Shown here in pieces: positions 1 through 64,000 of a DNA stretch of 64,000 bases (the first letter of the stretch is position 1; the number at the start of each line of letters is the position of its first letter). Origin of the DNA: Bacteroidota bacterium (lineage in GTDB: Bacteria > Bacteroidota > Bacteroidia > B-17B0 > Aurantibacillaceae). The position numbers were made by a program, and so were the translations under genes. The stretch is from positions 1 through 64,000 of the forward strand of contig JAJNDK010000001.1 in the NCBI GenBank assembly GCA_021156365.1. Reading direction: 5' to 3'. The notes under the pieces were generated by a model. It saw only the letters and a program-made list of their open reading frames with translations. It was not told the DNA's origin and made no database searches.

Positions 1-342
1 TGTAGCGCCTGTAGCCTGGTCGCCACGGATGATTACACCTGGTTGGATAGTAAGTGTAGCACCGTTGGTTACATATACTTTGTTCACGAGGGAAACAACA
101 GTACCTGTAGTCCATGTAGTGTTAGTAGTGATATCAGCGCTTACAGTAACTGAAGGAGCTCCGTAAGAAGCATTTTGCGGATCCCAGTTTGTCCAGCCGG
201 CAGTCCAATTGTTCGAAGAGATACCGGAGGTACCATCGGTTACAGGGAATGCTCCTTTGTATGCTGTAGGAGTCCAGAAACCTTGTGCACTAAGTGAGCT
301 GGCAGCCAGCAAACTCAATACGGATAAGTAGATTTTTTTCAT
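1..342 (-). CDS. Secreted protein, C-terminally cut by the window edge
   Basis: The first 114 codons of a gene running off the left edge. The start ATG (340-342) opens a clear signal peptide (MKKIYLSVLSLLAASSLSAQ, cleavage after SAQ). The mature part is rich in Trp, Asn, Thr and Gly, with WTAGWTNWDPQNASYG and a beta-solenoid-like run ending GATLTIQPGVIIRGD. That style is common in large Bacteroidota surface proteins that end in a T9SS sorting domain, but the C-terminus is not visible, so the T9SS assignment is inference. It lies downstream of the TonB receptor on the same strand, separated by a terminator, and has its own -7 element. Function unknown. Confidence 0.75.
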   Translation of the reverse strand, partial: MKKIYLSVLSLLAASSLSAQGFWTPTAYKGAFPVTDGTSGISSNNWTAGWTNWDPQNASYGAPSVTVSADITTNTTWTTGTVVSLVNKVYVTNGATLTIQPGVIIRGDQATGAT

Positions 343-375
343 TTTTTTGATTGGATTTTTGTTTAATGACGAATA

Positions 376-383
376 CAAATGTA
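376..383 (-). promoter_or_regulatory. -7 element for the partial secreted-protein gene
   Basis: Reads TACATTTG on the minus strand, a perfect match to the Bacteroidota -7 consensus TAnnTTTG, about 34 nt before the start codon at 342. No TTG is seen at the expected -33 spacing, so this is a half-supported promoter. Confidence 0.4.
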
Positions 384-525
384 TCTCGTGGATGTTCTGA
401 TGCTATTTTGGAATACTTACGATTAGCTTATTTAATTGTTAAGCTAACATTACTGAAAAAGGACATTATTTTGCATATGAACAAGCCTGTATGTTAATTA
501 AATGTTTTTAAACAAGTCAAAAATG

Positions 526-560
526 AAAAAATCCACCTGCTACCGGCAGATGGATTTTTT
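526..560 (-). terminator. Intrinsic terminator after the TonB receptor gene
   Basis: Fifteen-base arms (526-540 and 546-560) around a 5-nt loop with one non-Watson-Crick position. On the minus-strand RNA that position is a U-G wobble, on the plus strand it is a mismatch, so it fits termination of the minus-strand TonB receptor transcript. Both arms end in A/T runs, giving the U-tract. Confidence 0.8.
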
Positions 561-585
561 ATTCTTATGATAATGTAAATGCGGT

Positions 586-3480
586 TTAAAACTTCATAGA
601 AATACCAATGCTGTATGTTTTACCGAAATTCATCTCCGACATAATATTGTCGTCGTTTTTATCCAGTTTCTTATTGTTGTTGATATCCTGGTAGAAGTAT
701 AGCTTCTGAGCGAGGGCATCACGCAGGTTGAATTTTACTTCCAGTTTTTTGCTTTTCAGGAAGGCTTTGGATAACTGGAAATCCATTACTGTACGGCCCT
801 CTTCCCAGATATCCGGTTCCTGCACATTTCCAACGATAGCGATCCTTCTGCCGATACGGTTAACCGCCATGCTGAATCCCCATCCTCTGTCAGTATCGAG
901 GTACTGAATACCTGCATTCACGATGTAAGGTGATTGCCCCTGCAAAGGCCTTTCCGGGCTAATAGATCCTACTACTTCACTTACATCTACTTTAGAACGT
1001 ATATATGCATAATTAGAGAACACGGTGATATTGTTCAGGAATTTGCTGGAATCTTTTTTCAACAACGCTCCGATCACAACACGCAGCTCGATCTCAAATC
1101 CGTAATTTTCTGCTTTCTTTACGTTCTGATACGTCAGTGCGCGGGTTTCATCCGCACGGTTGATCTGCTCGATCGCATTTTTAAATGTTTTGTAGAATCC
1201 GGAAACCGATAATACCTGTCCTCTGCCCGGGTAAAACTCATAACGAAGATCGTAGTTGTCGATGAGGGCTCTTTGCAGATACTGGTTCCCCCTGATGGAA
1301 AAATTGGTAACGAAATCATAGAAACCAAAAGGTGCGAGCTCCCTGAACTCAGGACGCGACAGGGTTTTGTAATAACTTGCCCGGATGTTTTGTTTGCTGG
1401 TAAGCGAAAAGATCGCATTGGCTGATGGTAAGATATCCATATATGCCGTATCTACTTTTACAGGGGATCCGTCATCTTCAAAAGATCCCAGCGTCTGGCG
1501 GAAAGTTTCCATACGCGCTCCCCAGATGAGGCGCAGCCAGGTATTGTAGCGGTGATCAAGCATCACAAAAGCAGATCCCAGTTCGGAAGATGCATCATAT
1601 GAATCGTTAGGTTTGGAAGCTTCTTCGAGCTTAAATCCTCCTTTTCCGTTGGCCAGCAATCCCATGTTCTGAGGCGCAAAGATCTGGTCTTCAGGTAAGA
1701 GCAAGAGGCTTTTATCAAAAGTGAGAACCGTAGGAATGCTGTAGCGTGTAAAACCAATATAACGCGCATCAAAATCACGTACCCTGCGCTGGAATCCGCC
1801 ACCTACTTTTACCTCGTTGTTCAGCTTTATTTTTTTGAAGTCGAAAGGAATCGCTACATCCGTTACAAAGCTGTACATGTTTTCGAGGTTTTTCGAATAG
1901 AAGAAGTTACCGCCGGTAGTCGGAGAAGTTCCCGTAAGGTTAATAGCAGCTTCGTACACAGGTTCCGGCTCGTACGGATCGGTAGGATCGTATTTCTGGG
2001 AAGCCTTGGTATAGGTCATTTTCCGCAGGTTCGGGATGTTCCGGTTGATGTTACTGAATCCACCGATCCAGTTGACTTTAACAGTTTTTCCTAATAAATG
2101 CTTTCCTACGAGCTGCCCGGTGTACAGTTTATTTTCAGTATACCAGCGTACGCTCGATTGCTCCAGTGTTTTGATCACGTTGATGAATTCGCGGGTGCCC
2201 TGACGCAGCGTAACACGGTCTTCTGTGTTTATACTGTACATATTTTTGAAACTGATGCTGTGCTTGTCGTTGATCTTGTACGAGAAATTACCCAGTGCAC
2301 CAACAAGCACATTGGTAACGTAGTTTTTGTCGGTATACTCAAAATCCTGTGCGTTTTTCCCGGTAAGCGGATCAATATCAGCCATATATTCGCGACGGAT
2401 GGAGGTGTTGAATGAGTTATTACTGTTGTAGGTAAGTGCGCACATCATACCGAAGCTTGCCGGTTTGTCCTTGGCTTTGAAGGATTGAGCGATCGAATAC
2501 TGAAAGTTATAGTTTGGGCTGAAGGTTTGTTTTTGCAGCGCCCATTCGTTCGGCATCAGCTTGGCCAGCTCGGCTTTTTGCTGCGGTTTGGTATAATTGT
2601 GTTTGAAATCATATGTTTCGGGAAGGCCTGCCGGCATATTCCTGTATCCCTTGTCGAGCCCGAGCCAGTCTGTTTTGCTGCCCTGGTAGGTATATTGCTC
2701 TTTGCGTGTAGTAATAGTATTGTAACCGGCTCCGAAAGAAACCGACTGAAAGTTCTCATCGGGAATGCCTTTGGTATTGATCTGGATCACACCGCCGGCA
2801 AAGTCTGCGGGCAGCTCCGGTGTGGCGGTTTTCTGGATCGTTAAATTATCAAGCATATTGGATGGAAAGATATCGAAAGAAAAAGCTTTCCGGTCGCTTT
2901 CCGAGCTTGGCAACGGAGCCCCGTTGATATACGCAGCATTGTAACGGTCGTTCAACCCGCGGATAATGGCGAATTTATTGTCCTGGATGCTGGCACCGCT
3001 CACACGTTTAAGTACGTCGCTGGTATTCCTGTCCGGTGTTTTTTTGATCGTTTCGTACGATACACCATCGCTCACGGATGCATTGTTCTTTTGCATATCG
3101 TAAAATGCACTGTTGTTGTCTTTGAGCCGTGTGGCAGAAATGGTAACTACGGTCAGAGTATCTCCAACTGGTTCCTGCATGGAAAAATCGAGATGAAGTG
3201 TTTCTCCCGGTTTCACAACCACACCGGTAACCACTTTATTGGCATAGGAAACGAATTTACAGACTACATTGTAGGTTCCGGGTTTCACCGGGCCTATCAC
3301 ATAGTTTCCGTCAAAATCGGCAGCAGCACCCTGCGTGGTACCTTCCAGTAATATGCTTGCACCGGGAAGCGTTTCCCCGGTCTTTACATCGATCACTTTA
3401 CCAACGATCTTGCCGTTGTCCTGTGCCTGGATAATAAAAGAACTGATAAGAAAAAGCAGGGTAATACGTAACTGTTGCAT
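586..3480 (-). CDS. TonB-dependent outer-membrane receptor
   Basis: A 964-aa outer-membrane transporter. Residues 1-19 form a signal peptide. Residues ~24-105 are a carboxypeptidase-regulatory-like beta domain (GKVIDVKTGETLPGASILLEG, then DFDGNYVIG), ~125-235 the plug domain (DVLKRVSGASI, IIRGLNDRYNAAYINGAPLP, ADFAGGVIQI), and the rest a beta-barrel with aromatic-rich strands ending in GKTYSIGISMKF. Such receptors import substrates too large for porins using TonB-ExbBD energy. There is no SusD partner beside it, so it is not a classical glycan-uptake pair. The substrate cannot be told from sequence. The neighbouring downstream secreted protein could be a functional partner, but a terminator lies between them. 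Confidence 0.92.
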   Translation of the reverse strand: MQQLRITLLFLISSFIIQAQDNGKIVGKVIDVKTGETLPGASILLEGTTQGAAADFDGNYVIGPVKPGTYNVVCKFVSYANKVVTGVVVKPGETLHLDFSMQEPVGDTLTVVTISATRLKDNNSAFYDMQKNNASVSDGVSYETIKKTPDRNTSDVLKRVSGASIQDNKFAIIRGLNDRYNAAYINGAPLPSSESDRKAFSFDIFPSNMLDNLTIQKTATPELPADFAGGVIQINTKGIPDENFQSVSFGAGYNTITTRKEQYTYQGSKTDWLGLDKGYRNMPAGLPETYDFKHNYTKPQQKAELAKLMPNEWALQKQTFSPNYNFQYSIAQSFKAKDKPASFGMMCALTYNSNNSFNTSIRREYMADIDPLTGKNAQDFEYTDKNYVTNVLVGALGNFSYKINDKHSISFKNMYSINTEDRVTLRQGTREFINVIKTLEQSSVRWYTENKLYTGQLVGKHLLGKTVKVNWIGGFSNINRNIPNLRKMTYTKASQKYDPTDPYEPEPVYEAAINLTGTSPTTGGNFFYSKNLENMYSFVTDVAIPFDFKKIKLNNEVKVGGGFQRRVRDFDARYIGFTRYSIPTVLTFDKSLLLLPEDQIFAPQNMGLLANGKGGFKLEEASKPNDSYDASSELGSAFVMLDHRYNTWLRLIWGARMETFRQTLGSFEDDGSPVKVDTAYMDILPSANAIFSLTSKQNIRASYYKTLSRPEFRELAPFGFYDFVTNFSIRGNQYLQRALIDNYDLRYEFYPGRGQVLSVSGFYKTFKNAIEQINRADETRALTYQNVKKAENYGFEIELRVVIGALLKKDSSKFLNNITVFSNYAYIRSKVDVSEVVGSISPERPLQGQSPYIVNAGIQYLDTDRGWGFSMAVNRIGRRIAIVGNVQEPDIWEEGRTVMDFQLSKAFLKSKKLEVKFNLRDALAQKLYFYQDINNNKKLDKNDDNIMSEMNFGKTYSIGISMKF

Positions 3481-3634
3481 TTAAATTTTTTTTGCAAAGT
3501 TCAGCTTTCAGGATAAAGGAAATTTTATCGGAACGTTACGTATAGGTTAAATTAAGTGTTTTGTTTTAATGTTTTCGTAATAATAAATTAACCTTGATGA
3601 TTTTACATATTTGTCAAGAGGAATACGAAGGAAC

Positions 3635-3667
3635 AAAAAAGGCTGCCCGGAAACCAGACAGCCTTTT
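3635..3667 (-). terminator. Intrinsic terminator after the bactofilin-like gene
   Basis: Fourteen-base arms (3637-3650 and 3654-3667) with a 3-nt loop. The two non-Watson-Crick positions are U-G wobbles on the minus-strand RNA. It is followed by a six-U tract (plus-strand A3635-3640) and lies 21 nt past the stop of the minus-strand gene at 3689. Confidence 0.85.
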
Positions 3668-3688
3668 GACATGATTTTATAAACCGGA

Positions 3689-4300
3689 TTAAGCTCCGCA
3701 GTTAATAATTGAAGAGGCTGTTATAGTCAACTTACGGATTCGGTCTGTTGTAACAGAGCCTGTAACTGTTCCTCCTCCGTTGTCATTACCGATGATCAGT
3801 CTGTTTCCGGAGCTATAAGAAATATTTCCTTTAACAGTACCTTTGTTTACCACTTTCAGTACAGAACCGTTGGAAACACTGATATTTCCTTTTACGATCC
3901 CGCCTTTGCGAATGATCGCATTACTACCGGTTCCCACGCTGATCTCTCCTTCTACGGATCCTGAATCTTCCACAAACAGTACACCATTGTTGAGAATACT
4001 CACATTCCCTCTCACCATTCCGCCTCTTCCTACACGGATCGTTTCACCAGCTACAGATTCTATCGGTCCATCAACAGGAGTATTGATCAGTCGCTCGGTG
4101 GCCGTGTATGGCTGCAGATCAGTTGCTACCGGCTCTTTCTGTTGGTAGTCGATCTTGAACGTAACAGCGCTGCCAACTGCGAGTCCTTTTTCCTTAAATG
4201 TAGGATCATCATAATTGTAGACTTCGTCCGTTTCAGTTTCTCTTACAGTTCCGAACTGCGCGTTTGTTGGGTCAATTGATTCAACTTTTCCGAGTGCCAT
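3689..4300 (-). CDS. Cold-shock-like domain fused to bactofilin-like beta-solenoid
   Basis: A 203-aa cytoplasmic-looking protein without signal peptide. Residues 1-65 follow the outline of a cold-shock OB fold (GKVESIDPTNAQFGTV, then GLAVGSAVTFKID, EPVATDLQP) but lack the canonical RNP aromatic residues. Residues ~85-190 are about five repeats of ~20 residues with the signature G-x-V-x-G-x-(V/I)-S (GGMVRGNVSI, SGSVEGEISV, GGIVKGNISV, KGTVKGNISY, GGTVTGSVTT), as in right-handed beta-helical bactofilins and polymer-forming cytoskeletal proteins. The tail ends TITASSIINCGA. Domain calls are by pattern and would need a profile search. It is monocistronic, with its own terminator, and divergent from the TPR-SpoIIE gene. 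Confidence 0.7.
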   Translation of the reverse strand: MALGKVESIDPTNAQFGTVRETETDEVYNYDDPTFKEKGLAVGSAVTFKIDYQQKEPVATDLQPYTATERLINTPVDGPIESVAGETIRVGRGGMVRGNVSILNNGVLFVEDSGSVEGEISVGTGSNAIIRKGGIVKGNISVSNGSVLKVVNKGTVKGNISYSSGNRLIIGNDNGGGTVTGSVTTDRIRKLTITASSIINCGA

Positions 4301-4391
4301 AATTGCTTGTTTTTAGTGGTTATTACTACAATTATAAGGAGACAATTTATTATTAAAAAATTTTTTTTACTTTTAAGCCAAGATACACTCT

Positions 4392-6467
4392 ATGCGGCTG
4401 TCACTTTTAATCGTTTTATTCCCTCTTTGTGCGGCTTTTGGGCAAAATACGGATTCTGTATTAAAGGTGATCGAAAAGACCTCTTCCGATACCCAAAAGC
4501 TCAATTTATACATAAACAGTATAATTCTTCCACTTGAGAATGAAGGAAAGTTTGCTGAAATGGAAAAGATGAGCCTTCGTGCTTTTGAGCTTTCCAAAGG
4601 GACAGACGATGTGCAAAAGAAGGTGAATGCAGGGCTTACACTTGCCCGCGCTTATCTCAACAACGATAAAAATACGGAAAGCGAAAAGATGGTACTGGAG
4701 ATGCTTTCCATCTGCCGTAACATGAACATGGTGCGAAGTGCCGGCAGCTGCTACAAACAGTTAGCAAGGATTTATTATATCAATGGCGATTATACGAAAT
4801 CGATGCAGTATTCGCTGGAGGCGCAGAAAAAATGGGAGGAACTGAACGATCCCAAATTCCTTGCAATCGGGCTTGGCGACCTTGCATCCATCAATTATTT
4901 TATCGGGCACAACGATAAAGCGGCTGAGTATTGGGAAAAGGAGATCGAGATCTATACTACCCAAAATGCTGAAAAATCGATAGCCAATACGCTTGGTAAT
5001 CTCGGACTGGCCTATGCAGAGCTTGGTAATTATTACAAAGCAGAGATCTCGTTAAAAAAATCCATTAGCCTCTGCACAAAGCACAATATGAAGGGCTCCC
5101 TGGCCAATGCGTATACCAATTATTGCAAGCTGATGTATCAGAAACGGAACATTGATCAGGCTATAGAATACAACAACAGGGCAATTAAGATATACGAAGA
5201 GCTGCAGGACGAGAATTTCCTCAGCAACAACTATTCGAACGGGGCAGAATTGCTGCGGATGCAGAAAAAATACGACCTGGCGATCCAATACATCAACAAG
5301 GCTTTTGATATAGAGAACAAACGCAATAACAAGACGAATATTTCTGCTTTGTTACTGAACCGGGCGGCTATTAATTACGACCTGGGCAACCTGAAAGATG
5401 CATACGAAGATCTTACCAAACACATAGAGATCCAGGACTCGCTGATCAATATCGACAACCAGCGGAGCATCAACGACCTCGAAAAAAAGTATGAGCTTGA
5501 TCAGAAGGAAAAAGAGAACAAGATCCTTAGCCAGCAGGTGGAGCTGAGCAATTCGGAAAGAGGAAAACAACGATTACTGATCCTTATCGGTATTGTGGTA
5601 TTGGCAGCTATGCTGTGCGTGGCTTTTGTACTGGTGCGTCAGAACCGTATCAAACAAAAGGCGAACAAAGACCTTTCCGACAAAAATCACATCATTGAAG
5701 AGCAGCACAAGGATATTAAAGACAGTATCAACTATTCCAAGCGGATCCAGGAGGCAATTTTTCCGCCCGATAAAATGTGGTATTCGATCCTGCCGGAGTC
5801 TTTTGTGCTTTACAAACCAAAGGATATACTCAGCGGTGATTTCTACTGGATAGAAGAAACGGAAGACCTGATCCTGCTGGCGGCAGCTGATTGTACGGGA
5901 CACGGTGTACCAGGTGCCCTGATGTCGATCGTCAACTTCAACCTGCTGAACAAAGCGGTGCTTGAGAAAGGTATTTACGATCCGGGTGAGATACTGAGTG
6001 CGGTGAACGTCTGGCTAACCCAGTCGCTGCACCAATCGTTCAACGAGTCGAGCATAAAAGACGGAATGGATGTGGCCCTGCTGAGCATTCATAAAAAAAC
6101 AGGGGAGATCAAATACGCCGGAGCGTTTAATTCGGTGTACCATTTTTCCGGCGAGGGATTAAAAGAGATCAAAGGAAATAAATTCCCGGTAGGAGCATTC
6201 ATTGAGGAAAGCATTAAAAAATTTTCCACACATACCATCAATGCGGAGAAAGGAGATATGTTGTATATCTTCTCCGATGGTTATGCCGATCAGTTTGGTG
6301 GCCCGAAAGGAAAGAAATTCAAATACAAACGAATGAAGGAGCTATTGGGCAGCATACAAACCCAGTCACCTGTTACACAGGAGAAGATCCTGGATACGGA
6401 ATTTATGAAATGGAAAGGCGGCAATGAGCAGGTTGACGACGTCCTCCTTATAGGCGTCCGCGTATAA
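4392..6467 (+). CDS. TPR-transmembrane-SpoIIE (PP2C-type) protein phosphatase
   Basis: A 691-aa membrane protein. Signal peptide 1-18 (FGQ cleavage) is followed by about eight tetratricopeptide repeats facing the periplasm (~40-345), a coiled coil, one transmembrane helix (~393-415), a second coiled coil and a cytoplasmic SpoIIE phosphatase domain (~450-691). Metal-binding acidic motifs are visible: SGDFYW, AAADCTGHGVPGALMS, DGMDVALLSI and FSDGYADQFGGPKGKKF. SpoIIE/RsbU phosphatases dephosphorylate serine/threonine on anti-sigma antagonists or other targets. The TPR part presumably senses a protein or envelope state. It shares architecture and motifs with the protein at 33749-35734. A C-terminal relic of a further copy follows at 6505. 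Confidence 0.88.
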   Translation: MRLSLLIVLFPLCAAFGQNTDSVLKVIEKTSSDTQKLNLYINSIILPLENEGKFAEMEKMSLRAFELSKGTDDVQKKVNAGLTLARAYLNNDKNTESEKMVLEMLSICRNMNMVRSAGSCYKQLARIYYINGDYTKSMQYSLEAQKKWEELNDPKFLAIGLGDLASINYFIGHNDKAAEYWEKEIEIYTTQNAEKSIANTLGNLGLAYAELGNYYKAEISLKKSISLCTKHNMKGSLANAYTNYCKLMYQKRNIDQAIEYNNRAIKIYEELQDENFLSNNYSNGAELLRMQKKYDLAIQYINKAFDIENKRNNKTNISALLLNRAAINYDLGNLKDAYEDLTKHIEIQDSLINIDNQRSINDLEKKYELDQKEKENKILSQQVELSNSERGKQRLLILIGIVVLAAMLCVAFVLVRQNRIKQKANKDLSDKNHIIEEQHKDIKDSINYSKRIQEAIFPPDKMWYSILPESFVLYKPKDILSGDFYWIEETEDLILLAAADCTGHGVPGALMSIVNFNLLNKAVLEKGIYDPGEILSAVNVWLTQSLHQSFNESSIKDGMDVALLSIHKKTGEIKYAGAFNSVYHFSGEGLKEIKGNKFPVGAFIEESIKKFSTHTINAEKGDMLYIFSDGYADQFGGPKGKKFKYKRMKELLGSIQTQSPVTQEKILDTEFMKWKGGNEQVDDVLLIGVRV

Positions 6468-6504
6468 GAAGAGTCACAATGCTGACCTGCTTTGCTGCGT
6501 CAGC

Positions 6505-6540
6505 ATGGACGATGTATTGCTGATCGGGGTGAGGGTGTAG
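6505..6540 (+). pseudogene. C-terminal relic of a second SpoIIE phosphatase gene
   Basis: Thirty-seven bases after the stop of the SpoIIE gene, an in-frame stretch reads MDDVLLIGVRV-stop. The preceding gene ends VDDVLLIGVRV-stop. Ten residues are identical, yet nine of the ten codons and the stop codon differ. A recent DNA duplication would have kept the codons, so this looks like the tail of an older, adjacent paralogue whose body has been deleted. The relic is preceded by an 8-bp inverted repeat (6479-6486 with 6499-6506). Confidence 0.65.
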
Positions 6541-6592
6541 AATTTTTGATTTTAAGAATTGTTGAATTGTAGATTGACTGTTCGGTCAAAAA

Positions 6593-7600
6593 TTACTTCA
6601 CCATTTCCACAATGGCTTTTACCCAGCTATCGTTATCGTTTAAGCTTTCTACCAATGTTACTTTTTCGCCGCCGTGTTCGCGAAAGATCTCATTGTATTC
6701 GGTACCGATCTCGTAAATGGTTTCGAGGCAGTCGGCCACAAATGCCGGAGAGAACACCAGCAGTTTTTTTGCCCCTTTCTTTGCAAGCTCTTCGATCACC
6801 TTGTCGGAGTATGGTTTGATCCATTTATCATTGAGCCTTGATTGAAAAGTAGTCGTATATTTTCCTTCCGGGATCTGAAGGGCACTTACGAGGCTGCGTG
6901 TGGTGGCAAAACAATTGGCACGGTAACAGAACTGGTTGCTTTTGTTGATCTTGTTGCAGCAATCACCCAGCTGACAATAGTCGCTGCCATAATGTGCCGC
7001 GCTCTTTTTAATATGCCGCTCCGGAAGCCCGTGGTAACTGAAAACCACGTGATCATAGTCACTGATCGTATGTTTTTTACCCTGTTCGGCCAATGCCTGC
7101 AGAAAATTTTCGTCCCTGTAAAAACTACTGATGATGCGGATATCAGGGAATACTTCCCAGGAAGACAGCTCCTTCATCACTTTTTCGATAGTGGACCCGG
7201 TGGAAGAAGAAGCGTATTGCGGATAGAGGGGAAGAACAGTGATGGAGCTTACTTTTTCTTTTCTCAGTTTTTCCAGTGCAGATGAAATAGAGGGGTTCTG
7301 ATAGCGCATGGCAAACTCAACAACGTATTCATCGCCCAGCTGTTTTCTCACTTTGTCTGTGAGCTTAATGGTATTCAGGAGCAGGGGAGAGCCATCGTGT
7401 GTCCAGATCTCCCGGTATAGTTTGGCGGAATTGCCTGTGCGGAAAGGAATGATGATGCCGTTAACCAGCATAAAACGTCCTACAGCAGAAATATCAATGA
7501 CACGGGGATCGTTCAGAAATTCGGTAAGATAGGTACGTACATTACTTTTGGAAGGACTGTCCGGCGTACCTAAATTGATTAATAAGATTCCTTTTTTCAC
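6593..7600 (-). CDS. hemH: Ferrochelatase
   Basis: A 335-aa enzyme that inserts Fe2+ into protoporphyrin IX (coproporphyrin III in some lineages), the last or near-last step of haem synthesis. The N-terminus KGILLINLGTPDSP and the motif FSYHGLPERHIKK (with the conserved metal-binding His) are diagnostic. FQSRLNDKWIKPYSDK and FSPAFVADCLETIYEI match the C-terminal half, including the conserved Glu of the active site. Length is typical for the bacterial enzyme. It is the last gene of an apparent rho - DUF4199 - hemH operon (22-nt gap from the upstream gene). No membrane helix is visible. Confidence 0.95.
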   Translation of the reverse strand: MKKGILLINLGTPDSPSKSNVRTYLTEFLNDPRVIDISAVGRFMLVNGIIIPFRTGNSAKLYREIWTHDGSPLLLNTIKLTDKVRKQLGDEYVVEFAMRYQNPSISSALEKLRKEKVSSITVLPLYPQYASSSTGSTIEKVMKELSSWEVFPDIRIISSFYRDENFLQALAEQGKKHTISDYDHVVFSYHGLPERHIKKSAAHYGSDYCQLGDCCNKINKSNQFCYRANCFATTRSLVSALQIPEGKYTTTFQSRLNDKWIKPYSDKVIEELAKKGAKKLLVFSPAFVADCLETIYEIGTEYNEIFREHGGEKVTLVESLNDNDSWVKAIVEMVK

Positions 7601-7622
7601 TTCAGAATTAGTCTGTTTGTGT

Positions 7623-8132
7623 TTAACCTCGTTTCATGAACACGCCACTGATAAATGACGAAAACAAACCGAATGCAAAGATCGGGAACAATGCCCTGGA
7701 TAAGCTGAAATATTTGAATCCCTGCTCGTACAGCATTTGTTGTCTTACTACATCCAGCATGCTTGCATTCTTTTCGTGCTTCAGTTTTTCTTTCAGCAGC
7801 TCATGATAGTCGGTGTTTGTAAAGAATTGTGTATAAAAATCCTTCATTTCGGCTACATAGAAAATATAATCAAAAGCCGTCATAACCACTGCAATGATCG
7901 ATACGAAGATCAATCCTTGTCTCACAGCTTCTTTACCGCCGATCACACCACCGTTTTCTTTGCGTTTTAAATAAACGATAAAAACAACAAATGGAAGGAT
8001 CATTCCAAGGAGAATGAAAGGGCCTAACCTGCCCATTGGCGAATTGTAGTAGCTGCCGTAGAACAGGATCAGTTTTGTGCTGATGCTGAGTACGCAATAA
8101 ACGATAGCGATCAGGAAAATTCTACTCTTCAT
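7623..8132 (-). CDS. DUF4199-like membrane protein
   Basis: A 169-aa integral membrane protein with four likely transmembrane segments (about 5-25, 36-56, 73-94 and 145-165). The amphipathic stretch in between (~95-140) contains MKDFYTQFFTNTDYHELLKE. Size, helix spacing and the central charged region resemble the DUF4199 family of Bacteroidota, whose function is unknown. It starts 2 nt after the rho stop codon, so the two are almost certainly co-translated, and hemH follows 22 nt later. Family name is from memory of the pattern. Confidence 0.7.
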   Translation of the reverse strand: MKSRIFLIAIVYCVLSISTKLILFYGSYYNSPMGRLGPFILLGMILPFVVFIVYLKRKENGGVIGGKEAVRQGLIFVSIIAVVMTAFDYIFYVAEMKDFYTQFFTNTDYHELLKEKLKHEKNASMLDVVRQQMLYEQGFKYFSLSRALFPIFAFGLFSSFISGVFMKRG

Positions 8133-8134
8133 AA

Positions 8135-9937
8135 CTACCCGTTCATGCTGATTAAAAACTCTTCATTGGTGTGCGTATTACGCAGGCGGTCGATCATGAA
8201 TTCCATAGCTTCCACCGGGTTCATGTCGCTGAGATGCTTACGCAGCAGCCACAGTCGCTGAAGGGTAGGAGCGTCTACCAACAGGTCATCCCTTCTTGTG
8301 GAAGAAGCAACAATGTCAATAGCAGGATAAATACGTTTGTTGGCCAGCTTTCTTTCCAATTGCATCTCCATGTTACCGGTACCTTTGAACTCTTCAAAGA
8401 TCACCTCGTCCATTTTGGAGCCCGTGTCGGTAAGCGCTGTAGCAAGGATGGTAAGCGATCCACCATTTTCTATTTTCCTTGCTGCACCAAAGAAACGTTT
8501 TGGTTTGTGAAGTGCATTAGCATCCACACCACCCGTGAGTACTTTACCGGATGCAGGAGAAACTGTGTTATATGCCCTTGCCAAACGGGTAATAGAATCG
8601 AGGAGGATAACCACATCGTGTCCGCACTCGGTGAGGCGTTTTGCTTTTTCCAATACGATATTCGCGATCTTTACATGTTTTTCTGCCGGTTCATCGAAGG
8701 TGGAAGAAACCACTTCTGCACGTACGCTACGGGCCATGTCAGTAACCTCTTCCGGACGTTCATCGATCAACAGGATGATCAGGTATACTTCCGGATGGTT
8801 GTAAGCGATGGCATTTGCCACTTCTTTTAGTAACACTGTTTTACCTGTTTTCGGCTGGGCAACGATCAATCCCCGTTGTCCTTTACCAATCGGGCAGAAC
8901 ATATCCATCACACGGGTAGACATGGTCTGCTGCGGATGGCCGGTTAATTTTAGTTTTTCGAAAGGGAAAAGAGGGGTTAGGTAGTCGAAAGGAACGCGGT
9001 CTCTTACCCATGCAGGTTCGCGGCCATTCAGTTCGTCTACTTTAATAAGCGGGAAATATTTTTCTCCTTCGCGTGGCGGACGGATACTTCCTTTTACAGT
9101 GTCGCCGGTTTTAAGGCCGAATAATTTTATTTGAGACTGGGAAACATATACATCATCCGGGGAGTTCAGGTAATCGTAATCGGATGAGCGAAGGAAGCCA
9201 TAACCATCGGGCATGATCTCCAGAACGCCTTCAGCAAAAACGATCCCGTCAAAATTGTACTGGTAATCTTCTTTTTGTTTTGATTGATGCTGCGGATTTA
9301 TCTGGTTTCCGGTATTTCCCTGGGTTTGATTCGGGTTATTCTGCTGATTCTGATTGAGGTTCTGAGTGTTTTGATTAGGGTTATTTTGTTGATTCTGGTT
9401 TGGATTGTTCTGCTGATTCTGATTAGGGTTGTTTTGCTTTTTATTCTCAAAACGTTTTTGTCCCTGGTTATTCTCCTTCATCACAACGGATGATTCTTTA
9501 TTCTCTGCAGCCGGATTATGTGTTTCTTTGTTGGAGTTTTCCGTCTGAACTTCTGTAGTACTCTCCGGGCTTGTTTCATTTGACGGAGAAGGTGTCGGCT
9601 CTGCAAAGAGATCCGTTTTCGGGCCCTGGAAGATGTTGGAATTGTATTCATTTATCCGGTTGTCTTCAGCAGTGTCTTTTATTTTGCGCGGACGTTTTAC
9701 TTTTTCCGTTTTCCCGTTTGTTTCCGGTTCTTCTGTTTTTACAACTTTCGGCTCTTTTGCTTTTACTGGGAACTCACTTTTTACCTGCTCTGCCAGTTCC
9801 GGGTTGGCAGACTGTGCATCGGAGATCAAAAGAATAAGGTCTTGTTTTTTCGAAGCCTCGGCTTTTACGCCCAGTTTTTTCGCAATGTCCTTTAGTTCAG
9901 ACAAAGGCTTGTCATTTAATTCAAGTACTTGAAACAT
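8135..9937 (-). CDS. rho: Transcription termination factor Rho with Asn/Gln-rich insertion
   Basis: A 600-aa hexameric RNA helicase that ends transcription. Residues 5-45 are the Rho N-terminal helical domain, ~230-295 the RNA-binding cold-shock-like domain ([15 protein letters not shown]), and ~320-600 the ATPase with Walker A QPKTGKTV (361-368), Walker B DVVILLDS (441-448) and [20 protein letters not shown]. Between the first two lies a long disordered segment (~55-225), acidic/basic at first and then almost pure Asn, Gln and Pro (166-220), which enlarges the protein well beyond E. coli Rho (419 aa). Such insertions are known in Bacteroides Rho and there promote phase separation. It is the first gene of its operon, with a leader of about 200 nt. 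Confidence 0.97.
9278..9442 (-). repeat. Imperfect tandem repeat coding for the Rho Asn/Gln tract
   Basis: DNA encoding residues 166-220 of Rho consists of degenerate repeats of a unit translating as NNPNQNQQ (three near-perfect copies, then [14 protein letters not shown]). The low-complexity DNA could change length by slippage in units of 3 or 24 nt without breaking frame. Confidence 0.8.
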
Positions 9938-10139
9938 ATGTGGATTTAAAATTTTACAATTTTCAGTTTGTTGGAAGCGAAATATTCAGGAAAAACAAAA
10001 CGGAATTGGATTTAAGTTAGAAGTAAGGAAAATATCTGCAAAAATTTTAATTTGAAATACCGACCCTGTAATTACGTGTGTGCCTTAAATATCGGGGGTT
10101 AAAAAAGAAAAAAGAGCAGAAATGAATATTTAACTGAGA

Positions 10140-10170
10140 CAAATGTAAAGTTTTGATTTGATTCGGGCAA
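10140..10170 (-). promoter_or_regulatory. Promoter of the rho-DUF4199-hemH operon
   Basis: On the minus strand TTG (10170-10168), 20 nt, then TACATTTG (10147-10140): an exact match to the Bacteroidota housekeeping promoter. Transcription should start near 10134, leaving a leader of nearly 200 nt before the rho ATG. No leader peptide or strong hairpin was recognised in it. A long leader is compatible with Rho-dependent autoregulation, as known for rho in E. coli, but that is inference. Confidence 0.75.
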
Positions 10171-10198
10171 ATTAATAGCAAAGATTTTTATGAATACT

Positions 10199-11239
10199 TT
10201 AAACCGGGTTGTTGAAAACCTGCAAACGTTTTCCCGCTGAGTTATTGAGCCTCCTGAGCTTGTCTTTGTAGAGTTTTGTATACAGCTCTTTGGATTCATC
10301 ATTCAGGTATGAATGGGCGATCAGCCCATATACGGCCGTTTTTTCCGTTCTCATCAGATCCAGCATCTTCCTTATCCTTATTTCTTTCAAACCCAATGCC
10401 AGCCCGAAATCGAGGAAATCATCAAAAGCATAGTATCCTAATACGGAAAAGGAGGGATGATCGAAGGACTCGTCCGATAGCCCGCCTTTTAATGCCATAT
10501 CCGGATCATTCACGTGAAGGCGTGTACACACCAGATCGTAGGCCGGGCTCATGATCATGTCTCCGTGAGGGGATTCGATCAGCGAAAAGTTTTTGAGATG
10601 CGCGTCCCCGTTTGAGAACAGGTAATTGAACACCACCAGCTTAAAGTACTTTTCCAGTTCCACTTCTGCCGCAGCCATATGCCTTGCGATGAGCCTGCCA
10701 AGCTCAAGATAGCTGTATTCGTATTTGAAATCGGCGCCTGCGTTTGCACTGGTTTTGCCTGCAACGGATGCAAAGTCTTCCTGGAGATATTTGTCGCCGG
10801 TAGGTTTTATATCAAAGCGTTTGGTGATATAGGCAGGGGTATCGTTTTGAAAAAAGATCAGGGCGTTTTCTGCAACCGGGATAGTAAATACCTGCCGGGC
10901 GATCTGCATGGTCAGGTGTTCATTGGCAGGCACCATGTCCACATTGTTCAGATCGCGGGGAATCGGTTTTAAAATATAGCGCCCCTGTTCTCCGGGCTCC
11001 GTAAGCCGTAATTTGTTTTTAGTAAGTGTAAGGGATAATTTTTCCTGCACCCCTGAAATGGAAATACGTTTCCGGTTCTCTATGAATTTTATCTGCTCCG
11101 GTCCGTTCACATCAGATGAAGAGAATGGCAATATATGCGACACTTGTTTGTTGTCGAACATACGTTTCAATACAGCTCCGCTATATGATGTGAAGCCTTC
11201 TTTCAGCGATCCGGGACAATATTTTAGTTCTGTGCTCAT
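10199..11239 (-). CDS. hipT: HipT: HipA-fold serine/threonine kinase toxin of a HipBST module
   Basis: A 346-aa kinase matching the C-terminal (catalytic) part of HipA. Visible elements: the Gly-rich loop SISGVQEK (60-67) with two serines in the S-x-S pattern of HipT toxins, the ATP-anchoring lysine in YILKP (K91), catalytic NGDAHLKN (D212, N217) and the metal-binding Asp in SPAYDLVC (D235). HipA-family toxins phosphorylate aminoacyl-tRNA synthetases; E. coli HipT modifies TrpS. The target here is unknown. The N-terminal subdomain-1 of HipA is missing and is supplied by the separate upstream HipS gene, whose stop overlaps this start (ATGA, 11236-11239). All catalytic residues look intact. Confidence 0.88.
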   Translation of the reverse strand: MSTELKYCPGSLKEGFTSYSGAVLKRMFDNKQVSHILPFSSSDVNGPEQIKFIENRKRISISGVQEKLSLTLTKNKLRLTEPGEQGRYILKPIPRDLNNVDMVPANEHLTMQIARQVFTIPVAENALIFFQNDTPAYITKRFDIKPTGDKYLQEDFASVAGKTSANAGADFKYEYSYLELGRLIARHMAAAEVELEKYFKLVVFNYLFSNGDAHLKNFSLIESPHGDMIMSPAYDLVCTRLHVNDPDMALKGGLSDESFDHPSFSVLGYYAFDDFLDFGLALGLKEIRIRKMLDLMRTEKTAVYGLIAHSYLNDESKELYTKLYKDKLRRLNNSAGKRLQVFNNPV

Positions 11240-11565
11240 GCTTCTGTTTCCAGTCTTACGCTCACTGCACCTATGGTTTCTGCACTGCCTGTGGCCAGCA
11301 GCAGGCTGAAATGGTCGTTTTCGTCTATCTGTAGCTGCCTGCTTTGTAGCTTCCGGTTCACACCTTCGCTCAGCATATTAAAAAAGAAAGGGAATAATTC
11401 GGTGGAGTGATATTCCTGTTGTGTTTTTGGCAGGGTAACGCTGATAGCTTTTTTCTGTGGATTGTTGTAATAGGCTTCATCGTAACAAAAGATATATTCC
11501 TGCACATCTTTTGTTAGTGTGCCGATACGCTCCCTGTTTATATATACTACGCCCATGACAGCCAT
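11236..11565 (-). CDS. hipS: HipS: HipA N-subdomain-1 protein, candidate antitoxin
   Basis: A 109-aa protein corresponding to the HipA N-terminal subdomain (GVVYINRERIGTLTKDVQEYIFCYDEAYY, then LPFFFNMLSEG near LFPFFFNMLSEGVNRKLQ). In the E. coli O127 HipBST system the equivalent small protein HipS, not HipB, neutralises HipT. By analogy this is the antitoxin. It sits between hipB (2-nt gap) and hipT (4-nt overlap), so all three are translationally coupled. The ending LLLATGSAETIGAVSVRLE matches the linker that in full-length HipA leads into the kinase core. Confidence 0.85.
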   Translation of the reverse strand: MAVMGVVYINRERIGTLTKDVQEYIFCYDEAYYNNPQKKAISVTLPKTQQEYHSTELFPFFFNMLSEGVNRKLQSRQLQIDENDHFSLLLATGSAETIGAVSVRLETEA

Positions 11566-11567
11566 TT

Positions 11568-11774
11568 TTATTTAGTTTTTATTGTAAGCAGGATCTCCAT
11601 CCCCAGTACTTCTGCCAGTTTTTGAAGTGTTTTCAGTGCCGGGTTACCCACACCATTTTCCACCTGGATAATTGTTCGGAGGCTGACGCCGGACATCTCC
11701 GAAAGATCTTTTTGCTGCAAATGCAAAACAGTGCGTCGTTCTTTCAATTGTTTTCCTATTTCCTGCAGTTTCAT
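11568..11774 (-). CDS. hipB: HipB: XRE-family HTH repressor
   Basis: A 68-aa helix-turn-helix DNA-binding protein: IGKQLKERRTVLHLQQKDLSEMSGVSLRTIIQVENG is a standard XRE/Cro fold with the recognition helix at ~29-40. It is the first gene of the hipB-hipS-hipT set and should autorepress the operon. It lacks the C-terminal extension with which E. coli HipB contacts HipA, as expected if HipS is the actual antitoxin. The short palindromic repeats upstream (11831-11919) are candidate binding sites. Confidence 0.88.
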   Translation of the reverse strand: MKLQEIGKQLKERRTVLHLQQKDLSEMSGVSLRTIIQVENGVGNPALKTLQKLAEVLGMEILLTIKTK

Positions 11775-11799
11775 GTGAATTATAATGCCTTTTATTATA

Positions 11800-11919
11800 C
11801 AAATATATAAAATATTTCATTATTTATGCATAAAAGTGTATAGTAATACATAATTTAATACTGATTTATATGAATAAGACAAAATTATATATAAAAGTGT
11901 ACTTTGGTGCACTTTTGTA
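11800..11919 (-). promoter_or_regulatory. hipBST promoter with candidate HipB operators
   Basis: A perfect -7 element TATATTTG (minus strand, 11807-11800) lies 26 nt before hipB. Upstream in very AT-rich DNA, TAAAAGTGTA occurs twice as exact direct copies (11831-11840 and 11892-11901). The second faces an inverted copy (11908-11919, TACAAAAGTGCA on the minus strand), giving a palindrome with AAAAGTG/CACTTTT arms. The first copy sits where -33 contacts would be. This arrangement suggests cooperative operators; binding is inferred. Confidence 0.55.
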
Positions 11920-11943
11920 TAAATAAAGGAGGCTAAAGTATGG

Positions 11944-12441
11944 TTAGATGCACTTGAAATAATCAAAGGGCTCCAGGCAATCTTTGCATTTATAGAGCGC
12001 TTTGCAGGAAGTACTGCCGAACTGGCTTACCAGTTCCGTGTTTTTTGAATTACAGCGGGGGCAGGCGAGGGCTTTGGTTTTGCCCGTAAGCCATCCTTTG
12101 TCAATAGTGGAATGCTCTGGTGGAACGATACCATATGCTCTCAGTTTTTCTTTTGCTTCGGGAGTGATCCAGTCGGTTGTCCAGGGTGGATTATAAACAG
12201 TAGAGATCTTTATCTGTGTGTAACCGTGTTCTTTTAATGTTTTACGGATATCGTCTTCCATTTGCTTCATAGCAGGACAACCGGAATAGGTAGGAGTGAT
12301 AATTACTTCTACTGTATCTCCTTCTGCCTTTACCTCCCTGATCACGCCAAGCTCCACAATATCGATCACCGGGATCTCCGGATCGGGGATCTCATGCAGG
12401 AAGCTCATTATTGCTTCTTCAGTATGGAGGTCGGTTGGCAT
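11944..12441 (-). CDS. paaD: PaaD: phenylacetyl-CoA epoxidase maturation subunit
   Basis: A 165-aa protein with an N-terminal MIP18/DUF59 (Fe-S assembly type) domain (HEIPDPEIPVIDIVELGVIREV, then TYSGCPAMKQMEDDI) and a C-terminal zinc ribbon with four cysteines (CPRCNSKNTE and YKCKDCLEPF). PaaD is required for the 1,2-phenylacetyl-CoA epoxidase PaaABCE, probably in metal-centre assembly. Length matches E. coli PaaD (165 aa). It is the last gene of the paa operon here and follows the 33-aa peptide gene by 3 nt. Confidence 0.95.
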   Translation of the reverse strand: MPTDLHTEEAIMSFLHEIPDPEIPVIDIVELGVIREVKAEGDTVEVIITPTYSGCPAMKQMEDDIRKTLKEHGYTQIKISTVYNPPWTTDWITPEAKEKLRAYGIVPPEHSTIDKGWLTGKTKALACPRCNSKNTELVSQFGSTSCKALYKCKDCLEPFDYFKCI

Positions 12442-12444
12442 TTT

Positions 12445-12546
12445 TTAAAGTATAAATATAGCAGCAAAGATCATGACAATAATAATAACAAGGTATTGCC
12501 AGATATCAACGAAATAAGGATGGTATTTTTTGAAAAGCTCTTTCAT
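12445..12546 (-). CDS. 33-aa single-helix membrane peptide inside the paa operon
   Basis: ATG at 12546-12544 opens a 33-codon frame ending TAA at 12445. The product starts MKELFKKYHPYFVDIWQ and continues as one hydrophobic helix (YLVIIIVMIFAAIFIL): a positively charged N-terminus followed by a transmembrane segment, the classic form of a small membrane protein. It begins 3 nt after the stop of the 209-aa gene and ends 3 nt before the paaD start, spacing that would be unlikely for a chance frame. It is too short for ordinary gene calling. Function unknown; a partner of the 209-aa membrane protein is plausible. Confidence 0.65.
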   Translation of the reverse strand: MKELFKKYHPYFVDIWQYLVIIIVMIFAAIFIL

Positions 12547-12549
12547 CTT

Positions 12550-13179
12550 TTAATGTGTAGCAAAATCATTTACTTTTATATCCGTATCCATTTGCATCGA
12601 ACTAATGTCTTCTTTTATCTGGATCAGGCTATCCTTTACTGCTTCAACCGACTTCCCGTTAAAGAAGTATACGGGCCAGGGCCTGGTGTTCGAATAGCCT
12701 GCAAAATAATTTACTCCTATTTTTTCCGCTTCAATTTTGTGTCTTATTTCATTGGAACTGATAATATAGTTCTCAATAGATTGTTTAAGTTTTAATGTAT
12801 TTAAACTTTTGTCTAATATATAAGCCACTGCCAGGGTGTCTTTCTCTAATTCACTTATTATTGAGTCAACTTTTGCAGTAATCATGTAGGAGTCGTAATT
12901 TGACTTGTTCCATTTTTCAAACAGCAAACTATCTTTTCTTAAAACAGCTCCGGGTGTTAGTGTAACAGATCGAACGGCATACTCCTTTAAACCTGTTCTT
13001 GGATTCACCGGTTCCGAAAAATCACCTGCTGATATAGAATCGGGTAGCGATTTGAAATCAGATAATATCGCAGAGGAAATTGTTTTTCCGCTAAAGAGAA
13101 CAAATCCAAGGAAAATAATTAAACCAGAAAAAATAATAAGAACAGGAAAGAATACTTTATTGTTGTTTAAATTAAACAT
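12550..13179 (-). CDS. Membrane-anchored protein of unknown function in the paa operon
   Basis: A 209-aa protein with one N-terminal membrane anchor (~10-30, VFFPVLIIFSGLIIFLGFVLF) and an exported, helix-rich domain with many Asp/Ser/Lys (SIISELEKDTLAVAYILDKS, KIEAEKIGVNYFAG). I recognise no family. It sits between paaC (17 nt) and the 33-aa peptide (3 nt), breaking the usual paaA-B-C-D order. Codon use looks slightly more AT-rich than the neighbouring paa genes, by eye. It may be an insertion that hitch-hikes on the operon rather than part of phenylacetate breakdown. Confidence 0.7.
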   Translation of the reverse strand: MFNLNNNKVFFPVLIIFSGLIIFLGFVLFSGKTISSAILSDFKSLPDSISAGDFSEPVNPRTGLKEYAVRSVTLTPGAVLRKDSLLFEKWNKSNYDSYMITAKVDSIISELEKDTLAVAYILDKSLNTLKLKQSIENYIISSNEIRHKIEAEKIGVNYFAGYSNTRPWPVYFFNGKSVEAVKDSLIQIKEDISSMQMDTDIKVNDFATH

Positions 13180-13196
13180 CTGAATTCAAAAATAAA

Positions 13197-13955
13197 TTAC
13201 CACTTCGCATTCGGAATAGCCCTTGGCAAATACTGCATTTCTGCAAGGATATATCCCAGATACTCAGTATGCTTGCCTTCGCGGCTGCCACGCTGCATGT
13301 ATTTATTCTCAGGAGCCTGCACTTTTGCAGTTTCCAGTACTTCTGCAATGTGTTTTTCCCATTTTACTTTTACGGCATTGAGGTCTACCGCGATACCTTC
13401 TTTCAACAGGATCTCATCTGCTTCTGTCATTTCGAACAGCTCGCCGGTATATCTCCACAATTCATCAATGGCGTTTTGCAAACGGGTATGGCTTTCTTCT
13501 GTACCATCGCCGAAACGTACCATCCAGCTGGAGGTATGACGCAAATGATACGTGATCTCTTTTACGGATTTAGCAGCTATTCCGGCAAGTGTAGCATCTT
13601 TACTGTTGCTCAGCTCTGAGTAGAAATAATAATCGAAGGCATCCATGAAGCATTGGCGGGCAATGGTTTTGGCATAATCTCCGTTCGGTTGCTCTACTAA
13701 CAGTGTATTATAGAATTCCCGCTCGCCTCTCAAAAAGGCCAGGTCATCTTCCGTACGTCCTTTGCCTTCTACCTGTGCCGCATATTCCAGGAGGGATTTG
13801 GACTGACCTAAAATATCCAGTGCGATATTGGTAAGCGCCAGATCTTCCTCGAGGAAAGGTCCGTGTCCTGTCCATTCCGACAGACGTTGAGAAAGGATCA
13901 GGCTGTTATCTGCAAGGCGCAGGGTGTAATTAAAAAGTGCTTCTTGTTTGTTCAT
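13197..13955 (-). CDS. paaC: PaaC: phenylacetyl-CoA epoxidase structural subunit
   Basis: A ferritin-like helical protein that pairs with PaaA to form the core of the ring 1,2-phenylacetyl-CoA epoxidase. Motifs include LADNSLILSQRLSEWTGHGP, EEDLALTNIALDILGQ, FLRGEREFYN and SVKEITYHLRHTSSWMVRFGDGTEES. The frame is open back to 14015, but starting at MNKQEALFNYTL (13955) gives 252 aa, close to E. coli PaaC (248 aa), and drops 20 residues that look like read-through of the intergenic gap. It is followed by the 209-aa gene. Confidence 0.93.
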   Translation of the reverse strand: MNKQEALFNYTLRLADNSLILSQRLSEWTGHGPFLEEDLALTNIALDILGQSKSLLEYAAQVEGKGRTEDDLAFLRGEREFYNTLLVEQPNGDYAKTIARQCFMDAFDYYFYSELSNSKDATLAGIAAKSVKEITYHLRHTSSWMVRFGDGTEESHTRLQNAIDELWRYTGELFEMTEADEILLKEGIAVDLNAVKVKWEKHIAEVLETAKVQAPENKYMQRGSREGKHTEYLGYILAEMQYLPRAIPNAKW

Positions 13956-14015
13956 TATTATTTCGGGTTGATTATTTGAGATTTCGGGTTGTACCGGAAC
14001 CAACAAATCAAACAT

Positions 14016-14303
14016 TTAAATGTGTTTTACTCCTTCAGGGATCTGGTAGAAGGTAGGATGTCTGTATACCTTGTCATTAGCGGGCTCGAAGAAAGGTCCG
14101 AGATCTTCAGGCGAGCTGGAAACAATGGCGGAAGATGGTACTACCCACAATGCAGTTCCTTCGCTACGGCGTGTGTACAAGTCTCTTGCATTTTGTAATG
14201 CCATTTCTTTATCGAAGGCATGTAAGCTGCCGCAGTGTACAAAGGGTTGCCCCGGTTTTTTTTGAACGAATACTTCCCAGATAGGGCCTTGTGAATCAGA
14301 CAT
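14016..14303 (-). CDS. paaB: PaaB: phenylacetyl-CoA epoxidase small subunit
   Basis: A 95-aa protein matching PaaB throughout: WEVFVQKKPGQPFVHCGSLHA, DKEMALQNARDLYTRRSEG, LWVVPSSAI and the C-terminal RHPTFYQIPEGVKHI. PaaB bridges PaaAC heterodimers in the epoxidase complex. Its size is normal. It lies 53 nt downstream of paaA and 60 nt upstream of the chosen paaC start. Confidence 0.95.
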   Translation of the reverse strand: MSDSQGPIWEVFVQKKPGQPFVHCGSLHAFDKEMALQNARDLYTRRSEGTALWVVPSSAIVSSSPEDLGPFFEPANDKVYRHPTFYQIPEGVKHI

Positions 14304-14356
14304 ATTGTAAATTGAAAATTATTAATTATTAATTGAAAATCATTAATTGTGCAACA

Positions 14357-15310
14357 TCAGGCAGCAAATTCCATTTCTCTTTTTTTATCGGCATGTGCTT
14401 TGGCTGCAGCGCGCACCCATTCTCCGCCTTTGTGTGCATCCACACGTGCTTTCAGACGTTCTTTGTTGCAGGGGCCGTTGCCGCTGATCACTGCCATAAA
14501 TTCATCCCAGTTCGGGGTGCCGAAATCGTAGCCGTTTTTTTCTTCATTCCATTTCAAGTCCGGATCCGGAACAGTAAGTCCGAGGTATTCTATTTGCGGA
14601 ATGGTTTGATTGATAAAACGCTGCCGAAGCTGATCATTGCTTTCGCGTTTGATCTTCCATTTGATGGCGTTCGCTGAATTCGGAGAGTTGGCATCCGTTG
14701 GCCCGAACATCATCAGGGTAGGCCACCACCAGCGGTTCAACGCATCCTGTGCCATCTGTTTCTGTTCTTCTGTTCCGAATGCGAGATGGCAAATACTTTC
14801 ATATCCCTGGCGCTGATGGAAGCTTTCTTCCTTGCAGATCCTCACCATAGCACGTGCATACGGACCATAGGAAGTACGCTGCAGCATTACCTGGTTCATG
14901 ATCGCTGCTCCGTCTACCAGCCAGCCCACTGCGCCAATATCGGCCCAGGTAAGCGTAGGATAATTAAAAATAGAAGAATATTTGGCTTTGCCTGTGTGCA
15001 AGGCATCTAAGAGCTCATCGCGTGATACACCTAATGTTTCGGCAGCGGTATACAAATACAAACCATGTCCACCTTCATCCTGCACTTTTGCAAGCAGAAC
15101 AATCTTTGCACGGAGGCTTGGAGCGCGGGTGATCCAGTTTCCTTCCGGCAGCATCCCTACGATCTCAGAATGCGCGTGTTGGGAGATCTGGCGGATCAAA
15201 TGTTTCCGGTAGTTATCCGGCATCCAGTCCTTTGGCTCTACCATCTCATTTTTCTGAAGTTTGGCATCAAACCATTCCTCCATTTTGGGATTTGTGTTCG
15301 CATTTTCCAT
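14357..15310 (-). CDS. paaA: PaaA: phenylacetyl-CoA epoxidase catalytic subunit
   Basis: The catalytic diiron subunit that epoxidises the aromatic ring of phenylacetyl-CoA. [53 protein letters not shown] (the E-x-x-H iron ligand region) and [16 protein letters not shown] (second ligand set) are hallmark motifs. The frame runs to 15370, but a perfect promoter (-7 at 15316-15323) lies inside that extension, so translation must begin at 15310 ([12 protein letters not shown], 317 aa) or at MEEWFDAKL (15283, 308 aa; E. coli has 309). With a start point near 15312, the 15283 start would have a normal short leader. The 15310 start would be nearly leaderless. Confidence 0.95.
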
Positions 15311-15315
15311 AGCTA

Positions 15316-15346
15316 CAAATATACGGCTTTCATATGCGAAAATCAA
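15316..15346 (-). promoter_or_regulatory. Promoter of the paaABCD operon
   Basis: TTG (15346-15344), 20 nt, TATATTTG (15323-15316) on the minus strand, an exact consensus match. No PaaR-like TetR operator was recognised around it. Its position decides the paaA start (see there). Confidence 0.75.
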
Positions 15347-15402
15347 ATGATACTTGTCATGGTTTTTCACTGAAAATCATTTTCATAAAATACCCTAAAT
15401 TA

Positions 15403-15435
15403 TTGAGCCGATGCCGGCTTAAAATGCTAACTTTG
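15403..15435 (+). promoter_or_regulatory. Promoter of the ferredoxin-NADP reductase gene
   Basis: TTG (15403-15405), 22 nt, TAACTTTG (15428-15435) on the plus strand, 28 nt before the ATG at 15464. It lies back to back with the paaA promoter, 56 nt apart, so one regulator could serve both. Confidence 0.7.
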
Positions 15436-15463
15436 CGCCTGTTAAATTCTCTCAAAAACAAAC

Positions 15464-16474
15464 ATGATTACTACTGATATAGCTATTATTGGCGCCGGCC
15501 CTGTTGGATTATTCGCGATTTTTGAAGCGGGGCTGTTAAAAATGCGTTGCCACCTTATTGATTTCCTGCCACAGGCCGGTGGGCAGCTGTCTGAGATCTA
15601 TCCGAAAAAACCGATTTATGATATTCCCGGCTTCCCGAGTGTAATGGCTCAGGAGCTGGTAGATAACCTGCTGGAACAGGCTAAACCTTTTCACCCGACA
15701 TTTACCTATGGAGAGCGTATAGAAAGCCTTGACAAACGGGGAGAAGCAGATTTTATGCTGACAACCAATATGGGCACAGAGATCCATGCAAAAGTAGTAG
15801 TGATCGCAGGCGGTTTGGGTTGTTTTGAGCCACGTAAGCCGGAAGTAGAAGGCCTGGAGCGTTTCGAGAATGGAAAAGGTGTCAGCTATATGGTGCTGGA
15901 TCCGGAAAAATACCGCAATAAAAAAGTAATGCTGGCCGGTGGAGGTGACTCTGCGCTGGATTGGGCAATTTACCTCGCAGATATCGCAAGCGAGCTTACA
16001 CTGGTGCACCGCAGTGAATCATTCAGGGGAGCACCCGATTCGGTATCGAAGGTAATGAAGCTGGCAGAAAGCGGGAAGATCAACCTGCTGCTGAATTCCA
16101 ATTTAGGTACTATAAATGGGAATGGCCACCTCGAAAGTGTTTCTGTGAAGAATACGAAGAGCAATGAAGAGCAGACCTTCCAGATCGATAACCTGATCCC
16201 GCTTTTCGGATTGAGCCCTAAATTAGGACCGATCGAAGGATGGGGACTGAACCTGGATAAGAATGCGATCGTTGTGAACACGGATGATTACAGCACCAAT
16301 ATTCCGGGCATTTATGCGATCGGGGATATTAATACCTATACCAACAAGCTGAAGCTCATCCTTTGCGGATTTCACGAAGCGGCACTGATGAGTCACAGCG
16401 CATACAAATACATGAACCCGGGTGTGAAGTACACGATGAAATACACTACTGTTCAGGGTGTTAATGAGTTTTAG
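15464..16474 (+). CDS. Ferredoxin--NADP(+) reductase, thioredoxin-reductase-like (FNR2 type)
   Basis: A 336-aa flavoprotein: FAD-binding IIGAGPVGLFAIFEAG (~8-23), GGQLSEIYPKKPIYDIPGFP, NADP-binding VMLAGGGDSALDWA (~154-167), and the C-terminal FAD motif GIYAIGDINTY. It lacks the CxxC redox pair of thioredoxin reductases, which places it with YumC-like ferredoxin/flavodoxin-NADP reductases. It is divergent from paaA with adjoining promoters. The window has no paaE (the usual reductase of the epoxidase), so it might donate electrons to PaaAC through a ferredoxin; this is inference from position only. General metabolic roles are equally possible. Confidence 0.88.
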   Translation: MITTDIAIIGAGPVGLFAIFEAGLLKMRCHLIDFLPQAGGQLSEIYPKKPIYDIPGFPSVMAQELVDNLLEQAKPFHPTFTYGERIESLDKRGEADFMLTTNMGTEIHAKVVVIAGGLGCFEPRKPEVEGLERFENGKGVSYMVLDPEKYRNKKVMLAGGGDSALDWAIYLADIASELTLVHRSESFRGAPDSVSKVMKLAESGKINLLLNSNLGTINGNGHLESVSVKNTKSNEEQTFQIDNLIPLFGLSPKLGPIEGWGLNLDKNAIVVNTDDYSTNIPGIYAIGDINTYTNKLKLILCGFHEAALMSHSAYKYMNPGVKYTMKYTTVQGVNEF

Positions 16475-16531
16475 TTCATTAATAAATTTCATCTGTAAAA
16501 GATATTTTTTACATTTGTTTATCAGCACAAA

Positions 16532-17503
16532 ATGTCAAAGATAAAATACAGATTTAATCCCAAAAGTTTATCTTACGAAAGGGTAAAGACCAATTGGAAG
16601 CAGATCGTGCTTCGATTTTTATCGTACTTGGCCACGGGAACTGTATTTGCAGCCATCACGGTGATCCTTTACAACAATTTCTTTGATTCTCCGGGTGAAA
16701 AAGCCTATAAACGGGAGAATGAGCTGATGCAATTGCAATACGAGCTTTTGCAAAAGAAGATGGAACACATAGACCAGGCACTTGCGGATATGGAAGACCG
16801 CGACAACAACATTTACCGCGTTATTTTCGAAGCAGAGCCTATTTCCAAAGATATCCGCAATGCAGGTTTCGGAGGAGTGGACCGGTATAAAAAACTGGAA
16901 GGCTATGACAATTCCGAATTGATCATCGAAACCACCAAGCGCCTGGATCAGCTGACCAAACGGATGTACATCCAATCCAAATCGTTCGACGATGTGGTGA
17001 AGATGGCGAAGAACAAACAACAGCTGATCAATTCGATCCCGGCCATTATGCCGATCAATAACAAATTCCTCCGTCATGCACCAAGCGGCTTCGGATGGCG
17101 AACACACCCGATCTACAAATCATCGGAATTCCATCCCGGGATGGATTTCGCTTCTCCTGAAGGAACACCTATTTATGCCACAGGTGACGGAACAATAGAG
17201 CGCGCTGATAATACGGCACAAGGCTACGGAAACCACGTTGTGATCAATCATGGTTATGGTTACCAGACATTGTACGGACATATGAGCCGTATTGCAACTA
17301 TCTTAGGCAAGCATGTAAAAAGAGGAGAGCTGATCGGGTATGTAGGCAGTACAGGCTTGTCTACCGCACCGCATGTACACTACGAGGTCATAAAAAATAG
17401 CGAAAAGGTAAATCCGGTTAATTTCTACTACAACGATCTTTCACCGGAAGAATACCAGATCATGCTGGAGCTTTCTTCCAAATCTACCCAATCATTCGAT
17501 TAA
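16532..17503 (+). CDS. M23 family metallopeptidase (LytM-like) with membrane anchor
   Basis: A 323-aa cell-wall enzyme. A short cytoplasmic N-terminus, one transmembrane helix (~31-50, FLSYLATGTVFAAITVILY), a periplasmic coiled coil (~58-95), and a C-terminal peptidase M23 domain (~185-300) with zinc ligands HPGMD and HVHYE plus YGNHVVINHGYGYQTLYGHM. M23 endopeptidases cut peptidoglycan cross-bridges; coiled-coil LytM proteins also activate amidases, but here both metal motifs are intact, so it is probably an active hydrolase. A -7 element TACATTTG (16510-16517) lies 14 nt before the start. The stop overlaps the next start (TAATG). Confidence 0.93.
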   Translation: MSKIKYRFNPKSLSYERVKTNWKQIVLRFLSYLATGTVFAAITVILYNNFFDSPGEKAYKRENELMQLQYELLQKKMEHIDQALADMEDRDNNIYRVIFEAEPISKDIRNAGFGGVDRYKKLEGYDNSELIIETTKRLDQLTKRMYIQSKSFDDVVKMAKNKQQLINSIPAIMPINNKFLRHAPSGFGWRTHPIYKSSEFHPGMDFASPEGTPIYATGDGTIERADNTAQGYGNHVVINHGYGYQTLYGHMSRIATILGKHVKRGELIGYVGSTGLSTAPHVHYEVIKNSEKVNPVNFYYNDLSPEEYQIMLELSSKSTQSFD

Positions 17504-18813
17504 TGCAGAACAGGCAGAAATTAGGTTTTTACACGGCTGTTTCGCTTGTTATTGCCAATATGGTAGGAACAGGAGTATTCACCAGTCTCGGTTTTCAGTT
17601 ATACGATATCAAATCTCCTTTTGCCATTGTCAGTCTCTGGTTGGTAGGCGGGATCGTTGCATTATGCGGCGCGCTTACCTATGGCGAAATAGGTGTAGTG
17701 CTTCCACGTTCCGGTGGAGAGTATAATTATCTTTCGAAGATCTATCATCCGCTTTTCGGTTTTTTATCGGGCTGGGTTTCCGTAACGGTTGGTTTTGCCG
17801 CCCCGGTGGCATTGGCGGCTATGGCACTTGGAAATTATGTGAATAAGATCTTTCCGGATGTTAACCCGATCTGGCTCGCACTGATCGTTGTAGGGATCAT
17901 CACGGTTATTCATGCCACCAATCTGAAGTTAGGCAGTGGTTTTCAGCGCTTCTTTACCTTGCTGAAAGTAGTGGTGATCGTATTTTTTATTGGAGCCGGT
18001 TTTTTCATTGAGCCGGATCACATAACCACTATCCTTCCGCAGCAGGGCAGCTGGAAGGAGATCTTCAGTCCTGCTTTTGCCGTTTCCCTTATCTATGTTT
18101 CTTATGCCTACAGTGGTTGGAATGCAGCCTCTTATCTTGCCGAAGAAATTGAGAACCCACGAAAGAACCTGCCTCGTTCTTTATTTATAGGAACGTTGGT
18201 TGTTACTGTACTCTATGTATTGCTAAATTTTATTTTTATGTATACTGTTCCCACCGAAACCCTCACCGGTTATGTGGAAGTGGGCTACCTGAGTGCTGTT
18301 GCTATTTTCGGTGCGAAGCTTGGGAACATGATGGGATTGGTCATTGCTCTTTTATTGGTGTCTTCCATCAGTGCTATGATCATGGCCGGGCCGCGTATCA
18401 CCAAAACGATGGGAGAAGATCTGCATTTTATCCGGTTTCTTTCGCGCACCAATAAGAACCAGGTCCCTTTTGTAGCGGTGATCCTGCAGTCGGTGATCAC
18501 AGTAGTACTGATACTTACTGCCCAGTTTGAAAGTGTGCTTACCTTCATCGGCTTTTCGCTCAACCTGTTTACCTTCTTTACTGTTTTGGGTATTTTTATT
18601 ATCCGCAGCCGGAAGATGAGCGATCAGGCAGGTTATAAAACCTTCGGATACCCGGTAGTACCCATTATTTACCTGGCGCTTACGATCTGGATGATGTACT
18701 TTGTGATGACCACCAAGCCGGTAGAATCACTTTACGGTTTGCTGAATGTTGGAGTGGGAGCGCTGGTCTGGTTTTTAGGAACCAGGTTAGGTGCCAAACC
18801 AAAAGTCGTTTAG
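17503..18813 (+). CDS. APC-family amino acid permease
   Basis: A 436-aa integral membrane transporter with about twelve helices. The N-terminal LVIANMVGTGVFTSLGF is the substrate-binding unwound region of TM1 in amino acid-polyamine-organocation carriers. PRSGGEYNYLSKIYHPLFGFLSGW (TM3 region) and YSGWNAASYLAEEIENPRKNLPRSL (TM6 and following loop) are also typical. It lies 1 nt overlapped with the M23 gene, suggesting linkage, perhaps to reuse amino acids, though the substrate cannot be read from sequence. It ends tail-to-tail with dgkA (4-nt overlap). Confidence 0.9.
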   Translation: MQNRQKLGFYTAVSLVIANMVGTGVFTSLGFQLYDIKSPFAIVSLWLVGGIVALCGALTYGEIGVVLPRSGGEYNYLSKIYHPLFGFLSGWVSVTVGFAAPVALAAMALGNYVNKIFPDVNPIWLALIVVGIITVIHATNLKLGSGFQRFFTLLKVVVIVFFIGAGFFIEPDHITTILPQQGSWKEIFSPAFAVSLIYVSYAYSGWNAASYLAEEIENPRKNLPRSLFIGTLVVTVLYVLLNFIFMYTVPTETLTGYVEVGYLSAVAIFGAKLGNMMGLVIALLLVSSISAMIMAGPRITKTMGEDLHFIRFLSRTNKNQVPFVAVILQSVITVVLILTAQFESVLTFIGFSLNLFTFFTVLGIFIIRSRKMSDQAGYKTFGYPVVPIIYLALTIWMMYFVMTTKPVESLYGLLNVGVGALVWFLGTRLGAKPKVV

Positions 18814-19178
18814 TCTGCATTTGAAACCATCTGCACGATCTTCGGAACAAAAATCACCAGACCGATTGCCAGCGATACAATTGATGCCACCAAAACAGCT
18901 GCAGCAGAGACATCCTTGATGATCCGGATCTTTTCATTCCGTTGAGGCTCTGCAAAATCACAAAGCTTTTCAATCGCTGTGTTCAACAGCTCCATTGATA
19001 TCACCAGTCCACAACAGAAAAGAATGATGCACCATTCCGTTGTATTCAGGTGAAGGAATGCACTCAGTAGAACAGCAATACCTGCAGCTATAAAATGGAT
19101 GCGGATATTTGGCTGTTCGCTGAAAGCATCTGCAATTCCCCGGAAGGCATATCTGAAGGAATCAATTCTTTTCTTCAT
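18810..19178 (-). CDS. dgkA: Diacylglycerol/undecaprenol kinase (DgkA family)
   Basis: A 122-aa small membrane kinase. RIDSFRYAFRGIADAFSEQPNIRIHF, the catalytic-site motif MELLNTAIEKLCD (Glu and Asn of the DGK signature) and three transmembrane helices match prokaryotic DAGK. In bacteria of this kind it phosphorylates undecaprenol or diacylglycerol in the inner membrane, feeding lipid-carrier or phospholipid recycling. It is the last gene of the minus-strand membrane-gene block and overlaps the DUF1361 gene by 17 nt. Confidence 0.92.
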   Translation of the reverse strand: MKKRIDSFRYAFRGIADAFSEQPNIRIHFIAAGIAVLLSAFLHLNTTEWCIILFCCGLVISMELLNTAIEKLCDFAEPQRNEKIRIIKDVSAAAVLVASIVSLAIGLVIFVPKIVQMVSNAD

Positions 19179-19815
19179 GGGCAGGATTCAAAAGGTGATC
19201 GAAAACAATAACGCTAATGTACAAAAATGCCATGAAGAGCGAAGTAATGTACAAGGTATGTTGCAGGTGGCCCGCATGGAAGATTGAGCGGAAAATAGAA
19301 CGAGTCAAACCAAAGGGATCGGTAATCACATCCCAGCTGTTATAACGCATTACCCGACCTACATAAATGCCGTACGAGCTTATTCCTAAGATCAGGAACG
19401 TACAGGCATGTTTCATCCGCACTGAAAAGTTTTTCAAATACACATCCCTGAAACGCCCCAGGCTTCTATGAAAAAGCAGGAAACCGGCTGTAGCGTAGGT
19501 ACTGAACAAAACAATATCCAGCCATTTCATTTTTCCTGCGCTGTTGAAATGCACAAAATCAGTCAACAGATATGGTGCATTGGGAAGGAATGCAATCCAG
19601 CCGGAAAGAACAAGCAGGGTTTTGATGTTCAGCTTTTCCGCAGGTTTAAACCCGTACACACTTATCCAATAAGGGATCCAGGCCAGAAATAAATTCCAGA
19701 TGAGGAACAGAAAGCTGAAATGATCCGTGTAAACGGCTCTTCCAACGCTCAGGCTGACTGCAAAAGCGCTGAGGAAATACAGGGCTTTTTGGTGTTTTTT
19801 ATTAATGGGTTCCAT
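19162..19815 (-). CDS. DUF1361 family membrane protein
   Basis: A 217-aa protein with about six transmembrane helices. FLIWNLFLAWIPYWIS, GWIAFLPNAPYLLTDFVHF, and GIYVGRVMRYNSWDVITDP are characteristic of DUF1361 (uncharacterised). Conserved polar residues in the loops (N-P-Y-L-T-D, R-x-N-S-W-D) suggest an enzymatic or binding role, but none is known. It overlaps both neighbours (14 nt upstream, 17 nt downstream), so it is translationally coupled in the operon. Confidence 0.85.
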   Translation of the reverse strand: MEPINKKHQKALYFLSAFAVSLSVGRAVYTDHFSFLFLIWNLFLAWIPYWISVYGFKPAEKLNIKTLLVLSGWIAFLPNAPYLLTDFVHFNSAGKMKWLDIVLFSTYATAGFLLFHRSLGRFRDVYLKNFSVRMKHACTFLILGISSYGIYVGRVMRYNSWDVITDPFGLTRSIFRSIFHAGHLQHTLYITSLFMAFLYISVIVFDHLLNPAHEEKN

Positions 19816-22516
19816 TATGGATGTGTTGGATGGTTGGCAATTGTTTTCTGAGTTCCTGCAATTCTTCTTTGGACAAGGCAGTACCGAGATACAGTTCTTT
19901 CAATGAGCTTATCTGTTTTAGTACGGCTATGCCTTTTTCTGCAATAGCTGTTATGTGAAGCACTTCCAGTTTTTTGAATCTGATCAGCGGATCGAAGCTG
20001 CTTACCCTGCAGTCTTTGATATTAAGTTCTTGCAGGCTGCCGGCACAAGTCAGGAGATTCAGGTCGCTGAAATGTGTGGCGGATACATCCAGGTTGGTAA
20101 GTTGGGATAAGAATTTCAAGCTGCTGAAGTCGTCGAGGTATTCATTGTTGTTTAACGCAAGTTTGGATAAGGTATTGTGCTTTTCATTAAAGTTGAGTTG
20201 CTCAAGGTGATTGGAAGCAAGATTCAGCTCTTTCAGGTTGGTATATTCCCACATGAATATTGTGTTTTTTATCTTATTGTTTTCCAGCCGCAATATCTCC
20301 AGTTCTTTGTAATTGCTCAATGCAAACAGATCCTCCAGTTCGTTTGAAGACGCATTGAGTGTTTTTAGCTTAGGGAAACGTTTAAAGTTAATGGCGTTTT
20401 TTTTATCATACACCATCAGGTTGCCGACGTTGAAGTTAGGGCTTCCTGTCACGGATAATTCTTCCACGTTTTCAAGTACAGGCATCAGGGATAAATTTTT
20501 GTTTGTATTATCATAACTTCCGGACATGCTCAAAACCTTTAACGAAGGAAGCGAAGGAAAATATTCAATTACCGGGGCCTGGTTCAGTGAAAGATACTCG
20601 AGCTGTTTGGCATTATTGAGTCCCCGCAGATCTTTTAGGTAGGTACAGCCATTTGCTTCCAGCGATCGTATTTTGGAAGAGACAGGAATATTCAGCAATT
20701 GTGAAACATTCGTATTAGAGATATTGAGCTGTTCCACATTCGGGAAGTTATTTATACCTGAAAGAGACGAAACAGGATTGTAGCTGAGATCAAGTGAGGC
20801 AAGCGAGCTGAGCTTCGGGATCTCATTCAATTGTTTAATGTTATTTCCACTCAGGGATAAAGAATTGATCTTCGTGTAGTTTTTCAGGAAACCGAATTTA
20901 TTTCCCCTGCAATTGCTGAGGTTCACATTTTTTAGGTTGCTAAAAAGACCTAAAAGATCCATACTGTCGAGCTCGTGGTTATTCAGTGTGAAGGTTTTCA
21001 GCTGGCCTTTCGCATTCAGTGCCTGGAGTTGTTCCAGTACATTTGCATTCCGGTGGTTCCACGATTGCCAGCCCGGATGCGCATGTATTTTCTTTAAGAA
21101 CGCATAGGTTTTTGCATCGGTCTCGCTGCTGTTAGTACTGTAATTGATACGATAGCTGCTTATATCCGAAATAAGGCTCAGGTCGGCTCTGCCCGGATCC
21201 TCATCTATTTTTGCTGAATCAGTATCAAAGCCTTTTTTATTTTTAAGAGCCTGCAGATAGGGAATACTTTCGTCAGAGAGGCTGATCAGGTATTTTTTGT
21301 CGAGCGCCTGTAGCTTCTCTGCTTTCCGTGCAATGTTGAATTCACAGACCAGTTTATCCCAGTTGATGAAAGAGGAGAAACAAAGAAAGAGGAAGCAGCA
21401 GAAAGCATTGGTGCGAACGAGGAACCAATTGCTTTTTTTGAATTGGATCTTATAAAGTGTCAGCAATAAGCCGATAATGGAAAGCGCGAGGTAAACAAAT
21501 ACACCTATCCGTTTGTAGGTTAAATTGAATTCACTCACATAGATATAATTCCGCAGGCAGGTAGAAACGATCATCATTGCATTTTGCAGGATCCAGAGTG
21601 TAACCAGCAGTTTGATGAATTTGTTTTTCTCTTCAAAATTCATGGCATTCCTGAACAGGTATAGGATAATAGCAATTCCCAATACAATGGAAAGAATGAT
21701 CATCCCCACGCCATTGTGCACGAATTGTGTATGTGTGATCCCTTCCGGCAGCTGGTTGAGTACGTATAAATATACCACATCCAGGACGTTGATGAAAAGC
21801 AGCATGAAATTCAGCATCACGAACAGAAAAACACCTCCTTTTTTTTCGAATAATTTTATTTTCAAGCCCTGGTTGTTTAATGTGATCGGTAAGCTGCTTT
21901 CCCATGTATCCAATCCTGTTATTCGCTGGTGTCTGAACAAGCCGTATACAATGAAGAAACCGATCAGTGTAAACACGATCCATGCTCCGCTGATGAAATC
22001 GAGGTTTATTTTTTCGGTGAATTTTTCAAAGAGAGGGTTCGCATTTTTATAGATAAAAAAGAAGATGAGTACGATCACCAATACCGCCAGGCCTATCAGG
22101 AAGTTCATTCCTTTTTTTCCGGACGGAGGGGTGTCTCCGGTTTTGGTTTCCTGTCTTTTTACTGCATTGATGATAATAAAAACATACGATCCTGCAATGG
22201 AATACATGCAGTAGAATCCGTTCATGATCACCGATGAGCTCCTGTTCACCGAATTGGCAGACAGCAGCAGCAGGGAGCAGATGTTGGCCCAGATGGCGAG
22301 GTTGGAGTTGTGCCACATGATAAAGAACGAGCTGGCAACCGACAAGCCTGCATACATAAGCCATTTTTTATCTTTCCACACATCTTTGTTGAGGACCGCA
22401 AGCAAGATGCAGAGCAGTATGGAAAATATAAAGTAATTGATCCCGGCCAGCTGCTGATAGAACAGGTAACTGTAAGCGAGGGTGGCTAAGGAAAGGATCC
22501 AGTCTGATTTTTTCAT
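19802..22516 (-). CDS. DUF4173/DUF4153-like membrane domain fused to leucine-rich repeats
   Basis: A 904-aa two-part protein. Residues 1-~400 have 10-12 transmembrane helices and resemble DUF4173/DUF4153 proteins, including LTYKRIGVFVYLALSIIGLLLTLYKI and INWDKLVCEFN near the last helices. Residues ~505-900 carry about sixteen leucine-rich repeats of the internalin/SDS22-like ~22-residue type (LSSLASLDLSYNPVSSLSGI, LEILRLENNKIKN, LKELNLASNHLEQL). LRRs usually bind proteins. In related proteins the segment following the last membrane helix is thought to be outside the cytoplasm, which is not provable here. It overlaps the DUF1361 gene by 14 nt. No other function is known. Confidence 0.8.
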   Translation of the reverse strand: MKKSDWILSLATLAYSYLFYQQLAGINYFIFSILLCILLAVLNKDVWKDKKWLMYAGLSVASSFFIMWHNSNLAIWANICSLLLLSANSVNRSSSVIMNGFYCMYSIAGSYVFIIINAVKRQETKTGDTPPSGKKGMNFLIGLAVLVIVLIFFFIYKNANPLFEKFTEKINLDFISGAWIVFTLIGFFIVYGLFRHQRITGLDTWESSLPITLNNQGLKIKLFEKKGGVFLFVMLNFMLLFINVLDVVYLYVLNQLPEGITHTQFVHNGVGMIILSIVLGIAIILYLFRNAMNFEEKNKFIKLLVTLWILQNAMMIVSTCLRNYIYVSEFNLTYKRIGVFVYLALSIIGLLLTLYKIQFKKSNWFLVRTNAFCCFLFLCFSSFINWDKLVCEFNIARKAEKLQALDKKYLISLSDESIPYLQALKNKKGFDTDSAKIDEDPGRADLSLISDISSYRINYSTNSSETDAKTYAFLKKIHAHPGWQSWNHRNANVLEQLQALNAKGQLKTFTLNNHELDSMDLLGLFSNLKNVNLSNCRGNKFGFLKNYTKINSLSLSGNNIKQLNEIPKLSSLASLDLSYNPVSSLSGINNFPNVEQLNISNTNVSQLLNIPVSSKIRSLEANGCTYLKDLRGLNNAKQLEYLSLNQAPVIEYFPSLPSLKVLSMSGSYDNTNKNLSLMPVLENVEELSVTGSPNFNVGNLMVYDKKNAINFKRFPKLKTLNASSNELEDLFALSNYKELEILRLENNKIKNTIFMWEYTNLKELNLASNHLEQLNFNEKHNTLSKLALNNNEYLDDFSSLKFLSQLTNLDVSATHFSDLNLLTCAGSLQELNIKDCRVSSFDPLIRFKKLEVLHITAIAEKGIAVLKQISSLKELYLGTALSKEELQELRKQLPTIQHIHNGTH

Positions 22517-22567
22517 ATGAGTGTTTTTTATTTGTTTATACTAATTGAGCAATGTTTGCTGCTTTTT

Positions 22568-23311
22568 TTAATTGTTTTCGGATACCTGGTTCGTGATCAA
22601 TGCAGGTCTTGTTCTCCAGGATAAGTAGCAGGAGAGCATTCCGGCTGCCGAACAGGATAAACCTGCAAAGAACAGCGGCCAGTTAAATTGTACCGGAACG
22701 TATGTTTTTATTTCTTCGAACATATTGTTTTTGGAAAGCAGTGTCCAGGTGCCTACAGAGGTTTCGTAGGTAATGGAAAAGTAGTCCCACATAAACGAGA
22801 AGATGATGATACAGACACCGCCGATCAATAAAGACCATTGTTTTGTAATGATGCGCACTGATCCGTTCTTTTCTTCATAATGAATGATGAGGTATCCTAA
22901 CAGTGTCATACCAAGTGCTACCAGGCAGGGAGCGATCACTGGTCCGGTCCATGGAAATGGAATAAGGAAAAGAATATCCCATGTAAATAAGCTTTGCGGC
23001 CACTGGATCAGCACATACAGGAACACGTAATAGAATAGATCCCAGACCGCAAAAGCAATGATGAAGTACGCAAAACGGCTGAGCTTTGTTTTACCGGCAA
23101 TAATACCGGCGCCTACCAGCATAATGATCGTAGCGAACTCGCGCCAGAATTCCACTACGGCAATTTTGTTGGGAATGGTCGTGAGTGGAAAATTGAATCC
23201 TTCCGGGTAATAGAGTTCCCGCAGGTAAACGACTACCGATGTTTCGAGGAAGCCCATGGCCGTTGCGAATAAAACGATCCAGAGCAGTGTTTTTTTTGTT
23301 TCTTTTTTCAT
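22568..23311 (-). CDS. Polytopic membrane protein of unknown family
   Basis: A 247-aa protein with about seven hydrophobic segments and no signal peptide. Notable motifs are GFLETSVVVYLRELYYPEGFNF near the N-terminus, FAVWDLFYYVFLYVLIQWPQSLFTWDILFLIPFPWTGPVIAP-type loops (read as WDLFYYVFLY, WPQSLFTWDILFLIP and WTGPVIAP) and WDYFSITYE. The conserved Trp/Asp/Pro loops hint at a heterobimetal or quinone-linked membrane protein, but I recognise no family. It is in the middle of the minus-strand block (51 nt and 20 nt gaps). Confidence 0.7.
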   Translation of the reverse strand: MKKETKKTLLWIVLFATAMGFLETSVVVYLRELYYPEGFNFPLTTIPNKIAVVEFWREFATIIMLVGAGIIAGKTKLSRFAYFIIAFAVWDLFYYVFLYVLIQWPQSLFTWDILFLIPFPWTGPVIAPCLVALGMTLLGYLIIHYEEKNGSVRIITKQWSLLIGGVCIIIFSFMWDYFSITYETSVGTWTLLSKNNMFEEIKTYVPVQFNWPLFFAGLSCSAAGMLSCYLSWRTRPALITNQVSENN

Positions 23312-23331
23312 GATACTTATTTGTTTGTTGT

Positions 23332-23829
23332 TTATAGTTGTGCTACATTTTTTTTGACCTCCAGTTGCCGGATCTTTTTATAAATGATCGCTAAGGGAAT
23401 CAAACCGATGATCCCGAAGCAGCAATCGATCAATTGATGGAAGAAAGGAATTCCGCGGATTGGTCCGCAAATAAAAGCAAGAGGGAATATCGCCAGGCAG
23501 GCAAGCATACCCATCTGTACAATAAATTTATTCTTCACCGGGTTGATGTACACCCCGATAAAAAACGAAGCGATGATCAGGTGGGCAAAAGCCAGCCAGT
23601 CGGTTCCATACAATATTTTCGGATCGGTGTTTCTTACACTTTCGCTTACTTTACTGAGCCATTCCTGTAAAAAGACAGGAAAGAGGTCCAGGTGCCTCTC
23701 CAGGAAATTCATTTCAGAGACAAGAGGAAAGGCAGTAATACCGCTAAGTGCAAGACAGATTACAAAAGCAACTGTAAAGATGCGGATGGTCTTTACTTGT
23801 TTTTTCGGATTTAAAATTTCTGGTTTCAT
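23332..23829 (-). CDS. Small polytopic membrane protein of unknown family
   Basis: A 165-aa protein with four predicted helices. The frame extends to a GTG at 23865, but the first ATG (23829, MKPEILNPKKQVKTIRIF) is preferred. The first helix is followed by an exported loop (LVSEMNFLERHLDLFPVFL, YGTDWLAFAHLIIASFF), then ICGPIRGIPFFHQLIDCCFG. Together with the 22568 gene it forms a pair of orphan membrane genes (20 nt apart) between the DUF6688-like and LRR genes. Confidence 0.65.
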   Translation of the reverse strand: MKPEILNPKKQVKTIRIFTVAFVICLALSGITAFPLVSEMNFLERHLDLFPVFLQEWLSKVSESVRNTDPKILYGTDWLAFAHLIIASFFIGVYINPVKNKFIVQMGMLACLAIFPLAFICGPIRGIPFFHQLIDCCFGIIGLIPLAIIYKKIRQLEVKKNVAQL

Positions 23830-23891
23830 GTTTTTATTACTTAGGTTATTTTTTGTCTTCTCCACTATTTTTATTTTTTAATTCTACTTCC

Positions 23892-25031
23892 TTATTTCCC
23901 GAAAAGCGTCCTGGCTCTTGCGTCTTGCATCGGACTTATCTGTTTGTTACGGGATTTCTTAAACTCTTCATACTGCCGTTTAGGAAGGTACTGCAGTGCG
24001 ATCCTGCTTTCCGGTTTTTTATCGAAGCAATAGAGCCATAACAAGAACAACCATTCCAGCGGTTTCATTAAAATGTAGATCACATTTGCTTTTCGTTTAT
24101 CCTTCGACCATTTGTTTACCGGGATGTTCATAGAGTCGTAGGTATTTCTTACAAAGCGATGTGTCTTCGGAACATGCTCTTCCATCCAGTTCTCAAATGC
24201 ATTGGCGATCAGCAGCTGTCGGTTCACCACGATCTTCTCTTCTTTCCGCAAACCGAAACGAACCGGCTTGACGAGTTTTTTATTTCCATTTGCCGCTACA
24301 GAACATAAGTAATGATCGCCACCGCAGCTACAGCCCTGATGATTGGAAAGCAGAAAACCGCAGGATTCGGTAAACATGGAGATCATGGAATCGGGAGCCT
24401 GACCGAACAGGGTCAGCACAAATTGCATCAATGCAAGGATAGGAGCACAAAGCAAAAGTGCGATGGGGGCCTTTTGCCAAAGCGGCAACAGAAAAAGAGT
24501 TGCAAGTGTACCCAAAGCAGGAGAGGAGTATGATTGTTTGGATATCTGTTCCTGCTGGTATTTATGCAGTGCAATGAATTCGACCAGCAGATAAATGAAA
24601 CCCAATACAGGTGCAACAAGCGGTAAACCAAGAACGGGGAACACAACCATGACAGTCATGGCTCCGAAATGCAGTTGCAGGATGGCGCAGTAAACGAGTC
24701 CCATTATCAGCCCGAGAGGCAGGAGTGCCAATACGACCGGTGGCAGTTCTTTTTTTAAATAGGCAGAAATAAAATAACAGATCAGAGGTACCAGGTAAAG
24801 CAGTACGGCAGTCGGGTAACTGTTCAGTTCGAAAGGATGTTCCTGGCAGGGATCATTGCTTTCGAAAAAGCCAAATACAGGCAGAACAACGATCAGGGTC
24901 AGCTCACCCAGGAATTTTAATACACCGAAACCCGGTTTTTTCTTTCTGAACAGGGTGATTAGTGAAAGCACGACAACTGCACCTGCGGCAACACCAAAAA
25001 AGACAGCGGCTATTGGAAACATAGAAAACAT
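23892..25031 (-). CDS. DUF6688-like membrane protein with cysteine motif
   Basis: A 379-aa protein: seven to eight N-terminal transmembrane helices (to ~240) and a soluble C-terminal part (~245-379) with GCSCGGDHYLCSVAANGNKK, a cysteine/histidine cluster that could bind metal, then VKPVRFGLRKEEKIVVNRQLLIANAFENWMEE (read in pieces), PKTHRFVRNTYDSMNIPVNKW. The arrangement resembles DUF6688, a family of unknown function; the assignment is from memory. It starts 3 nt after the Coq4-like stop, so the two are coupled. Confidence 0.65.
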   Translation of the reverse strand: MFSMFPIAAVFFGVAAGAVVVLSLITLFRKKKPGFGVLKFLGELTLIVVLPVFGFFESNDPCQEHPFELNSYPTAVLLYLVPLICYFISAYLKKELPPVVLALLPLGLIMGLVYCAILQLHFGAMTVMVVFPVLGLPLVAPVLGFIYLLVEFIALHKYQQEQISKQSYSSPALGTLATLFLLPLWQKAPIALLLCAPILALMQFVLTLFGQAPDSMISMFTESCGFLLSNHQGCSCGGDHYLCSVAANGNKKLVKPVRFGLRKEEKIVVNRQLLIANAFENWMEEHVPKTHRFVRNTYDSMNIPVNKWSKDKRKANVIYILMKPLEWLFLLWLYCFDKKPESRIALQYLPKRQYEEFKKSRNKQISPMQDARARTLFGK

Positions 25032-25034
25032 AGT

Positions 25035-25499
25035 TTATGGGTTTAAATGGTTAGTGATGCGTAATTCCTGTGTGCTGAAGTGGAGCATGTGCTCGAAGTG
25101 CAATCGTCCGATGGGTTTGGCGGCTCTGCCACGTTTAAAAGCGGCTCTGAATTTTGACCAGCTCTCGGGTAGTATTGTCATAAATACAGCTGCACTTACG
25201 ATTGTGGGCAGTGTATAGAACCTGTTACCGAGGTCGAAGAACTGAAGACAAGCCTCATCCTCCAGGCTGGTAGTATAACCGAGCAACAGATGTTTTGTAT
25301 CGTGTATATGGAAAAAAGGGAGGATCTCAAGTTTGTTGCTTTGCATAAACAGGTACAGGTCTTTGCCAAGTGTACCCTCTGGCATTTGTTGCAATTGCTC
25401 CATGCTGAAGGGAGTTTTGAAGGAACGGAATACACGCTTGTAAAGTGGCAAAACTACTTTTTGTGCGTAGAGGTTGATGAGCTGTTCTCTTGTTTTCAT
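25035..25499 (-). CDS. Coq4-like protein
   Basis: A 154-aa protein with the Coq4 signature: LPFF-HIHDTKHLLLGYTTSLEDE contains HDxxH-x11-E (the metal-binding motif of Coq4), preceded by PEGTLGKDLYLFMQSNKL and followed by ACLQFFDLGNRF. In eukaryotes Coq4 organises the ubiquinone-synthesis complex and acts as a C1 decarboxylase/hydroxylase. Most Bacteroidota make menaquinone, so this homologue likely has another role. The frame is open to 25523, but ATG at 25499 is chosen because it is the one fixed relative to the conserved promoter block shared with the gene starting at 26648. It leads the seven-gene membrane block. Confidence 0.78.
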   Translation of the reverse strand: MKTREQLINLYAQKVVLPLYKRVFRSFKTPFSMEQLQQMPEGTLGKDLYLFMQSNKLEILPFFHIHDTKHLLLGYTTSLEDEACLQFFDLGNRFYTLPTIVSAAVFMTILPESWSKFRAAFKRGRAAKPIGRLHFEHMLHFSTQELRITNHLNP

Positions 25500-25531
25500 A
25501 ATTAAAAGTGCTTTGAATTTCAAAGTAAATG
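25500..25531 (-). promoter_or_regulatory. Promoter/palindrome block before the Coq4-like gene
   Basis: Contains the palindrome CTTTGAATTTCAAAG (25511-25525, 7-bp arms around one base) overlapping a -7-like element TTACTTTG (minus strand, 25528-25521). The whole ~32-nt block, up to the start codon, is nearly identical to 26649-26679. A palindrome overlapping the -7 element is a typical repressor site; the winged-helix regulator encoded next door is the obvious candidate ligand. Confidence 0.6.
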
Positions 25532-25545
25532 TGTAAAAAAAAGGA

Positions 25546-25848
25546 TTAAGTGTTTCGGTCTTTTAAGAGTTTTTCTAATGCGTCCAGGTGTTCGTTGAAT
25601 GCTTTGACACCGGTTTTGGTGGCAGAGTAGGTAGTAAGGGTTTTCTTTCCGGCAAATTCCTTTTTAATATGCAGGTATCCTTCCTTCTCCAATGCCGTCA
25701 CATGCGATGCAAGGTTCCCGTCCGTAAGCTCCAGCATTTCTTTCAGTGTATTGAAATCCATGCTGTCGTTCACCATCAGGATACTCATGATCCCAAGCCG
25801 TACCCGGTTCTCGAATGCCTTATTCAGATTATGTATATGTATTTTCAA
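25546..25848 (-). CDS. Winged-helix transcriptional regulator (MarR/PadR-like, HTH_27 type)
   Basis: A 100-aa DNA-binding protein. FENRVRLGIMSILMVNDSMDFNTLKEMLELTDGNLASHVTALEKEGYL (read in pieces) is a winged helix with recognition helix DGNLASHVTALEKEG, followed by the wing KKTLTTYSATKTG and a dimerisation helix. It starts with TTG (25848), no ATG being available upstream before the frame loses homology-like character. Such small regulators often repress a neighbouring membrane-protein gene. The matching palindromes upstream of both flanking genes (25511-25525 and 26659-26673) support control of both. Confidence 0.85.
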   Translation of the reverse strand: MKIHIHNLNKAFENRVRLGIMSILMVNDSMDFNTLKEMLELTDGNLASHVTALEKEGYLHIKKEFAGKKTLTTYSATKTGVKAFNEHLDALEKLLKDRNT

Positions 25849-25949
25849 TAGCGTTATTATTTATTTGTTGATTTTTTGAATTCCTGATCTGTAGTTAAAA
25901 ACACCCATCAGTAAATCAATAATTCTAAAACTCAACAATTCTAAAATTC

Positions 25950-26648
25950 TTATCTCTTTCTATCATACTTGTTCCACATCAGCAGTCCGTAGAAAATATG
26001 CAACAGCCCGAACCCGATCGCCCAGAATAGCAGTCCTTCTCCCAAAAAGAAAAAACCGTTCACAAGGCCAAGGACCACTTCACAGATCCCAAGGTAACGA
26101 ACTTCGTCCAATGTATATTTTCCGGCAGCCAGCAAAGCTATTCCATAAAAGATCAGCAGGGCAGGAGCTACTAAGAGAACTTCTCCACGTAAAATCAACA
26201 GCAAACAGAACGCCCCACCTGCCAGCAAAGGAATGGCAAGATTGGCCAGCAATAGTTTAGCGCCGTGATCCAGCAGTTTTTGTCCTGCTTTCTTTGCCTT
26301 ACGTACCGAGAAAATGAACCCCGTACCTAAAGAAAGGCCCATAACGGCGATGGCAAGAATCCCGAAACGGATATAAAATTCAGTGTTCAATGCCTCCAGT
26401 GCATCATAATCCATACTGCTTTGAAAAGCCTGCCTGTATCCTTCCTCTTTGTATATAGGAATATTGGAACGGATCTCCCGAAAGCGTACAAGATATTCAT
26501 TCTGCCACACCCAGGCTACAGCAGCTCCCATAAGCGCATAAACTCCTGCAAAGACTCCGGATAATCCGCTCAGGGATAAAAACCGGTTCGAACGATTCAT
26601 GAGGTGGCGGATGTCTTTGAGTGCATCCAGGTGTTCGTTTTCTGTCAT
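25950..26648 (-). CDS. Polytopic membrane protein co-located with winged-helix regulator
   Basis: A 232-aa protein. N-terminal helix TENEHLDALKDIRHLMNRSNRFLSLSG is cytoplasmic and is followed by about six transmembrane helices (SGVFAGVYALMGAAVAWVW and so on) ending MWNKYDRKR. A longer frame starts with GTG at 26768 but crosses a perfect TTG-N20-TTACTTTG promoter, so ATG 26648 is used. Function unknown; paired with a HTH_27-type regulator (101 nt downstream), an arrangement frequent in Bacteroidota. Confidence 0.75.
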   Translation of the reverse strand: MTENEHLDALKDIRHLMNRSNRFLSLSGLSGVFAGVYALMGAAVAWVWQNEYLVRFREIRSNIPIYKEEGYRQAFQSSMDYDALEALNTEFYIRFGILAIAVMGLSLGTGFIFSVRKAKKAGQKLLDHGAKLLLANLAIPLLAGGAFCLLLILRGEVLLVAPALLIFYGIALLAAGKYTLDEVRYLGICEVVLGLVNGFFFLGEGLLFWAIGFGLLHIFYGLLMWNKYDRKR

Positions 26649-26699
26649 GATTAAAGTGCTTTGAGATACAAAGTAAATGTTTTTCTTTTGATCCGCCAA
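26649..26699 (-). promoter_or_regulatory. Promoter/palindrome block before the 232-aa membrane protein
   Basis: TTG (26699-26697), 20 nt, TTACTTTG (26676-26669) on the minus strand. Immediately downstream the palindrome CTTTG-AGATA-CAAAG (26659-26673) overlaps the -7 element. It matches the block at 25500-25531 in sequence and in distance to the start codon. Confidence 0.65.
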
Positions 26700-26829
26700 A
26701 TTAATTTCCCGTTTTTTCTCAAAATTATGAACAGGTTGTTGAAAATCTATAGCCCTGGCATGATCCACATACAGGATGCTCTATGCAGGAAGCCTTGTTT
26801 AGTAACAGGTCGCCTGATGACATAACTGG

Positions 26830-27903
26830 TTACTGAAACCTCTTTTTCAGGGATAACAGGGGTCTTTCGATCAGGTACCAGGAAACAGTGGAAATGATAA
26901 CCAACATAAGAAAGTAGATCACAAACAGGTCGAAGTCCGTTTTGAATCCCGGAAAAAATTTGTTGAGTCCCGCAAAATAAATGAGGGGAATAAAGTTATG
27001 ATAAAGGTACATACCGTAACTGATCCTTCCGAGGTAGAGCACGCTTTTATTTTCCAGTATCGCTTTCCAGAAACCGGTATAACCGTTGTTGGCAGCAATA
27101 AAGATCATAAAGAAAAATACTACCGAAGTCATTGAATTGAATAGTAGAAATTTAACCGGATCTTTTAATAAGCCAGGGCTAACATATAGCAGGATATAAA
27201 CCAGTATGCTTGACCATAATAGTATTTTTACGTATTTTATATTGAGCTTAACCACCTTATGGATCTGGTTGTATGCAATGAGTGCACCAAAGCCCAGCGA
27301 ATCGAAGCAGCTGAAAGTAGCACCATTAACTGCCGACACATGCGAGGTAAAGAACAGGAAAAAGATCTTACTCAGAAAGCCAATGAGTATGAACAGGAAG
27401 ATCGTAAGCAGGATCCTTTTTTTTGGGACCAGCAAGATGCAGAACGGCCACACCAGGTAAAACTGCTCTTCCACAGCCAATGACCACAAATGTGTCTGAT
27501 GTCCTATATATTTATTTTCCAGCACCATGTACCAGTTGGAAGTGTAGGTAAGCAGGTCGATCAGATAAAGTCGTATCTCTTCATAGTTTACTATACACAG
27601 GATCAGGATAAGCAAATAGTATATGGGAAAGATCCGTAAAGTTCTTTTTACATAAAAATTCTTTATTTCCGTTTTGAATGTAGATTCCTTATTGGCGATG
27701 TCATCCTTCTTTAAAAGTAAAATATAGGTGATCAAAAAGCCACTGATCACGAAGAACAGGTTAACGCCGGTTCCATAAGGAATATTTCCAAGGATAACAC
27801 TGCCGGTAAAGCTTTGGGCAACCCAGTGAGCAATAATGACCCCTAAAACAGCAATAAAACGCAGACCGTCTATTTGTGGTAAAAACTCCAGGTTCTTCTT
27901 CAT
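26830..27903 (-). CDS. Acyltransferase 3 family membrane protein (OafA/YrhL-like)
   Basis: A 357-aa membrane enzyme with about ten helices that transfers acyl groups (often acetyl) to sugars or peptidoglycan. FLPQIDGLRFIAVLGVIIAHW contains the family R/H signature, and VNLFFVISGFLITYILL, RIFPIYYLLI, LWSLAVEEQFYLVWPF (the E-Q-F-Y-L-x-W-P motif) and RISYGMYLYHNF are all typical. The frame is open to 27936; the ATG at 27903 (MKKNLEFLPQIDG) is preferred because a -7-like TATAATTG sits at 27931-27924. No capsule or O-antigen genes are nearby. Confidence 0.9.
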   Translation of the reverse strand: MKKNLEFLPQIDGLRFIAVLGVIIAHWVAQSFTGSVILGNIPYGTGVNLFFVISGFLITYILLLKKDDIANKESTFKTEIKNFYVKRTLRIFPIYYLLILILCIVNYEEIRLYLIDLLTYTSNWYMVLENKYIGHQTHLWSLAVEEQFYLVWPFCILLVPKKRILLTIFLFILIGFLSKIFFLFFTSHVSAVNGATFSCFDSLGFGALIAYNQIHKVVKLNIKYVKILLWSSILVYILLYVSPGLLKDPVKFLLFNSMTSVVFFFMIFIAANNGYTGFWKAILENKSVLYLGRISYGMYLYHNFIPLIYFAGLNKFFPGFKTDFDLFVIYFLMLVIISTVSWYLIERPLLSLKKRFQ

Positions 27904-28040
27904 AAAGCTAGTATTCAAGGTTGCAATTATAGGCATATTTTTTTATTTCTTTACGCGTCTTCTCAGGACTTCACTCTATAAAATAAGTAGCGGTAGCACC
28001 TGTTTAAGTTAAATGCTAACAATTTTGCTCCGAATAACCA

Positions 28041-28078
28041 AAAAGCTGTAATTTGAACCCCATATTAACCGTCTTATG
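28041..28078 (+). other. Copy of the promoter region of the S9-DUF5686 gene, leading to no gene
   Basis: This segment and 29075-29112 share about 30 of 38 positions and both end in CGTCTTATG. At 29110 that ATG starts the 1524-aa gene; here it reads ATG-GCA-TGA and stops at once. It looks like a leftover promoter/start region. The rest of 27937-28202 holds nothing recognisable. Confidence 0.35.
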
Positions 28079-28202
28079 GCATGAATAAATATCAACCACC
28101 GCGTAGACATATTTATACGAATAACAAAGTTCTGTAGGAGCGGCCCGGGAAGAAATAAATTGATACTAAACAGAAAAAAATCGTCGTTAGATACATATCC
28201 TT

Positions 28203-29012
28203 ATGAAAACAAAGATCTTCCGCTGGCTCAAACGTATCTTTATCAGTCTTGCACTGCTTTATATTGCTGCCTGCGGGTATTTGTACTTTCAGCAGGAAAG
28301 CATCATTTTTATTCCTACCAAACTCGCCGGCACATACAAATACCAATACCCGGGGAATTACCGGGAGATGTTTGTCACAACGAGCGACGGGGCACGCCTG
28401 AACGGACTGTTATTCAAAGCCGACAGCTGCAAGGGCCTGGTCTTTTACCTGCATGGCAATGCGGGGGCGCTGGATACCTGGGGCGAAATTGCAGATGTGT
28501 ATACCGGCCTGCAACATGATTTTTTTGTGATGGATTACAGGGGCTTTGGAAAAAGCGAAGGAACGATTAGCAGCGAACAACAACTCTATTCGGATCTGCA
28601 AACGGCTTACGACTCGCTGAAGAAATTCTATAACGAAAAAGATATTACGATCATCGGTTATTCCATCGGTACAGGCCCCGCGGCTATGCTGGCATCTGCC
28701 AATCATCCTGCACGTTTGATCCTGCAGGCTCCCTATTACAACCTGAGCGATATGATGCGCAAACGGTATCCCATAGTTCCCACTTTTCTGCTGAACTATA
28801 AATTCCCGACGAATGATTTTCTGGCAAAGACCAGTGTTCCTGTCACGATCTTTCACGGAACGGATGATGGTATTATTTATTATGGCTCTTCACTTAAACT
28901 GAAAGAACAGTTCAAAAAAGGGGATACGCTGATCACCCTGCCCGGAGCCCGGCACAATGGTTTGAACAGGAATGCCATTTATCTCGAAAACCTGAAACGG
29001 GTACTCAAATAA
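28203..29012 (+). CDS. Alpha/beta hydrolase, membrane-anchored (BEM46/YfhR-like)
   Basis: A 269-aa hydrolase. An N-terminal anchor (RIFISLALLYIAACGYLYF) is either a single transmembrane helix or a lipoprotein signal (IAAC lipobox); both are compatible. The catalytic fold shows the oxyanion loop LHGNAG, DYRGFGKSEG, nucleophile elbow GYSIGTG (Ser), FHGTDDGII (Asp) and ARHNG (His): a complete triad. Substrate unknown; relatives are esterases or lipases. It lies alone between the acyltransferase and the S9-DUF5686 gene. Confidence 0.88.
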   Translation: MKTKIFRWLKRIFISLALLYIAACGYLYFQQESIIFIPTKLAGTYKYQYPGNYREMFVTTSDGARLNGLLFKADSCKGLVFYLHGNAGALDTWGEIADVYTGLQHDFFVMDYRGFGKSEGTISSEQQLYSDLQTAYDSLKKFYNEKDITIIGYSIGTGPAAMLASANHPARLILQAPYYNLSDMMRKRYPIVPTFLLNYKFPTNDFLAKTSVPVTIFHGTDDGIIYYGSSLKLKEQFKKGDTLITLPGARHNGLNRNAIYLENLKRVLK

Positions 29013-29109
29013 GATTCCGGGGCAAGGCTGGTAAAGAATGCCCGATTTGCTAACAAATCCTGCCGGGAATATCAAAAATCTGTAACTTAACCCACTTATT
29101 GATCGTCTT

Positions 29110-32100
29110 ATGATTGTGAGAAAAATAACGTTTCTTCTTATTAGTATCTGTTGCTTCGTTGTAGTGGGGATGGCCCAGGATAATACGCCTCCTGTTGCCA
29201 AAAAGGTCCCTAACCAGCTGATCATTCACGGAGATACATTGATTGACGAGTATTTCTGGCTGCGTGATAAAAACAGCACGGAAGTGATCAACCACCTCTA
29301 TGCCGAAAATACCTATGCCGATAATGTGATGAAGGAAAGCTCTTTTCTGCAAAAAGTGTTGTATGAAGAATTCAAAAGCCGGCGGAAGGAATCGTTCAGT
29401 TCCCGGCCACGCAAACGAAAAGGCTATTTTTATTACAACCGCTACGAAAAAGGAAAAGATTATGCGATCATTCTCCGCAAAAAAGACACCGCAGATGCCA
29501 AAGAGCAAATAGTGCTGGATGTGAACAAGCTGGCAGAGGAAAACCCCTACGTAAGTGTAAGCGGATATCATATCAGCCCCGATCAGCGCTTGCTGTATTA
29601 TGGTATTGACAACAAAGGAAACCGAGTGCAAACCTGTTACCTGAAGAATATTGACAAAGACACGACCTATCCTGCAGATAAGATCAGTGATGTGATGGAT
29701 CTGATCTGGGCTACCGATAATAAAACAGTTTATTACACAAAGCCGGAAGCCCAAACCCTTCGTCAATATCGGGTCTACAAGCATCGTGTAGGAACAGCGG
29801 TAGAGAGCGACAGTCTTATTTTCGAAGAGCCCGATAAAACGATGGAGATCAATCTGGGTTTATCTACCTCCAAACAATACCTGATCTTTAGCGTTTCAAA
29901 GACCAAATCGAACGAGTGCTGGTACTTTCCGGCAGATGGGAATCATTCCGTCCCGAAGCTGTTCCTGAAGCGTGAACAGGATGTTTTGTATAATATCAAT
30001 CACCTCGAAGGAAATGAGTTTATTGTTTTTACCCGGAACAACAAAGAGCTGAATGGAAAGATCATGACGACGAAAATAACGGAGCCGGATCCTTCCAAAT
30101 GGAAAACACTGATCGCCCATCGCGACAATGTATTGTTATCGGACCATGAATTCACCAAAGATTTTCTGATCCTCGCCGAAAAGGAAAATGCCCAGGACCG
30201 TTTGCGTTTTATCAACAGGAAGACAAATGAATCGGTGTATTTTGATCCGGGCATTCCCAATTATAGTATCGGATATGCTTTTGAAGATTATGAGTACGCC
30301 ACTTCCGATGAGATGGAGATCTCGTGGTCGAACATGGTAACACCTTCACAGACATTTTTGTATGACCTGGTGACGGGAGAAAAGAAATTTGTAACGGAGG
30401 ACACCATCCTGGGAGCTTATAAAGCATCAGATTACGAAACTGTTCGGATCTTTGCCACTGCAAGGGATGGAAAACAGGTACCGGTTACGCTTAGCTATAA
30501 AAAAGGACTCGTGTTGGACGGGAAAAATCCCTGCTTACTGTTAGGCTACGGATCTTATGGAGCGCCATCTTCCACCGGTTTTGATCCTTCTGCAATCAGT
30601 TATCTCGACAGGGGCTTTGTGGTAGCGCAGGCGCATATCCGCGGCAGCAATGATCTGGGCAGGCAATGGTATGAGGATGGAAAAATGTTCAACAAAAAAA
30701 ACACCTTTTACGATTTTATCGATATATCCGAATGCCTTATTCAGAAAGGGTATACGAACAAAGAAAAACTAGCCATCAACGGAGGAAGTGCAGGTGGCTT
30801 ACTGATGGGCGCTGTTACCAACATGCGCCCGGACCTGTTCAAATGTGTGGTAGCCAATGTTCCTTTTGTAGATGTGATCAATACCATGCTGGATGAAACA
30901 TTACCGCTTACTACCTTTGAATTTGACGAATGGGGGAACCCGAAGAAAAAAGAAGAGTACAAATACATCCGTACCTATTCGCCTTATGAGAATGTGGAAC
31001 GGAAAAATTATCCGGCTATGCTCGTTACTTCGGGCTACAACGATTCGCAGGTGGCCTACTGGGAGCCTGCCAAGTGGGTTTCGAAATTGCGTGATCTGAA
31101 AACAGATACCAATTTGCTCTTATTCAAAACCAATATGGATGCAGGACATGGCGGCGCTTCCGGACGTTACGGTGCATACAAAGAAGCGGCTTTCCAGATG
31201 GCTTTTATTATGCGCAGTTTAGGTGTGAAGGAAGAATACATCACGATCCGTGGAAAGATCACCGACGAGTTCGGTGCGGAGATACCTTTTGTGAATGTAT
31301 ATATCGAAGGAACCACAAACGGAACTACTGCCAACGCCGACGGAGAATTTGCTCTAACCGTGAAGCAGGGAGAAGATCAGCTGCTGGTATTCCAGACACT
31401 CGGTTATAAAACACACAAAGAAAAACTGGACCTCAATACGCAGGTTTCGGAGCTGAAGGTGAAAATGAAATCGGAGAACATCCAGATCCAAGAAGTGGTG
31501 ATCAAAGCCAATTCAAGGGATCCGGCCTATGCGATCATCAAAGAAGCGATCAAACGCCGCAAGGAAAACCTCGAGAATGTGAAATCCTATTCGGCGGATA
31601 TATACATGAAAGCGAATGTAAAGCTGGTGGAGATCCCGAAAAAGATCCCTTTTTTCATCAACAAAAAAGACATACCCGATTCCAACAACCTGGGCATTAT
31701 TTACCTGTCCGAGTCGGTGGCGAAATATTATTTTCAGCGCCCCGATAAAAAGAAAGAAGAAATGATCGCTTCGAAAGTAGCCGGAACCAAAACGGGTTTC
31801 AGCTGGAACAGGGTGGAGGATGTGTTCGTTAATTTTTATGAGCCTTCCATCGACCTCGGCTTTTATTCGGAGCGGCCGTTTGTATCGCCGATCGCTACCG
31901 GAGCTTTGCTGAGCTATAAATACAAATACCTCGGAACTTTTTATGATGGCAGCAAACCGATCCACAAGATCAAAGTGACTCCCCGCCGAAAAGGTGATCC
32001 CTTGTTTAACGGGGAGATCTACATCAGCGAAGAAAACTACCAGATCTATTCTACCGATCTCTTCATCACCAAGGATGCACAGATCGAGTTTGCAGATACC

Positions 32101-33684
32101 GTGCATCTGAAGCAGGAAATGGTGAAGGTGAACGACAGTATTTATATGCCGGTGCAGCTCCAGTTATACAGTCATTTCAAGATCTTCGGCTTTGCTGCCA
32201 AAGACATGGCAACTGCTGCTATCTCCAATTATGTACTGAACAAACCTTTCCCGAAAAAATTCTTTGGCAACGAGGTGTTTAAAATAGAAGAGAGCGCCAA
32301 TAAAAAGGATACCAGCTTCTGGAGCGGTACCAGGCCTTCCATTCTCAGCGAAGAAGAATCAAAGCATTACAATCACAGTGACAGTACGCTGGCAAAAAAA
32401 GAGACCAAAGAATACAAAGATTCAGTAGCCAAAGCATCCCGTCAGCCCCGTTTCGATATCGGTGGTTTCAGTATGCGCAACAACGAAACAGGTGTGAACA
32501 TCTATTCGAACCCAATATTCGACTGGGTCAATTACAATACAGTGGAAGGGACCCGGGTGAAACTGATCCTCAATTATACAAAACGCAATAAAGAAACCCG
32601 GAAAGCTACAGGTATCAGCGGTTTGGCAAGGTATGGTTTTGACAATAAACAATTGTTCGGCGCAGCGCGTTTCTATCGCATATTCGATCCGAAAAACAGT
32701 CAGCGAATTATTTTCAGGGGAGGACGTTATATCAAGCAATACAACCAGCATGAGCCCATTGGTGATTTTATGAATGCGGGATATACCTTGTTTTATAAAA
32801 GCAATTTTCAGAAGCTGTATGCCAAATATTCGGCAGAGGCAGAATATTTCCGGGAGATTGTGAATGGAGTATACAGCAATGTATCCGTGCAATATAATGT
32901 CCGTGAGGCATTAATGAACAAAAGCTTTTATTACTGGACCGGCCCTGCCGATAAACATTTTACCTCCAACGATCCGCTGAACCCGTTAGGCTCACAGGAA
33001 ACTCCGGCTTTTGCAACGCATAAAATGGTGCAGGTAGCAGTGGGCATCAAATGGATCCCTTTTGCCAAATATGAAACCTATCCGACGGGCAAGCACATCC
33101 TTGACACCCGGTGGCCGGAGTTTTCCTTTGCTTATAAAAAAGGGATTGCGACCAAAGCCGCTTCCTTTAATTACGATTACCTCGAGGCAGGAGTTGGAAA
33201 AGATATGGATCTGCGGGTGTGGGGCAGGTTCTCTTTCGATGTGCTGGCAGGCATGTTCTTCAACAACCAGCAAATGAACTTTATCGATTACAAACATTTC
33301 AGCGGCAATCAGACGATCTTTCTGTCGAACAAACAAAATTCGGATGCTCCGCTTATCAGTACCCGCGATGGTATCAGTGAATTCCATGCCCTGGATTATT
33401 ATAAATACAGCACCAACGATAAATACATCGAGCTGCATGCATCTCACAATTTCCGGGGCTTCTTCATTGGCAAGATACCGCTGTTGCGTAAAACAAAGAT
33501 CTACGAAGTGGCCGGTGTAAATGCTTTGTTTACGCCAAAAACAAACTACACCGAAGTTTTCATCGGGGCAGATAAGATCTTCAAGGTATTCCGTTTTGAT
33601 GTAGGTACCAATGTACAGAACCTGAGCGGAAAGAAACTGGATCTTTTCTATCGCTTTGGTTTCCGCCTCGGTATCTTCGGATAG
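29110..33684 (+). CDS. Prolyl-oligopeptidase (S9A) fused to CarboxypepD-reg/DUF5686 outer-membrane protein
   Basis: A 1524-aa secreted protein. Signal peptide 1-22. Residues ~30-~705 are an oligopeptidase B/prolyl oligopeptidase-like S9A enzyme: beta-propeller plus catalytic domain with GGSAGG (S560), GYNDSQV (D645) and AGHGG (H680), all intact. From ~712 a carboxypeptidase-regulatory-like domain begins (GKITDEFGAEIPFVNVYIEGT) and from ~795 a DUF5686 domain continues to the end, with barrel-like alternating strands and C-terminal FYRFGFRLGIFG. Both halves are normally separate proteins. The join is continuous in frame with no stop remnant. If real, it tethers a periplasmic or surface peptidase to an outer-membrane barrel. 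Confidence 0.85.
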   Translation: MIVRKITFLLISICCFVVVGMAQDNTPPVAKKVPNQLIIHGDTLIDEYFWLRDKNSTEVINHLYAENTYADNVMKESSFLQKVLYEEFKSRRKESFSSRPRKRKGYFYYNRYEKGKDYAIILRKKDTADAKEQIVLDVNKLAEENPYVSVSGYHISPDQRLLYYGIDNKGNRVQTCYLKNIDKDTTYPADKISDVMDLIWATDNKTVYYTKPEAQTLRQYRVYKHRVGTAVESDSLIFEEPDKTMEINLGLSTSKQYLIFSVSKTKSNECWYFPADGNHSVPKLFLKREQDVLYNINHLEGNEFIVFTRNNKELNGKIMTTKITEPDPSKWKTLIAHRDNVLLSDHEFTKDFLILAEKENAQDRLRFINRKTNESVYFDPGIPNYSIGYAFEDYEYATSDEMEISWSNMVTPSQTFLYDLVTGEKKFVTEDTILGAYKASDYETVRIFATARDGKQVPVTLSYKKGLVLDGKNPCLLLGYGSYGAPSSTGFDPSAISYLDRGFVVAQAHIRGSNDLGRQWYEDGKMFNKKNTFYDFIDISECLIQKGYTNKEKLAINGGSAGGLLMGAVTNMRPDLFKCVVANVPFVDVINTMLDETLPLTTFEFDEWGNPKKKEEYKYIRTYSPYENVERKNYPAMLVTSGYNDSQVAYWEPAKWVSKLRDLKTDTNLLLFKTNMDAGHGGASGRYGAYKEAAFQMAFIMRSLGVKEEYITIRGKITDEFGAEIPFVNVYIEGTTNGTTANADGEFALTVKQGEDQLLVFQTLGYKTHKEKLDLNTQVSELKVKMKSENIQIQEVVIKANSRDPAYAIIKEAIKRRKENLENVKSYSADIYMKANVKLVEIPKKIPFFINKKDIPDSNNLGIIYLSESVAKYYFQRPDKKKEEMIASKVAGTKTGFSWNRVEDVFVNFYEPSIDLGFYSERPFVSPIATGALLSYKYKYLGTFYDGSKPIHKIKVTPRRKGDPLFNGEIYISEENYQIYSTDLFITKDAQIEFADTVHLKQEMVKVNDSIYMPVQLQLYSHFKIFGFAAKDMATAAISNYVLNKPFPKKFFGNEVFKIEESANKKDTSFWSGTRPSILSEEESKHYNHSDSTLAKKETKEYKDSVAKASRQPRFDIGGFSMRNNETGVNIYSNPIFDWVNYNTVEGTRVKLILNYTKRNKETRKATGISGLARYGFDNKQLFGAARFYRIFDPKNSQRIIFRGGRYIKQYNQHEPIGDFMNAGYTLFYKSNFQKLYAKYSAEAEYFREIVNGVYSNVSVQYNVREALMNKSFYYWTGPADKHFTSNDPLNPLGSQETPAFATHKMVQVAVGIKWIPFAKYETYPTGKHILDTRWPEFSFAYKKGIATKAASFNYDYLEAGVGKDMDLRVWGRFSFDVLAGMFFNNQQMNFIDYKHFSGNQTIFLSNKQNSDAPLISTRDGISEFHALDYYKYSTNDKYIELHASHNFRGFFIGKIPLLRKTKIYEVAGVNALFTPKTNYTEVFIGADKIFKVFRFDVGTNVQNLSGKKLDLFYRFGFRLGIFG

Positions 33685-33748
33685 GCCCGTATTTGTTACC
33701 GGTTGTTTCATTTTGTAAATACAATTTGTATATTTACTTCGATTCCCT

Positions 33749-35734
33749 ATGAAACAAACAGCGCTGTTTTTGATTACCCTTTTTTTTGCTTCCGGTTGGA
33801 TGTCGGGGCAAACAAAAATGATTGATTCATTGCGTATGGTCATAAAGGATGCAAGTGAGGATACCATCCGGATCGATGCGCTCAATTCGCTGGCCTGGGA
33901 ACTATCGGAAGAAGGCAAATATGTGGAATCCCTTGAAACAGCCACTACTGCCAAAGAACTGAGTGAAAAAACGGGTTTTAAATCGGGGCTTAGCTCTGCT
34001 TATAGCAAGTTGGGAATCGTTTACTATGCTCAGTCCAATTATACACGTGCGCTCGATTATCAACTCAAATCCCTGAGAATCTCAGAGGAGATCGGCGATA
34101 AGAATGGGATCGGTGTTGCTTATAATAACCTTGGGAATGTATACTCAGAGCTGGGTCAAAAGGAAAAGGAGCTTGACTGTTATATGAAGGATCTGCAGAT
34201 CTGTTCGGACCTGAAGGACAGGAACGGAATGGGAATCTCTTACGGAAACATTGGCATTGCCTACCACGAGTTGGGCGATTTTCAAAAGGCTATTGAATAC
34301 CAGATGAAATCAATGGGCATCAAACAGGAACTGGGAGATCAGGCAGGCGTGGGGATGTGCTACCTGAATATTGGTTCGTTTTGTGAAGAGAATAAAGAGT
34401 ATGAAGAATCCCTGGATTATTCCTTCAAAGCGCTGGCTTTGCTGAAAGAATACGGAAATAAATCAGAGATCAGCATTGTGTATATCAACCTGGGCAGCGC
34501 TTATAACAAAATGGGAAATTACAAGCTGGCTATCCAATATAGTAAAGTAGGATTGGATGTAAGCAGGAGTATCGGCGAGATCGATAACATGCGGCTTTGT
34601 TATGAGAACTTGGCTACGGCTTATGCTGCTACTGATAACTACGACGATGCATACAAGTCGCATGTAAAGTTCAAAGAGCTTACCGATAGCATCTTTAATG
34701 AGACAAATTCACGCCAGGCAAGCGAAGTGAATACTAATTACGAAGTGGAGAAAAAGGAAGCAGAACTGAACGCAAAGGCTGCACTGGAAAAAGAACGTCT
34801 GAAAACAATCGCCGAGGAAGAAGAAAAAAGGCACCTGATCCTGATGCTATCTGTTTCTGCCATACTATTGATCGTAGTAGTGTTTTCTGTATTCCTGTTC
34901 AAACGTTTCCGGGTTACCAACAAGCAGAAAGCTATTATCGAGATCCAGAAACACCTGGTGGATGAAAAACAAAAAGAGATCATAGATTCTATCAATTATG
35001 CCAAACGGATCCAGCAAGCTATTTTACCTGCAGTAAGTCTGATGAAACAGTACCTCCCGGACAGCTTTATCTATTATAAACCGAAAGATATTGTGGCCGG
35101 GGATTTTTTCTGGTTCGAACATTTGCCCGAATCCGGATTGACTTTCCTTGCTGCTGCTGATTGTACGGGGCACGGTGTACCCGGAGCGATGGTGAGTGTG
35201 GTGTGTAGCAATGCGCTCAATAGGGCGGTGAACGAGTTTAAGATCACCGAAACAGGCGGCATTCTTGATAAGACGAGAGAGCTGGTAATGGAAACCTTCG
35301 AAAAGAGCGGAGAGGCAGTGAACGACGGAATGGATATCTCGCTTGTTTCTATCGAAAACACCGCAGCAGGCAGTATTATACTTCGTTGGAGCGGAGCCAA
35401 TAATCCACTGTGGTATATTAAGAACGGCACCTTGCAAATAATAAAAGGAGACAAACAGCCTATCGGTAAAAGCGATCACCCGAAGTTGTTCGAAACACAC
35501 CCCGTTGAGCTTGATAAAGGAGATGTATTTTATCTTTTTACCGATGGATATGCCGATCAGTTTGGCGGCCCGAAAGGAAAAAAATTCAAACACAAACAAA
35601 TGGAGGAAATGTGTTTTGCCTGTAGCCATCTCCCTTGCGATGAACAATTACCCATTATTTCCAAACGATTTGACGACTGGAAAGGCGATCTCGAACAGGC
35701 AGATGATGTGACTGTGATAGGGATCCGGATCTGA
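33749..35734 (+). CDS. TPR-transmembrane-SpoIIE protein phosphatase (second copy)
   Basis: A 661-aa protein with the same layout as the one at 4392: signal peptide 1-21 (SGQ), about seven periplasmic TPRs (LGIVYYAQSNYTRALDYQLKSL, LGNVYSELGQKEKELDCYM, and so on), coiled coil, one transmembrane helix (~361-383), coiled coil, SpoIIE domain. Metal-ligand motifs AGDFFW, AAADCTGHGVPGAMVS, DGMDISLVSI and FTDGYADQFGGPKGKKF are intact, so it should be active. A TTG-N23-TATATTTA promoter lies at 33703-33736, so the gene is probably independent of the S9 fusion. Confidence 0.88.
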   Translation: MKQTALFLITLFFASGWMSGQTKMIDSLRMVIKDASEDTIRIDALNSLAWELSEEGKYVESLETATTAKELSEKTGFKSGLSSAYSKLGIVYYAQSNYTRALDYQLKSLRISEEIGDKNGIGVAYNNLGNVYSELGQKEKELDCYMKDLQICSDLKDRNGMGISYGNIGIAYHELGDFQKAIEYQMKSMGIKQELGDQAGVGMCYLNIGSFCEENKEYEESLDYSFKALALLKEYGNKSEISIVYINLGSAYNKMGNYKLAIQYSKVGLDVSRSIGEIDNMRLCYENLATAYAATDNYDDAYKSHVKFKELTDSIFNETNSRQASEVNTNYEVEKKEAELNAKAALEKERLKTIAEEEEKRHLILMLSVSAILLIVVVFSVFLFKRFRVTNKQKAIIEIQKHLVDEKQKEIIDSINYAKRIQQAILPAVSLMKQYLPDSFIYYKPKDIVAGDFFWFEHLPESGLTFLAAADCTGHGVPGAMVSVVCSNALNRAVNEFKITETGGILDKTRELVMETFEKSGEAVNDGMDISLVSIENTAAGSIILRWSGANNPLWYIKNGTLQIIKGDKQPIGKSDHPKLFETHPVELDKGDVFYLFTDGYADQFGGPKGKKFKHKQMEEMCFACSHLPCDEQLPIISKRFDDWKGDLEQADDVTVIGIRI

Positions 35735-35881
35735 GATCAACTCTGAATAAAAACAAATCCCGAATTTGACGGTATTTCAGGAGACTATTTCCTGCACGTT
35801 ACTGTGCAAAAAAGGGTGTAAGCGGTAGGAGAAATCAGTGTTTCTGTATGTATATTTACATAGAATGAAAATTAAGCTGTC

Positions 35882-37033
35882 ATGAAAAAAAACACTTTAC
35901 TTATTGCTTCGGCACTCTCTCTTTCATTATTGATAAATGAAATCAAAGCGCAGGATACGATCCCCTTGATCATTCATATAGTTCATAACGCGAAACCCAT
36001 GGGCACGGGAGCTAATATTGCTCAGGCACAGGTAATGTCGCAGTTCCCTATCCTGAATGCTGATTTTGCAGGCCAGGGCTGGAATGTAGGAAATGTGCCT
36101 GCCGTATGGGCTCCATTGGTGGGCAATGCAAATATTGTGTTTGTTCCGGCTTTGGTAGATACCAGTGGAACCCTGCTTGCTGAACCAGGTATCGAACGGA
36201 TCGACGAAGGAAGCAGAGGCTGGTCTATACCTAATGACGTTATGCAGGCACGACAGGAGATTGAAAATGTTGTGAAGCCTCAATCCATTTGGGATCCAAC
36301 CCGCTATTGCAATGTATGGATCGCAGATATCTCTATATCCTATGCGACGATGCCTAATACTGTTCCACCCACAAAAGACGGTCTCGTATTCAGCTACCAG
36401 ATGTGGGGAGATATCCTGGCAGCCGCAGGTCCGTTCAGACATGGCAGATCGGCCACGCATGAGTTCGGCCATTGGCTGGGGCTTACGCATCTCCAAAACA
36501 ATTGCGGCCCGCAACCGATCGCTGATATTCCTGTAGGTCAATACAATTACATGCAATGGTTAATGGCTTCTCCTGTTTTCCCGGATGCTGCGAATGCCTG
36601 CTCAGGATACCCGGATGGTCCGATGTTTATGAACTTTATGATCCCAGCCTGGTCCAACGATAGCGACATCTATATGTTTACGAACGGGCAGGTGGCAGCT
36701 ATGCAACAATCGTTGGCCGATAATCATGCATCTGTCACTACCTCAGGTGTGTGGCATACTACCTCGCTACAACAAACCGGCTATGAGGAATCTGCTTTTT
36801 TTGTATTCCCTAATCCGACAAAAGGCAATGTACAGATCCGTTTGAATGTGACAGGTAAAAATGGCCATATCAAAGTATTCAATACGCTTGGTGCGATCAT
36901 CTATGAAAAGGCTGTTACCGATTGGACAGGCACTTATTCCCTTTCACTCTCCGGCGAAAAAAGCGGGATGTATTTTGTCGCTGTTATGGCAGATGGAAAA
37001 ACAACTACACAGAAGATCATACTTGAAGAATAA
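35882..37033 (+). CDS. M43 family zinc metalloprotease with T9SS type A sorting domain
   Basis: A 383-aa secreted protease. Signal peptide 1-24 (IKAQ). The zinc site HEFGHWLGLTH (H193, E194, H197, H203) matches the M43 cytophagalysin/pappalysin consensus HExxHxxGxxH. The C-terminus (~305-383) is a type A T9SS sorting domain: FVFPNPTKGNVQIRL, IKVFNTLGAIIYE, SGMYFVAVMADGKTTTQKIILE. So the protein crosses the inner membrane by Sec and the outer membrane by T9SS, then is anchored or released at the surface. A TATATTTA -7-like element lies at 35851-35858. Confidence 0.93.
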   Translation: MKKNTLLIASALSLSLLINEIKAQDTIPLIIHIVHNAKPMGTGANIAQAQVMSQFPILNADFAGQGWNVGNVPAVWAPLVGNANIVFVPALVDTSGTLLAEPGIERIDEGSRGWSIPNDVMQARQEIENVVKPQSIWDPTRYCNVWIADISISYATMPNTVPPTKDGLVFSYQMWGDILAAAGPFRHGRSATHEFGHWLGLTHLQNNCGPQPIADIPVGQYNYMQWLMASPVFPDAANACSGYPDGPMFMNFMIPAWSNDSDIYMFTNGQVAAMQQSLADNHASVTTSGVWHTTSLQQTGYEESAFFVFPNPTKGNVQIRLNVTGKNGHIKVFNTLGAIIYEKAVTDWTGTYSLSLSGEKSGMYFVAVMADGKTTTQKIILEE

Positions 37034-37059
37034 GATATACTGGCAAAATAATTTAAAAG

Positions 37060-37088
37060 AAAGGCTCTGTATACAACAGGGCTTTTTT
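37060..37088 (+). terminator. Intrinsic terminator after the M43 protease gene
   Basis: Arms 37060-37070 and 37076-37086 pair over 11 positions including two G-U wobbles on the plus-strand RNA, followed by U residues to 37088. It also separates the convergent histidine-kinase gene. Confidence 0.8.
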
Positions 37089-37095
37089 ATTGGTC

Positions 37096-38901
37096 TTATT
37101 CGATCTCTTTGAACCGGATCTCTACACAGGCTCCCCCGTTATTATAACATTTAACGGTTCCATCGATCTGCTCTGCGAGGGAAAGAATGATCTCCATTCC
37201 AAGTGAGCTCAGCTGCTTCAGGTCGAAGCCGGGAGGAAAACCTGCACCATTGTCTTTTACTGTGAGGAGATACGAATGATCGGCCTCCTTGTGAATAGAA
37301 ATATAGATCCGCCCGGGCGTTTGATCCTGGAACGCATATTTAAAGCAGTTCGTGATGAGCTCATTCAGAATGATCCCGACCGGAACAGAGGTATTGAGAT
37401 TAAAACGGATAGAATCCGCCTCGATGAATGTTTCGATGTCTACACTTTTCTGAAGGGCAATTTTTTGCTGGACCACAATATCATTGATATAATCCGCAAT
37501 ATTGATCTTCTCAAAATTATTTTCAGAATAGAGCTTTTGATGCACGAGGGAAATGGCATGGATCCGGTCTTTTGCCACCGTCAGCTCTTTTCTTACTTCT
37601 TCGTTTGAGTTGGAGGAAACCTGGAGGTTGAGCAGACTGCTGATCACCTGGAGATTGTTTTTCACACGGTGATGGATCTCTTTAATGAGGGTTTCCTTCT
37701 CGGAGAGGGCTTTGTTGATCTTCTCTTTACTTTTTGTGATCTCTGCATTTTGCCGGTTAAGAGAATGGTTCTTATTCTTATTCTTTTTCCAGGCATAAAA
37801 AACCAGCACAAAAAAAATAATGAGCAGCACCAGGAAACAAACCAACAGGATAATAGCAGTTGTTTCTGCCCGGATCTTCTTTTCGTCCAACAGGATCTCC
37901 TGTTGTTTGGCAATAAGCAGCTGGTTCTTTTCTTCCAATTTGAATTTGGTTTCCAGCTCGCTGACCGTTTTTTCTATATTTTGTGTATGTATTTTCTCCG
38001 TGATGACCCGGAAGGAATCCGCATAAGCATATGCCTTTTCAAAATTACTTTGTTGTTTGAAAATGTTTTCCAGCTCCTTATATGCAAAGATCTGATCCTC
38101 GAACAGGTCGTATTTTTTTCCCAACTGCACACATTTACTGAAATTGTAAACGGCTTCCGGGTATTTTTTCCGGTCACGATTGATATAGCCGTAGTTGAAA
38201 TAAATGTTGGTCAGGTCATTTTCCAGGCCGGCATCGATGAAAAGCTGCTCCGCCTTTTTCAGATACGTTTCGGCTTTGTTGTAGTCCTTTTGATGAAAAT
38301 AAAAATTACCAATGTTGTTGTAGGTAGAGGCAGGCAGCCGTTTATTACTGGTCTTTTCTATCGCTTTTAGCGCTTTCTCGTAATAAAACAAAGCTTCCGC
38401 AGGTTTACCGGCATAACTATACACATTCGCTATACCATTTAATGCAAAGGCATGCTTGTCGTATAATTTCAGTTGTTCCAGCCTGGGAATGGCGGACAGA
38501 TAGTGTTTGATCGCTTCGGGAAAATTATCTTTTTCGAAATAGATCCCTCCCTGCATATAATCGTTCAGTACATACAGTGTAGAATCCATATGTGCCATCA
38601 GGATTTTTTTTGCCATCAGGATCTGTGTCAGCGCTTCATCATACTGAGAGTTTTCCCTGAAATTGTAGCCCAGCTCGTGCAGTGCTTCCACCTGTGCATT
38701 GTAGTCGATCTTACTTTTGGCAAACTCGAGGGCTTTTTCACCATAATACATGGCGCTATCGTGATCCGTGGTACGGAAAGACTTGGCTTTTTCCAATAAT
38801 TCTTTGGAGTCGTACTTTTCCTGTGCACAAACACTGTTTACAACGAAGAGTAGTGTTGCAAATAAAATAATGGGAAGCCTGCTGTTTGTTTGCTTGTACA
38901 T
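37096..38901 (-). CDS. TPR-containing sensor histidine kinase (HisKA_2 type)
   Basis: A 601-aa membrane kinase: signal peptide (SVCAQ), five to six periplasmic TPRs (~40-270), coiled coil, one transmembrane helix (TTAIILLVCFLVLLIIFFVL), then HisKA_2 dimerisation domain with phospho-acceptor IKEIHHRVKNNLQVISSLLNLQ (read in pieces) and HATPase with N-box LNELITNCFKYAF and G-box VKDNGAGFPPGF, ending SLGMEIILSLAEQIDG. The longer frame to 38940 would overlap its own promoter, so ATG 38901 is used. No response regulator is adjacent; the regulator at 44786 is an orphan too, but pairing is unproven. Confidence 0.92.
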   Translation of the reverse strand: MYKQTNSRLPIILFATLLFVVNSVCAQEKYDSKELLEKAKSFRTTDHDSAMYYGEKALEFAKSKIDYNAQVEALHELGYNFRENSQYDEALTQILMAKKILMAHMDSTLYVLNDYMQGGIYFEKDNFPEAIKHYLSAIPRLEQLKLYDKHAFALNGIANVYSYAGKPAEALFYYEKALKAIEKTSNKRLPASTYNNIGNFYFHQKDYNKAETYLKKAEQLFIDAGLENDLTNIYFNYGYINRDRKKYPEAVYNFSKCVQLGKKYDLFEDQIFAYKELENIFKQQSNFEKAYAYADSFRVITEKIHTQNIEKTVSELETKFKLEEKNQLLIAKQQEILLDEKKIRAETTAIILLVCFLVLLIIFFVLVFYAWKKNKNKNHSLNRQNAEITKSKEKINKALSEKETLIKEIHHRVKNNLQVISSLLNLQVSSNSNEEVRKELTVAKDRIHAISLVHQKLYSENNFEKINIADYINDIVVQQKIALQKSVDIETFIEADSIRFNLNTSVPVGIILNELITNCFKYAFQDQTPGRIYISIHKEADHSYLLTVKDNGAGFPPGFDLKQLSSLGMEIILSLAEQIDGTVKCYNNGGACVEIRFKEIE

Positions 38902-38910
38902 AAGCCATGA

Positions 38911-38940
38911 TAAAATTACGCTATTTTGTATGTAAAGCAA
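38911..38940 (-). promoter_or_regulatory. Promoter of the TPR histidine kinase gene
   Basis: TTG (38940-38938), 19 nt, TAATTTTA (38918-38911) on the minus strand, one base from the -7 consensus, directly upstream of the chosen start at 38901. Confidence 0.5.
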
Positions 38941-39000
38941 TAAAAAACGCCAGATTATTTAGTATGCGTCAGGTATTCACGGGATTGGAAAAAGGACGGT

Positions 39001-39031
39001 TTGGTATATCAGCAAAACATTTGTAACTTTA
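39001..39031 (+). promoter_or_regulatory. Promoter of the T9SS-B protein gene
   Basis: TTG (39001-39003), 20 nt, TAACTTTA (39024-39031), one base off the -7 consensus. Transcription would start within a few bases of the GTG start codon at 39039, implying a very short or absent leader. Confidence 0.5.
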
Positions 39032-39038
39032 AAGGAAG

Positions 39039-40865
39039 GTGAGGTACAGAACTTGGTCTTTTATATTAGCTGTAGTGGTTTCAGTTACAAATGCACAGAA
39101 CACATTTGTGAAGACCATAGGCAGTGTTGACAGCGATTACGGCACTTCCTGCAAGCTTACTGCGGATAAAGGGACTATCCTTACCATTTCTTCTGCCGAT
39201 GCTTCCGGCCGGATCCAGTTCAGCCTTGTAAAGACCGACCACAATGGCAGCCCGGTTTGGGACAAAACATTTCAGATCAGCGACTATACCTATGCCGGCA
39301 CTGTTCTCGAAACAACAGACGGCGGATATCTTGTGTTCGGAAGCACGGGCGCTTCCTGGAACAGCTGCTCTTTATTTCTTTTGGCCACCGATGCTTTTGG
39401 AAATCAGGAATGGCTGAAGACCTTTTCGGCAAGTCAGAATGATAAGGCCGTTTCAATTATTCCTGCCACAGATGGATTTATCAGCTGCTCCATTGGCGAT
39501 TACAACCTGGGAACTTATCCCCGCACGATCATCACCTGGTATGATGAGCATGGTGAGGTAATGCTTGCCCGGTCTTATGGTACGCCTGTTGGGACGGAAG
39601 TACGTGGCATAACGTGTCTTGCAGACGGCGGAGTGGCGTTCGCTTCTTTTTCGAAATTCGATATGACAGATTTCTTTCCACACACATTGATTACCAACGC
39701 GGATAAGAATGGAATCGTCCGTTGGACAAAATTCTTCAAAACGTTTTACGATGATGAGCCTTTTGGTATTGCTTCCGATCAGTCGGATAATATCTACATC
39801 ACCGGCCGCAGCTATTTTGTAGGAAAAGAATGGGACGGTTTTTTTCTCAAGCTCGATAAACAGGGAACTGTGCTCAACAATACCTTTTACAATGCCGGAA
39901 CATCCAATGGCGAGATCTTCCGCTGCATCATCACCGGAGAGAATGGAGGTGCAGTAATAGCAGGCGATCTGGGAACTTTCGATGAGCGTGACATCACTCT
40001 GTTGCAGGTAAATGCAAACGGGGGACAGGTATGGGCAAAACGTTATCCTTTTTCAGTTAATTACACCAATTATCCCTATGAAATATACAGGGATCATACG
40101 AACGGGATCGTATTTACAGGTGATGTACGTCCCCCTGCCTGGTATAGGGATGCGATCCTCGTAAAAACGGATCAGAACGGGGATATTTCCTGTTATGATC
40201 AGGACATGAGCTATACAACCGGCCCCGAGCAGTTTGTGATAACGGATCAGCTGCACGATACAATGCTTGTTCAAACTGTTCCTGTTGTTGCTTCATCCGT
40301 GCTCACATCCTGGAACATAACACCTAAGCTGATCTGTGAGCATCCGGCCCCGATCCCGGATTTTGCTGTCTCGATCCATGATGGCTGTGATCATTTCTGT
40401 CTGGATTTTACCGACAAAAGCCTGAACCAGCCAACTTCCTGGCTTTGGGAATTTGAAGGAGCCGATACCCTGGTTTCAACGCAGCAAAATCCCGTAAATA
40501 TATGTTTTGATGAGCGCGGGTCCTATACGATAAAGCTAACCGCAACTAATTCAGTCGGATTTTCTATTACCACGTATTCGGACGTTGCCGGAACTGACTG
40601 CCCCGAATCACCTTTGCTGATCCCGAACATCTTTTCTCCCAATAATGACGGACTTAATGATGAATTTGCGATAAAGAATCTGCCGGCCGTATATACACTT
40701 ACTATCTACACCCGCTGGGGAAATGAAGTGTTTGCCGTATCGAACTCCCGGAAATACTGGAACGGAAAAGACGGGGGCAACAAAGAAGTTAGTGATGGCA
40801 TTTACTATTATGTGCTTTCTACTCCCGAAAATTCCTACAAGGGTTTTATCCGCGTATCGAGGTAA
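39039..40865 (+). CDS. Secreted PKD-domain protein with T9SS type B (gliding-type) C-terminal domain
   Basis: A 608-aa surface protein. Translation starts at GTG (39039) and gives a signal peptide ending TNAQ. The body (~20-420) contains repeating blades of the type GGYLVFGSTG, DSDYGTSCKLTADKGT and DGFFLKLDKQG, as in delta-60/beta-propeller-like repeats. Residues ~440-515 form a PKD domain (LDFTDKSLNQPTSWLWEFEG). The end (~525-608) is the CHU_C/gliding-motility-associated domain: PNIFSPNNDGLNDEFAI, YTRWGNEVF, GKDGGNKEVSDGIYYYVL, which routes it through T9SS. Probably an adhesin; ligand unknown. Confidence 0.88.
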   Translation: MRYRTWSFILAVVVSVTNAQNTFVKTIGSVDSDYGTSCKLTADKGTILTISSADASGRIQFSLVKTDHNGSPVWDKTFQISDYTYAGTVLETTDGGYLVFGSTGASWNSCSLFLLATDAFGNQEWLKTFSASQNDKAVSIIPATDGFISCSIGDYNLGTYPRTIITWYDEHGEVMLARSYGTPVGTEVRGITCLADGGVAFASFSKFDMTDFFPHTLITNADKNGIVRWTKFFKTFYDDEPFGIASDQSDNIYITGRSYFVGKEWDGFFLKLDKQGTVLNNTFYNAGTSNGEIFRCIITGENGGAVIAGDLGTFDERDITLLQVNANGGQVWAKRYPFSVNYTNYPYEIYRDHTNGIVFTGDVRPPAWYRDAILVKTDQNGDISCYDQDMSYTTGPEQFVITDQLHDTMLVQTVPVVASSVLTSWNITPKLICEHPAPIPDFAVSIHDGCDHFCLDFTDKSLNQPTSWLWEFEGADTLVSTQQNPVNICFDERGSYTIKLTATNSVGFSITTYSDVAGTDCPESPLLIPNIFSPNNDGLNDEFAIKNLPAVYTLTIYTRWGNEVFAVSNSRKYWNGKDGGNKEVSDGIYYYVLSTPENSYKGFIRVSR

Positions 40866-41018
40866 ATAACCGACCACTTACCAATTCATTACAGCCACTT
40901 AAAAGAAAGCATATTATTCCTGCATGGGGGCAATATACATTTGTTCCGGAAGCAAAAAGAATTTTTATGGAAAAGATTCTTTTGCTGCATCTGAAAACTA
41001 AACCAACACAAAAAGGCC

Positions 41019-41978
41019 ATGAACTATATTGTAAGGATCCCGGAACCCTGTCATGAAGACTGGAACAAAATGCAACCTGACGAAAAAGGTAAATTTTGTA
41101 ATGTTTGCAGTAAATCTGTTTACGATTTTTCCAATAAAACAGATGCGTACATCCACTCGGTGTTGAAAGAGAACCAGGACAAGCAGGTTTGCGGTCATTT
41201 CCGGAAATCCCAGATCGACCGCCCTTTACAAATAAAGATCCCTTTTACCAATCTCTCCGGAAGTGTAAGCCGCAGAAATGTGTTCGCTATCGCTTTGTTT
41301 TTTGTGTTCGGTACCTTCTTATTCAGTTGTTCCAACGATCATGGTCAGCAGGTAGGAGAGATCGGCCTGTTGAATGTTCCGGATCAGAAGGAAGAAGCGA
41401 TGTTAGGGCAAATGGTAGCGCCGTTATCTGTTACAGCTGTTCAGGATACTCCGCTTGTTGTTGAGGGATGTGAAAGCGGTATCCGCGGAGATGTATTGAT
41501 GGACGTTGTAAATGGCGGCATCAGCTACGAGCCTGAAGAATTGATAGAAGGTAAAATGATTGCAGAACCCATAGAACCGGAGCCAATAATAGAGATACAT
41601 CCGGAAACTATGGTCGCCGGCGGGATCTCTTATCACCATATAGAAACCCAGGTGATAGAGCCGGTTGCAGAAGTCAGCGATTCGGTTGCTCCCAATAAAA
41701 CGATCGCTCCGCTCAAAGAAAATCAATTGCAGTTGTTTCCGAACCCGAGCACAGGTGAGTTCAATATCAGCTATGAGGTAAAACAAAAAGGAGCTGTGCA
41801 GGCAGATATTTATGATATGAATGGCAGTCTTGTGCGGAGTCTTATCAAATCCCAGAATCAGCACACCGGGAAATATGTAGTGCCGGTGAATTTGAGTGAT
41901 CTGGCCAGCGGCATCTATATCTGTAAAGTTATCATTAACGGCAAAGAACAGCACGAAGAAGTGGTGATCACCAAATAA
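41019..41978 (+). CDS. Cysteine-motif, single-helix protein with T9SS type A-like C-terminus
   Basis: A 319-aa protein without a normal signal peptide. The N-terminus has IPEPCHEDWNKMQPDEKGKFC-x2-C (C11, C27, C30) and KSVYDFSNKTDA, a motif recurrent in Bacteroidota and probably cytoplasmic and metal binding. One transmembrane helix follows (~88-106, FAIALFFVFGTFLFSC), then an acidic, Pro/Glu-rich linker (~130-225), and a C-terminal type A sorting-like domain (LQLFPNPSTGEFNISY, ADIYDMNGSLV, LASGIYICKVIING). A T9SS tail on an inner-membrane protein is contradictory unless the fold is reused. A -7 element TACATTTG lies at 40936-40943. Confidence 0.75.
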   Translation: MNYIVRIPEPCHEDWNKMQPDEKGKFCNVCSKSVYDFSNKTDAYIHSVLKENQDKQVCGHFRKSQIDRPLQIKIPFTNLSGSVSRRNVFAIALFFVFGTFLFSCSNDHGQQVGEIGLLNVPDQKEEAMLGQMVAPLSVTAVQDTPLVVEGCESGIRGDVLMDVVNGGISYEPEELIEGKMIAEPIEPEPIIEIHPETMVAGGISYHHIETQVIEPVAEVSDSVAPNKTIAPLKENQLQLFPNPSTGEFNISYEVKQKGAVQADIYDMNGSLVRSLIKSQNQHTGKYVVPVNLSDLASGIYICKVIINGKEQHEEVVITK

Positions 41979-42061
41979 TTTTGAAAACCCGGGAAAAGTA
42001 TTTTTTCCGGCTGTTTTCCTTCCGCTTATCTTTATCCTGAACATAAAACAGCCAGGATCGG

Positions 42062-42658
42062 ATGAAACGAATAACAGTATTTTGCGGTTCCAGCAGCGGA
42101 ACGGAGGAAATATTCCACAAGGAAGCTTTTACGCTTGGAGCAGCGCTTGCACAAAAAGGTATTGGCCTCGTATATGGCGGCGCTAAGGTAGGCCTGATGG
42201 GAGCAGTGGCAGATGGTTCTCTTTCCGGTGGGGGAGAAGTGATCGGTGTTCTTCCGCACTTCCTGGCTGGCAAAGAAATAGCACACGAAAACCTGAGCGA
42301 GTTGATCCTCGTGGAAACGATGCACGAACGTAAAACAAAAATGCACGAGCTCTGTGATGGTATTATCGCTTTGCCCGGCGGTTTTGGTACCATGGAAGAG
42401 CTGTTCGAGATCCTTACCTGGGCGCAGCTCGGATTACACAAAAAACCAATAGCCCTGTTGAATGTAAATGGCTTTTACGACAGCCTGATCGATTGTATTC
42501 AAACCATGGTGGCAAAAGGTTTCCTGAAAGAAATAAATCAACAGATGTTGCTCACCGGAAATTCCATTCAGGATGTACTGGAAAAAATGAATATATATGA
42601 GGCCCTCCCGATAGCTATCGGGATAGGAAAGTGGATCAGCAGTACAAAGACAACCTGA
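42062..42658 (+). CDS. LOG family protein (cytokinin riboside 5'-monophosphate phosphoribohydrolase-like)
   Basis: A 198-aa Rossmann-like enzyme that hydrolyses nucleoside 5'-monophosphates to base and ribose 5-phosphate. ITVFCGSSSGTEEIFHKEA, GLVYGGAKVGLMGAVADG, MHERKTKMHELCDG and the signature PGGFGTMEELFEILTWAQLG are all present, so it should be active. Outside plants the true substrate is often AMP or a similar purine nucleotide. Its last codons contain an 18-bp perfect palindrome (42606-42623) that encodes LPIAIGIG. Confidence 0.93.
   Translation: MKRITVFCGSSSGTEEIFHKEAFTLGAALAQKGIGLVYGGAKVGLMGAVADGSLSGGGEVIGVLPHFLAGKEIAHENLSELILVETMHERKTKMHELCDGIIALPGGFGTMEELFEILTWAQLGLHKKPIALLNVNGFYDSLIDCIQTMVAKGFLKEINQQMLLTGNSIQDVLEKMNIYEALPIAIGIGKWISSTKTT
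42606..42623. repeat. 18-bp perfect palindrome in the 3' end of the LOG gene
   Basis: TCCCGATAGCTATCGGGA is perfectly self-complementary. It lies within coding sequence near the stop codon and translates without interrupting the frame. I believe similar palindromes are dispersed in many Bacteroidota genomes, but only this copy is in the window. Confidence 0.7.
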
Positions 42659-42741
42659 GTACATGGAAAGGTGAAAAGATCTTTTGATAGATTTTCCGAA
42701 CCTTTTTCTTTTTCCTCCGTACTATAATACAGAACACCTTT

Positions 42742-42787
42742 TAAATTTGAACAGACCTAAAACCCCGTCCCTCTGAGGCAGACGGGG
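42742..42787 (+). promoter_or_regulatory. -7 element and GC-rich leader hairpin before the coiled-coil protein gene
   Basis: TAAATTTG (42742-42749) matches the -7 consensus. Just downstream, CCCCGTC (42763-42769) pairs perfectly with GACGGGG (42781-42787) around an 11-nt loop with its own inner CCTC/GAGG pairing. No U-tract follows on the plus strand, so it is not a terminator of the LOG gene; it would form in the ~110-nt leader of the gene at 42866. Confidence 0.5.
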
Positions 42788-42865
42788 CTGGTACAACGCA
42801 GATTCAAATACTCCGCCATTCATTATTAAATCCATTCAACATGAACTATTTAAAACTTTTGAGTT

Positions 42866-43693
42866 ATGAGAACAACTATGTATTTAACCGCCGTGCTGGC
42901 AATCGCCGTTCAGGTAACGGCAAACGGCCAGACCAAAACCAACAGCTCAATACCAGCTAACAATTCGTTGTTACCTGTGGTGAAACATCAATCCATTCCT
43001 GTTGCCGATCATGATAAAACACTTGCTGCTGATGAACAGGTAGTAACGACAAGAACGGAGAATGCTACACAAATGATCAAAGCTTTCAAAAACCGCATCG
43101 GTGATATCAACAAACAGATCATTGAATTAGAGGCATTAAAATCGCAGGTGAATGAAGAGATCAATGACTTTTTTGTCCAGAAAACTTCTGTTGCTGCTGC
43201 AGATGCATTAGGTATCACCACCATCATCAGCAGGGAAGAGCTGGTACTCGGTTTTCAGCAGCAAGCTGAAGAGCTGTATAAACAGAGCGCTGCTTTTAGG
43301 AAACAAGCTGTATCGCAAAACGGCACCTCCAAAAAAGAAAGCCTTTCAACAGCTTCCCTTCTCGAAGCACAGGCCATTGGAAAACAGATCGAAGCATCTA
43401 TTCTGTCGGGAAAGATCAGCCAGGAAAAATTCAATGAAAACAACGACCACATTGCCCTCCTGATGCGTGATTATTACGGCAAACGGAGCAAGCTGGAAAT
43501 GGCCGGCGACCTTGTATTCGATGCCAACCGTTCCATGCGGCTTGCCATCGAGATGCGGGAAGAAGCAAATACATACCCCGGACCGGCTTCCCGCCTGGGC
43601 GCGATGCAAAATGCGGAGGAAAAAGAATTCATGGCACTCAGCAAACAGAACGAGATATTGAATATGTTTAGCAGTACGGTCTGTTCCAATTGA
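42866..43693 (+). CDS. Secreted helical protein of unknown function
   Basis: A 275-aa protein with signal peptide (TANGQ cleavage at ~22). The mature part is almost entirely alpha-helical: TQMIKAFKNRIGDINKQIIELEALKSQVNEEI (read in pieces), REELVLGFQQQAEELYKQSAAFRKQA, SLLEAQAIGKQIEASILSGKISQEKF, MRLAIEMREEANTYPGPASRLGAMQNAEEKE. That suggests a coiled-coil bundle in the periplasm or surface. No family is recognised and no T9SS domain is present. The leader carries a strong hairpin. Monocistronic; convergent with the CoA-transferase gene. Confidence 0.75.
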   Translation: MRTTMYLTAVLAIAVQVTANGQTKTNSSIPANNSLLPVVKHQSIPVADHDKTLAADEQVVTTRTENATQMIKAFKNRIGDINKQIIELEALKSQVNEEINDFFVQKTSVAAADALGITTIISREELVLGFQQQAEELYKQSAAFRKQAVSQNGTSKKESLSTASLLEAQAIGKQIEASILSGKISQEKFNENNDHIALLMRDYYGKRSKLEMAGDLVFDANRSMRLAIEMREEANTYPGPASRLGAMQNAEEKEFMALSKQNEILNMFSSTVCSN

Positions 43694-43716
43694 TTTTGAG
43701 CGTTAGATACGGGATC

Positions 43717-44784
43717 TCAGACTATTTTAAATGCGATGGAAGAAACAGTGGTTACAGATCGTCCGTTGTCTTTAAAGCGGCGTAACATCTCTTTTGCTTC
43801 CGGTAGCTCGAAAACTTCTTTCATAGTGCGGATCTTGCCGATCGGTATGTCGTTTTCGAGACAGGCGGCGTAGAGCTTGTTAAACCTGAGTTTTGAGATA
43901 GGGGTATCCAGGAGTGCGAATAGTTTTTTCCGGCTCTTCACTCTCAATTGGTTGGTGGAAAACTGCTTCGTATCGATCGGAAGGTCTAATACGCGCATTA
44001 ACTTATTGAATTGTTTGTCGCTGCCGATAGCAAAGGTCACAAGATGTTTGTCCCGGGTAGTAAACAGCTCGCCATACGGAGCGATGTTCGGGTGCAATGA
44101 GCCCATTGGTTTCGGAAGATGTCCCGCGATCAGCCAGTTGGTAGCCTGGTTGGCCAGGGAAGCAATGGCGCTGTTGAACAAAGAGACAGAGATCGCTGAA
44201 CCTTTTCCGCTGCTTTGTTTTTTTAGCAAAGCAATAAGAATGGCTTCCTTCAGCTGATGTGCAGCGAGGAGATCTACCAGGGCAACAGGCATTTTTACAG
44301 CGTTGCTGTTTGATTCGCCATTGATGGACATAAAGCCGCTTTCTGCCTGCAGGATCAGATCATAGGCTGTCCGTCCGGATCCTTCACCGAAACCATTGAT
44401 GGAAGCATAGATCAGGCCCGGATTTGTTTTTTTTAGATCGGCATAGCTTAGTTTTAGCTTTTTGTCATCGCCCTTTTTGTAATTGCAGATAACGATATCC
44501 GCAGTCGAAATTTCTTTGATACAACGTTTGTGATCGCTTAGATTAGTAAGGTCGAGGAACACATGTCTTTTTCCGGAGTTTACCGAATAGAAATAAGCGG
44601 ATGTATTGTCCTTGTTTTTTTCCGAAGGCAATTTCCAGCTGCGGGTAACATCTCCCTGTGCGGCTTTGTTCTCGATCTTGATCACTTTCGCTCCTAACTC
44701 AGCAAAGAACAGACCTACGGACGGTCCGGCCAATACAGAGGCCAGCTCTACCACCTTTAATTTCCTGAATGGTTTTTGATCCAT
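43717..44784 (-). CDS. CaiB/BaiF family (class III) CoA-transferase
   Basis: A 355-aa enzyme that moves CoA between carboxylic acids. LKVVELASVLAGPSVGLFFAELGAKVIKIE, the substrate-covalent Asp in TAYDLILQAESGFMSINGE (D in YDLILQ), and HPNIAPYGELFTTRD are diagnostic. At 355 aa it is shorter than CaiB (405 aa); the region between the two halves is compact, so it may be racemase-like (alpha-methylacyl-CoA racemase). It begins 1 nt after the response-regulator stop codon, an intriguing coupling. Substrate unknown. Confidence 0.87.
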   Translation of the reverse strand: MDQKPFRKLKVVELASVLAGPSVGLFFAELGAKVIKIENKAAQGDVTRSWKLPSEKNKDNTSAYFYSVNSGKRHVFLDLTNLSDHKRCIKEISTADIVICNYKKGDDKKLKLSYADLKKTNPGLIYASINGFGEGSGRTAYDLILQAESGFMSINGESNSNAVKMPVALVDLLAAHQLKEAILIALLKKQSSGKGSAISVSLFNSAIASLANQATNWLIAGHLPKPMGSLHPNIAPYGELFTTRDKHLVTFAIGSDKQFNKLMRVLDLPIDTKQFSTNQLRVKSRKKLFALLDTPISKLRFNKLYAACLENDIPIGKIRTMKEVFELPEAKEMLRRFKDNGRSVTTVSSIAFKIV

Positions 44785-44785
44785 A

Positions 44786-45400
44786 TTAATCGAGACTCAC
44801 AATGGCGTTCTTAATAGCATACTTCACAAGCTCCGTCACATTGCCGGAATTGGTTTTCCGGTAGATGTTCTGTTTATGGAAATCGACTGTACTGGCGCTG
44901 ATCTTCAATGTAGCGGCAATTTCTTTATTTGTTTTTCCGGTGCAGATCTCTTTCAGGATATCGATTTCCCGGTCGCTTAGTGCAATTTCACTGAGCAAAG
45001 GCGCTATTGTTCTTTCTTTCTGCAGGCCATTCAGCATCGCCTTTGCTACTTTTTCCCCGAAAAAATGTCCGTCTTTTTTTACAGCGCGTATGGCTTCAAA
45101 CAGTGTTTCCGGGTCGCAGCCTTTTGCGAGATAACCTCTTGCACCGCGTACCATAAATTCATTGATGTAGGAAGCATCAAAATGCATACTCAACATGATC
45201 ACTCTTGTTTCAGGAAAACGTTTTTTGATGATCTCGAGGGTTTCTTTTCCATTCATCAGTGGCATTTCGATGTCGAGGAGTACAACATCAGGCTTGGATA
45301 CTTTCAGGAATTCCAGCACTTCTTTTCCGTTTTGTGCTTCACCGATCACGATCATGTCACTTTCTTCCTCGATAAGTGAAACAAGACCTTTCCTGACCAA
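44786..45400 (-). CDS. NarL/LuxR-type response regulator, start disrupted
   Basis: Receiver domain (phospho-acceptor Asp in DVVLLDIEMP, Thr/Ser switch IMLSMH, Lys in YLAKG) plus LuxR-type HTH (LSEIALSDREIDILKEICTGKTNKEIAATLKISASTVDFHKQNIY, read in pieces). The displayed start is a TTG inside the receiver (45400). Upstream codons continue the fold in frame: KKIRILLAEDQQ, with the conserved acidic pair, beginning at 45436. The natural ATG at 45441-45439 (would-be MAKKIRIL) is one base out of frame at a run of five A (45432-45436 on the plus strand as T). Either one A is missing in this sequence, slippage restores the frame, or the gene is inactive. Confidence 0.8.
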   Translation of the reverse strand: MVRKGLVSLIEEESDMIVIGEAQNGKEVLEFLKVSKPDVVLLDIEMPLMNGKETLEIIKKRFPETRVIMLSMHFDASYINEFMVRGARGYLAKGCDPETLFEAIRAVKKDGHFFGEKVAKAMLNGLQKERTIAPLLSEIALSDREIDILKEICTGKTNKEIAATLKISASTVDFHKQNIYRKTNSGNVTELVKYAIKNAIVSLD

Positions 45401-45471
45401 TTGCTGGTCTTCGGCAAGCAGGATCCGGATCTTTTTGCCATGAAAACGCGTACTATGTATTGTCGTAGAAA

Positions 45472-45493
45472 TACCTGTGTGTTTACACAGGTA
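45472..45493. promoter_or_regulatory. Palindrome at the response-regulator promoter
   Basis: TACCTGTGT-GTTT-ACACAGGTA: 9-bp perfect arms around a 4-nt centre. On the minus strand it overlaps the 3' edge of a -7-like TATATTTA (45499-45492), so it is placed for an operator at the start of the response-regulator transcript, or a hairpin in its leader. Autoregulation is a reasonable guess. Confidence 0.5.
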
Positions 45494-45572
45494 AATATAG
45501 AGCTTTTTTCAATAGCAGTTTGAGCATCAGTGAATTAATTTTCTGCTTTGTCGGACGGCATTTTTCGGGGAT

Positions 45573-45602
45573 TTGCAGGCTGCTGTTTTTGCAATATATT
45601 TG
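45573..45602 (+). promoter_or_regulatory. Promoter of the candidate small RNA
   Basis: TTG (45573-45575), 19 nt, TATATTTG (45595-45602): an exact consensus match on the plus strand, with no plus-strand coding sequence for more than 10 kb downstream. Confidence 0.7.
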
Positions 45603-45607
45603 ACTTA

Positions 45608-45715
45608 ATGCTACATCAGGCAGTACCAACGTTGCTAACGGACAATAATCCCCAACACACACAAACGTTATTTCCGGTGATGTAGAAACCCGATACTCTG
45701 GTTCGGGTACTTTTT
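45608..45715 (+). ncRNA. Candidate structured small RNA of about 105 nt (possibly 6S-Flavo class)
   Basis: It follows a perfect promoter and ends in its own terminator. CTACATCA (45611-45618) pairs perfectly with TGATGTAG (45678-45685), enclosing a 59-nt interior in which TAACG (45636-45640) can pair with CGTTA (45666-45670) around an A/C-rich loop. Then ACCCGA/TCGGGT (45688-45693 and 45703-45708) plus five U (45711-45715) forms an intrinsic terminator. It contains no reading frame of note. Length and closing-stem/open-centre shape are like 6S-type RNAs of Bacteroidota, but identity was not tested. The rest of the 372-nt gap (45442-45813) holds the regulator's palindrome and the 45733-45812 terminator. 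Confidence 0.55.
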
Positions 45716-45732
45716 CAGAGAGCGTTCTTTAT

Positions 45733-45812
45733 AAAAATAACAGGCACCCTGCAACAAGATGCTGCTGAACCATTGGCCGGACCAGTAGCATTGCAGGGGA
45801 GCCTGTTTTTTC
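45733..45812 (-). terminator. Long-stem terminator after the aldo/keto reductase gene
   Basis: Arms 45739-45754 and 45791-45807 pair with one bulge, and pairing resumes inside (ATGCTGCTG with CAGTAGCAT), making a large hairpin of about 69 nt. On the minus strand it begins 6 nt after the stop codon at 45814 and is followed by five U. A T-run also follows on the plus strand, so it may stop transcription both ways. Confidence 0.75.
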
Positions 45813-45813
45813 T

Positions 45814-46800
45814 TTAATAAGCAGGCATTTTTGGTTTGTTGTCCATGATGCCTTCTATGCGTTCCATTACTTCTGCATTCAGTTTCGGTAGCACCTCCAT
45901 TGATTGTAAGGTGTCTTCCAGTTGCTCCACTTTACTGGCGCCTAAAATAGCAGTGGATACCTGGTCATTTTTCAACACCCATGCAATGGACAGGCGGGAA
46001 AGGTTTGTTCCGAGGTCGTCTGCCACAGTTTTCAGGCGTTTTATCTTTTCGTGTTTCCAGGCATTGCCTTCTCCTACCACCATTTCTTTCAGCCATTCCA
46101 TTCCCGGCCGGTGTATCCTTGTATCATCAGGTGTAAGGTTCATGTATTTACCCGACAAAAGTCCCGAAGCGAGGGGGCTCCAGATGGTAGTTCCCAGCCC
46201 GATCTCCCGGTACAGTTTCTGGTATTCCACTTCCACGCGTTCGCGGTGAAAAAGATTGTACTGCGGCTGTTCCATGGTGGGCGGAGTAAGATGATATTGC
46301 CTTGCTACGGAATAAGCTTCCATTATTTCCTGCGCGCTCCATTCGCTGGTTCCCCAGTACATCACTTTTCCCTGTTGAATCAGGTCGTGCATAGCGCGTA
46401 CGGTTTCCTCAACAGGTGTGTTTTTGTCGGGACGGTGGCAATAATACAGATCGAGATAATCTGCCTGTAAACGACGCAGTGCATTGTGACAGGCTTCTAT
46501 CACATGTTTGCGGCTCAGCCCGATCTGGTTGGGAAGTTTACCACCCCAGAAAACTTTGCTGGACAATACATAGGTGCTACGATCCCAGTTCATTTTCTTG
46601 AGGATGTTTCCCATCACGATCTCCGAATTGCCGCTGGCATACGCTTCGGCATTATCGAAAAAATTAACACCTTTGTCGTAGGCCAGCTTCATGCACTTTT
46701 CTGCTGTATCGTCGCCCACCTGGGAGCCAAAGGTTACCCAGCTGCCAAATGACAGCGCGCTGACCTGTAATCCTGATCTGCCCAATCTCCTGTATTCCAT
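45814..46800 (-). CDS. Aldo/keto reductase (Kv-beta/YghZ-like)
   Basis: A 328-aa NADPH-dependent (beta/alpha)8-barrel oxidoreductase. MEYRRLGRSGLQVSALSFGSW, the catalytic DNAEAY (Asp, Tyr), ADYLDLYYCHRPD (His), GKVMYWGTSEWSA, and WSPLASGLLSGKY are typical of the potassium-channel beta-subunit subfamily. The C-terminal cofactor loop is STAILGASKVEQLEDTL. It probably detoxifies aldehydes or methylglyoxal-type carbonyls. It is 18 nt downstream of thyA and shares its transcript. Confidence 0.93.
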   Translation of the reverse strand: MEYRRLGRSGLQVSALSFGSWVTFGSQVGDDTAEKCMKLAYDKGVNFFDNAEAYASGNSEIVMGNILKKMNWDRSTYVLSSKVFWGGKLPNQIGLSRKHVIEACHNALRRLQADYLDLYYCHRPDKNTPVEETVRAMHDLIQQGKVMYWGTSEWSAQEIMEAYSVARQYHLTPPTMEQPQYNLFHRERVEVEYQKLYREIGLGTTIWSPLASGLLSGKYMNLTPDDTRIHRPGMEWLKEMVVGEGNAWKHEKIKRLKTVADDLGTNLSRLSIAWVLKNDQVSTAILGASKVEQLEDTLQSMEVLPKLNAEVMERIEGIMDNKPKMPAY

Positions 46801-46818
46801 AAAACTGTTTTTAATTGA

Positions 46819-47613
46819 TTAAACCGCTACAGCCGCTTTGATATGCGGGTGCGGATCGTAATTCTCGAGGGTAAAATCTTCAAATTTAAAATCAAAGATC
46901 GATTTTACTTCCGGGTTTATTTTCATTGCGGGCAATGGTCTGCAATCGCGGCTCAATTGTAATTTTGCCTGCTCGATGTGATTGGAATACAAATGCGCAT
47001 CGCCCAAGGTATGAACAAAATCTCCTGCCTGCAGGCCGCATACCTGTGCCACCATCAGTGTGAGCAGGGCATAAGAAGCAATATTGAAAGGCACACCTAA
47101 GAAAATATCTGCACTGCGCTGATATAGCTGGCAGCTTAGTTTTCCTTCTGCTACATAAAACTGGAAAAACGCATGGCAGGGTGGGAGCTTCATTTTTTCG
47201 ATCTCTCCAACGTTCCAGGCGCTCACGATCAGCCTTCTTGAATCAGGATTTTTTTTGATCATGTCGATCACCTGTGTGATCTGGTCAATATGCCTGCCAT
47301 CGGGAGTAGGCCAGCTGCGCCATTGGGAGCCGTACACAGGGCCTAAATTGCCGTTCTCATCGGCCCATTCATCCCAGATGCTTACCCCGTTCTCTTTCAG
47401 GTATTTGATATTGGTTTCGCCTTTCAGGAACCAGAGCAGTTCGTGTATGATCGATTTGGTATGTAATTTTTTGGTAGTGAGTAAAGGGAAACCTTCCTGC
47501 AGGTTAAAACGCATCTGGTAACCAAAAACGCTCACTGTACCCGTTCCTGTCCTGTCTGTTTTGGTTGCGCCCTGGTCGAGCACATGTTTCATTAGATCGT
47601 GAAATTGCTTCAT
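46819..47613 (-). CDS. thyA: Thymidylate synthase
   Basis: A 264-aa enzyme that methylates dUMP to dTMP with methylenetetrahydrofolate. [50 protein letters not shown], nucleophile [11 protein letters not shown] (Cys), [23 protein letters not shown] and [12 protein letters not shown] are all conserved, and 264 aa equals E. coli ThyA. It is followed by the aldo/keto reductase gene. A -7-like TACTTTTA (47643-47636) sits immediately downstream of the terminator of the large T9SS gene. Confidence 0.97.
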
Positions 47614-47642
47614 TTAAATGCATTTTTAGCACCTGTAAAAGT

Positions 47643-47674
47643 AAAAAGCCCCGCTGATAAATTTCAGCAGGGCT
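47643..47674 (-). terminator. Intrinsic terminator after the 1564-aa T9SS gene
   Basis: Ten-base arms (47647-47656 and 47665-47674) around an 8-nt loop; the one non-Watson-Crick position is a G-U wobble on the minus-strand RNA. Five U follow (47647-47643 side). Confidence 0.85.
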
Positions 47675-47702
47675 TCATAATTATTTGAACATTTTACAAA
47701 CC

Positions 47703-50700
47703 TTAACGCACAACGGTCACGTGGCCTGTATTACTGTATTTGTCGCCTCTGAAGCTTTTTGCCTGGATTTTCCACACATACACGTCTTCCTGAACAATGT
47801 TGGAATGCCCCTGAACTTTTCCATCCCAGTATTTATCCCAGTCATCTGTATAGAATAACTGATTGCCCCAGCGGTCAAAGATCCACATTTTATAATGATC
47901 CCGATCGATCCCGATACCATCTGCATGGAAACCGTCATTTACACCGTCACCATTTGGGGAGAATGCCGTTGGTACATAAATAGCCCAGTCTTCAGGAATA
48001 TAAATAGGATGCGTAATCGAATCTCTGCATCCGTTTTGGTTGACAACTGTAAGCGTTACATTGTACATCCCGATCTCTTCATACAGGAAGATAGGATTTT
48101 GAACGTTTGAGGTGCTATCACCCGGATCTCCGAATTGCCAGTTCCAGGATGTGATATTAGTACCTGTTGAGTAGTTGGAAAAATAGATCTCCGGTTCTAA
48201 TATGGTAACCGCTTCAGGACCATATCCAAATTCTGCTACCGGAGAGTCAAATACGTTGATAGTGCCTAAAGGCATTGTATTCGAGCAACCATTAATATCC
48301 GTGATAAGTACAGACAGCGTATAAGTGCCCGGTATTTCATAACAATGATTTGTTATCGAATCGTTTCCTGTAAAGGTGCCGTTTCCAAGGTTCCAGTTCC
48401 AGGAAACGAGGTTGTCTCCTGTAACCAGGTTCATATTACGGCATGCCGGAGCACAACCGTCAGACAGTGGTACCATTGCTGCTGTTGGCAATGCGTTTAC
48501 GGTTACGGGTAGGGGGGCGCGTGGGCCTTCGCAACCTACATACGTTTGCGATACATAATAGGTAGTTACGCCTCCCACAGCTGTGGATGGAGTAGGAGCT
48601 ATAGCCGAAGCCGGGCCACCTGTTGCATTGGTTCCATACCAGTTGGCAGATCCGCCCACCAGGAGATTAGCTGTCAATGCCTGTGCAGAATTACCAACGC
48701 AGTATATAACAGGAGCTGTTATTGGAGCTTCCGGCAATTCGTTTATGGTTACCAGTAAAGGTGCGCGTGGGCTTTCGCAGTTGTTGGCAGATTGAGAAAC
48801 ATAATACGTAAATGTTCCGGGAATAGCAGTAGATGGTATTGGCGCTGCTGCCGAAGCTGCTCCACCCGTAGCATTGGTTCCATACCAGCCAAGTGTTGAG
48901 CCTCCTGATGCTGTTGCGCTGAGTGCAATGGCGGTAGCTCCTTCACAATATGTAACCGGGTTTGTGGCCGGTGCTGCCGGAGTTGGATTTACGGTAACGA
49001 GCAGATCTTCCCGCGCGCTCTCACAACCTGCTACGGTTTGCGAAACATAATAGGTAGTGGTTCCCGATCCGGCAGTGGATGGTGTAGGAGCGGTAACAGA
49101 TGCTGTACCTCCGCTTGCATTGGTTCCATACCAGTTCAGTGTTCCTCCGGGAGAAACAGTTGCTGTTAATGCAGGAGCCAAATCGTTCTGACAGTATGTA
49201 AGAGGCGCTGTTACAGGTATAGCAGGAACAGGAGTGATAAGAACATTGATAGGTGCTCTTGGTCCTTCACACCCAAGAATGGATTGAGAAACATAATAAG
49301 TAGTAATGCCTAATATAGCAGTAGACGGCGTGGGAGCGGTGCCGGAAGCCAGTCCACCTGTAGCGTTGGTTCCATACCAGTTCAGTGTTCCGCCTGCAGA
49401 AGCAGTTGCATTGGAAGCAAGAGAAACAGCTGTGGCACTCTGGCAATATCCTGTATCAATAGTGGCAGGTGCTGCCGGCGTTCCGTTTACAGTAACAGTT
49501 ATTGGTGTACGACTGCTCTCGCAGCTAAGAATGGATTGAGAAACATAATAGGTAGTTGTTCCGGCAGTAGCCGTACTTGGAGTAGGAGCAGTAGGCGAAG
49601 CGGTTCCACCTGTAGCATTTGTTCCATACCAGTTCAGTGTTCCGCCTGCAGCAGGAGTTGCTGAAAGCTGTGCTGCCGCCTGGTTTTGGCAATATACAAG
49701 ATTTGCTGCTGCCGGTGGATTAGGTATTGCATTCACCGTTACCAGTATAGATCCTCTTGGCCCTTCGCAGCTAAGAATGGTTTGAGAAACATAATAGGTG
49801 TTTGTTCCTGCTGTGGCAGTGGATGGAGTAGGAGCAGTAGCCGAAGCGGTTCCACCCGTAGCGTTTGTTCCATACCAGTTCAGTGTTCCGCCTGCAGATG
49901 CAGTCGCTGTTAATAAAGCAGCCACATCATTTTGACAATAGGTAACAGGCGCAGTTGCAGGGGCCGCCGGAGTAGCATTCACCGTTACCAGTATAGATCC
50001 TCTCTGCCCTTCGCAGCTAAGGATGGTTTGGGAAACATAATAGGTTGTTGTTCCTGCTGTAGCAGTGGATGGTGTCGGAGCAGTGGCCGAAGCGGTTCCG
50101 CCTGTGGCATTCGTTCCGTACCAGTTCAATGCTCCCCCTGCAGAGGCAGTAGCTGTTAACGCAACGGCGACATCACTCTGGCAGTAAGTAACAGGAGCGG
50201 TTGCAGGGGCCGCCGGAGTTGCATTCACCGTTACCAGGATGGATGCTCTTGGCCCTTCGCAGCTAAGAATGGTTTGCGAGACATAATAAGTAGTTGTTCC
50301 TGCTGTTGCAGTGGATGGAGTAGGAGCAGTAGCAGAGGCCGTTCCGCCTGTTGCATTAGTGCCATACCAGTTCAGTGTTCCGCCTGCAGAAGCAGTAGCG
50401 GTTAATGCAACAGCCACATCGCTTTGGCAATAAGTAAGCGGAGCGGTTGTTGGTGCTGCAGGAGTTGCATTTACCGTTACGAGGATAGATGCTCTTGGGC
50501 CTTCACAGCCTGTTACGGTTTGCGAAACATAATAGGTAGTTGTTCCTGCTGTGGTAGTGGATGGAGTAGGAGCAGTGGCCGAAGCGGTTCCTCCGGTTGC
50601 ATTGGTACCATACCAGTTCAGTGTTCCTCCCGGAGAGGTAGTGGCTGTTAATGCAATAGCTACATCGTTCTGACAGTAGGTAACCGGAGCAGTTGTGGGT

Positions 50701-52397
50701 GCAGTTACGTTGTTGGCTACAGTAACTGTTGCCGTAGCTGTTGCCGGACATCCGTTCGTAGTACCGGTCACTAAATAAGTTGTTGTAACGGCAGGTGAAA
50801 CAGAAGCACTGTCTCCATCCGGATTAAGAGGTGTGGCAGTTCCGGGCCATGTGTACGTATCGGCACCGGTAGCGATCAGTGTAACGCTTCCGTTGCAAAT
50901 GGATGGTGAGTTAACTGCAATAGTAGGAGAAGGATCCACAGTAATAGTATACGATTCAGGTGCACCCGAACATCCGTTCAGTGTAGGCGTAACAGAGATC
51001 ACCCCATTGATCGGGGCTCCTGTACCGTTCGTAGCGGTAAATGCAGGGATATTAGCGCTTCCTGACCCAGCGAGGCCTATGGCCGGATTACTATTGGTCC
51101 ATGTATAGGTAGCGCCTGCGGGGTTACTGGTAAAAGTAGCAGCCGGTACAGTGGCACCGACACACACAGTTGAGCTTGCTGGCACTGTAACTGTTGGTGG
51201 TGTACCGATCGTGATATTACTCGTTACGATATCCTGGCAACCGGTGGCAGAAGTTGTAGTTAATGAAACAATATAAGTTCCCGGAGTTGTATAGTTTTGA
51301 TTGGGCGGAGTAACAGCCGTAGAGGTATTCCCGTTTCCGAAATTCCATACCTGGCTGGCTGCTGCTACTGAAGTATTTACGAAGCTTACGTTAAGCGGTG
51401 GACTACAGCTGGTAACAGCGCTCGGAGTGAATTGTGATGTAGGTGCTATGGTAAATGTTCCACCCCAGGTGAAGTTGAAACCAACGTTATTATCACTGTA
51501 GTTATCTATAATTATTAAATACGTTTGACCTGAAGTTACCGTAAGTGCCGGACAAAATTCCCCGGCGGCGGATGGAAAACCTGATACAATAGGGCAGGAT
51601 GTGCCAGAACCCGTTGCCATACCGATTGGAGCTCCCGTTTCGTTTGCAAAATTAAAATTACAGCCGAATTCCGCCGTTCCGTTGTTCGGGCATCCGCCGG
51701 TAATATTGTACATAACCCAATCGTATTCAGCCGCACCGGTTGGATCTGCTGTCCAAACGCAGGAACCTGTCTGACCAACTGTAAACTGATAAAACACAGG
51801 ACGTTGAAAACTGTTCCCGAAACAGCTTGGTGCAAGCGCATTACTATTATTGGGGAAAGTAGCTACGGAAAAAGGATTTTTGTTACACAATACGGCTGCA
51901 GTCGGGCAGGTGCTGGCAGGCGTTGGAGTGGGTGTAGTGGAAGAAATACAGATCTGGAAACCGCCGGCACCCAGCATAGATCCTACATTTACCCAAACAG
52001 TTGTTCCAACGGCGTAGGTCCAGTTAGTCGTCGCAGTGCCACCTGCAGTACCGGATAGTCCGCAGTTGCTAAGAGCTGCACCACATCCTCCCGACATTAC
52101 TGTAACTCCAAGCTGCTGCGCCGGAGCTCCTCCCGTAGGAGTTACGGTTATAACGTTGTCGATACCCGTTGCTACGAAGGAATACCATACTTCAGGGATG
52201 TTCTGGTTGAGTGGCCAGCAGGGATGGGTGGTGTAGGTCACACCTATGGCATTGGCTGTAGTGCCTGTTACGCAGGCATTACCGGTTGCATCCAGCGTTA
52301 TCGGCGTAGCGTTTACACAATCATCATTGCTTACCTGCGCACGGAGGCCGGCGACCAATAGAAGCATGAAGATGACTAAGGGTAGTTTTTTTGTCAT
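47703..52397 (-). CDS. Giant secreted repeat protein with T9SS type B C-terminal domain
   Basis: A 1564-aa surface protein. Signal peptide 1-21 (LRAQ). An N-terminal region (~25-330) has two jelly-roll/CUB-like segments with conserved Cys (CVNATPITL, YDWVMYNITGGCPNN). A PKD domain (~335-400, FVNTSVAAASQVWNFGNG) follows, then further Ig-like segments. Nine ~82-residue repeats occupy about 570-1300, each with YCQ-x-AxALTATxSxGGTLNWYGTNATGGTAS (read in pieces) and TTYYVSQ. Two more PKD domains and the CHU_C type B sorting domain (VPTAFSPNGDGVNDGF, MWIFDRWGNQLFY, DVYVWKIQAKSFRG) end it. Likely an adhesin or gliding-related matrix protein. The 100-aa secreted gene lies 20 nt upstream. Confidence 0.93.
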   Translation of the reverse strand: MTKKLPLVIFMLLLVAGLRAQVSNDDCVNATPITLDATGNACVTGTTANAIGVTYTTHPCWPLNQNIPEVWYSFVATGIDNVITVTPTGGAPAQQLGVTVMSGGCGAALSNCGLSGTAGGTATTNWTYAVGTTVWVNVGSMLGAGGFQICISSTTPTPTPASTCPTAAVLCNKNPFSVATFPNNSNALAPSCFGNSFQRPVFYQFTVGQTGSCVWTADPTGAAEYDWVMYNITGGCPNNGTAEFGCNFNFANETGAPIGMATGSGTSCPIVSGFPSAAGEFCPALTVTSGQTYLIIIDNYSDNNVGFNFTWGGTFTIAPTSQFTPSAVTSCSPPLNVSFVNTSVAAASQVWNFGNGNTSTAVTPPNQNYTTPGTYIVSLTTTSATGCQDIVTSNITIGTPPTVTVPASSTVCVGATVPAATFTSNPAGATYTWTNSNPAIGLAGSGSANIPAFTATNGTGAPINGVISVTPTLNGCSGAPESYTITVDPSPTIAVNSPSICNGSVTLIATGADTYTWPGTATPLNPDGDSASVSPAVTTTYLVTGTTNGCPATATATVTVANNVTAPTTAPVTYCQNDVAIALTATTSPGGTLNWYGTNATGGTASATAPTPSTTTAGTTTYYVSQTVTGCEGPRASILVTVNATPAAPTTAPLTYCQSDVAVALTATASAGGTLNWYGTNATGGTASATAPTPSTATAGTTTYYVSQTILSCEGPRASILVTVNATPAAPATAPVTYCQSDVAVALTATASAGGALNWYGTNATGGTASATAPTPSTATAGTTTYYVSQTILSCEGQRGSILVTVNATPAAPATAPVTYCQNDVAALLTATASAGGTLNWYGTNATGGTASATAPTPSTATAGTNTYYVSQTILSCEGPRGSILVTVNAIPNPPAAANLVYCQNQAAAQLSATPAAGGTLNWYGTNATGGTASPTAPTPSTATAGTTTYYVSQSILSCESSRTPITVTVNGTPAAPATIDTGYCQSATAVSLASNATASAGGTLNWYGTNATGGLASGTAPTPSTAILGITTYYVSQSILGCEGPRAPINVLITPVPAIPVTAPLTYCQNDLAPALTATVSPGGTLNWYGTNASGGTASVTAPTPSTAGSGTTTYYVSQTVAGCESAREDLLVTVNPTPAAPATNPVTYCEGATAIALSATASGGSTLGWYGTNATGGAASAAAPIPSTAIPGTFTYYVSQSANNCESPRAPLLVTINELPEAPITAPVIYCVGNSAQALTANLLVGGSANWYGTNATGGPASAIAPTPSTAVGGVTTYYVSQTYVGCEGPRAPLPVTVNALPTAAMVPLSDGCAPACRNMNLVTGDNLVSWNWNLGNGTFTGNDSITNHCYEIPGTYTLSVLITDINGCSNTMPLGTINVFDSPVAEFGYGPEAVTILEPEIYFSNYSTGTNITSWNWQFGDPGDSTSNVQNPIFLYEEIGMYNVTLTVVNQNGCRDSITHPIYIPEDWAIYVPTAFSPNGDGVNDGFHADGIGIDRDHYKMWIFDRWGNQLFYTDDWDKYWDGKVQGHSNIVQEDVYVWKIQAKSFRGDKYSNTGHVTVVR
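48490..50705 (-). repeat. Nine coding tandem repeats of ~246 bp
   Basis: The same DNA blocks recur at a spacing of 246 bp (for example the segment coding NWYGTNATGG recurs at about 49627, 49873, 50119, 50365 and 50611). Repeats 1-4 (upstream, high coordinates) are very similar; 5-9 are more diverged. The unit encodes 82 residues, one Ig-like domain. Confidence 0.9.
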
Positions 52398-52417
52398 TAG
52401 GTTGTTCTGTTAATTAT

Positions 52418-52720
52418 TTACTCCTGACCTTTGTATATAATATAAGGAAGCTCTGTTTTGATAGAAGCAAGCTGCGATGTGGGGTATATCTTCAGCGTTA
52501 TGTAATCGTTGTACCTGTAATAGTTGATCGTTTCTGCTTTTCGCTCTCTTTCTACAACGTTACAGACATCGGATGTGAGAGCTACTTTGATCCTTGCATT
52601 GTCAACAACTACCTGGTAGGTATTTTTTACTTTTTCGCAGATGTTGGCCTGCGTATTAGTTTGAGAGTAGCCCAAAGCAACGCAGAAAAATAACGATAAG
52701 AGGAGTAACAGTTTTTTCAT
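52418..52720 (-). CDS. Small secreted protein of unknown function
   Basis: A 100-aa protein with a signal peptide (MKKLLLLLSLFFCVALGYSQ). The mature ~80 residues include two Cys (ANICEKVKNTYQVVVDNARIK, TSDVCNVVERER) and a beta-rich end (YNDYITLKIYPTSQLASIKTELPYIIYKG). No family recognised. It is 20 nt upstream of the giant T9SS gene and presumably co-transcribed. Confidence 0.7.
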   Translation of the reverse strand: MKKLLLLLSLFFCVALGYSQTNTQANICEKVKNTYQVVVDNARIKVALTSDVCNVVERERKAETINYYRYNDYITLKIYPTSQLASIKTELPYIIYKGQE

Positions 52721-52979
52721 AGCCTGATTTTTTTTGTTACAAAATGTTTAATAAACAATGTATTACAAGTTACCACATAATTACGGAAGAGCAACGACGT
52801 TTTTCCGCTCATGTTTTTGCTTTTCTCATTTTATATCCCGTTCCGTATTCGAAATAAGATAAAATGTCCGGGCCAAATAAACAAATTCTCCTATTAAAAA
52901 CCAAATTTTGTAGACTAATGGGAATTTAGGATCAAAAATCATTATATTGCTTACCTTCGCAAGCAGTCTCAGCATATCT

Positions 52980-53624
52980 ATGCCAATAGTTACTTTCACT
53001 ATCTTATTTGCCTGCATCGGCTTTTCCATGTATGCATTCTCCAGGCGCGAGATCATGGATAAATACATGTTCAATGCCTATGCGATCAAGCATTTCAACC
53101 AGAAATACCGCTTTCTTTCGCATGCCTTCATTCATGCCGATTATGGGCATCTTATCATCAATATGTATGTAATGTACTCCTTTGGCAGCAGGATGGAAAC
53201 AGAGGTATTCCCCGTTCTGTTCGGAAAATGGGCTACACTTTATTTCATCCTGATGTATACACTCGGTATTTATGCATCTTCGCTGGCAGATTATATAAAA
53301 CACAAGAACAACCAGTATTACAATGCAGTAGGGGCCAGCGGTGCCATAAGCTCATTGGTATTCAGCTTTATTTTAATTACCCCGATGAGTCCCCTCGGAT
53401 TGTTTTTTCATCTGCCAGCCTGGCTGTTCGGCGTGCTGTACCTGGCCTATAGTTTTTATATGGACCGCAGGAAAGGCGACAATGTTGCTCATGGTGCGCA
53501 TGCCTGGGGAGCCGTATTTGGCTTTTTGTTTACAGGGATCATGGCACAGATCCATGGGATCAACTTATTCATGAATTTCTGGATGCAGATCGTTCAATCT
53601 ATACAAAATATTACAGGGCAATGA
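52980..53624 (+). CDS. Rhomboid family intramembrane serine protease
   Basis: A 214-aa membrane protease with six helices. RFLSHAFIHADYGHLIINMYVMYSFG contains the H-x-x-x-x-N loop region, VGASGAISSLVFSF the catalytic Ser (GASG), and AHGAHAWGAVFGFLF the catalytic His. Both catalytic residues are present. The frame extends to a TTG at 52947, but ATG 52980 (MPIVTFTILFACIG) starts directly at the first helix and is preferred. Its stop overlaps the next start (ATGA). Substrates unknown. Confidence 0.9.
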   Translation: MPIVTFTILFACIGFSMYAFSRREIMDKYMFNAYAIKHFNQKYRFLSHAFIHADYGHLIINMYVMYSFGSRMETEVFPVLFGKWATLYFILMYTLGIYASSLADYIKHKNNQYYNAVGASGAISSLVFSFILITPMSPLGLFFHLPAWLFGVLYLAYSFYMDRRKGDNVAHGAHAWGAVFGFLFTGIMAQIHGINLFMNFWMQIVQSIQNITGQ

Positions 53625-54382
53625 AGATCACTTTCTTAGGCACAGGTACTTCACAAGGCGTTCCTATCATTGCCTGCGAATGTATTGTATGCAGCTCGGC
53701 AGATCCCAAAGACAAACGCCTAAGGAGCTCTGTCTGGATAGAAGATGAAGGCTCTTCCATCGTTATCGATTCCGGACCTGATTTCAGGCAACAATTGCTG
53801 CGCGAAAAAGTGAAGCAGCTCGACGCTGTTGTATTTACACACGAGCATAAAGATCATATTGCAGGACTGGATGAAGTCCGTGCTTTTAACTACCTGTACA
53901 ACAGACCGGTGGATATATGGGCAACGACCCGTGTTCAGGCAGCGATCCGGACCGAATTTGCCTATATTTTCAGTGAGACCAAATATCCGGGCATACCGGA
54001 GATCAACCTGCATACGATCGAAAATACCCCCTTTAGTATCAACAAAACAGAGCTGATCCCGGTGGATGTGTTGCATTATCAGTTGCCTGTAAAGGGTTTC
54101 CGCATTCATGATTTTGGCTACGTTACAGATGCCAATTATATCAGCGATCCGGAGAAAGAAAAATTAAAGGGCCTGAAAGTACTGGTGCTGAATGCACTCC
54201 GGCGTGAAAAACACATTTCTCATTACACCTTGTCCGAAGCATTGGAATTAATTGCAGAATTAAAGCCTGAAAAGACCTATCTGACACATCTTTCGCACCA
54301 GATGGGATTGCATGCAGATGTCAGCAAAGAGCTTCCTCCGCATGTGGAGCTGGCTTATGATGGATTGAAAATCGAGTTGTAA
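53621..54382 (+). CDS. MBL-fold metallo-hydrolase (PhnP-like)
   Basis: A 253-aa metallo-beta-lactamase-fold phosphodiesterase/hydrolase. FLGTGTSQGVPIIACEC, metal-binding FTHEHKDHIAGLDEVR (HxHxDH), VTDANYIS (Asp) and LTHLSHQMG (His) are intact. The early Cys cluster C-x-C-x2-C (ACECIVC) is like the zinc site of PhnP and its relatives. PhnP acts on cyclic ribose phosphates; without phn genes nearby, a general phosphodiesterase role is more likely. Overlaps the rhomboid gene by 4 nt. Confidence 0.9.
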   Translation: MKITFLGTGTSQGVPIIACECIVCSSADPKDKRLRSSVWIEDEGSSIVIDSGPDFRQQLLREKVKQLDAVVFTHEHKDHIAGLDEVRAFNYLYNRPVDIWATTRVQAAIRTEFAYIFSETKYPGIPEINLHTIENTPFSINKTELIPVDVLHYQLPVKGFRIHDFGYVTDANYISDPEKEKLKGLKVLVLNALRREKHISHYTLSEALELIAELKPEKTYLTHLSHQMGLHADVSKELPPHVELAYDGLKIEL

Positions 54383-54385
54383 ATG

Positions 54386-54523
54386 GCACGCAGAGACGCT
54401 AAGAGCGCAGAGTGGCCGGGATGGTGGATAAAAATCGGGCTGTAGAGTGGAAGGCCCAAAGACGATAAGAGCAGAGGTTATTTTTTTGAGCATTTAGTAT
54501 AAAATCCTCTGCGTCTCTGCGCG
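54386..54523. repeat. Three-copy G/A-rich repeat with inverted ends
   Basis: Between two convergent genes, CGCAGAGACGC (54389-54399) recurs as an exact inverted copy GCGTCTCTGCG (54511-54521), and a degenerate direct copy (54454-54477, ...AAAGACGATAAGAGCAGAGG) lies between. The unit CGCAGAGACGC(t)AAGAGCGCAGAG is of the type found repeated in intergenic regions of many Bacteroidota and other bacteria. No coding capacity. Confidence 0.65.
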
Positions 54524-54530
54524 AACTTTT

Positions 54531-55376
54531 TTAGTTCCTAAACATCCTCAGCAATTGCGATAACTTTTCTTTCAGTTCCGTACGCGGAATGATCTTATCG
54601 AGGAAACCATGCTCCAATACGAACTCTGCTGTCTGAAAACCTTTCGGCAGGTCTTTCCCGATCGTTTCTTTTACTACACGCGGTCCGGCAAAACCGATCA
54701 GTGAGCCCGGTTCGGCAATATTGAGATCACCCAGCATGGCATAAGAAGCAGTAACACCACCTGTTGTAGGATCGGTCAATAAAGAGATATATGGAATGCC
54801 TGCTTTGCTCAACAACGATAGTTTAGCAGAAGTTTTGGCCATTTGCATCAATGAGAAAGCCGCTTCCATCATACGGGCACCACCTGATTTGGAGATCACC
54901 ATCAAAGGTGTTCTTGTTTTCAGTGAATGATCGATCGCCCTGGAGATCTTTTCTCCCACCACGGATCCCATAGAGCCGCCGATGAAACTGAAATCCATAC
55001 AGCAGATCACCAGGTCCTGGCCATCCACTTTTCCATAGGCCGAACGAAGTGCATCGTTCAATCCTGTTTTTTTGATGGTATCGCGCAGACGGTCTGTATA
55101 TTTTTTTGTATCGCTGAAATGCAGTGGGTCACCGCTGATCAGGTTCTCATCCAGTTCGGTAAAGCTGTTCTCGTCGAAAATGATATTGAAGTATTCTGTC
55201 GAACCGATCCGCTCATGGTACCCGCAGCTCGTACAAACAAATCTGTTGGCCACATGATCGTCGGAAGTGGTGATCTTCTTACACGACGGACACTTGTACC
55301 ACAATCCCTCCGGTGTTTCCTTCTTCTCCTTGGTACTTGTTGTGATCCCTTCTTTTATTCTTTTAAACCAACCCAT
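54531..55376 (-). CDS. accD: Acetyl-CoA carboxylase carboxyltransferase subunit beta
   Basis: A 281-aa subunit that with AccA transfers CO2 from biotin to acetyl-CoA, the first step of fatty-acid synthesis. N-terminal zinc ribbon CPSCKK-x15-CTSCGYHER (four Cys), then the crotonase-like fold with [24 protein letters not shown] (read in pieces), [35 protein letters not shown] (read in pieces). Length is normal. Monocistronic; AccA is not in the window. Confidence 0.96.
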
Positions 55377-55451
55377 TTCCTTTTAATTTTTGAGTTTTTG
55401 AGTTTTTGAATTTTAAATCAAAAGATCAAAAAGTCTGTAATTCAACAATTA

Positions 55452-56504
55452 TTATGCAATCGTAATGCTCTTGTCCAGGTACACATCCTGGATCGTGTTC
55501 AGCAATTGAACACCTTCCTTCATGGGTTTCTGGAACGCTTTACGGCCCGAGATCAATCCCTGACCGCCGCCTCTTTTGTTTACTACTGCAGTTGTAACCG
55601 CTTCTGCCATATCGGAAGCACCTTTGCTTTCTCCGCCGCTGTTGATCAAACCGACCTTGCCCATGTAGCAGTTCGCCACCTGGTAACGGCAAAGATCGAT
55701 CGGGTGATCGGTCGACAGCTCGGAATATACTTTTGCATGCGTCTTACCGAAGTTCAGTGCAGTGTAGCCACCGTTCTTATCCGACATTTTTTGTTTGATG
55801 ATATCTGCCTGGATCGTCACACCCAGGTGATTGGCCTGAGAGGAAAGATCGGCAGCGGTATGATAATCGATAGTGTCTTTTTTGAAAGCCGAATTACGGG
55901 TATAACACCAAAGGATGGTAGCCATACCTAACTGGTGCGCTCTTTCAAAAGCTGCCGCTACTTCCACGATCTGGCGGCCGGACTCCGGAGAACCGAAATA
56001 GATGGTAGCACCTACCGCTACAGCGCCCATGTTCCAGGCATCTTCTACCGTTCCGAACATGATCTGGTCAAATTTATTGGGATACGACAAAAATTCGTTG
56101 TGATTGATCTTTACTACAAAAGGGATCTTGTGGGCATATTTACGTGCCACAGAGCCCAATACGCCGTAAGTAGAAGCTACCGCGTTGCAACCGCCTTCAA
56201 TAGCCAGCTTTACGATATTCTCCGGATCGAAATACACAGGGTTCGGGGCGAAAGAAGCTCCTGCACTGTGCTCAATTCCCTGGTCAACCGGCAGGATGCT
56301 CATATAACCCGTACCCGATAAACGGCCGGTGTTGTATAACTGGTGAAGGCTTCTCAGTACCTGTGGACTGCGGTTCGAACCAACAAAATGCTCTGTGATA
56401 AAGTTCCCGGACGCTGAATGGATCTGTTCCTTCGTAATTCCTTTGCAGGTATGGTTTAATAATCCCTCTGCCTGAGCACCTAAAAGTTCGGTAATTTTCG
56501 ACAT
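55452..56504 (-). CDS. fbaB: Class I fructose-bisphosphate aldolase
   Basis: A 350-aa Schiff-base aldolase that cleaves fructose 1,6-bisphosphate. Near-collinear with E. coli FbaB (350 aa): [36 protein letters not shown] (read in pieces), FVVKINHNE, and the Lys-containing [14 protein letters not shown]. The frame is open to 56573, but the first 23 residues would cross the promoter -7 element at 56529-56536. ATG 56504 (MSKITELLG) matches the family. Divergent from the sigma factor gene. Confidence 0.95.
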
Positions 56505-56528
56505 ATCGTTTTTGTTGATTTTAGGCTG

Positions 56529-56536
56529 CAAAGGTA
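56529..56536 (-). promoter_or_regulatory. -7 element of fbaB
   Basis: TACCTTTG on the minus strand, an exact match, 24 nt before the ATG. A TCCCGGT/ACCGGGA inverted repeat (56552-56558 and 56572-56578) lies upstream of it in the divergent intergenic region. Confidence 0.5.
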
Positions 56537-56710
56537 AAAAAAAAATCAAAATCCCGGTCACCTGAATAATCACCGGGAGCAGAATAAATAATTCACTTAA
56601 AACGACTAAAAATCAAATAATTAGAAGGTTTTTGCGTTTTAGGTGTATCTTTTGGCCGGGATAGCTATTATAGATATAAAACGCTAACATTGCAAGCCCT
56701 AAATATTAAT

Positions 56711-57280
56711 ATGACGTTTTCTGCAAAGTATCACGCCACCACCGAACAGATCAGTTCAGAGTTTATGCAAATAGAAGCGGCTAAACGTGACGCGAATTAT
56801 TTTGGGCCCCTGTACGATAAATACTACAAACAGATTTTCGGATATATTTATCAGCGGATGGAAGACAAGGAGACGGCTTTTGATGTTACTTCCCAGGTTT
56901 TCCTGAAAGCGCTGACCAACCTGCACAAATACGAATTCAAAGGAGTGCCCTTCGGAAGTTGGTTATACCGGATCGCACACAGCGAAGTGATGCAGGTGTT
57001 CAGGGACAAAAAAGCACAACGCACCGTGAATGCTGATGTTTCGGACATCAAACACCTGTTCGAAGAGATCCAGGAGAGCTATTACGAAGATTTTATGCCG
57101 GCCTTATCAAAAGTGATGAAGGAGCTCCCTGAAGATGAGCTGCAACTGATCGAGATGCGCTTCTTCGAAAAAAGGGCCTTCAAAGAGATCGCAGAGATCA
57201 TGATGATGACAGAGAATAACGCAAAAGTGAAATTATACAGGATACTGGAGCGAATTAAAAAGATCCTGACAAAAAAATAA
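56711..57280 (+). CDS. ECF-type sigma-70 family RNA polymerase sigma factor
   Basis: A 189-aa sigma factor with regions 2 and 4. Region 2: FGPLYDKYYKQIFGYIYQRMEDKETAFDVTSQVFLKALTNL (read in pieces), FGSWLYRIAHSEVMQVFRDKKAQR; region 4: LPEDELQLIEMRFFEKRAFKEIAEIMMMTENNAKVKLYRILERIKK. A TTG-initiated frame starts at 56690; the ATG at 56711 (MTFSAKYHATTEQ) is preferred. The 588-aa membrane-anchored gene follows 11 nt downstream and is the likely anti-sigma partner; the genes up to 61666 are candidates for its regulon or operon. Confidence 0.9.
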   Translation: MTFSAKYHATTEQISSEFMQIEAAKRDANYFGPLYDKYYKQIFGYIYQRMEDKETAFDVTSQVFLKALTNLHKYEFKGVPFGSWLYRIAHSEVMQVFRDKKAQRTVNADVSDIKHLFEEIQESYYEDFMPALSKVMKELPEDELQLIEMRFFEKRAFKEIAEIMMMTENNAKVKLYRILERIKKILTKK

Positions 57281-57291
57281 AAACATCCAAA

Positions 57292-59058
57292 ATGGAACCA
57301 AAGTTTACCATCGACCGAAACAAGATCAGTGATGATGAAATTGAATCAAGAAAAGACTTTGATGCTTTAGTAAAGAAATTCAAAGAGCAAAGCATACAGG
57401 ATGCCAAATCCCAAAAGCGGTTCCCGAAGATCCGGAAGCTGGTCTATACCACTGTTATTGCCGGATTCTTAGTTGTATGTACCGTTACCGTTAATGAGAT
57501 CACCAAAAACAATGAGCATGATAAAACCGCTACAAGCATTGCCAATTCAAAAACAACTTTAACAGATAAAGAGAAAAGCAAATTCATCCAGCCGGTAAAA
57601 AAAGAAACGAAGTTAGCCTATTCCAAATACACCGTAAATGCGAATAAAGGCGGGGTGATCACTCACAAAACCACCTCACAGATCACCGTTCCGAAAGCAG
57701 CATTTGTGAAAAAAGACGGAAAAGAAGTTACAGGGAATGTAGAGATCCACTACCGTGAGATGCACGATGTGGTTGATCAACTGGTGAGCGGCATTCCGAT
57801 GCGTTATGACAGTGCCGGTGTGAAGCACGATTTCGAATCGGCCGGTATGATCGATATCAAAGGTTTCCACGAAGGTGAAGAAGTATTTATTAAACCAGGA
57901 AAAAACCTGGATATCAATATGGTTTCCCGTAAAGACGGAACCCGCTTCAACCTGTATTACCTCGATACGGTAGCTAAAAAATGGGATTACCTCGGAAAGG
58001 ATAAAGTAGTTTCCATTACGGAAACTGCCGAAAATAAAGCTTTGCATACGGAGCTGAAAAAAGACCAGACAAGCAAAGAAGTGAAGGAGATCGAAACCAC
58101 GATCCAAAAGTTAGCTGTGCAAAAAGGCGAGCTGATCGCCAGTACGGACAAAAAGATCATTACACTTCCGACACCCGTTGAACCCCAGAAACCGGCTGTT
58201 GCTAATAAAGCGCGTAAGCAATTCAAGTTAGATGTGAATTACGAGCAGTTTCCGGAGCTGAAAGCATTCAAAGGCTGCCTGTTTGAAGTAGGCGAGGAGA
58301 ACACACATTATACAAAAGAGTTCAGTACGATCACCTGGGCTGATGCATATATCACACCCGGCAGCGAAAAGGGTAAATATTATATCCTCAACCTGGAACT
58401 GGCGCATCGCAAAGAAAAACTGATCGTGTACCCCGTATTCACAGGTACTAAGTTAGAAGAAGTACAGGATGCCTATTCGAAAAAATTTACAGAATATGAA
58501 AAATCACTGACCGAGCGTAAAGCAAAGGAAAAGAAATACAAAGAAGACCTCGAAAAAGACCTGAAAAAGATAGAAGAAGAACAGAAGCTCTGGGTAGCGA
58601 AAATGGAAGCGGAGAAGAAGAAAATTTCTGAACAGGCAATCGTAGATCTGCAGGCAGCAAAAAACTCGGGTGAGCTCGATTTCAAAGTGCGCCGCTTGTT
58701 CCAGGTAAATAATTTCGGGGTATACAATACTGATTGTGCGCAGCGGATGGGCAATTCGACGATAACAAGCGCAGTTTTTGCAACAGATAAGAACTACCTG
58801 CGTCCGAACATGATCTACCTGATCGACAATAAGGCGAACATGATGATCACATATACTTCGGCGGACCTTGAAAATTTTAAATACGATGCAAAAAAAGAAT
58901 ACAGTATCCTGACCTCGGTGAACAATGAATTGTATCTCTGCAATGCCGAGTCTTTTCAAAACTCGAAAAAAGACGGTGATAAAACGATATTCAATTTCAC
59001 GCCTCTTGACCTGGAATTGTTCGATGCAGACGAGCTTCGGAAAAAATTAGGAGTTTAA
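57292..59058 (+). CDS. Single-pass membrane protein downstream of sigma factor, candidate anti-sigma
   Basis: A 588-aa protein. About 47 charged cytoplasmic residues (ISDDEIESRKDFDALVKKFKEQSI) precede one transmembrane helix (~50-67, VYTTVIAGFLVVCTVTVNEI). The exported part has a beta domain (~115-240: VPKAAFVKKDGKEVTGNVEIHYREMHD, GMIDIKGFHEGEEVFIKPGK), a second domain, a long coiled coil (~395-455) and a beta-rich tail. A short cytoplasmic arm plus exported sensor right after a sigma factor fits an anti-sigma role, but no zinc-binding anti-sigma motif (HxxxCxxC) is present. This is inference. Confidence 0.75.
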   Translation: MEPKFTIDRNKISDDEIESRKDFDALVKKFKEQSIQDAKSQKRFPKIRKLVYTTVIAGFLVVCTVTVNEITKNNEHDKTATSIANSKTTLTDKEKSKFIQPVKKETKLAYSKYTVNANKGGVITHKTTSQITVPKAAFVKKDGKEVTGNVEIHYREMHDVVDQLVSGIPMRYDSAGVKHDFESAGMIDIKGFHEGEEVFIKPGKNLDINMVSRKDGTRFNLYYLDTVAKKWDYLGKDKVVSITETAENKALHTELKKDQTSKEVKEIETTIQKLAVQKGELIASTDKKIITLPTPVEPQKPAVANKARKQFKLDVNYEQFPELKAFKGCLFEVGEENTHYTKEFSTITWADAYITPGSEKGKYYILNLELAHRKEKLIVYPVFTGTKLEEVQDAYSKKFTEYEKSLTERKAKEKKYKEDLEKDLKKIEEEQKLWVAKMEAEKKKISEQAIVDLQAAKNSGELDFKVRRLFQVNNFGVYNTDCAQRMGNSTITSAVFATDKNYLRPNMIYLIDNKANMMITYTSADLENFKYDAKKEYSILTSVNNELYLCNAESFQNSKKDGDKTIFNFTPLDLELFDADELRKKLGV

Positions 59059-59085
59059 TTTATAAACCGGGAATTGTTTTTGCTT

Positions 59086-59487
59086 ATGAAGTTGATCGCT
59101 ACTGTAGGCTTATTTCTTCTACTCCAGAGTTCGTTTGCGCAGATAGATGTCATAAAGGTAGTGAAGCAGGAAAACAATACTATTTTGTTTGCATCTGTTC
59201 TCGACCAGATCGTGAGTGCCAAAGCTACCAAGGAAGAGATCTCGAATTTCGGAAAGATCTATGTAAATGACTCCATCGTTGTTTCTTCCTATTGGTTCAC
59301 GTGTTTTGCCAACGGAGTACAGCACCAACGCCTCGAATCGGGCCCGCGTTTCAGTGGACAAACGATGATCGATCTCAATCATATCGGCAAAGGCGGTAAA
59401 GCATATTTTACAAACATTACCGGCTACAGCATTTATACACATATTATGTACAAAATATACAATCTCGAAATTCTGATAACCGACTAA
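59086..59487 (+). CDS. Small secreted protein resembling a GldM C-terminal domain
   Basis: A 133-aa protein. The frame opens with TTG at 59074, but ATG 59086 begins a normal signal peptide (MKLIATVGLFLLLQSSFAQ). The mature domain runs IVSSYWFTCFANGV then ESGPRFSGQTMIDLNHIGKGGKAYFTNI, similar in pattern to the beta-domains of GldM (F-x-x-...-G, then F-S-...-I-x-x-...-GGK-x-YF-x-NI) that form the periplasmic shaft of the T9SS. Similarity was judged by eye and is moderate. It may be an isolated GldM-like module. Confidence 0.55.
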   Translation: MKLIATVGLFLLLQSSFAQIDVIKVVKQENNTILFASVLDQIVSAKATKEEISNFGKIYVNDSIVVSSYWFTCFANGVQHQRLESGPRFSGQTMIDLNHIGKGGKAYFTNITGYSIYTHIMYKIYNLEILITD

Positions 59488-59496
59488 ATCAATTCG

Positions 59497-59560
59497 ATGA
59501 AAAAATGTGCCCATGGGCTCTGTTATACTGATAACAGCTTACAAAAGGAAAACAAAAACA
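59497..59560 (+). pseudogene. 5' relic of an FGE-fold (GldJ/GldK-like) gene
   Basis: This stretch repeats the start of the gene at 60055: ATGAAAAAA, then an identical GGCTCTGTTATACTGATAAC-AGC run, then (T)TACAAAAGGAAAA. Small deletions put it out of frame, and after ~64 nt the similarity ends. The shifted frame runs 27 codons to a TGA (59578-59580) that overlaps the ATG of the next gene, so it might still couple translation. Confidence 0.7.
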
Positions 59561-59576
59561 TACTGATATTGAATGC

Positions 59577-60008
59577 ATGAATTGGTTAGTATTACTTCTA
59601 TTGGCACCACTGTATCTTAAATCCCAGGGAGTATCCGGGAGAGATTTCACCTTAACCGGGAAATGGCAATTTATATACAGGGATACTACTTTAAGCAGTA
59701 AGAAAAAGGAAATAAAGTGCGATGTTTCAAATACCTGTGAAATAATTGAATTTACTTCAGATAAAAAATACGGAAGATCATATGGGGCTGTTTTGCAGGA
59801 ATCTGGTACCTGGCGTTTTAAAAACGATTCACTCATTAGGGATGATCGGATAACGGAAGCATCTTTTCCCGGGAAATATAAAATGGGCCCATTAACGTAT
59901 AAGGTTGAACGTTTGCTCAAGGGACAATTGGTCTTTTCGTCTTATGAAACTGGAAAAAAGGTTAAAGGAGTGCCAAAAGCGTATTTGTTTTATAAGAAAC
60001 TGGAATAA
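59577..60008 (+). CDS. Secreted lipocalin-like protein
   Basis: A 143-aa protein with a signal peptide (MNWLVLLLLAPLYLKSQ). The mature sequence has lipocalin-like order: LTGKWQFIYRD, CDVSNTCEIIEFTSDKKYGRS, ESGTWRFKNDSLIRDD, YKVERLLKGQLVFSS, ending GVPKAYLFYKKLE. Two Cys (CDVSNTC) may form a disulphide. It lies between the FGE relic and the intact FGE-fold genes, so it was probably inserted into that array. Ligand unknown. Confidence 0.65.
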   Translation: MNWLVLLLLAPLYLKSQGVSGRDFTLTGKWQFIYRDTTLSSKKKEIKCDVSNTCEIIEFTSDKKYGRSYGAVLQESGTWRFKNDSLIRDDRITEASFPGKYKMGPLTYKVERLLKGQLVFSSYETGKKVKGVPKAYLFYKKLE

Positions 60009-60054
60009 GTAAATGTATTATCAAAATTGCATATTATTTTAAAATTAAGAAACT

Positions 60055-60852
60055 ATGAAAAAAATAATGATACTCATCGGCTCTGTTATACTGATAACAG
60101 CCTTTACAAAAGGAAAAGAAAAAATGTTCCTTCCACCCGGAACAGTGCAGATCAATGATTCCCTGTTTGCAGATGAAACAGAGATATCGAATTTCTCCTG
60201 GAGGGAATTTGTTGACTACAACAAACAGCAATTCGGCAGCAGCTCTGTAGAGTATATTTCTTCTCTGCCCGATACGCTCGTTTGGAGAGCCCCGCTTTCA
60301 TACAATGAGCCTTATGTGCTGTATTATTATTCGCATCCTGCCTATAAGGACTATCCTGTGGTTGGAATAAGCTATGAGCAGGCAGTGCATTTCTGCAGGT
60401 GGAGAACGGAGCGGGTGCACGCTTTCCTGGAAATAAAAGAAGGAAAACGAAAAGCGGGAGATCTGAATGAGGCGTATACAGGCAAATTAAAATTCGAATA
60501 CCGTTTACCAACGAAGCAGGAATGGGAAGCATTGGCTTTACCAGGTTTGGATGCAAAAAATAAAAAAGAGCAAAAGGGACAGGTGAAGTATAATATTATA
60601 AATACATCTTCTGTCGCTTCGTCAACCTCTGATAATGCCGATGTCACAGCCCCTGTTTATTCCTACTGGCCAAATAAGCTGGGAGTTTATAATGTGATCG
60701 GAAATGTAAGTGAACTGGTAGCCGAGAAAGGAATTGCCAAAGGCGGAAGCTGGAAGACCCTGAAGGAAAATCTGGATATATGGAAAGACGAAGCCTGTAC
60801 TGAACCTAATTCTTACACAGGCTTCAGATGTGTTTGTGTGGTAAAGAAATAA
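60055..60852 (+). CDS. FGE-sulfatase-fold protein, GldJ/GldK-like (copy 1)
   Basis: A 265-aa exported protein with an N-terminal hydrophobic segment (MKKIMILIGSVILITAFT). The formylglycine-generating-enzyme fold is clear: FLPPGTVQINDSLFADETEISNFSWREFVDY (read in pieces), YPVVGISYEQAVHFCRWRTERV, YRLPTKQEWEALAL, KLGVYNVIGNVSELVAEKGIAKGGSW, and TGFRCVCV. GldK and GldJ of the T9SS share this fold without FGE activity. In FGE two active-site Cys lie near the end; here only the terminal C-x-C is present, so it is probably structural. Copy 2 follows 8 nt downstream. Confidence 0.85.
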   Translation: MKKIMILIGSVILITAFTKGKEKMFLPPGTVQINDSLFADETEISNFSWREFVDYNKQQFGSSSVEYISSLPDTLVWRAPLSYNEPYVLYYYSHPAYKDYPVVGISYEQAVHFCRWRTERVHAFLEIKEGKRKAGDLNEAYTGKLKFEYRLPTKQEWEALALPGLDAKNKKEQKGQVKYNIINTSSVASSTSDNADVTAPVYSYWPNKLGVYNVIGNVSELVAEKGIAKGGSWKTLKENLDIWKDEACTEPNSYTGFRCVCVVKK

Positions 60853-60859
60853 TCAGCAC

Positions 60860-61666
60860 ATGTCTTCCGGAAAAATAACAGGGCTTTTGTTTGTTCTTGT
60901 GTTGATCACTGCTTTCAACACGAAAAAAAAGAAAGCTTTCCTTCCTCCCGGAACCGTTCAGATCAATGACACCTTATTTGCCGATGAATGCGAGATCAGC
61001 AATCTTGCCTGGCGGGAATACGTTGAATATAACAACAGGATATTCGGAAAAGGATCCATAGAGTATACTTCTTCCTTACCTGACACGCTCGTATGGCGAC
61101 ATAAACTGGCTTTTTGCGAACCTTACGTTGAATATTATTTCAGGCACCCTGCTTACAGCGGATATCCGGTAGTGGGACTTACTTACGAGCAGGCCGTTCA
61201 GTATTGCAAATGGAGAACAGAGCGTGTACATGTCTGGATGGAAATTCAATCCGGCAAACGTTGCTATGAAAAGATTGCAGAGCCCTACACGGGAGAAATC
61301 ATACTGGAGTATCGTTTGCCAACCCGGCAGGAGTGGGAAGCACTGGCCCTCATTGGTACTGACCAAAAGCTAAAAGAAAACTACGTAAAGAAGAACAGCT
61401 CGTTTTTTAACTTTATGGATCTTAGCCCTTCTTTTTCTAAAAACGATTCGGGAGATGAAATGGATCCGGTAAAGTCTTATCTGCCGAACAAGTTGGGATT
61501 GTATGATTTATTCGGCAATGCTGCTGAAATGATCTCGGAAAAAGGCATCTCCAAAGGAGGTAGCTGGAAGGATGATAAGGACTATGCAGGAGTTTGGAAA
61601 GATGGTAGTTATTCAGCACCCGATTCCCAAACCGGCTTCCGTTGTGTTTGTGTTAAGAAGAAGTAA
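60860..61666 (+). CDS. FGE-sulfatase-fold protein, GldJ/GldK-like (copy 2)
   Basis: A 268-aa paralogue of copy 1: FLPPGTVQINDTLFADECEISN, YPVVGLTYEQAVQYCKWRTERV, YRLPTRQEWEALALIG, KLGLYDLFGNAAEMISEKGISKGGSW, TGFRCVCVKKK. It differs in the N-terminal segment (MSSGKITGLLFVLVLITAFN) and around residues 185-200. Together with the relic at 59497 it indicates at least three tandem copies existed. The gene starts 8 nt after copy 1's stop codon, so both are co-translated. Confidence 0.85.
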   Translation: MSSGKITGLLFVLVLITAFNTKKKKAFLPPGTVQINDTLFADECEISNLAWREYVEYNNRIFGKGSIEYTSSLPDTLVWRHKLAFCEPYVEYYFRHPAYSGYPVVGLTYEQAVQYCKWRTERVHVWMEIQSGKRCYEKIAEPYTGEIILEYRLPTRQEWEALALIGTDQKLKENYVKKNSSFFNFMDLSPSFSKNDSGDEMDPVKSYLPNKLGLYDLFGNAAEMISEKGISKGGSWKDDKDYAGVWKDGSYSAPDSQTGFRCVCVKKK

Positions 61667-61748
61667 TCGGGAAGCAAACCCAAAATAGTACTGTTCACCG
61701 ACGGGATTTGACCTTCCGCAGCCTTTGTTCCTAAAAAATGACTAAATT

Positions 61749-61780
61749 TTGATTAAAAGTGGCTTATTTCATTACTTTTG
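61749..61780 (+). promoter_or_regulatory. Promoter of yidC
   Basis: TTG (61749-61751), 21 nt, TACTTTTG (61773-61780), an exact consensus match, 21 nt before the yidC ATG. It makes yidC independent of the FGE-fold genes. Confidence 0.75.
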
Positions 61781-61800
61781 CACCTTCAATTTGAAATGTA

Positions 61801-63756
61801 ATGGATAGGAATTCACTTATTGGTATTGGGATTATAGGAGCAATTTTGATCGGCTGGATGTATTTTAGCGGGCCGAACAAAGAAGAGCTGGCAGCACAAA
61901 AACGGATGATAGATTCTATTGCGATGGCAGATTCGCTGAAGGCAGTAGAAACAGCGAAACAAATAGCGGAAGCCAAAGCCATAGCAGATACGGCAAAAAT
62001 AAGTACGGATACTTCAAAAACAGCTGTAACAAGTGTAACAGCAGTTCCGGCTAATTCAGATTCACTCAAGGCAGTTCAGGCAGCGAAGGTGTTGAATGAT
62101 ACGTATCGTGATTTTGCTGCTTCTTCAAAAGGAAGCGACACCCTGTATAGCATCGAGAACAACCTGATCAAAGCGATCGTTTCTTCTAAAGGTGGAAAGG
62201 TTGTTTCCGTTGAATTAAAAGAATACAACCGCCCGAACGAACCAAACCCATTGGTTTTATTCAATGGGGATAGCCTTACGCAGTCATTGGAGATCAATGC
62301 CTACAACAGTATGGCTATTTCTACCGACAGCCTTTATTTTGTGCCGGAAGTCCAGGAACCAAAAGCAGGTCCGGGTACCAAAGCTGCCCAGCTGACCATG
62401 CGTATGAAGACCAGTAACCCGGCCTCTTATATTGATTTTGTATACAAGCTGAAACAGGATTCCTACACGCTCGATTACGATGTGGTTTTCTCCAACATGC
62501 AGGGGATCGTAAGCTCCAATCGGAACGACATCACGATGAACTGGGGCATGCAGTTGCCAACACAGGAATTGCACATCGAAAAGGAAAAACAAACCTCGGG
62601 GATCTTTTATCAAACAATAGAACCGAACGGAGAAGCGGAAGTAGACAACATGAGCCTTGTGAGCAGCGAGGAAAAATCGATCCCGGAGTCTGAACTGAAA
62701 TGGGTGGCTTTCAAACAGCAGTTCTTTTCGTCGGTGCTGATCGCAAAAACAAAATTCATCAAAGGTTCTCTTTTCAATGTATATGTGGACCAAACCAATT
62801 CGGATGTTGTAAAATCAGATAAGGCTACACTTGGATTCATGTACGAAGGAAAACCTTCCGAAACATTCAGCATGCAGTTCTTCTACGGTCCGAATCAGTA
62901 TCACGTACTGAAAGACCAGAACCTGGATCTGGAGCAAATGATCCCGATGGGCTGGTCGGTATTCAAATACCTGAACAAATGGTTGGTGGTACCTATTTTC
63001 AATGCATTCAAAGACTCATCCATGAGCATGGGTTGGGTGATCCTTATCCTGACCCTCATCATCAAAATACTCCTATTACCGATCGCATATAAAACCTACC
63101 TGTCTTCAGCTAAAATGCGTTTGCTGAAACCGGAGATCGATGCGATCAAAGCAAAACACGGTACAGACACCATGAAGGTGAACCAGGAAAACATGGCCTT
63201 GTATAAAAAGGCCGGGGCCAGTCCGCTTTCCGGTTGTATTCCGGCTTTGCTGCAATTACCGATCCTCATCGCCCTGCTGAATTTCTTCCCTGCTTCTTTC
63301 GAGCTGCGTCAGAAAGAATTCCTGTGGGCAACCGATCTTTCCACTTATGACTCGGTGTGGGATTTCGGTGTGGTACCTGTGATCAATACTATTTACGGTG
63401 ATCACATGAGCTTGTTCGCATTGCTCATGTTCGTGTCCACGATGGTGTATACCTGGATGAACCAGAAGATGATGCCAATGAACAACCAGCAGATGCCGGG
63501 TATGCAGGTAATGATGTACCTGATGCCAGTGATCTTCCTGAGCTTCATGAACAGTTATTCGGCCGGCTTGAGCTGGTACTATTTCCTTGCCAACATGATC
63601 ACCTTCCTGCAAACCTTCCTGTTCCGTAAGTTAGTGAGCGACGATAAGCTGCGTGCGAAGATCAATGATAATATGAAAAAGCCTATTAAAAAATCGGGCT
63701 TCCAACAACGTTTGGAGCAGATGCAAAAACAACAGGCTGCGGCAAAAAGAAAGTAA
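61801..63756 (+). CDS. yidC: Membrane protein insertase YidC
   Basis: A 651-aa essential insertase that folds proteins into the inner membrane alone or with SecYEG. TM1 (SLIGIGIIGAILIGWMYFS) and a large periplasmic beta-supersandwich (~90-370, NNLIKAIVSSKGGKVVSVELKEYNRP, read in pieces) come first. The conserved 60-kDa core follows (~385-625): YKTYLSSAKMRLLKPEIDAIKAKHG, KKAGASPLSGCIPALLQLPILIALLNFFP (read in pieces), and NMITFLQTFLFRKLV. The basic tail (KKPIKKSGFQQRLEQMQKQQ) contacts ribosomes. Length is typical of Bacteroidota YidC. Confidence 0.97.
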   Translation: MDRNSLIGIGIIGAILIGWMYFSGPNKEELAAQKRMIDSIAMADSLKAVETAKQIAEAKAIADTAKISTDTSKTAVTSVTAVPANSDSLKAVQAAKVLNDTYRDFAASSKGSDTLYSIENNLIKAIVSSKGGKVVSVELKEYNRPNEPNPLVLFNGDSLTQSLEINAYNSMAISTDSLYFVPEVQEPKAGPGTKAAQLTMRMKTSNPASYIDFVYKLKQDSYTLDYDVVFSNMQGIVSSNRNDITMNWGMQLPTQELHIEKEKQTSGIFYQTIEPNGEAEVDNMSLVSSEEKSIPESELKWVAFKQQFFSSVLIAKTKFIKGSLFNVYVDQTNSDVVKSDKATLGFMYEGKPSETFSMQFFYGPNQYHVLKDQNLDLEQMIPMGWSVFKYLNKWLVVPIFNAFKDSSMSMGWVILILTLIIKILLLPIAYKTYLSSAKMRLLKPEIDAIKAKHGTDTMKVNQENMALYKKAGASPLSGCIPALLQLPILIALLNFFPASFELRQKEFLWATDLSTYDSVWDFGVVPVINTIYGDHMSLFALLMFVSTMVYTWMNQKMMPMNNQQMPGMQVMMYLMPVIFLSFMNSYSAGLSWYYFLANMITFLQTFLFRKLVSDDKLRAKINDNMKKPIKKSGFQQRLEQMQKQQAAAKRK

Positions 63757-63778
63757 GATAATACGATAATAAAGTAAG

Positions 63779-63808
63779 AACGCTCCGCCTCAAACGGAGC
63801 GTTTTTTT
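63779..63808 (+). terminator. Intrinsic terminator after yidC
   Basis: AACGCTCCG (63779-63787), 7-nt loop, CGGAGCGTT (63795-63803), followed by U to 63808: a textbook hairpin 22 nt past the yidC stop codon. Confidence 0.9.
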
Positions 63809-63840
63809 ATTACTTTTACTACTCTCAGTTTTGGGACTCT

Positions 63841-64000
63841 ATGAAGAATACTACCGTTTTCAGACAATTGATGTTGAACATTATCATTCCCCTGATCTTG
63901 TCTGTGATCCTGTTTTCCTATATCAGCTATTATTACAAAAAGAAAGAGCTCGAACAATATTATGCCGAATCGCGTGAACGCATTGTGGAAGAAGTAAAGA
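63841..64000 (+). CDS. Membrane sensor protein, N-terminal fragment cut by the window edge
   Basis: Fifty-three codons are visible: MKNTTVFRQLMLNIIIPLILSVILFSYISYYYKKKELEQYYAE, continuing charged (SRERIVEEVK). One transmembrane helix (~12-30) right after a short basic N-terminus, then the start of a periplasmic helix, as in sensor kinases or SpoIIE phosphatases with an extracytoplasmic sensory domain. The effector domain lies beyond the window, so the class is unknown. Confidence 0.75.
   Translation, partial: MKNTTVFRQLMLNIIIPLILSVILFSYISYYYKKKELEQYYAESRERIVEEVK

What the first reader, a model, noticed from the sequence alone, without database searches (positions are those of the whole stretch)
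56711..61666. ECF sigma factor cluster with GldM-like and GldJ/GldK-like modules
Seen: six plus-strand genes after a sigma factor, with a 588-aa membrane-anchored protein, a small secreted protein that resembles a GldM C-terminal domain, a lipocalin-like protein, and two intact plus one relic FGE-fold proteins resembling GldJ/GldK. Known: GldK-L-M-N form the T9SS core and an ECF factor (SigP) controls T9SS genes in Porphyromonas. Inference: this may be a stand-alone envelope-sensing or secretion-accessory module that reuses T9SS parts, controlled by its own sigma/anti-sigma pair. Alternatives are an unrelated stress operon in which the fold similarity is superficial.
Basis: partly seen in the sequence, partly recalled or inferred. 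Interest (0 to 1): 0.68.

Follow-up and report, generated by a model that had tools for sequence, protein, structure and literature searches.

The report
Sigma-factor operon with secretion-motor mimics
This is a gene-control switch of Bacteroidota that carries cut-down copies of parts of the bacterium's own protein-secretion and gliding machine, and the same promoter signal stands in front of genes for the full-size parts, so the switch probably watches over that machine.

Summary
In detail: an ECF sigma gene, a 588-aa single-TM protein, a small secreted GldM-D4-like protein, a doubtful lipocalin-like protein, two GldJ/GldK-like FGE proteins and a relic of an FGE gene start. The sigma-588 pair is widespread: sigma stands directly upstream in 74 of 75 named-genome loci with upstream sequence. 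The 588-aa protein matches no known family or PDB fold. Its N-terminal segment is present in 79/82 members beside a sigma and 3/30 without one: it looks like a minimal anti-sigma domain. The partner slot often holds T9SS-part mimics: FGE in 35, GldM-like in 24 of 128 loci. The sigma's promoter motif (84/126 loci) is enriched in carrier genomes (116 hits, 6 control) but not in non-carriers (9, 6), and precedes gldJ in 15 of 20 family genomes and, in some genomes, gldK, gldM or gldN. Best reading: a sigma/anti-sigma switch for T9SS/gliding genes that reads the machine's state through decoy copies of its parts. Nothing is bench-tested; sensing is inference.

The parts
56645..56672 (+). promoter-like element GTATCT-N17-TTATA upstream of the sigma gene
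   Evidence: score 20.2
56711..57280 (+). ECF sigma factor, 189 aa (TTG at 56690 possible)
   Evidence: Pfam r2 and r4_2
57292..59058 (+). 588-aa single-TM protein, putative anti-sigma factor
   Evidence: no family in Pfam/NCBIfam; sigma adjacency; AF2 model
57292..57429 (+). codons 1-46: N-terminal segment that accompanies an adjacent sigma gene
57436..57501 (+). codons 49-70: hydrophobic helix (low model confidence)
57619..58014 (+). codons 110-241: conserved periplasmic beta domain
59086..59487 (+). 133-aa secreted protein with a GldM-D4-like domain
59500..59558 (+). relic of the start of an FGE gene
59577..60008 (+). 143-aa secreted protein, at most weakly lipocalin-like; found convincingly only in this genome
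60055..60852 (+). FGE-fold protein, GldJ/GldK-like, no lipobox Cys
60860..61666 (+). second FGE-fold protein, 57% identical to the first

Best explanation
An ECF sigma / membrane anti-sigma switch that controls its own operon and type IX secretion (T9SS) and gliding genes (gldJ widely, and gldK, gldM or gldN depending on the genome). The 588-aa protein holds the sigma at the inner membrane with its short N-terminus; its large periplasmic part works with small secreted copies of T9SS pieces (GldM domain D4; the GldJ/GldK FGE domain). Proposed working: the mimics or their full-size counterparts dock on the periplasmic part, so that the state of the GldM-GldJ/K machine decides whether the sigma is held or released, a feedback loop on T9SS supply. 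Supported by comparison: pairing of sigma and membrane protein, sigma-linked N-terminus, T9SS-derived partners, shared promoter. Inferred: sigma binding, docking, direction of the signal.
For: (1) Sigma directly upstream of the 588-aa family in 74 of 75 loci with upstream sequence and in 128 of 165 distinct members of a wider census. (2) The N-terminal segment goes with the sigma: 79/82 against 3/30 outside the training set, Fisher 2e-19. (3) Partner slot: of 128 sigma-adjacent loci FGE 35, GldM-like 24; short GldM-like ORFs within three genes downstream 42 of 254 against 4 of 848 elsewhere in the loci, FGE 40 of 254 against 2 of 848. A profile of 21 GldM-like partners matches PorM/GldM structures over D3-D4, E 3e-13. 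(4) In the same genome two further sigma-like genes are followed at once by a protein with a cytosolic N-terminus, one TM and an FGE domain. (5) Promoter motif in 84 of 126 sigma upstream regions against 0.4% of shuffles; GTATCTTTTN13-14TTATA gives 116 hits against 6 reversed-pattern hits in 20 carrier genomes, 9 against 6 in 20 genomes without the family. (6) Targets: at least 9 of the 116 hits precede T9SS genes. In 20 family genomes GTAACYTTTN13-14TTATA gives 66 hits against 16 control, of which gldJ 15, gldK 4, gldM 3, 588-family operons 4. Own genome: sigma 20.2, gldJ 21.5, second gldM 24.3, while 4 of 827 background genes reach 20.
Against: No experiment. Of 128 sigma-adjacent loci 31 have another third gene, 13 none on the strand, 4 end at the contig and 21 a secreted family of unknown fold, so the mimic is not obligatory. 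A looser motif, GTAACYN16-17TTATAA, was not enriched in five family genomes (62 against 67 control), although four of the five have a hit upstream of gldK. Most gldM upstream regions have no good site: 5 of 33 distinct ones score 15 or more. The window genome's main gldM scores 15.3 and its gldK 16.0 or 8.8 depending on the start taken. T9SS co-occurrence has no power: GldL is in 372 of 395 class genomes, and 4 of the 141 carriers, all 56-77% complete, lack a GldL hit. Related loci are not independent, so the Fisher values are too small. Which sigma reads the motif is not shown.
Confidence: 0.6

Rival explanations
1. Another ECF factor (SigP-like) reads the motif; this operon is one of its targets together with gldJ and the other T9SS genes, and its own sigma has a different, unknown regulon.
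For: ECF control of T9SS genes is known without this pair (PMC7712824 and PMC9723704, passages). Family genomes without the pair keep related but different boxes before gldK. Orthology of the window's sigma to SigP was not tested.
Against: The motif stands before the sigma gene itself in 84 of 126 loci and is enriched only in genomes with the pair (116 against 6; without it 9 against 6). gldJ sites score 20.4-23.9 in 8 of 8 carriers and at most 13.6 in 4 of 4 other genomes, gldK differs likewise (p 0.004 and 0.003).
Confidence: 0.2
2. A general envelope-stress sigma/anti-sigma pair; T9SS genes are a side branch of its regulon and the FGE and GldM-like partners are structural proteins of the stressed envelope, not sensors.
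For: Most motif hits that were examined precede other, mostly secreted or outer-membrane, genes (OmpA proteins, WG repeats, choice-of-anchor and unknown families). 31 of 128 loci have other third genes.
Against: Both frequent recognisable partner types come from T9SS components; gldJ is the most regular target in the window's family, 15 of 20 genomes; FGE domains are fused to membrane anchors behind sigma-like genes.
Confidence: 0.13
3. A T9SS accessory complex: the 588-aa periplasmic domain and its partners modify or regulate the motor directly, and the sigma merely co-expresses them.
For: 588-family members without sigma and without the N-terminal segment sit beside GldM-like genes (L265, L266, L269, L275, L306, L309), so the periplasmic pair can exist without signalling.
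Against: The N-terminal segment accompanies the sigma; a sigma was seen directly upstream in 128 of 165 members.
Confidence: 0.05
4. Superficial fold similarity: unrelated secreted proteins that happen to lie behind a sigma gene.
For: The window's small protein is not found by Pfam GldM models.
Against: Held-out D4 match, PDB matches of the partner profile and of the FGE protein, and enrichment of both partner types.
Confidence: 0.02

Closest known systems
PorXY-SigP control of the T9SS (Porphyromonas gingivalis)
   Same: An ECF sigma factor drives T9SS component genes, with a signal from the T9SS cargo PorA (PMC7712824, passages).
   Different: There the sigma is reported to be activated by PorX after PorY; here an adjacent single-TM protein has a sigma-linked N-terminus and T9SS-like periplasmic partners. 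Orthology of the sigma factors not tested.
SM6 promoter regulon of Flavobacterium psychrophilum
   Same: ECF-type promoters before T9SS genes (gldN, porU) and before an ECF/anti-sigma pair (PMC9723704, passages).
   Different: The sigma responsible was left open; no GldM- or GldJ/K-like partner is described in the passages I saw; whether its anti-sigma belongs to the 588-aa family was not tested.
Class II anti-sigma factors, CnrYXH type
   Same: Short cytoplasmic sigma-binding segment, one TM, periplasmic sensor encoded beside it (CnrYXH layout recalled; the remark that domains under 50 aa may be class II is from a passage of PMC7406223).
   Different: Large unique periplasmic domain; partners are secretion-system mimics, not a metal sensor; no sequence link shown.
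GldM/PorM, GldK/PorK, GldJ
   Same: D4 in the window, D3-D4 at other loci, and the FGE domain.
   Different: Truncated and secreted: no D1-D2 or TM in the GldM-like proteins; the window's FGE proteins are much shorter and have no lipobox Cys. Full-size versions exist elsewhere in the genome.

Membership tests
ECF sigma / anti-sigma pair | Sigma factor with regions 2 and 4 | tested here: met
ECF sigma / anti-sigma pair | Membrane partner encoded directly downstream | tested here: met
   74 of 75 loci with upstream sequence; helix 49-70 in the model, at low confidence
ECF sigma / anti-sigma pair | Cytoplasmic segment linked to the sigma | tested here: met
   co-occurrence 79/82 against 3/30; binding not shown
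ECF sigma / anti-sigma pair | Partner binds and inhibits the sigma | not testable with these tools
   needs bench work
Class I anti-sigma domain | Recognisable class I domain | tested here: not met
   no anti-sigma family for the 588-aa protein in Pfam or NCBIfam up to E 1, nor among the 22 Pfam families listed for 25 members up to E 0.5
T9SS core (GldKLMN) | Full-length GldM with TM and domains D1-D4 | tested here: not met
   133 aa, D4-like only
T9SS core (GldKLMN) | GldK/GldJ lipoprotein above the NCBIfam cut-off | tested here: not met
   best 128 and 120 bits against 350 and 458; no Cys in the first 43 residues
PorXY-SigP | T9SS genes share the promoter type of the sigma | tested here: met
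PorXY-SigP | Sigma is the SigP orthologue and is activated by PorX | not tested
   no SigP sequence was fetched
Formylglycine-generating enzyme | Catalytic Cys pair after the GGS motif | tested here: not met
   no such pair after GGSW in either window copy; position of the pair recalled
Conserved operon | Gene order kept outside the strain | tested here: met
   FGE within two genes of the 588-aa gene in 37 of 80 named loci, fragments counted; the 137- and 143-aa genes are not conserved

The most novel reading that the evidence does not exclude
A homeostatic circuit in which a new family of anti-sigma factors measures how complete or how loaded the T9SS/gliding motor is by binding secreted decoys of the motor's own tip (GldM D4) and ring or track lipoproteins (GldK/GldJ FGE domain), and releases a sigma factor that makes more of the real parts: a secretion machine sensed through molecular copies of itself.
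Probability: 0.4. Interest if true: 0.9.

Novelty: new variant of a known kind. Interest (0 to 1): 0.78.

Why it matters
How Bacteroidota match T9SS supply to need is largely open: PorXY-SigP is the studied case, and the sigma behind T9SS promoters in F. psychrophilum was left undetermined (PMC9723704, passages). Only 6% of Bacteroidetes ECF factors were found beside a class I anti-sigma (PMC7406223, passage), so the regulators of most are unknown. This locus offers a candidate anti-sigma family present in 141 of 395 genomes of the class, a promoter sequence, a testable regulon and named partner proteins. If right, it would also explain some of the orphan GldM-D4 and small GldJ/K-like proteins of these genomes.

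Tried and rejected
The third-gene family of loci such as L167-L196 looked TonB-like to me by eye. Pfam (two single-member hits at E 0.02-0.03), PDB sequences (best E 0.069, unrelated receptor), hhalign against the GldM-like set (start region only) and Foldseek of an AF2 model (best E 0.22) gave nothing usable, so the TonB idea is dropped and the fold stays unknown.

Foldseek of the 588-aa model against the PDB: best E 0.33. Dependence on the T9SS by co-occurrence is uninformative: GldL in 372 of 395 genomes; of the 141 carriers G137, G264, G366 and G436 (72, 56, 77 and 59% complete) have no GldL hit (G436 deduced from its absence in the list of genomes with a match). The pattern GTAACYN16-17TTATAA is not enriched genome-wide. 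A GldM HMM without iteration gives the window's small protein only E 0.017. Rows left out of the gldJ comparison: L056, L058, L059 and L070:GldJ (FGE proteins that are not gldJ); of the gldK comparison: L412 (fragment) and L373-L375 (gldK inside an operon). G011, counted as a non-carrier there, has a sigma-less 588 relative. In some searches five of the 40 regions (G002 twice, G349, G149, G429) were picked because their coordinates lay at known T9SS genes, so 9 of 116 is a lower bound over all hits, not a rate; 68 distinct sites of 116 were examined for their downstream gene.
Full report
What is there. The window (contig C7 of a 5.3-Mb assembly in 23 contigs) has an ECF sigma gene at 56711-57280, then on the same strand a 588-aa protein, a 133/137-aa secreted protein, a 143-aa secreted protein and two FGE-domain proteins, followed by yidC at 61801 (yidC named from its place and sequence, no search). 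Between the 133-aa and 143-aa genes lies a relic of an FGE gene start (62 aligned columns, 87% identity, E 1.6e-16). gldK, gldL, gldM, gldN and a porP-family gene on C22, gldJ on C8 and a second gldM on C13 all pass their NCBIfam cut-offs, so the locus is not the T9SS core.

Which parts are conserved. The 588-aa protein has relatives in 37 of 60 near genomes and 141 of 395 class genomes. The named-genome scan found 432 loci and kept the best 80, all titled as metagenome-assembled genomes, nearly all named as Bacteroidota or a genus of it. In these 80 the sigma is directly upstream in 74 of the 75 with upstream sequence (exception L194), and an FGE gene lies next in 35 and one further in 2, fragments counted. 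The 137-aa gene occurs in 2 of 87 family genomes plus one E 0.009 hit with stops, the 143-aa gene in 1 of 87 plus two hits at E 0.002 and 0.009: these are local additions. The window's two FGE copies are 57% identical; the congener G002 has one copy.

The 588-aa protein as anti-sigma factor. It matches no family in Pfam or NCBIfam (one NCBIfam hit at E 0.38) and no PDB fold (best E 0.33). The AF2 model (mean pLDDT 83.1, pTM 0.52, 65 sequences) has two helices in residues 14-43 (pLDDT about 70), a hydrophobic helix 49-70 (low confidence), a beta domain 110-241, helices 246-290, a second domain, a long helix 385-458 and a C-terminal beta domain. In a census of 165 distinct members of 300 aa or more, 128 have the sigma directly upstream, 7 start at a contig end, 29 have none and 1 has a sigma fragment two genes up. 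An HMM of the first 46 residues, trained on alignment A2 and scored on loci outside it, finds the segment in 79 of 82 members with sigma and in 3 of 30 without (L286 with the distant fragment is among the 27 that lack it). Of those 30, 20 have their strongest hydrophobic stretch starting within the first 17 residues, so they begin with a signal or anchor. The segment thus comes and goes with the sigma, as a sigma-binding domain should. It has the size at which PMC7406223 suspects class II anti-sigma domains (passage); binding is not shown.

The partner slot. Among the 128 sigma-adjacent members the next one or two same-strand genes are FGE in 35, GldM-like in 24 (the window included), a secreted family of unknown fold in 21, other in 31, none on the strand in 13, contig end in 4. 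Short GldM-like ORFs are 42 of 254 within three genes downstream against 4 of 848 elsewhere in the same loci; FGE 40 of 254 against 2 of 848 (related loci are not independent). Six members in five loci have two to four GldM-like genes in their downstream run. A profile of 21 GldM-like partners finds PorM in the PDB (6ey5, 6ey6, 7cmg; E 3e-13 to 6e-13) and GldM (7e-4) over D3-D4. The window's small protein, held out of the D4 HMM, scored E 5e-5, its G001 homologue 8e-4, best decoy 0.099; hhalign of the pair against a D4 set gave E 9e-10, probability 96.5, against the D3-D4 set E 6e-4, probability 29. The first FGE protein finds PorK first in the PDB (7e-20) and FGE enzymes at 7e-7 or worse; in its genome it is nearer to GldJ (39% over 250 columns) than to GldK (30% over 238). 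It lacks the long GldJ insert, a lipobox Cys and a Cys pair after GGSW (role of that pair recalled).

Fusions in the same genome. On C1 a sigma-like gene (regions 2 and 4 at E 0.002 and 0.005) overlaps a gene for a 477-aa protein with a cytosolic N-terminus, a TM at 64 and an FGE domain (7e-14). On C16 a weakly 588-like gene (E 2e-13 with the family HMM), a gene with sigma region 4 (4e-5) and a 538-aa protein with N-terminus, TM at 70 and FGE domain follow each other. So in this organism FGE domains recur as periplasmic parts of sigma-linked membrane proteins.

The promoter. Upstream of the sigma genes a GTA[AT]C[CT]-N15-18-TTATA element, derived from these regions, occurs in 84 of 126 against 0.4% of shuffles; the window has GTATCTTTTGGCCGGGATAGCTATTATA at 56645. 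The stricter GTATCTTTTN13-14TTATA gives 116 hits against 6 for the reversed pattern in 20 genomes with the 588-aa family, chosen mostly from clades whose sigma promoter has this form, and 9 against 6 in 20 genomes without it (19 of these had no relative at E 1e-5, G042 one at 1.3e-7). Of 68 distinct sites whose downstream gene was examined, eight precede a sigma gene of this type, two a sigma-less 588-family gene, two a leucine-rich-repeat protein with a 588-like stretch, and nine T9SS genes: gldM (35 nt) and a second gldM (38 nt) in G002, gldJ in G429 and G149 (35 and 36 nt; the G429 one passes the GldJ cut-off), gldN in G390 and a GldN-domain protein in G149 (PF19841 4e-68 and 3e-36), and an arginase-family gene followed by porP-, gldK- and gldL-like genes in G349, G149 and G429. 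Three more precede stand-alone FGE proteins, one a D4-like protein on C10 of the window's genome, and one an OmpA/PD40 protein like CHU_0125 and PorE but below both cut-offs (L394), with two of like start. Seven sites have no gene after them; the others precede various secreted, outer-membrane or unknown genes.

The same promoter in the window's family. GTAACYTTTN13-14TTATA gives 66 hits against 16 control in 20 family genomes. Fifteen lie 281-288 nt before the matched segment of gldJ, that is some tens of nt before its start; four lie before gldK, three before a gldM, four before 588-family operons, two of them the sigma pair. With a weight matrix trained on sigma promoters, gldJ scores 20.4-23.9 in 8 of 8 carriers and at most 13.6 in 4 of 4 other genomes; gldK in 13 carriers 9.0-23.5, in 8 non-carriers -0.9 to 13.5 (p 0.004 and 0.003; rows left out are named under Tried and rejected). 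Of 827 background genes 4 reach 20 and 10 reach 12. Most gldM and gldN upstream regions have no good site. In the window's own genome: sigma 20.2, gldJ 21.5, second gldM 24.3, first gldM 15.3, gldK 16.0 or 8.8 by the start taken; the 588-aa, 143-aa, first FGE and yidC genes have none. The operon thus encodes small copies of GldJ/K and GldM, and full-size gldJ and a gldM have the operon's promoter type.

How it most likely works. Supported by comparison: pairing of sigma and membrane protein, linkage of the N-terminal segment to the sigma, T9SS-derived partners, shared promoter. Inferred: the segment binds the sigma; the periplasmic part binds the mimics or real GldM/GldJ/GldK; machine shortage or malfunction frees the sigma; the sigma raises T9SS components and its own operon. 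That another ECF factor reads these promoters is the most serious rival; presence and absence of the motif across genomes speaks against it but does not exclude it.

Known context. T9SS control by an ECF factor is known for P. gingivalis SigP (PMC7712824, passages), and an ECF promoter class with T9SS genes and an ECF/anti-sigma pair for F. psychrophilum (PMC9723704, passages). No paper in the library held gldm, sigma factor and anti-sigma together. Thirteen held type IX secretion and anti-sigma and six PorM, sigma factor and anti-sigma; of these I saw passages of PMC7712824 and PMC9723704, the others as listings only. I found no description of GldM- or GldJ/K-like proteins beside an anti-sigma factor in what I saw; subscription papers and preprints were not searched.

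Noticed in passing
L073:8519-10512 (own genome C1:273519-275512): Sigma-like gene overlapping a gene for a 477-aa protein with cytosolic N-terminus, one TM and an FGE domain: an apparent anti-sigma/FGE fusion.
   Followed up: partly
L072:9304-12795 (own genome C16): Weakly 588-like protein, sigma region-4 protein and a TM-FGE protein in a row on the minus strand.
   Followed up: partly
L256, L257, L258, L260, L278: Two to four GldM-D4-like secreted genes in the run behind a sigma/588-type pair.
   Followed up: partly
L184:7827-8441 and about 20 relatives: Secreted ~205-aa family (GTIKxxK start) in the partner slot of one clade; AF2 pLDDT 80.8, no PDB match, fold unknown.
   Followed up: yes
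upstream of sigma in L078, L080, L087, L094, L098 and others: Two tandem copies of the sigma promoter element about 54 bp apart.
   Followed up: no
L422-L429, gldK upstream regions: Family genomes without the sigma/588 pair have related but different boxes (GAAACC..GCGTTAAAG, GTAACA..GCATTATATT) before gldK, perhaps read by another ECF factor.
   Followed up: no
L347, L390, L395, L401, L409: A ~100-aa lipoprotein of unknown function, alike by eye, recurs behind the promoter motif in five genomes.
   Followed up: no
L074:7299-9527 (own genome C19): Promoter motif upstream of a 240-aa gene and a sigma-less 588-family lipoprotein; the same motif lies upstream of a 588-family gene in G002 C6.
   Followed up: partly
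L069:10430-11579 (own genome C7, beyond the window end): Another divergent FGE-domain protein a few genes after yidC.
   Followed up: no
L386:391-2973, L389:313-2922: 860-870-aa proteins with a 588-like stretch behind the promoter motif; leucine-rich repeats were shown for L386, where a porP-like gene follows.
   Followed up: no
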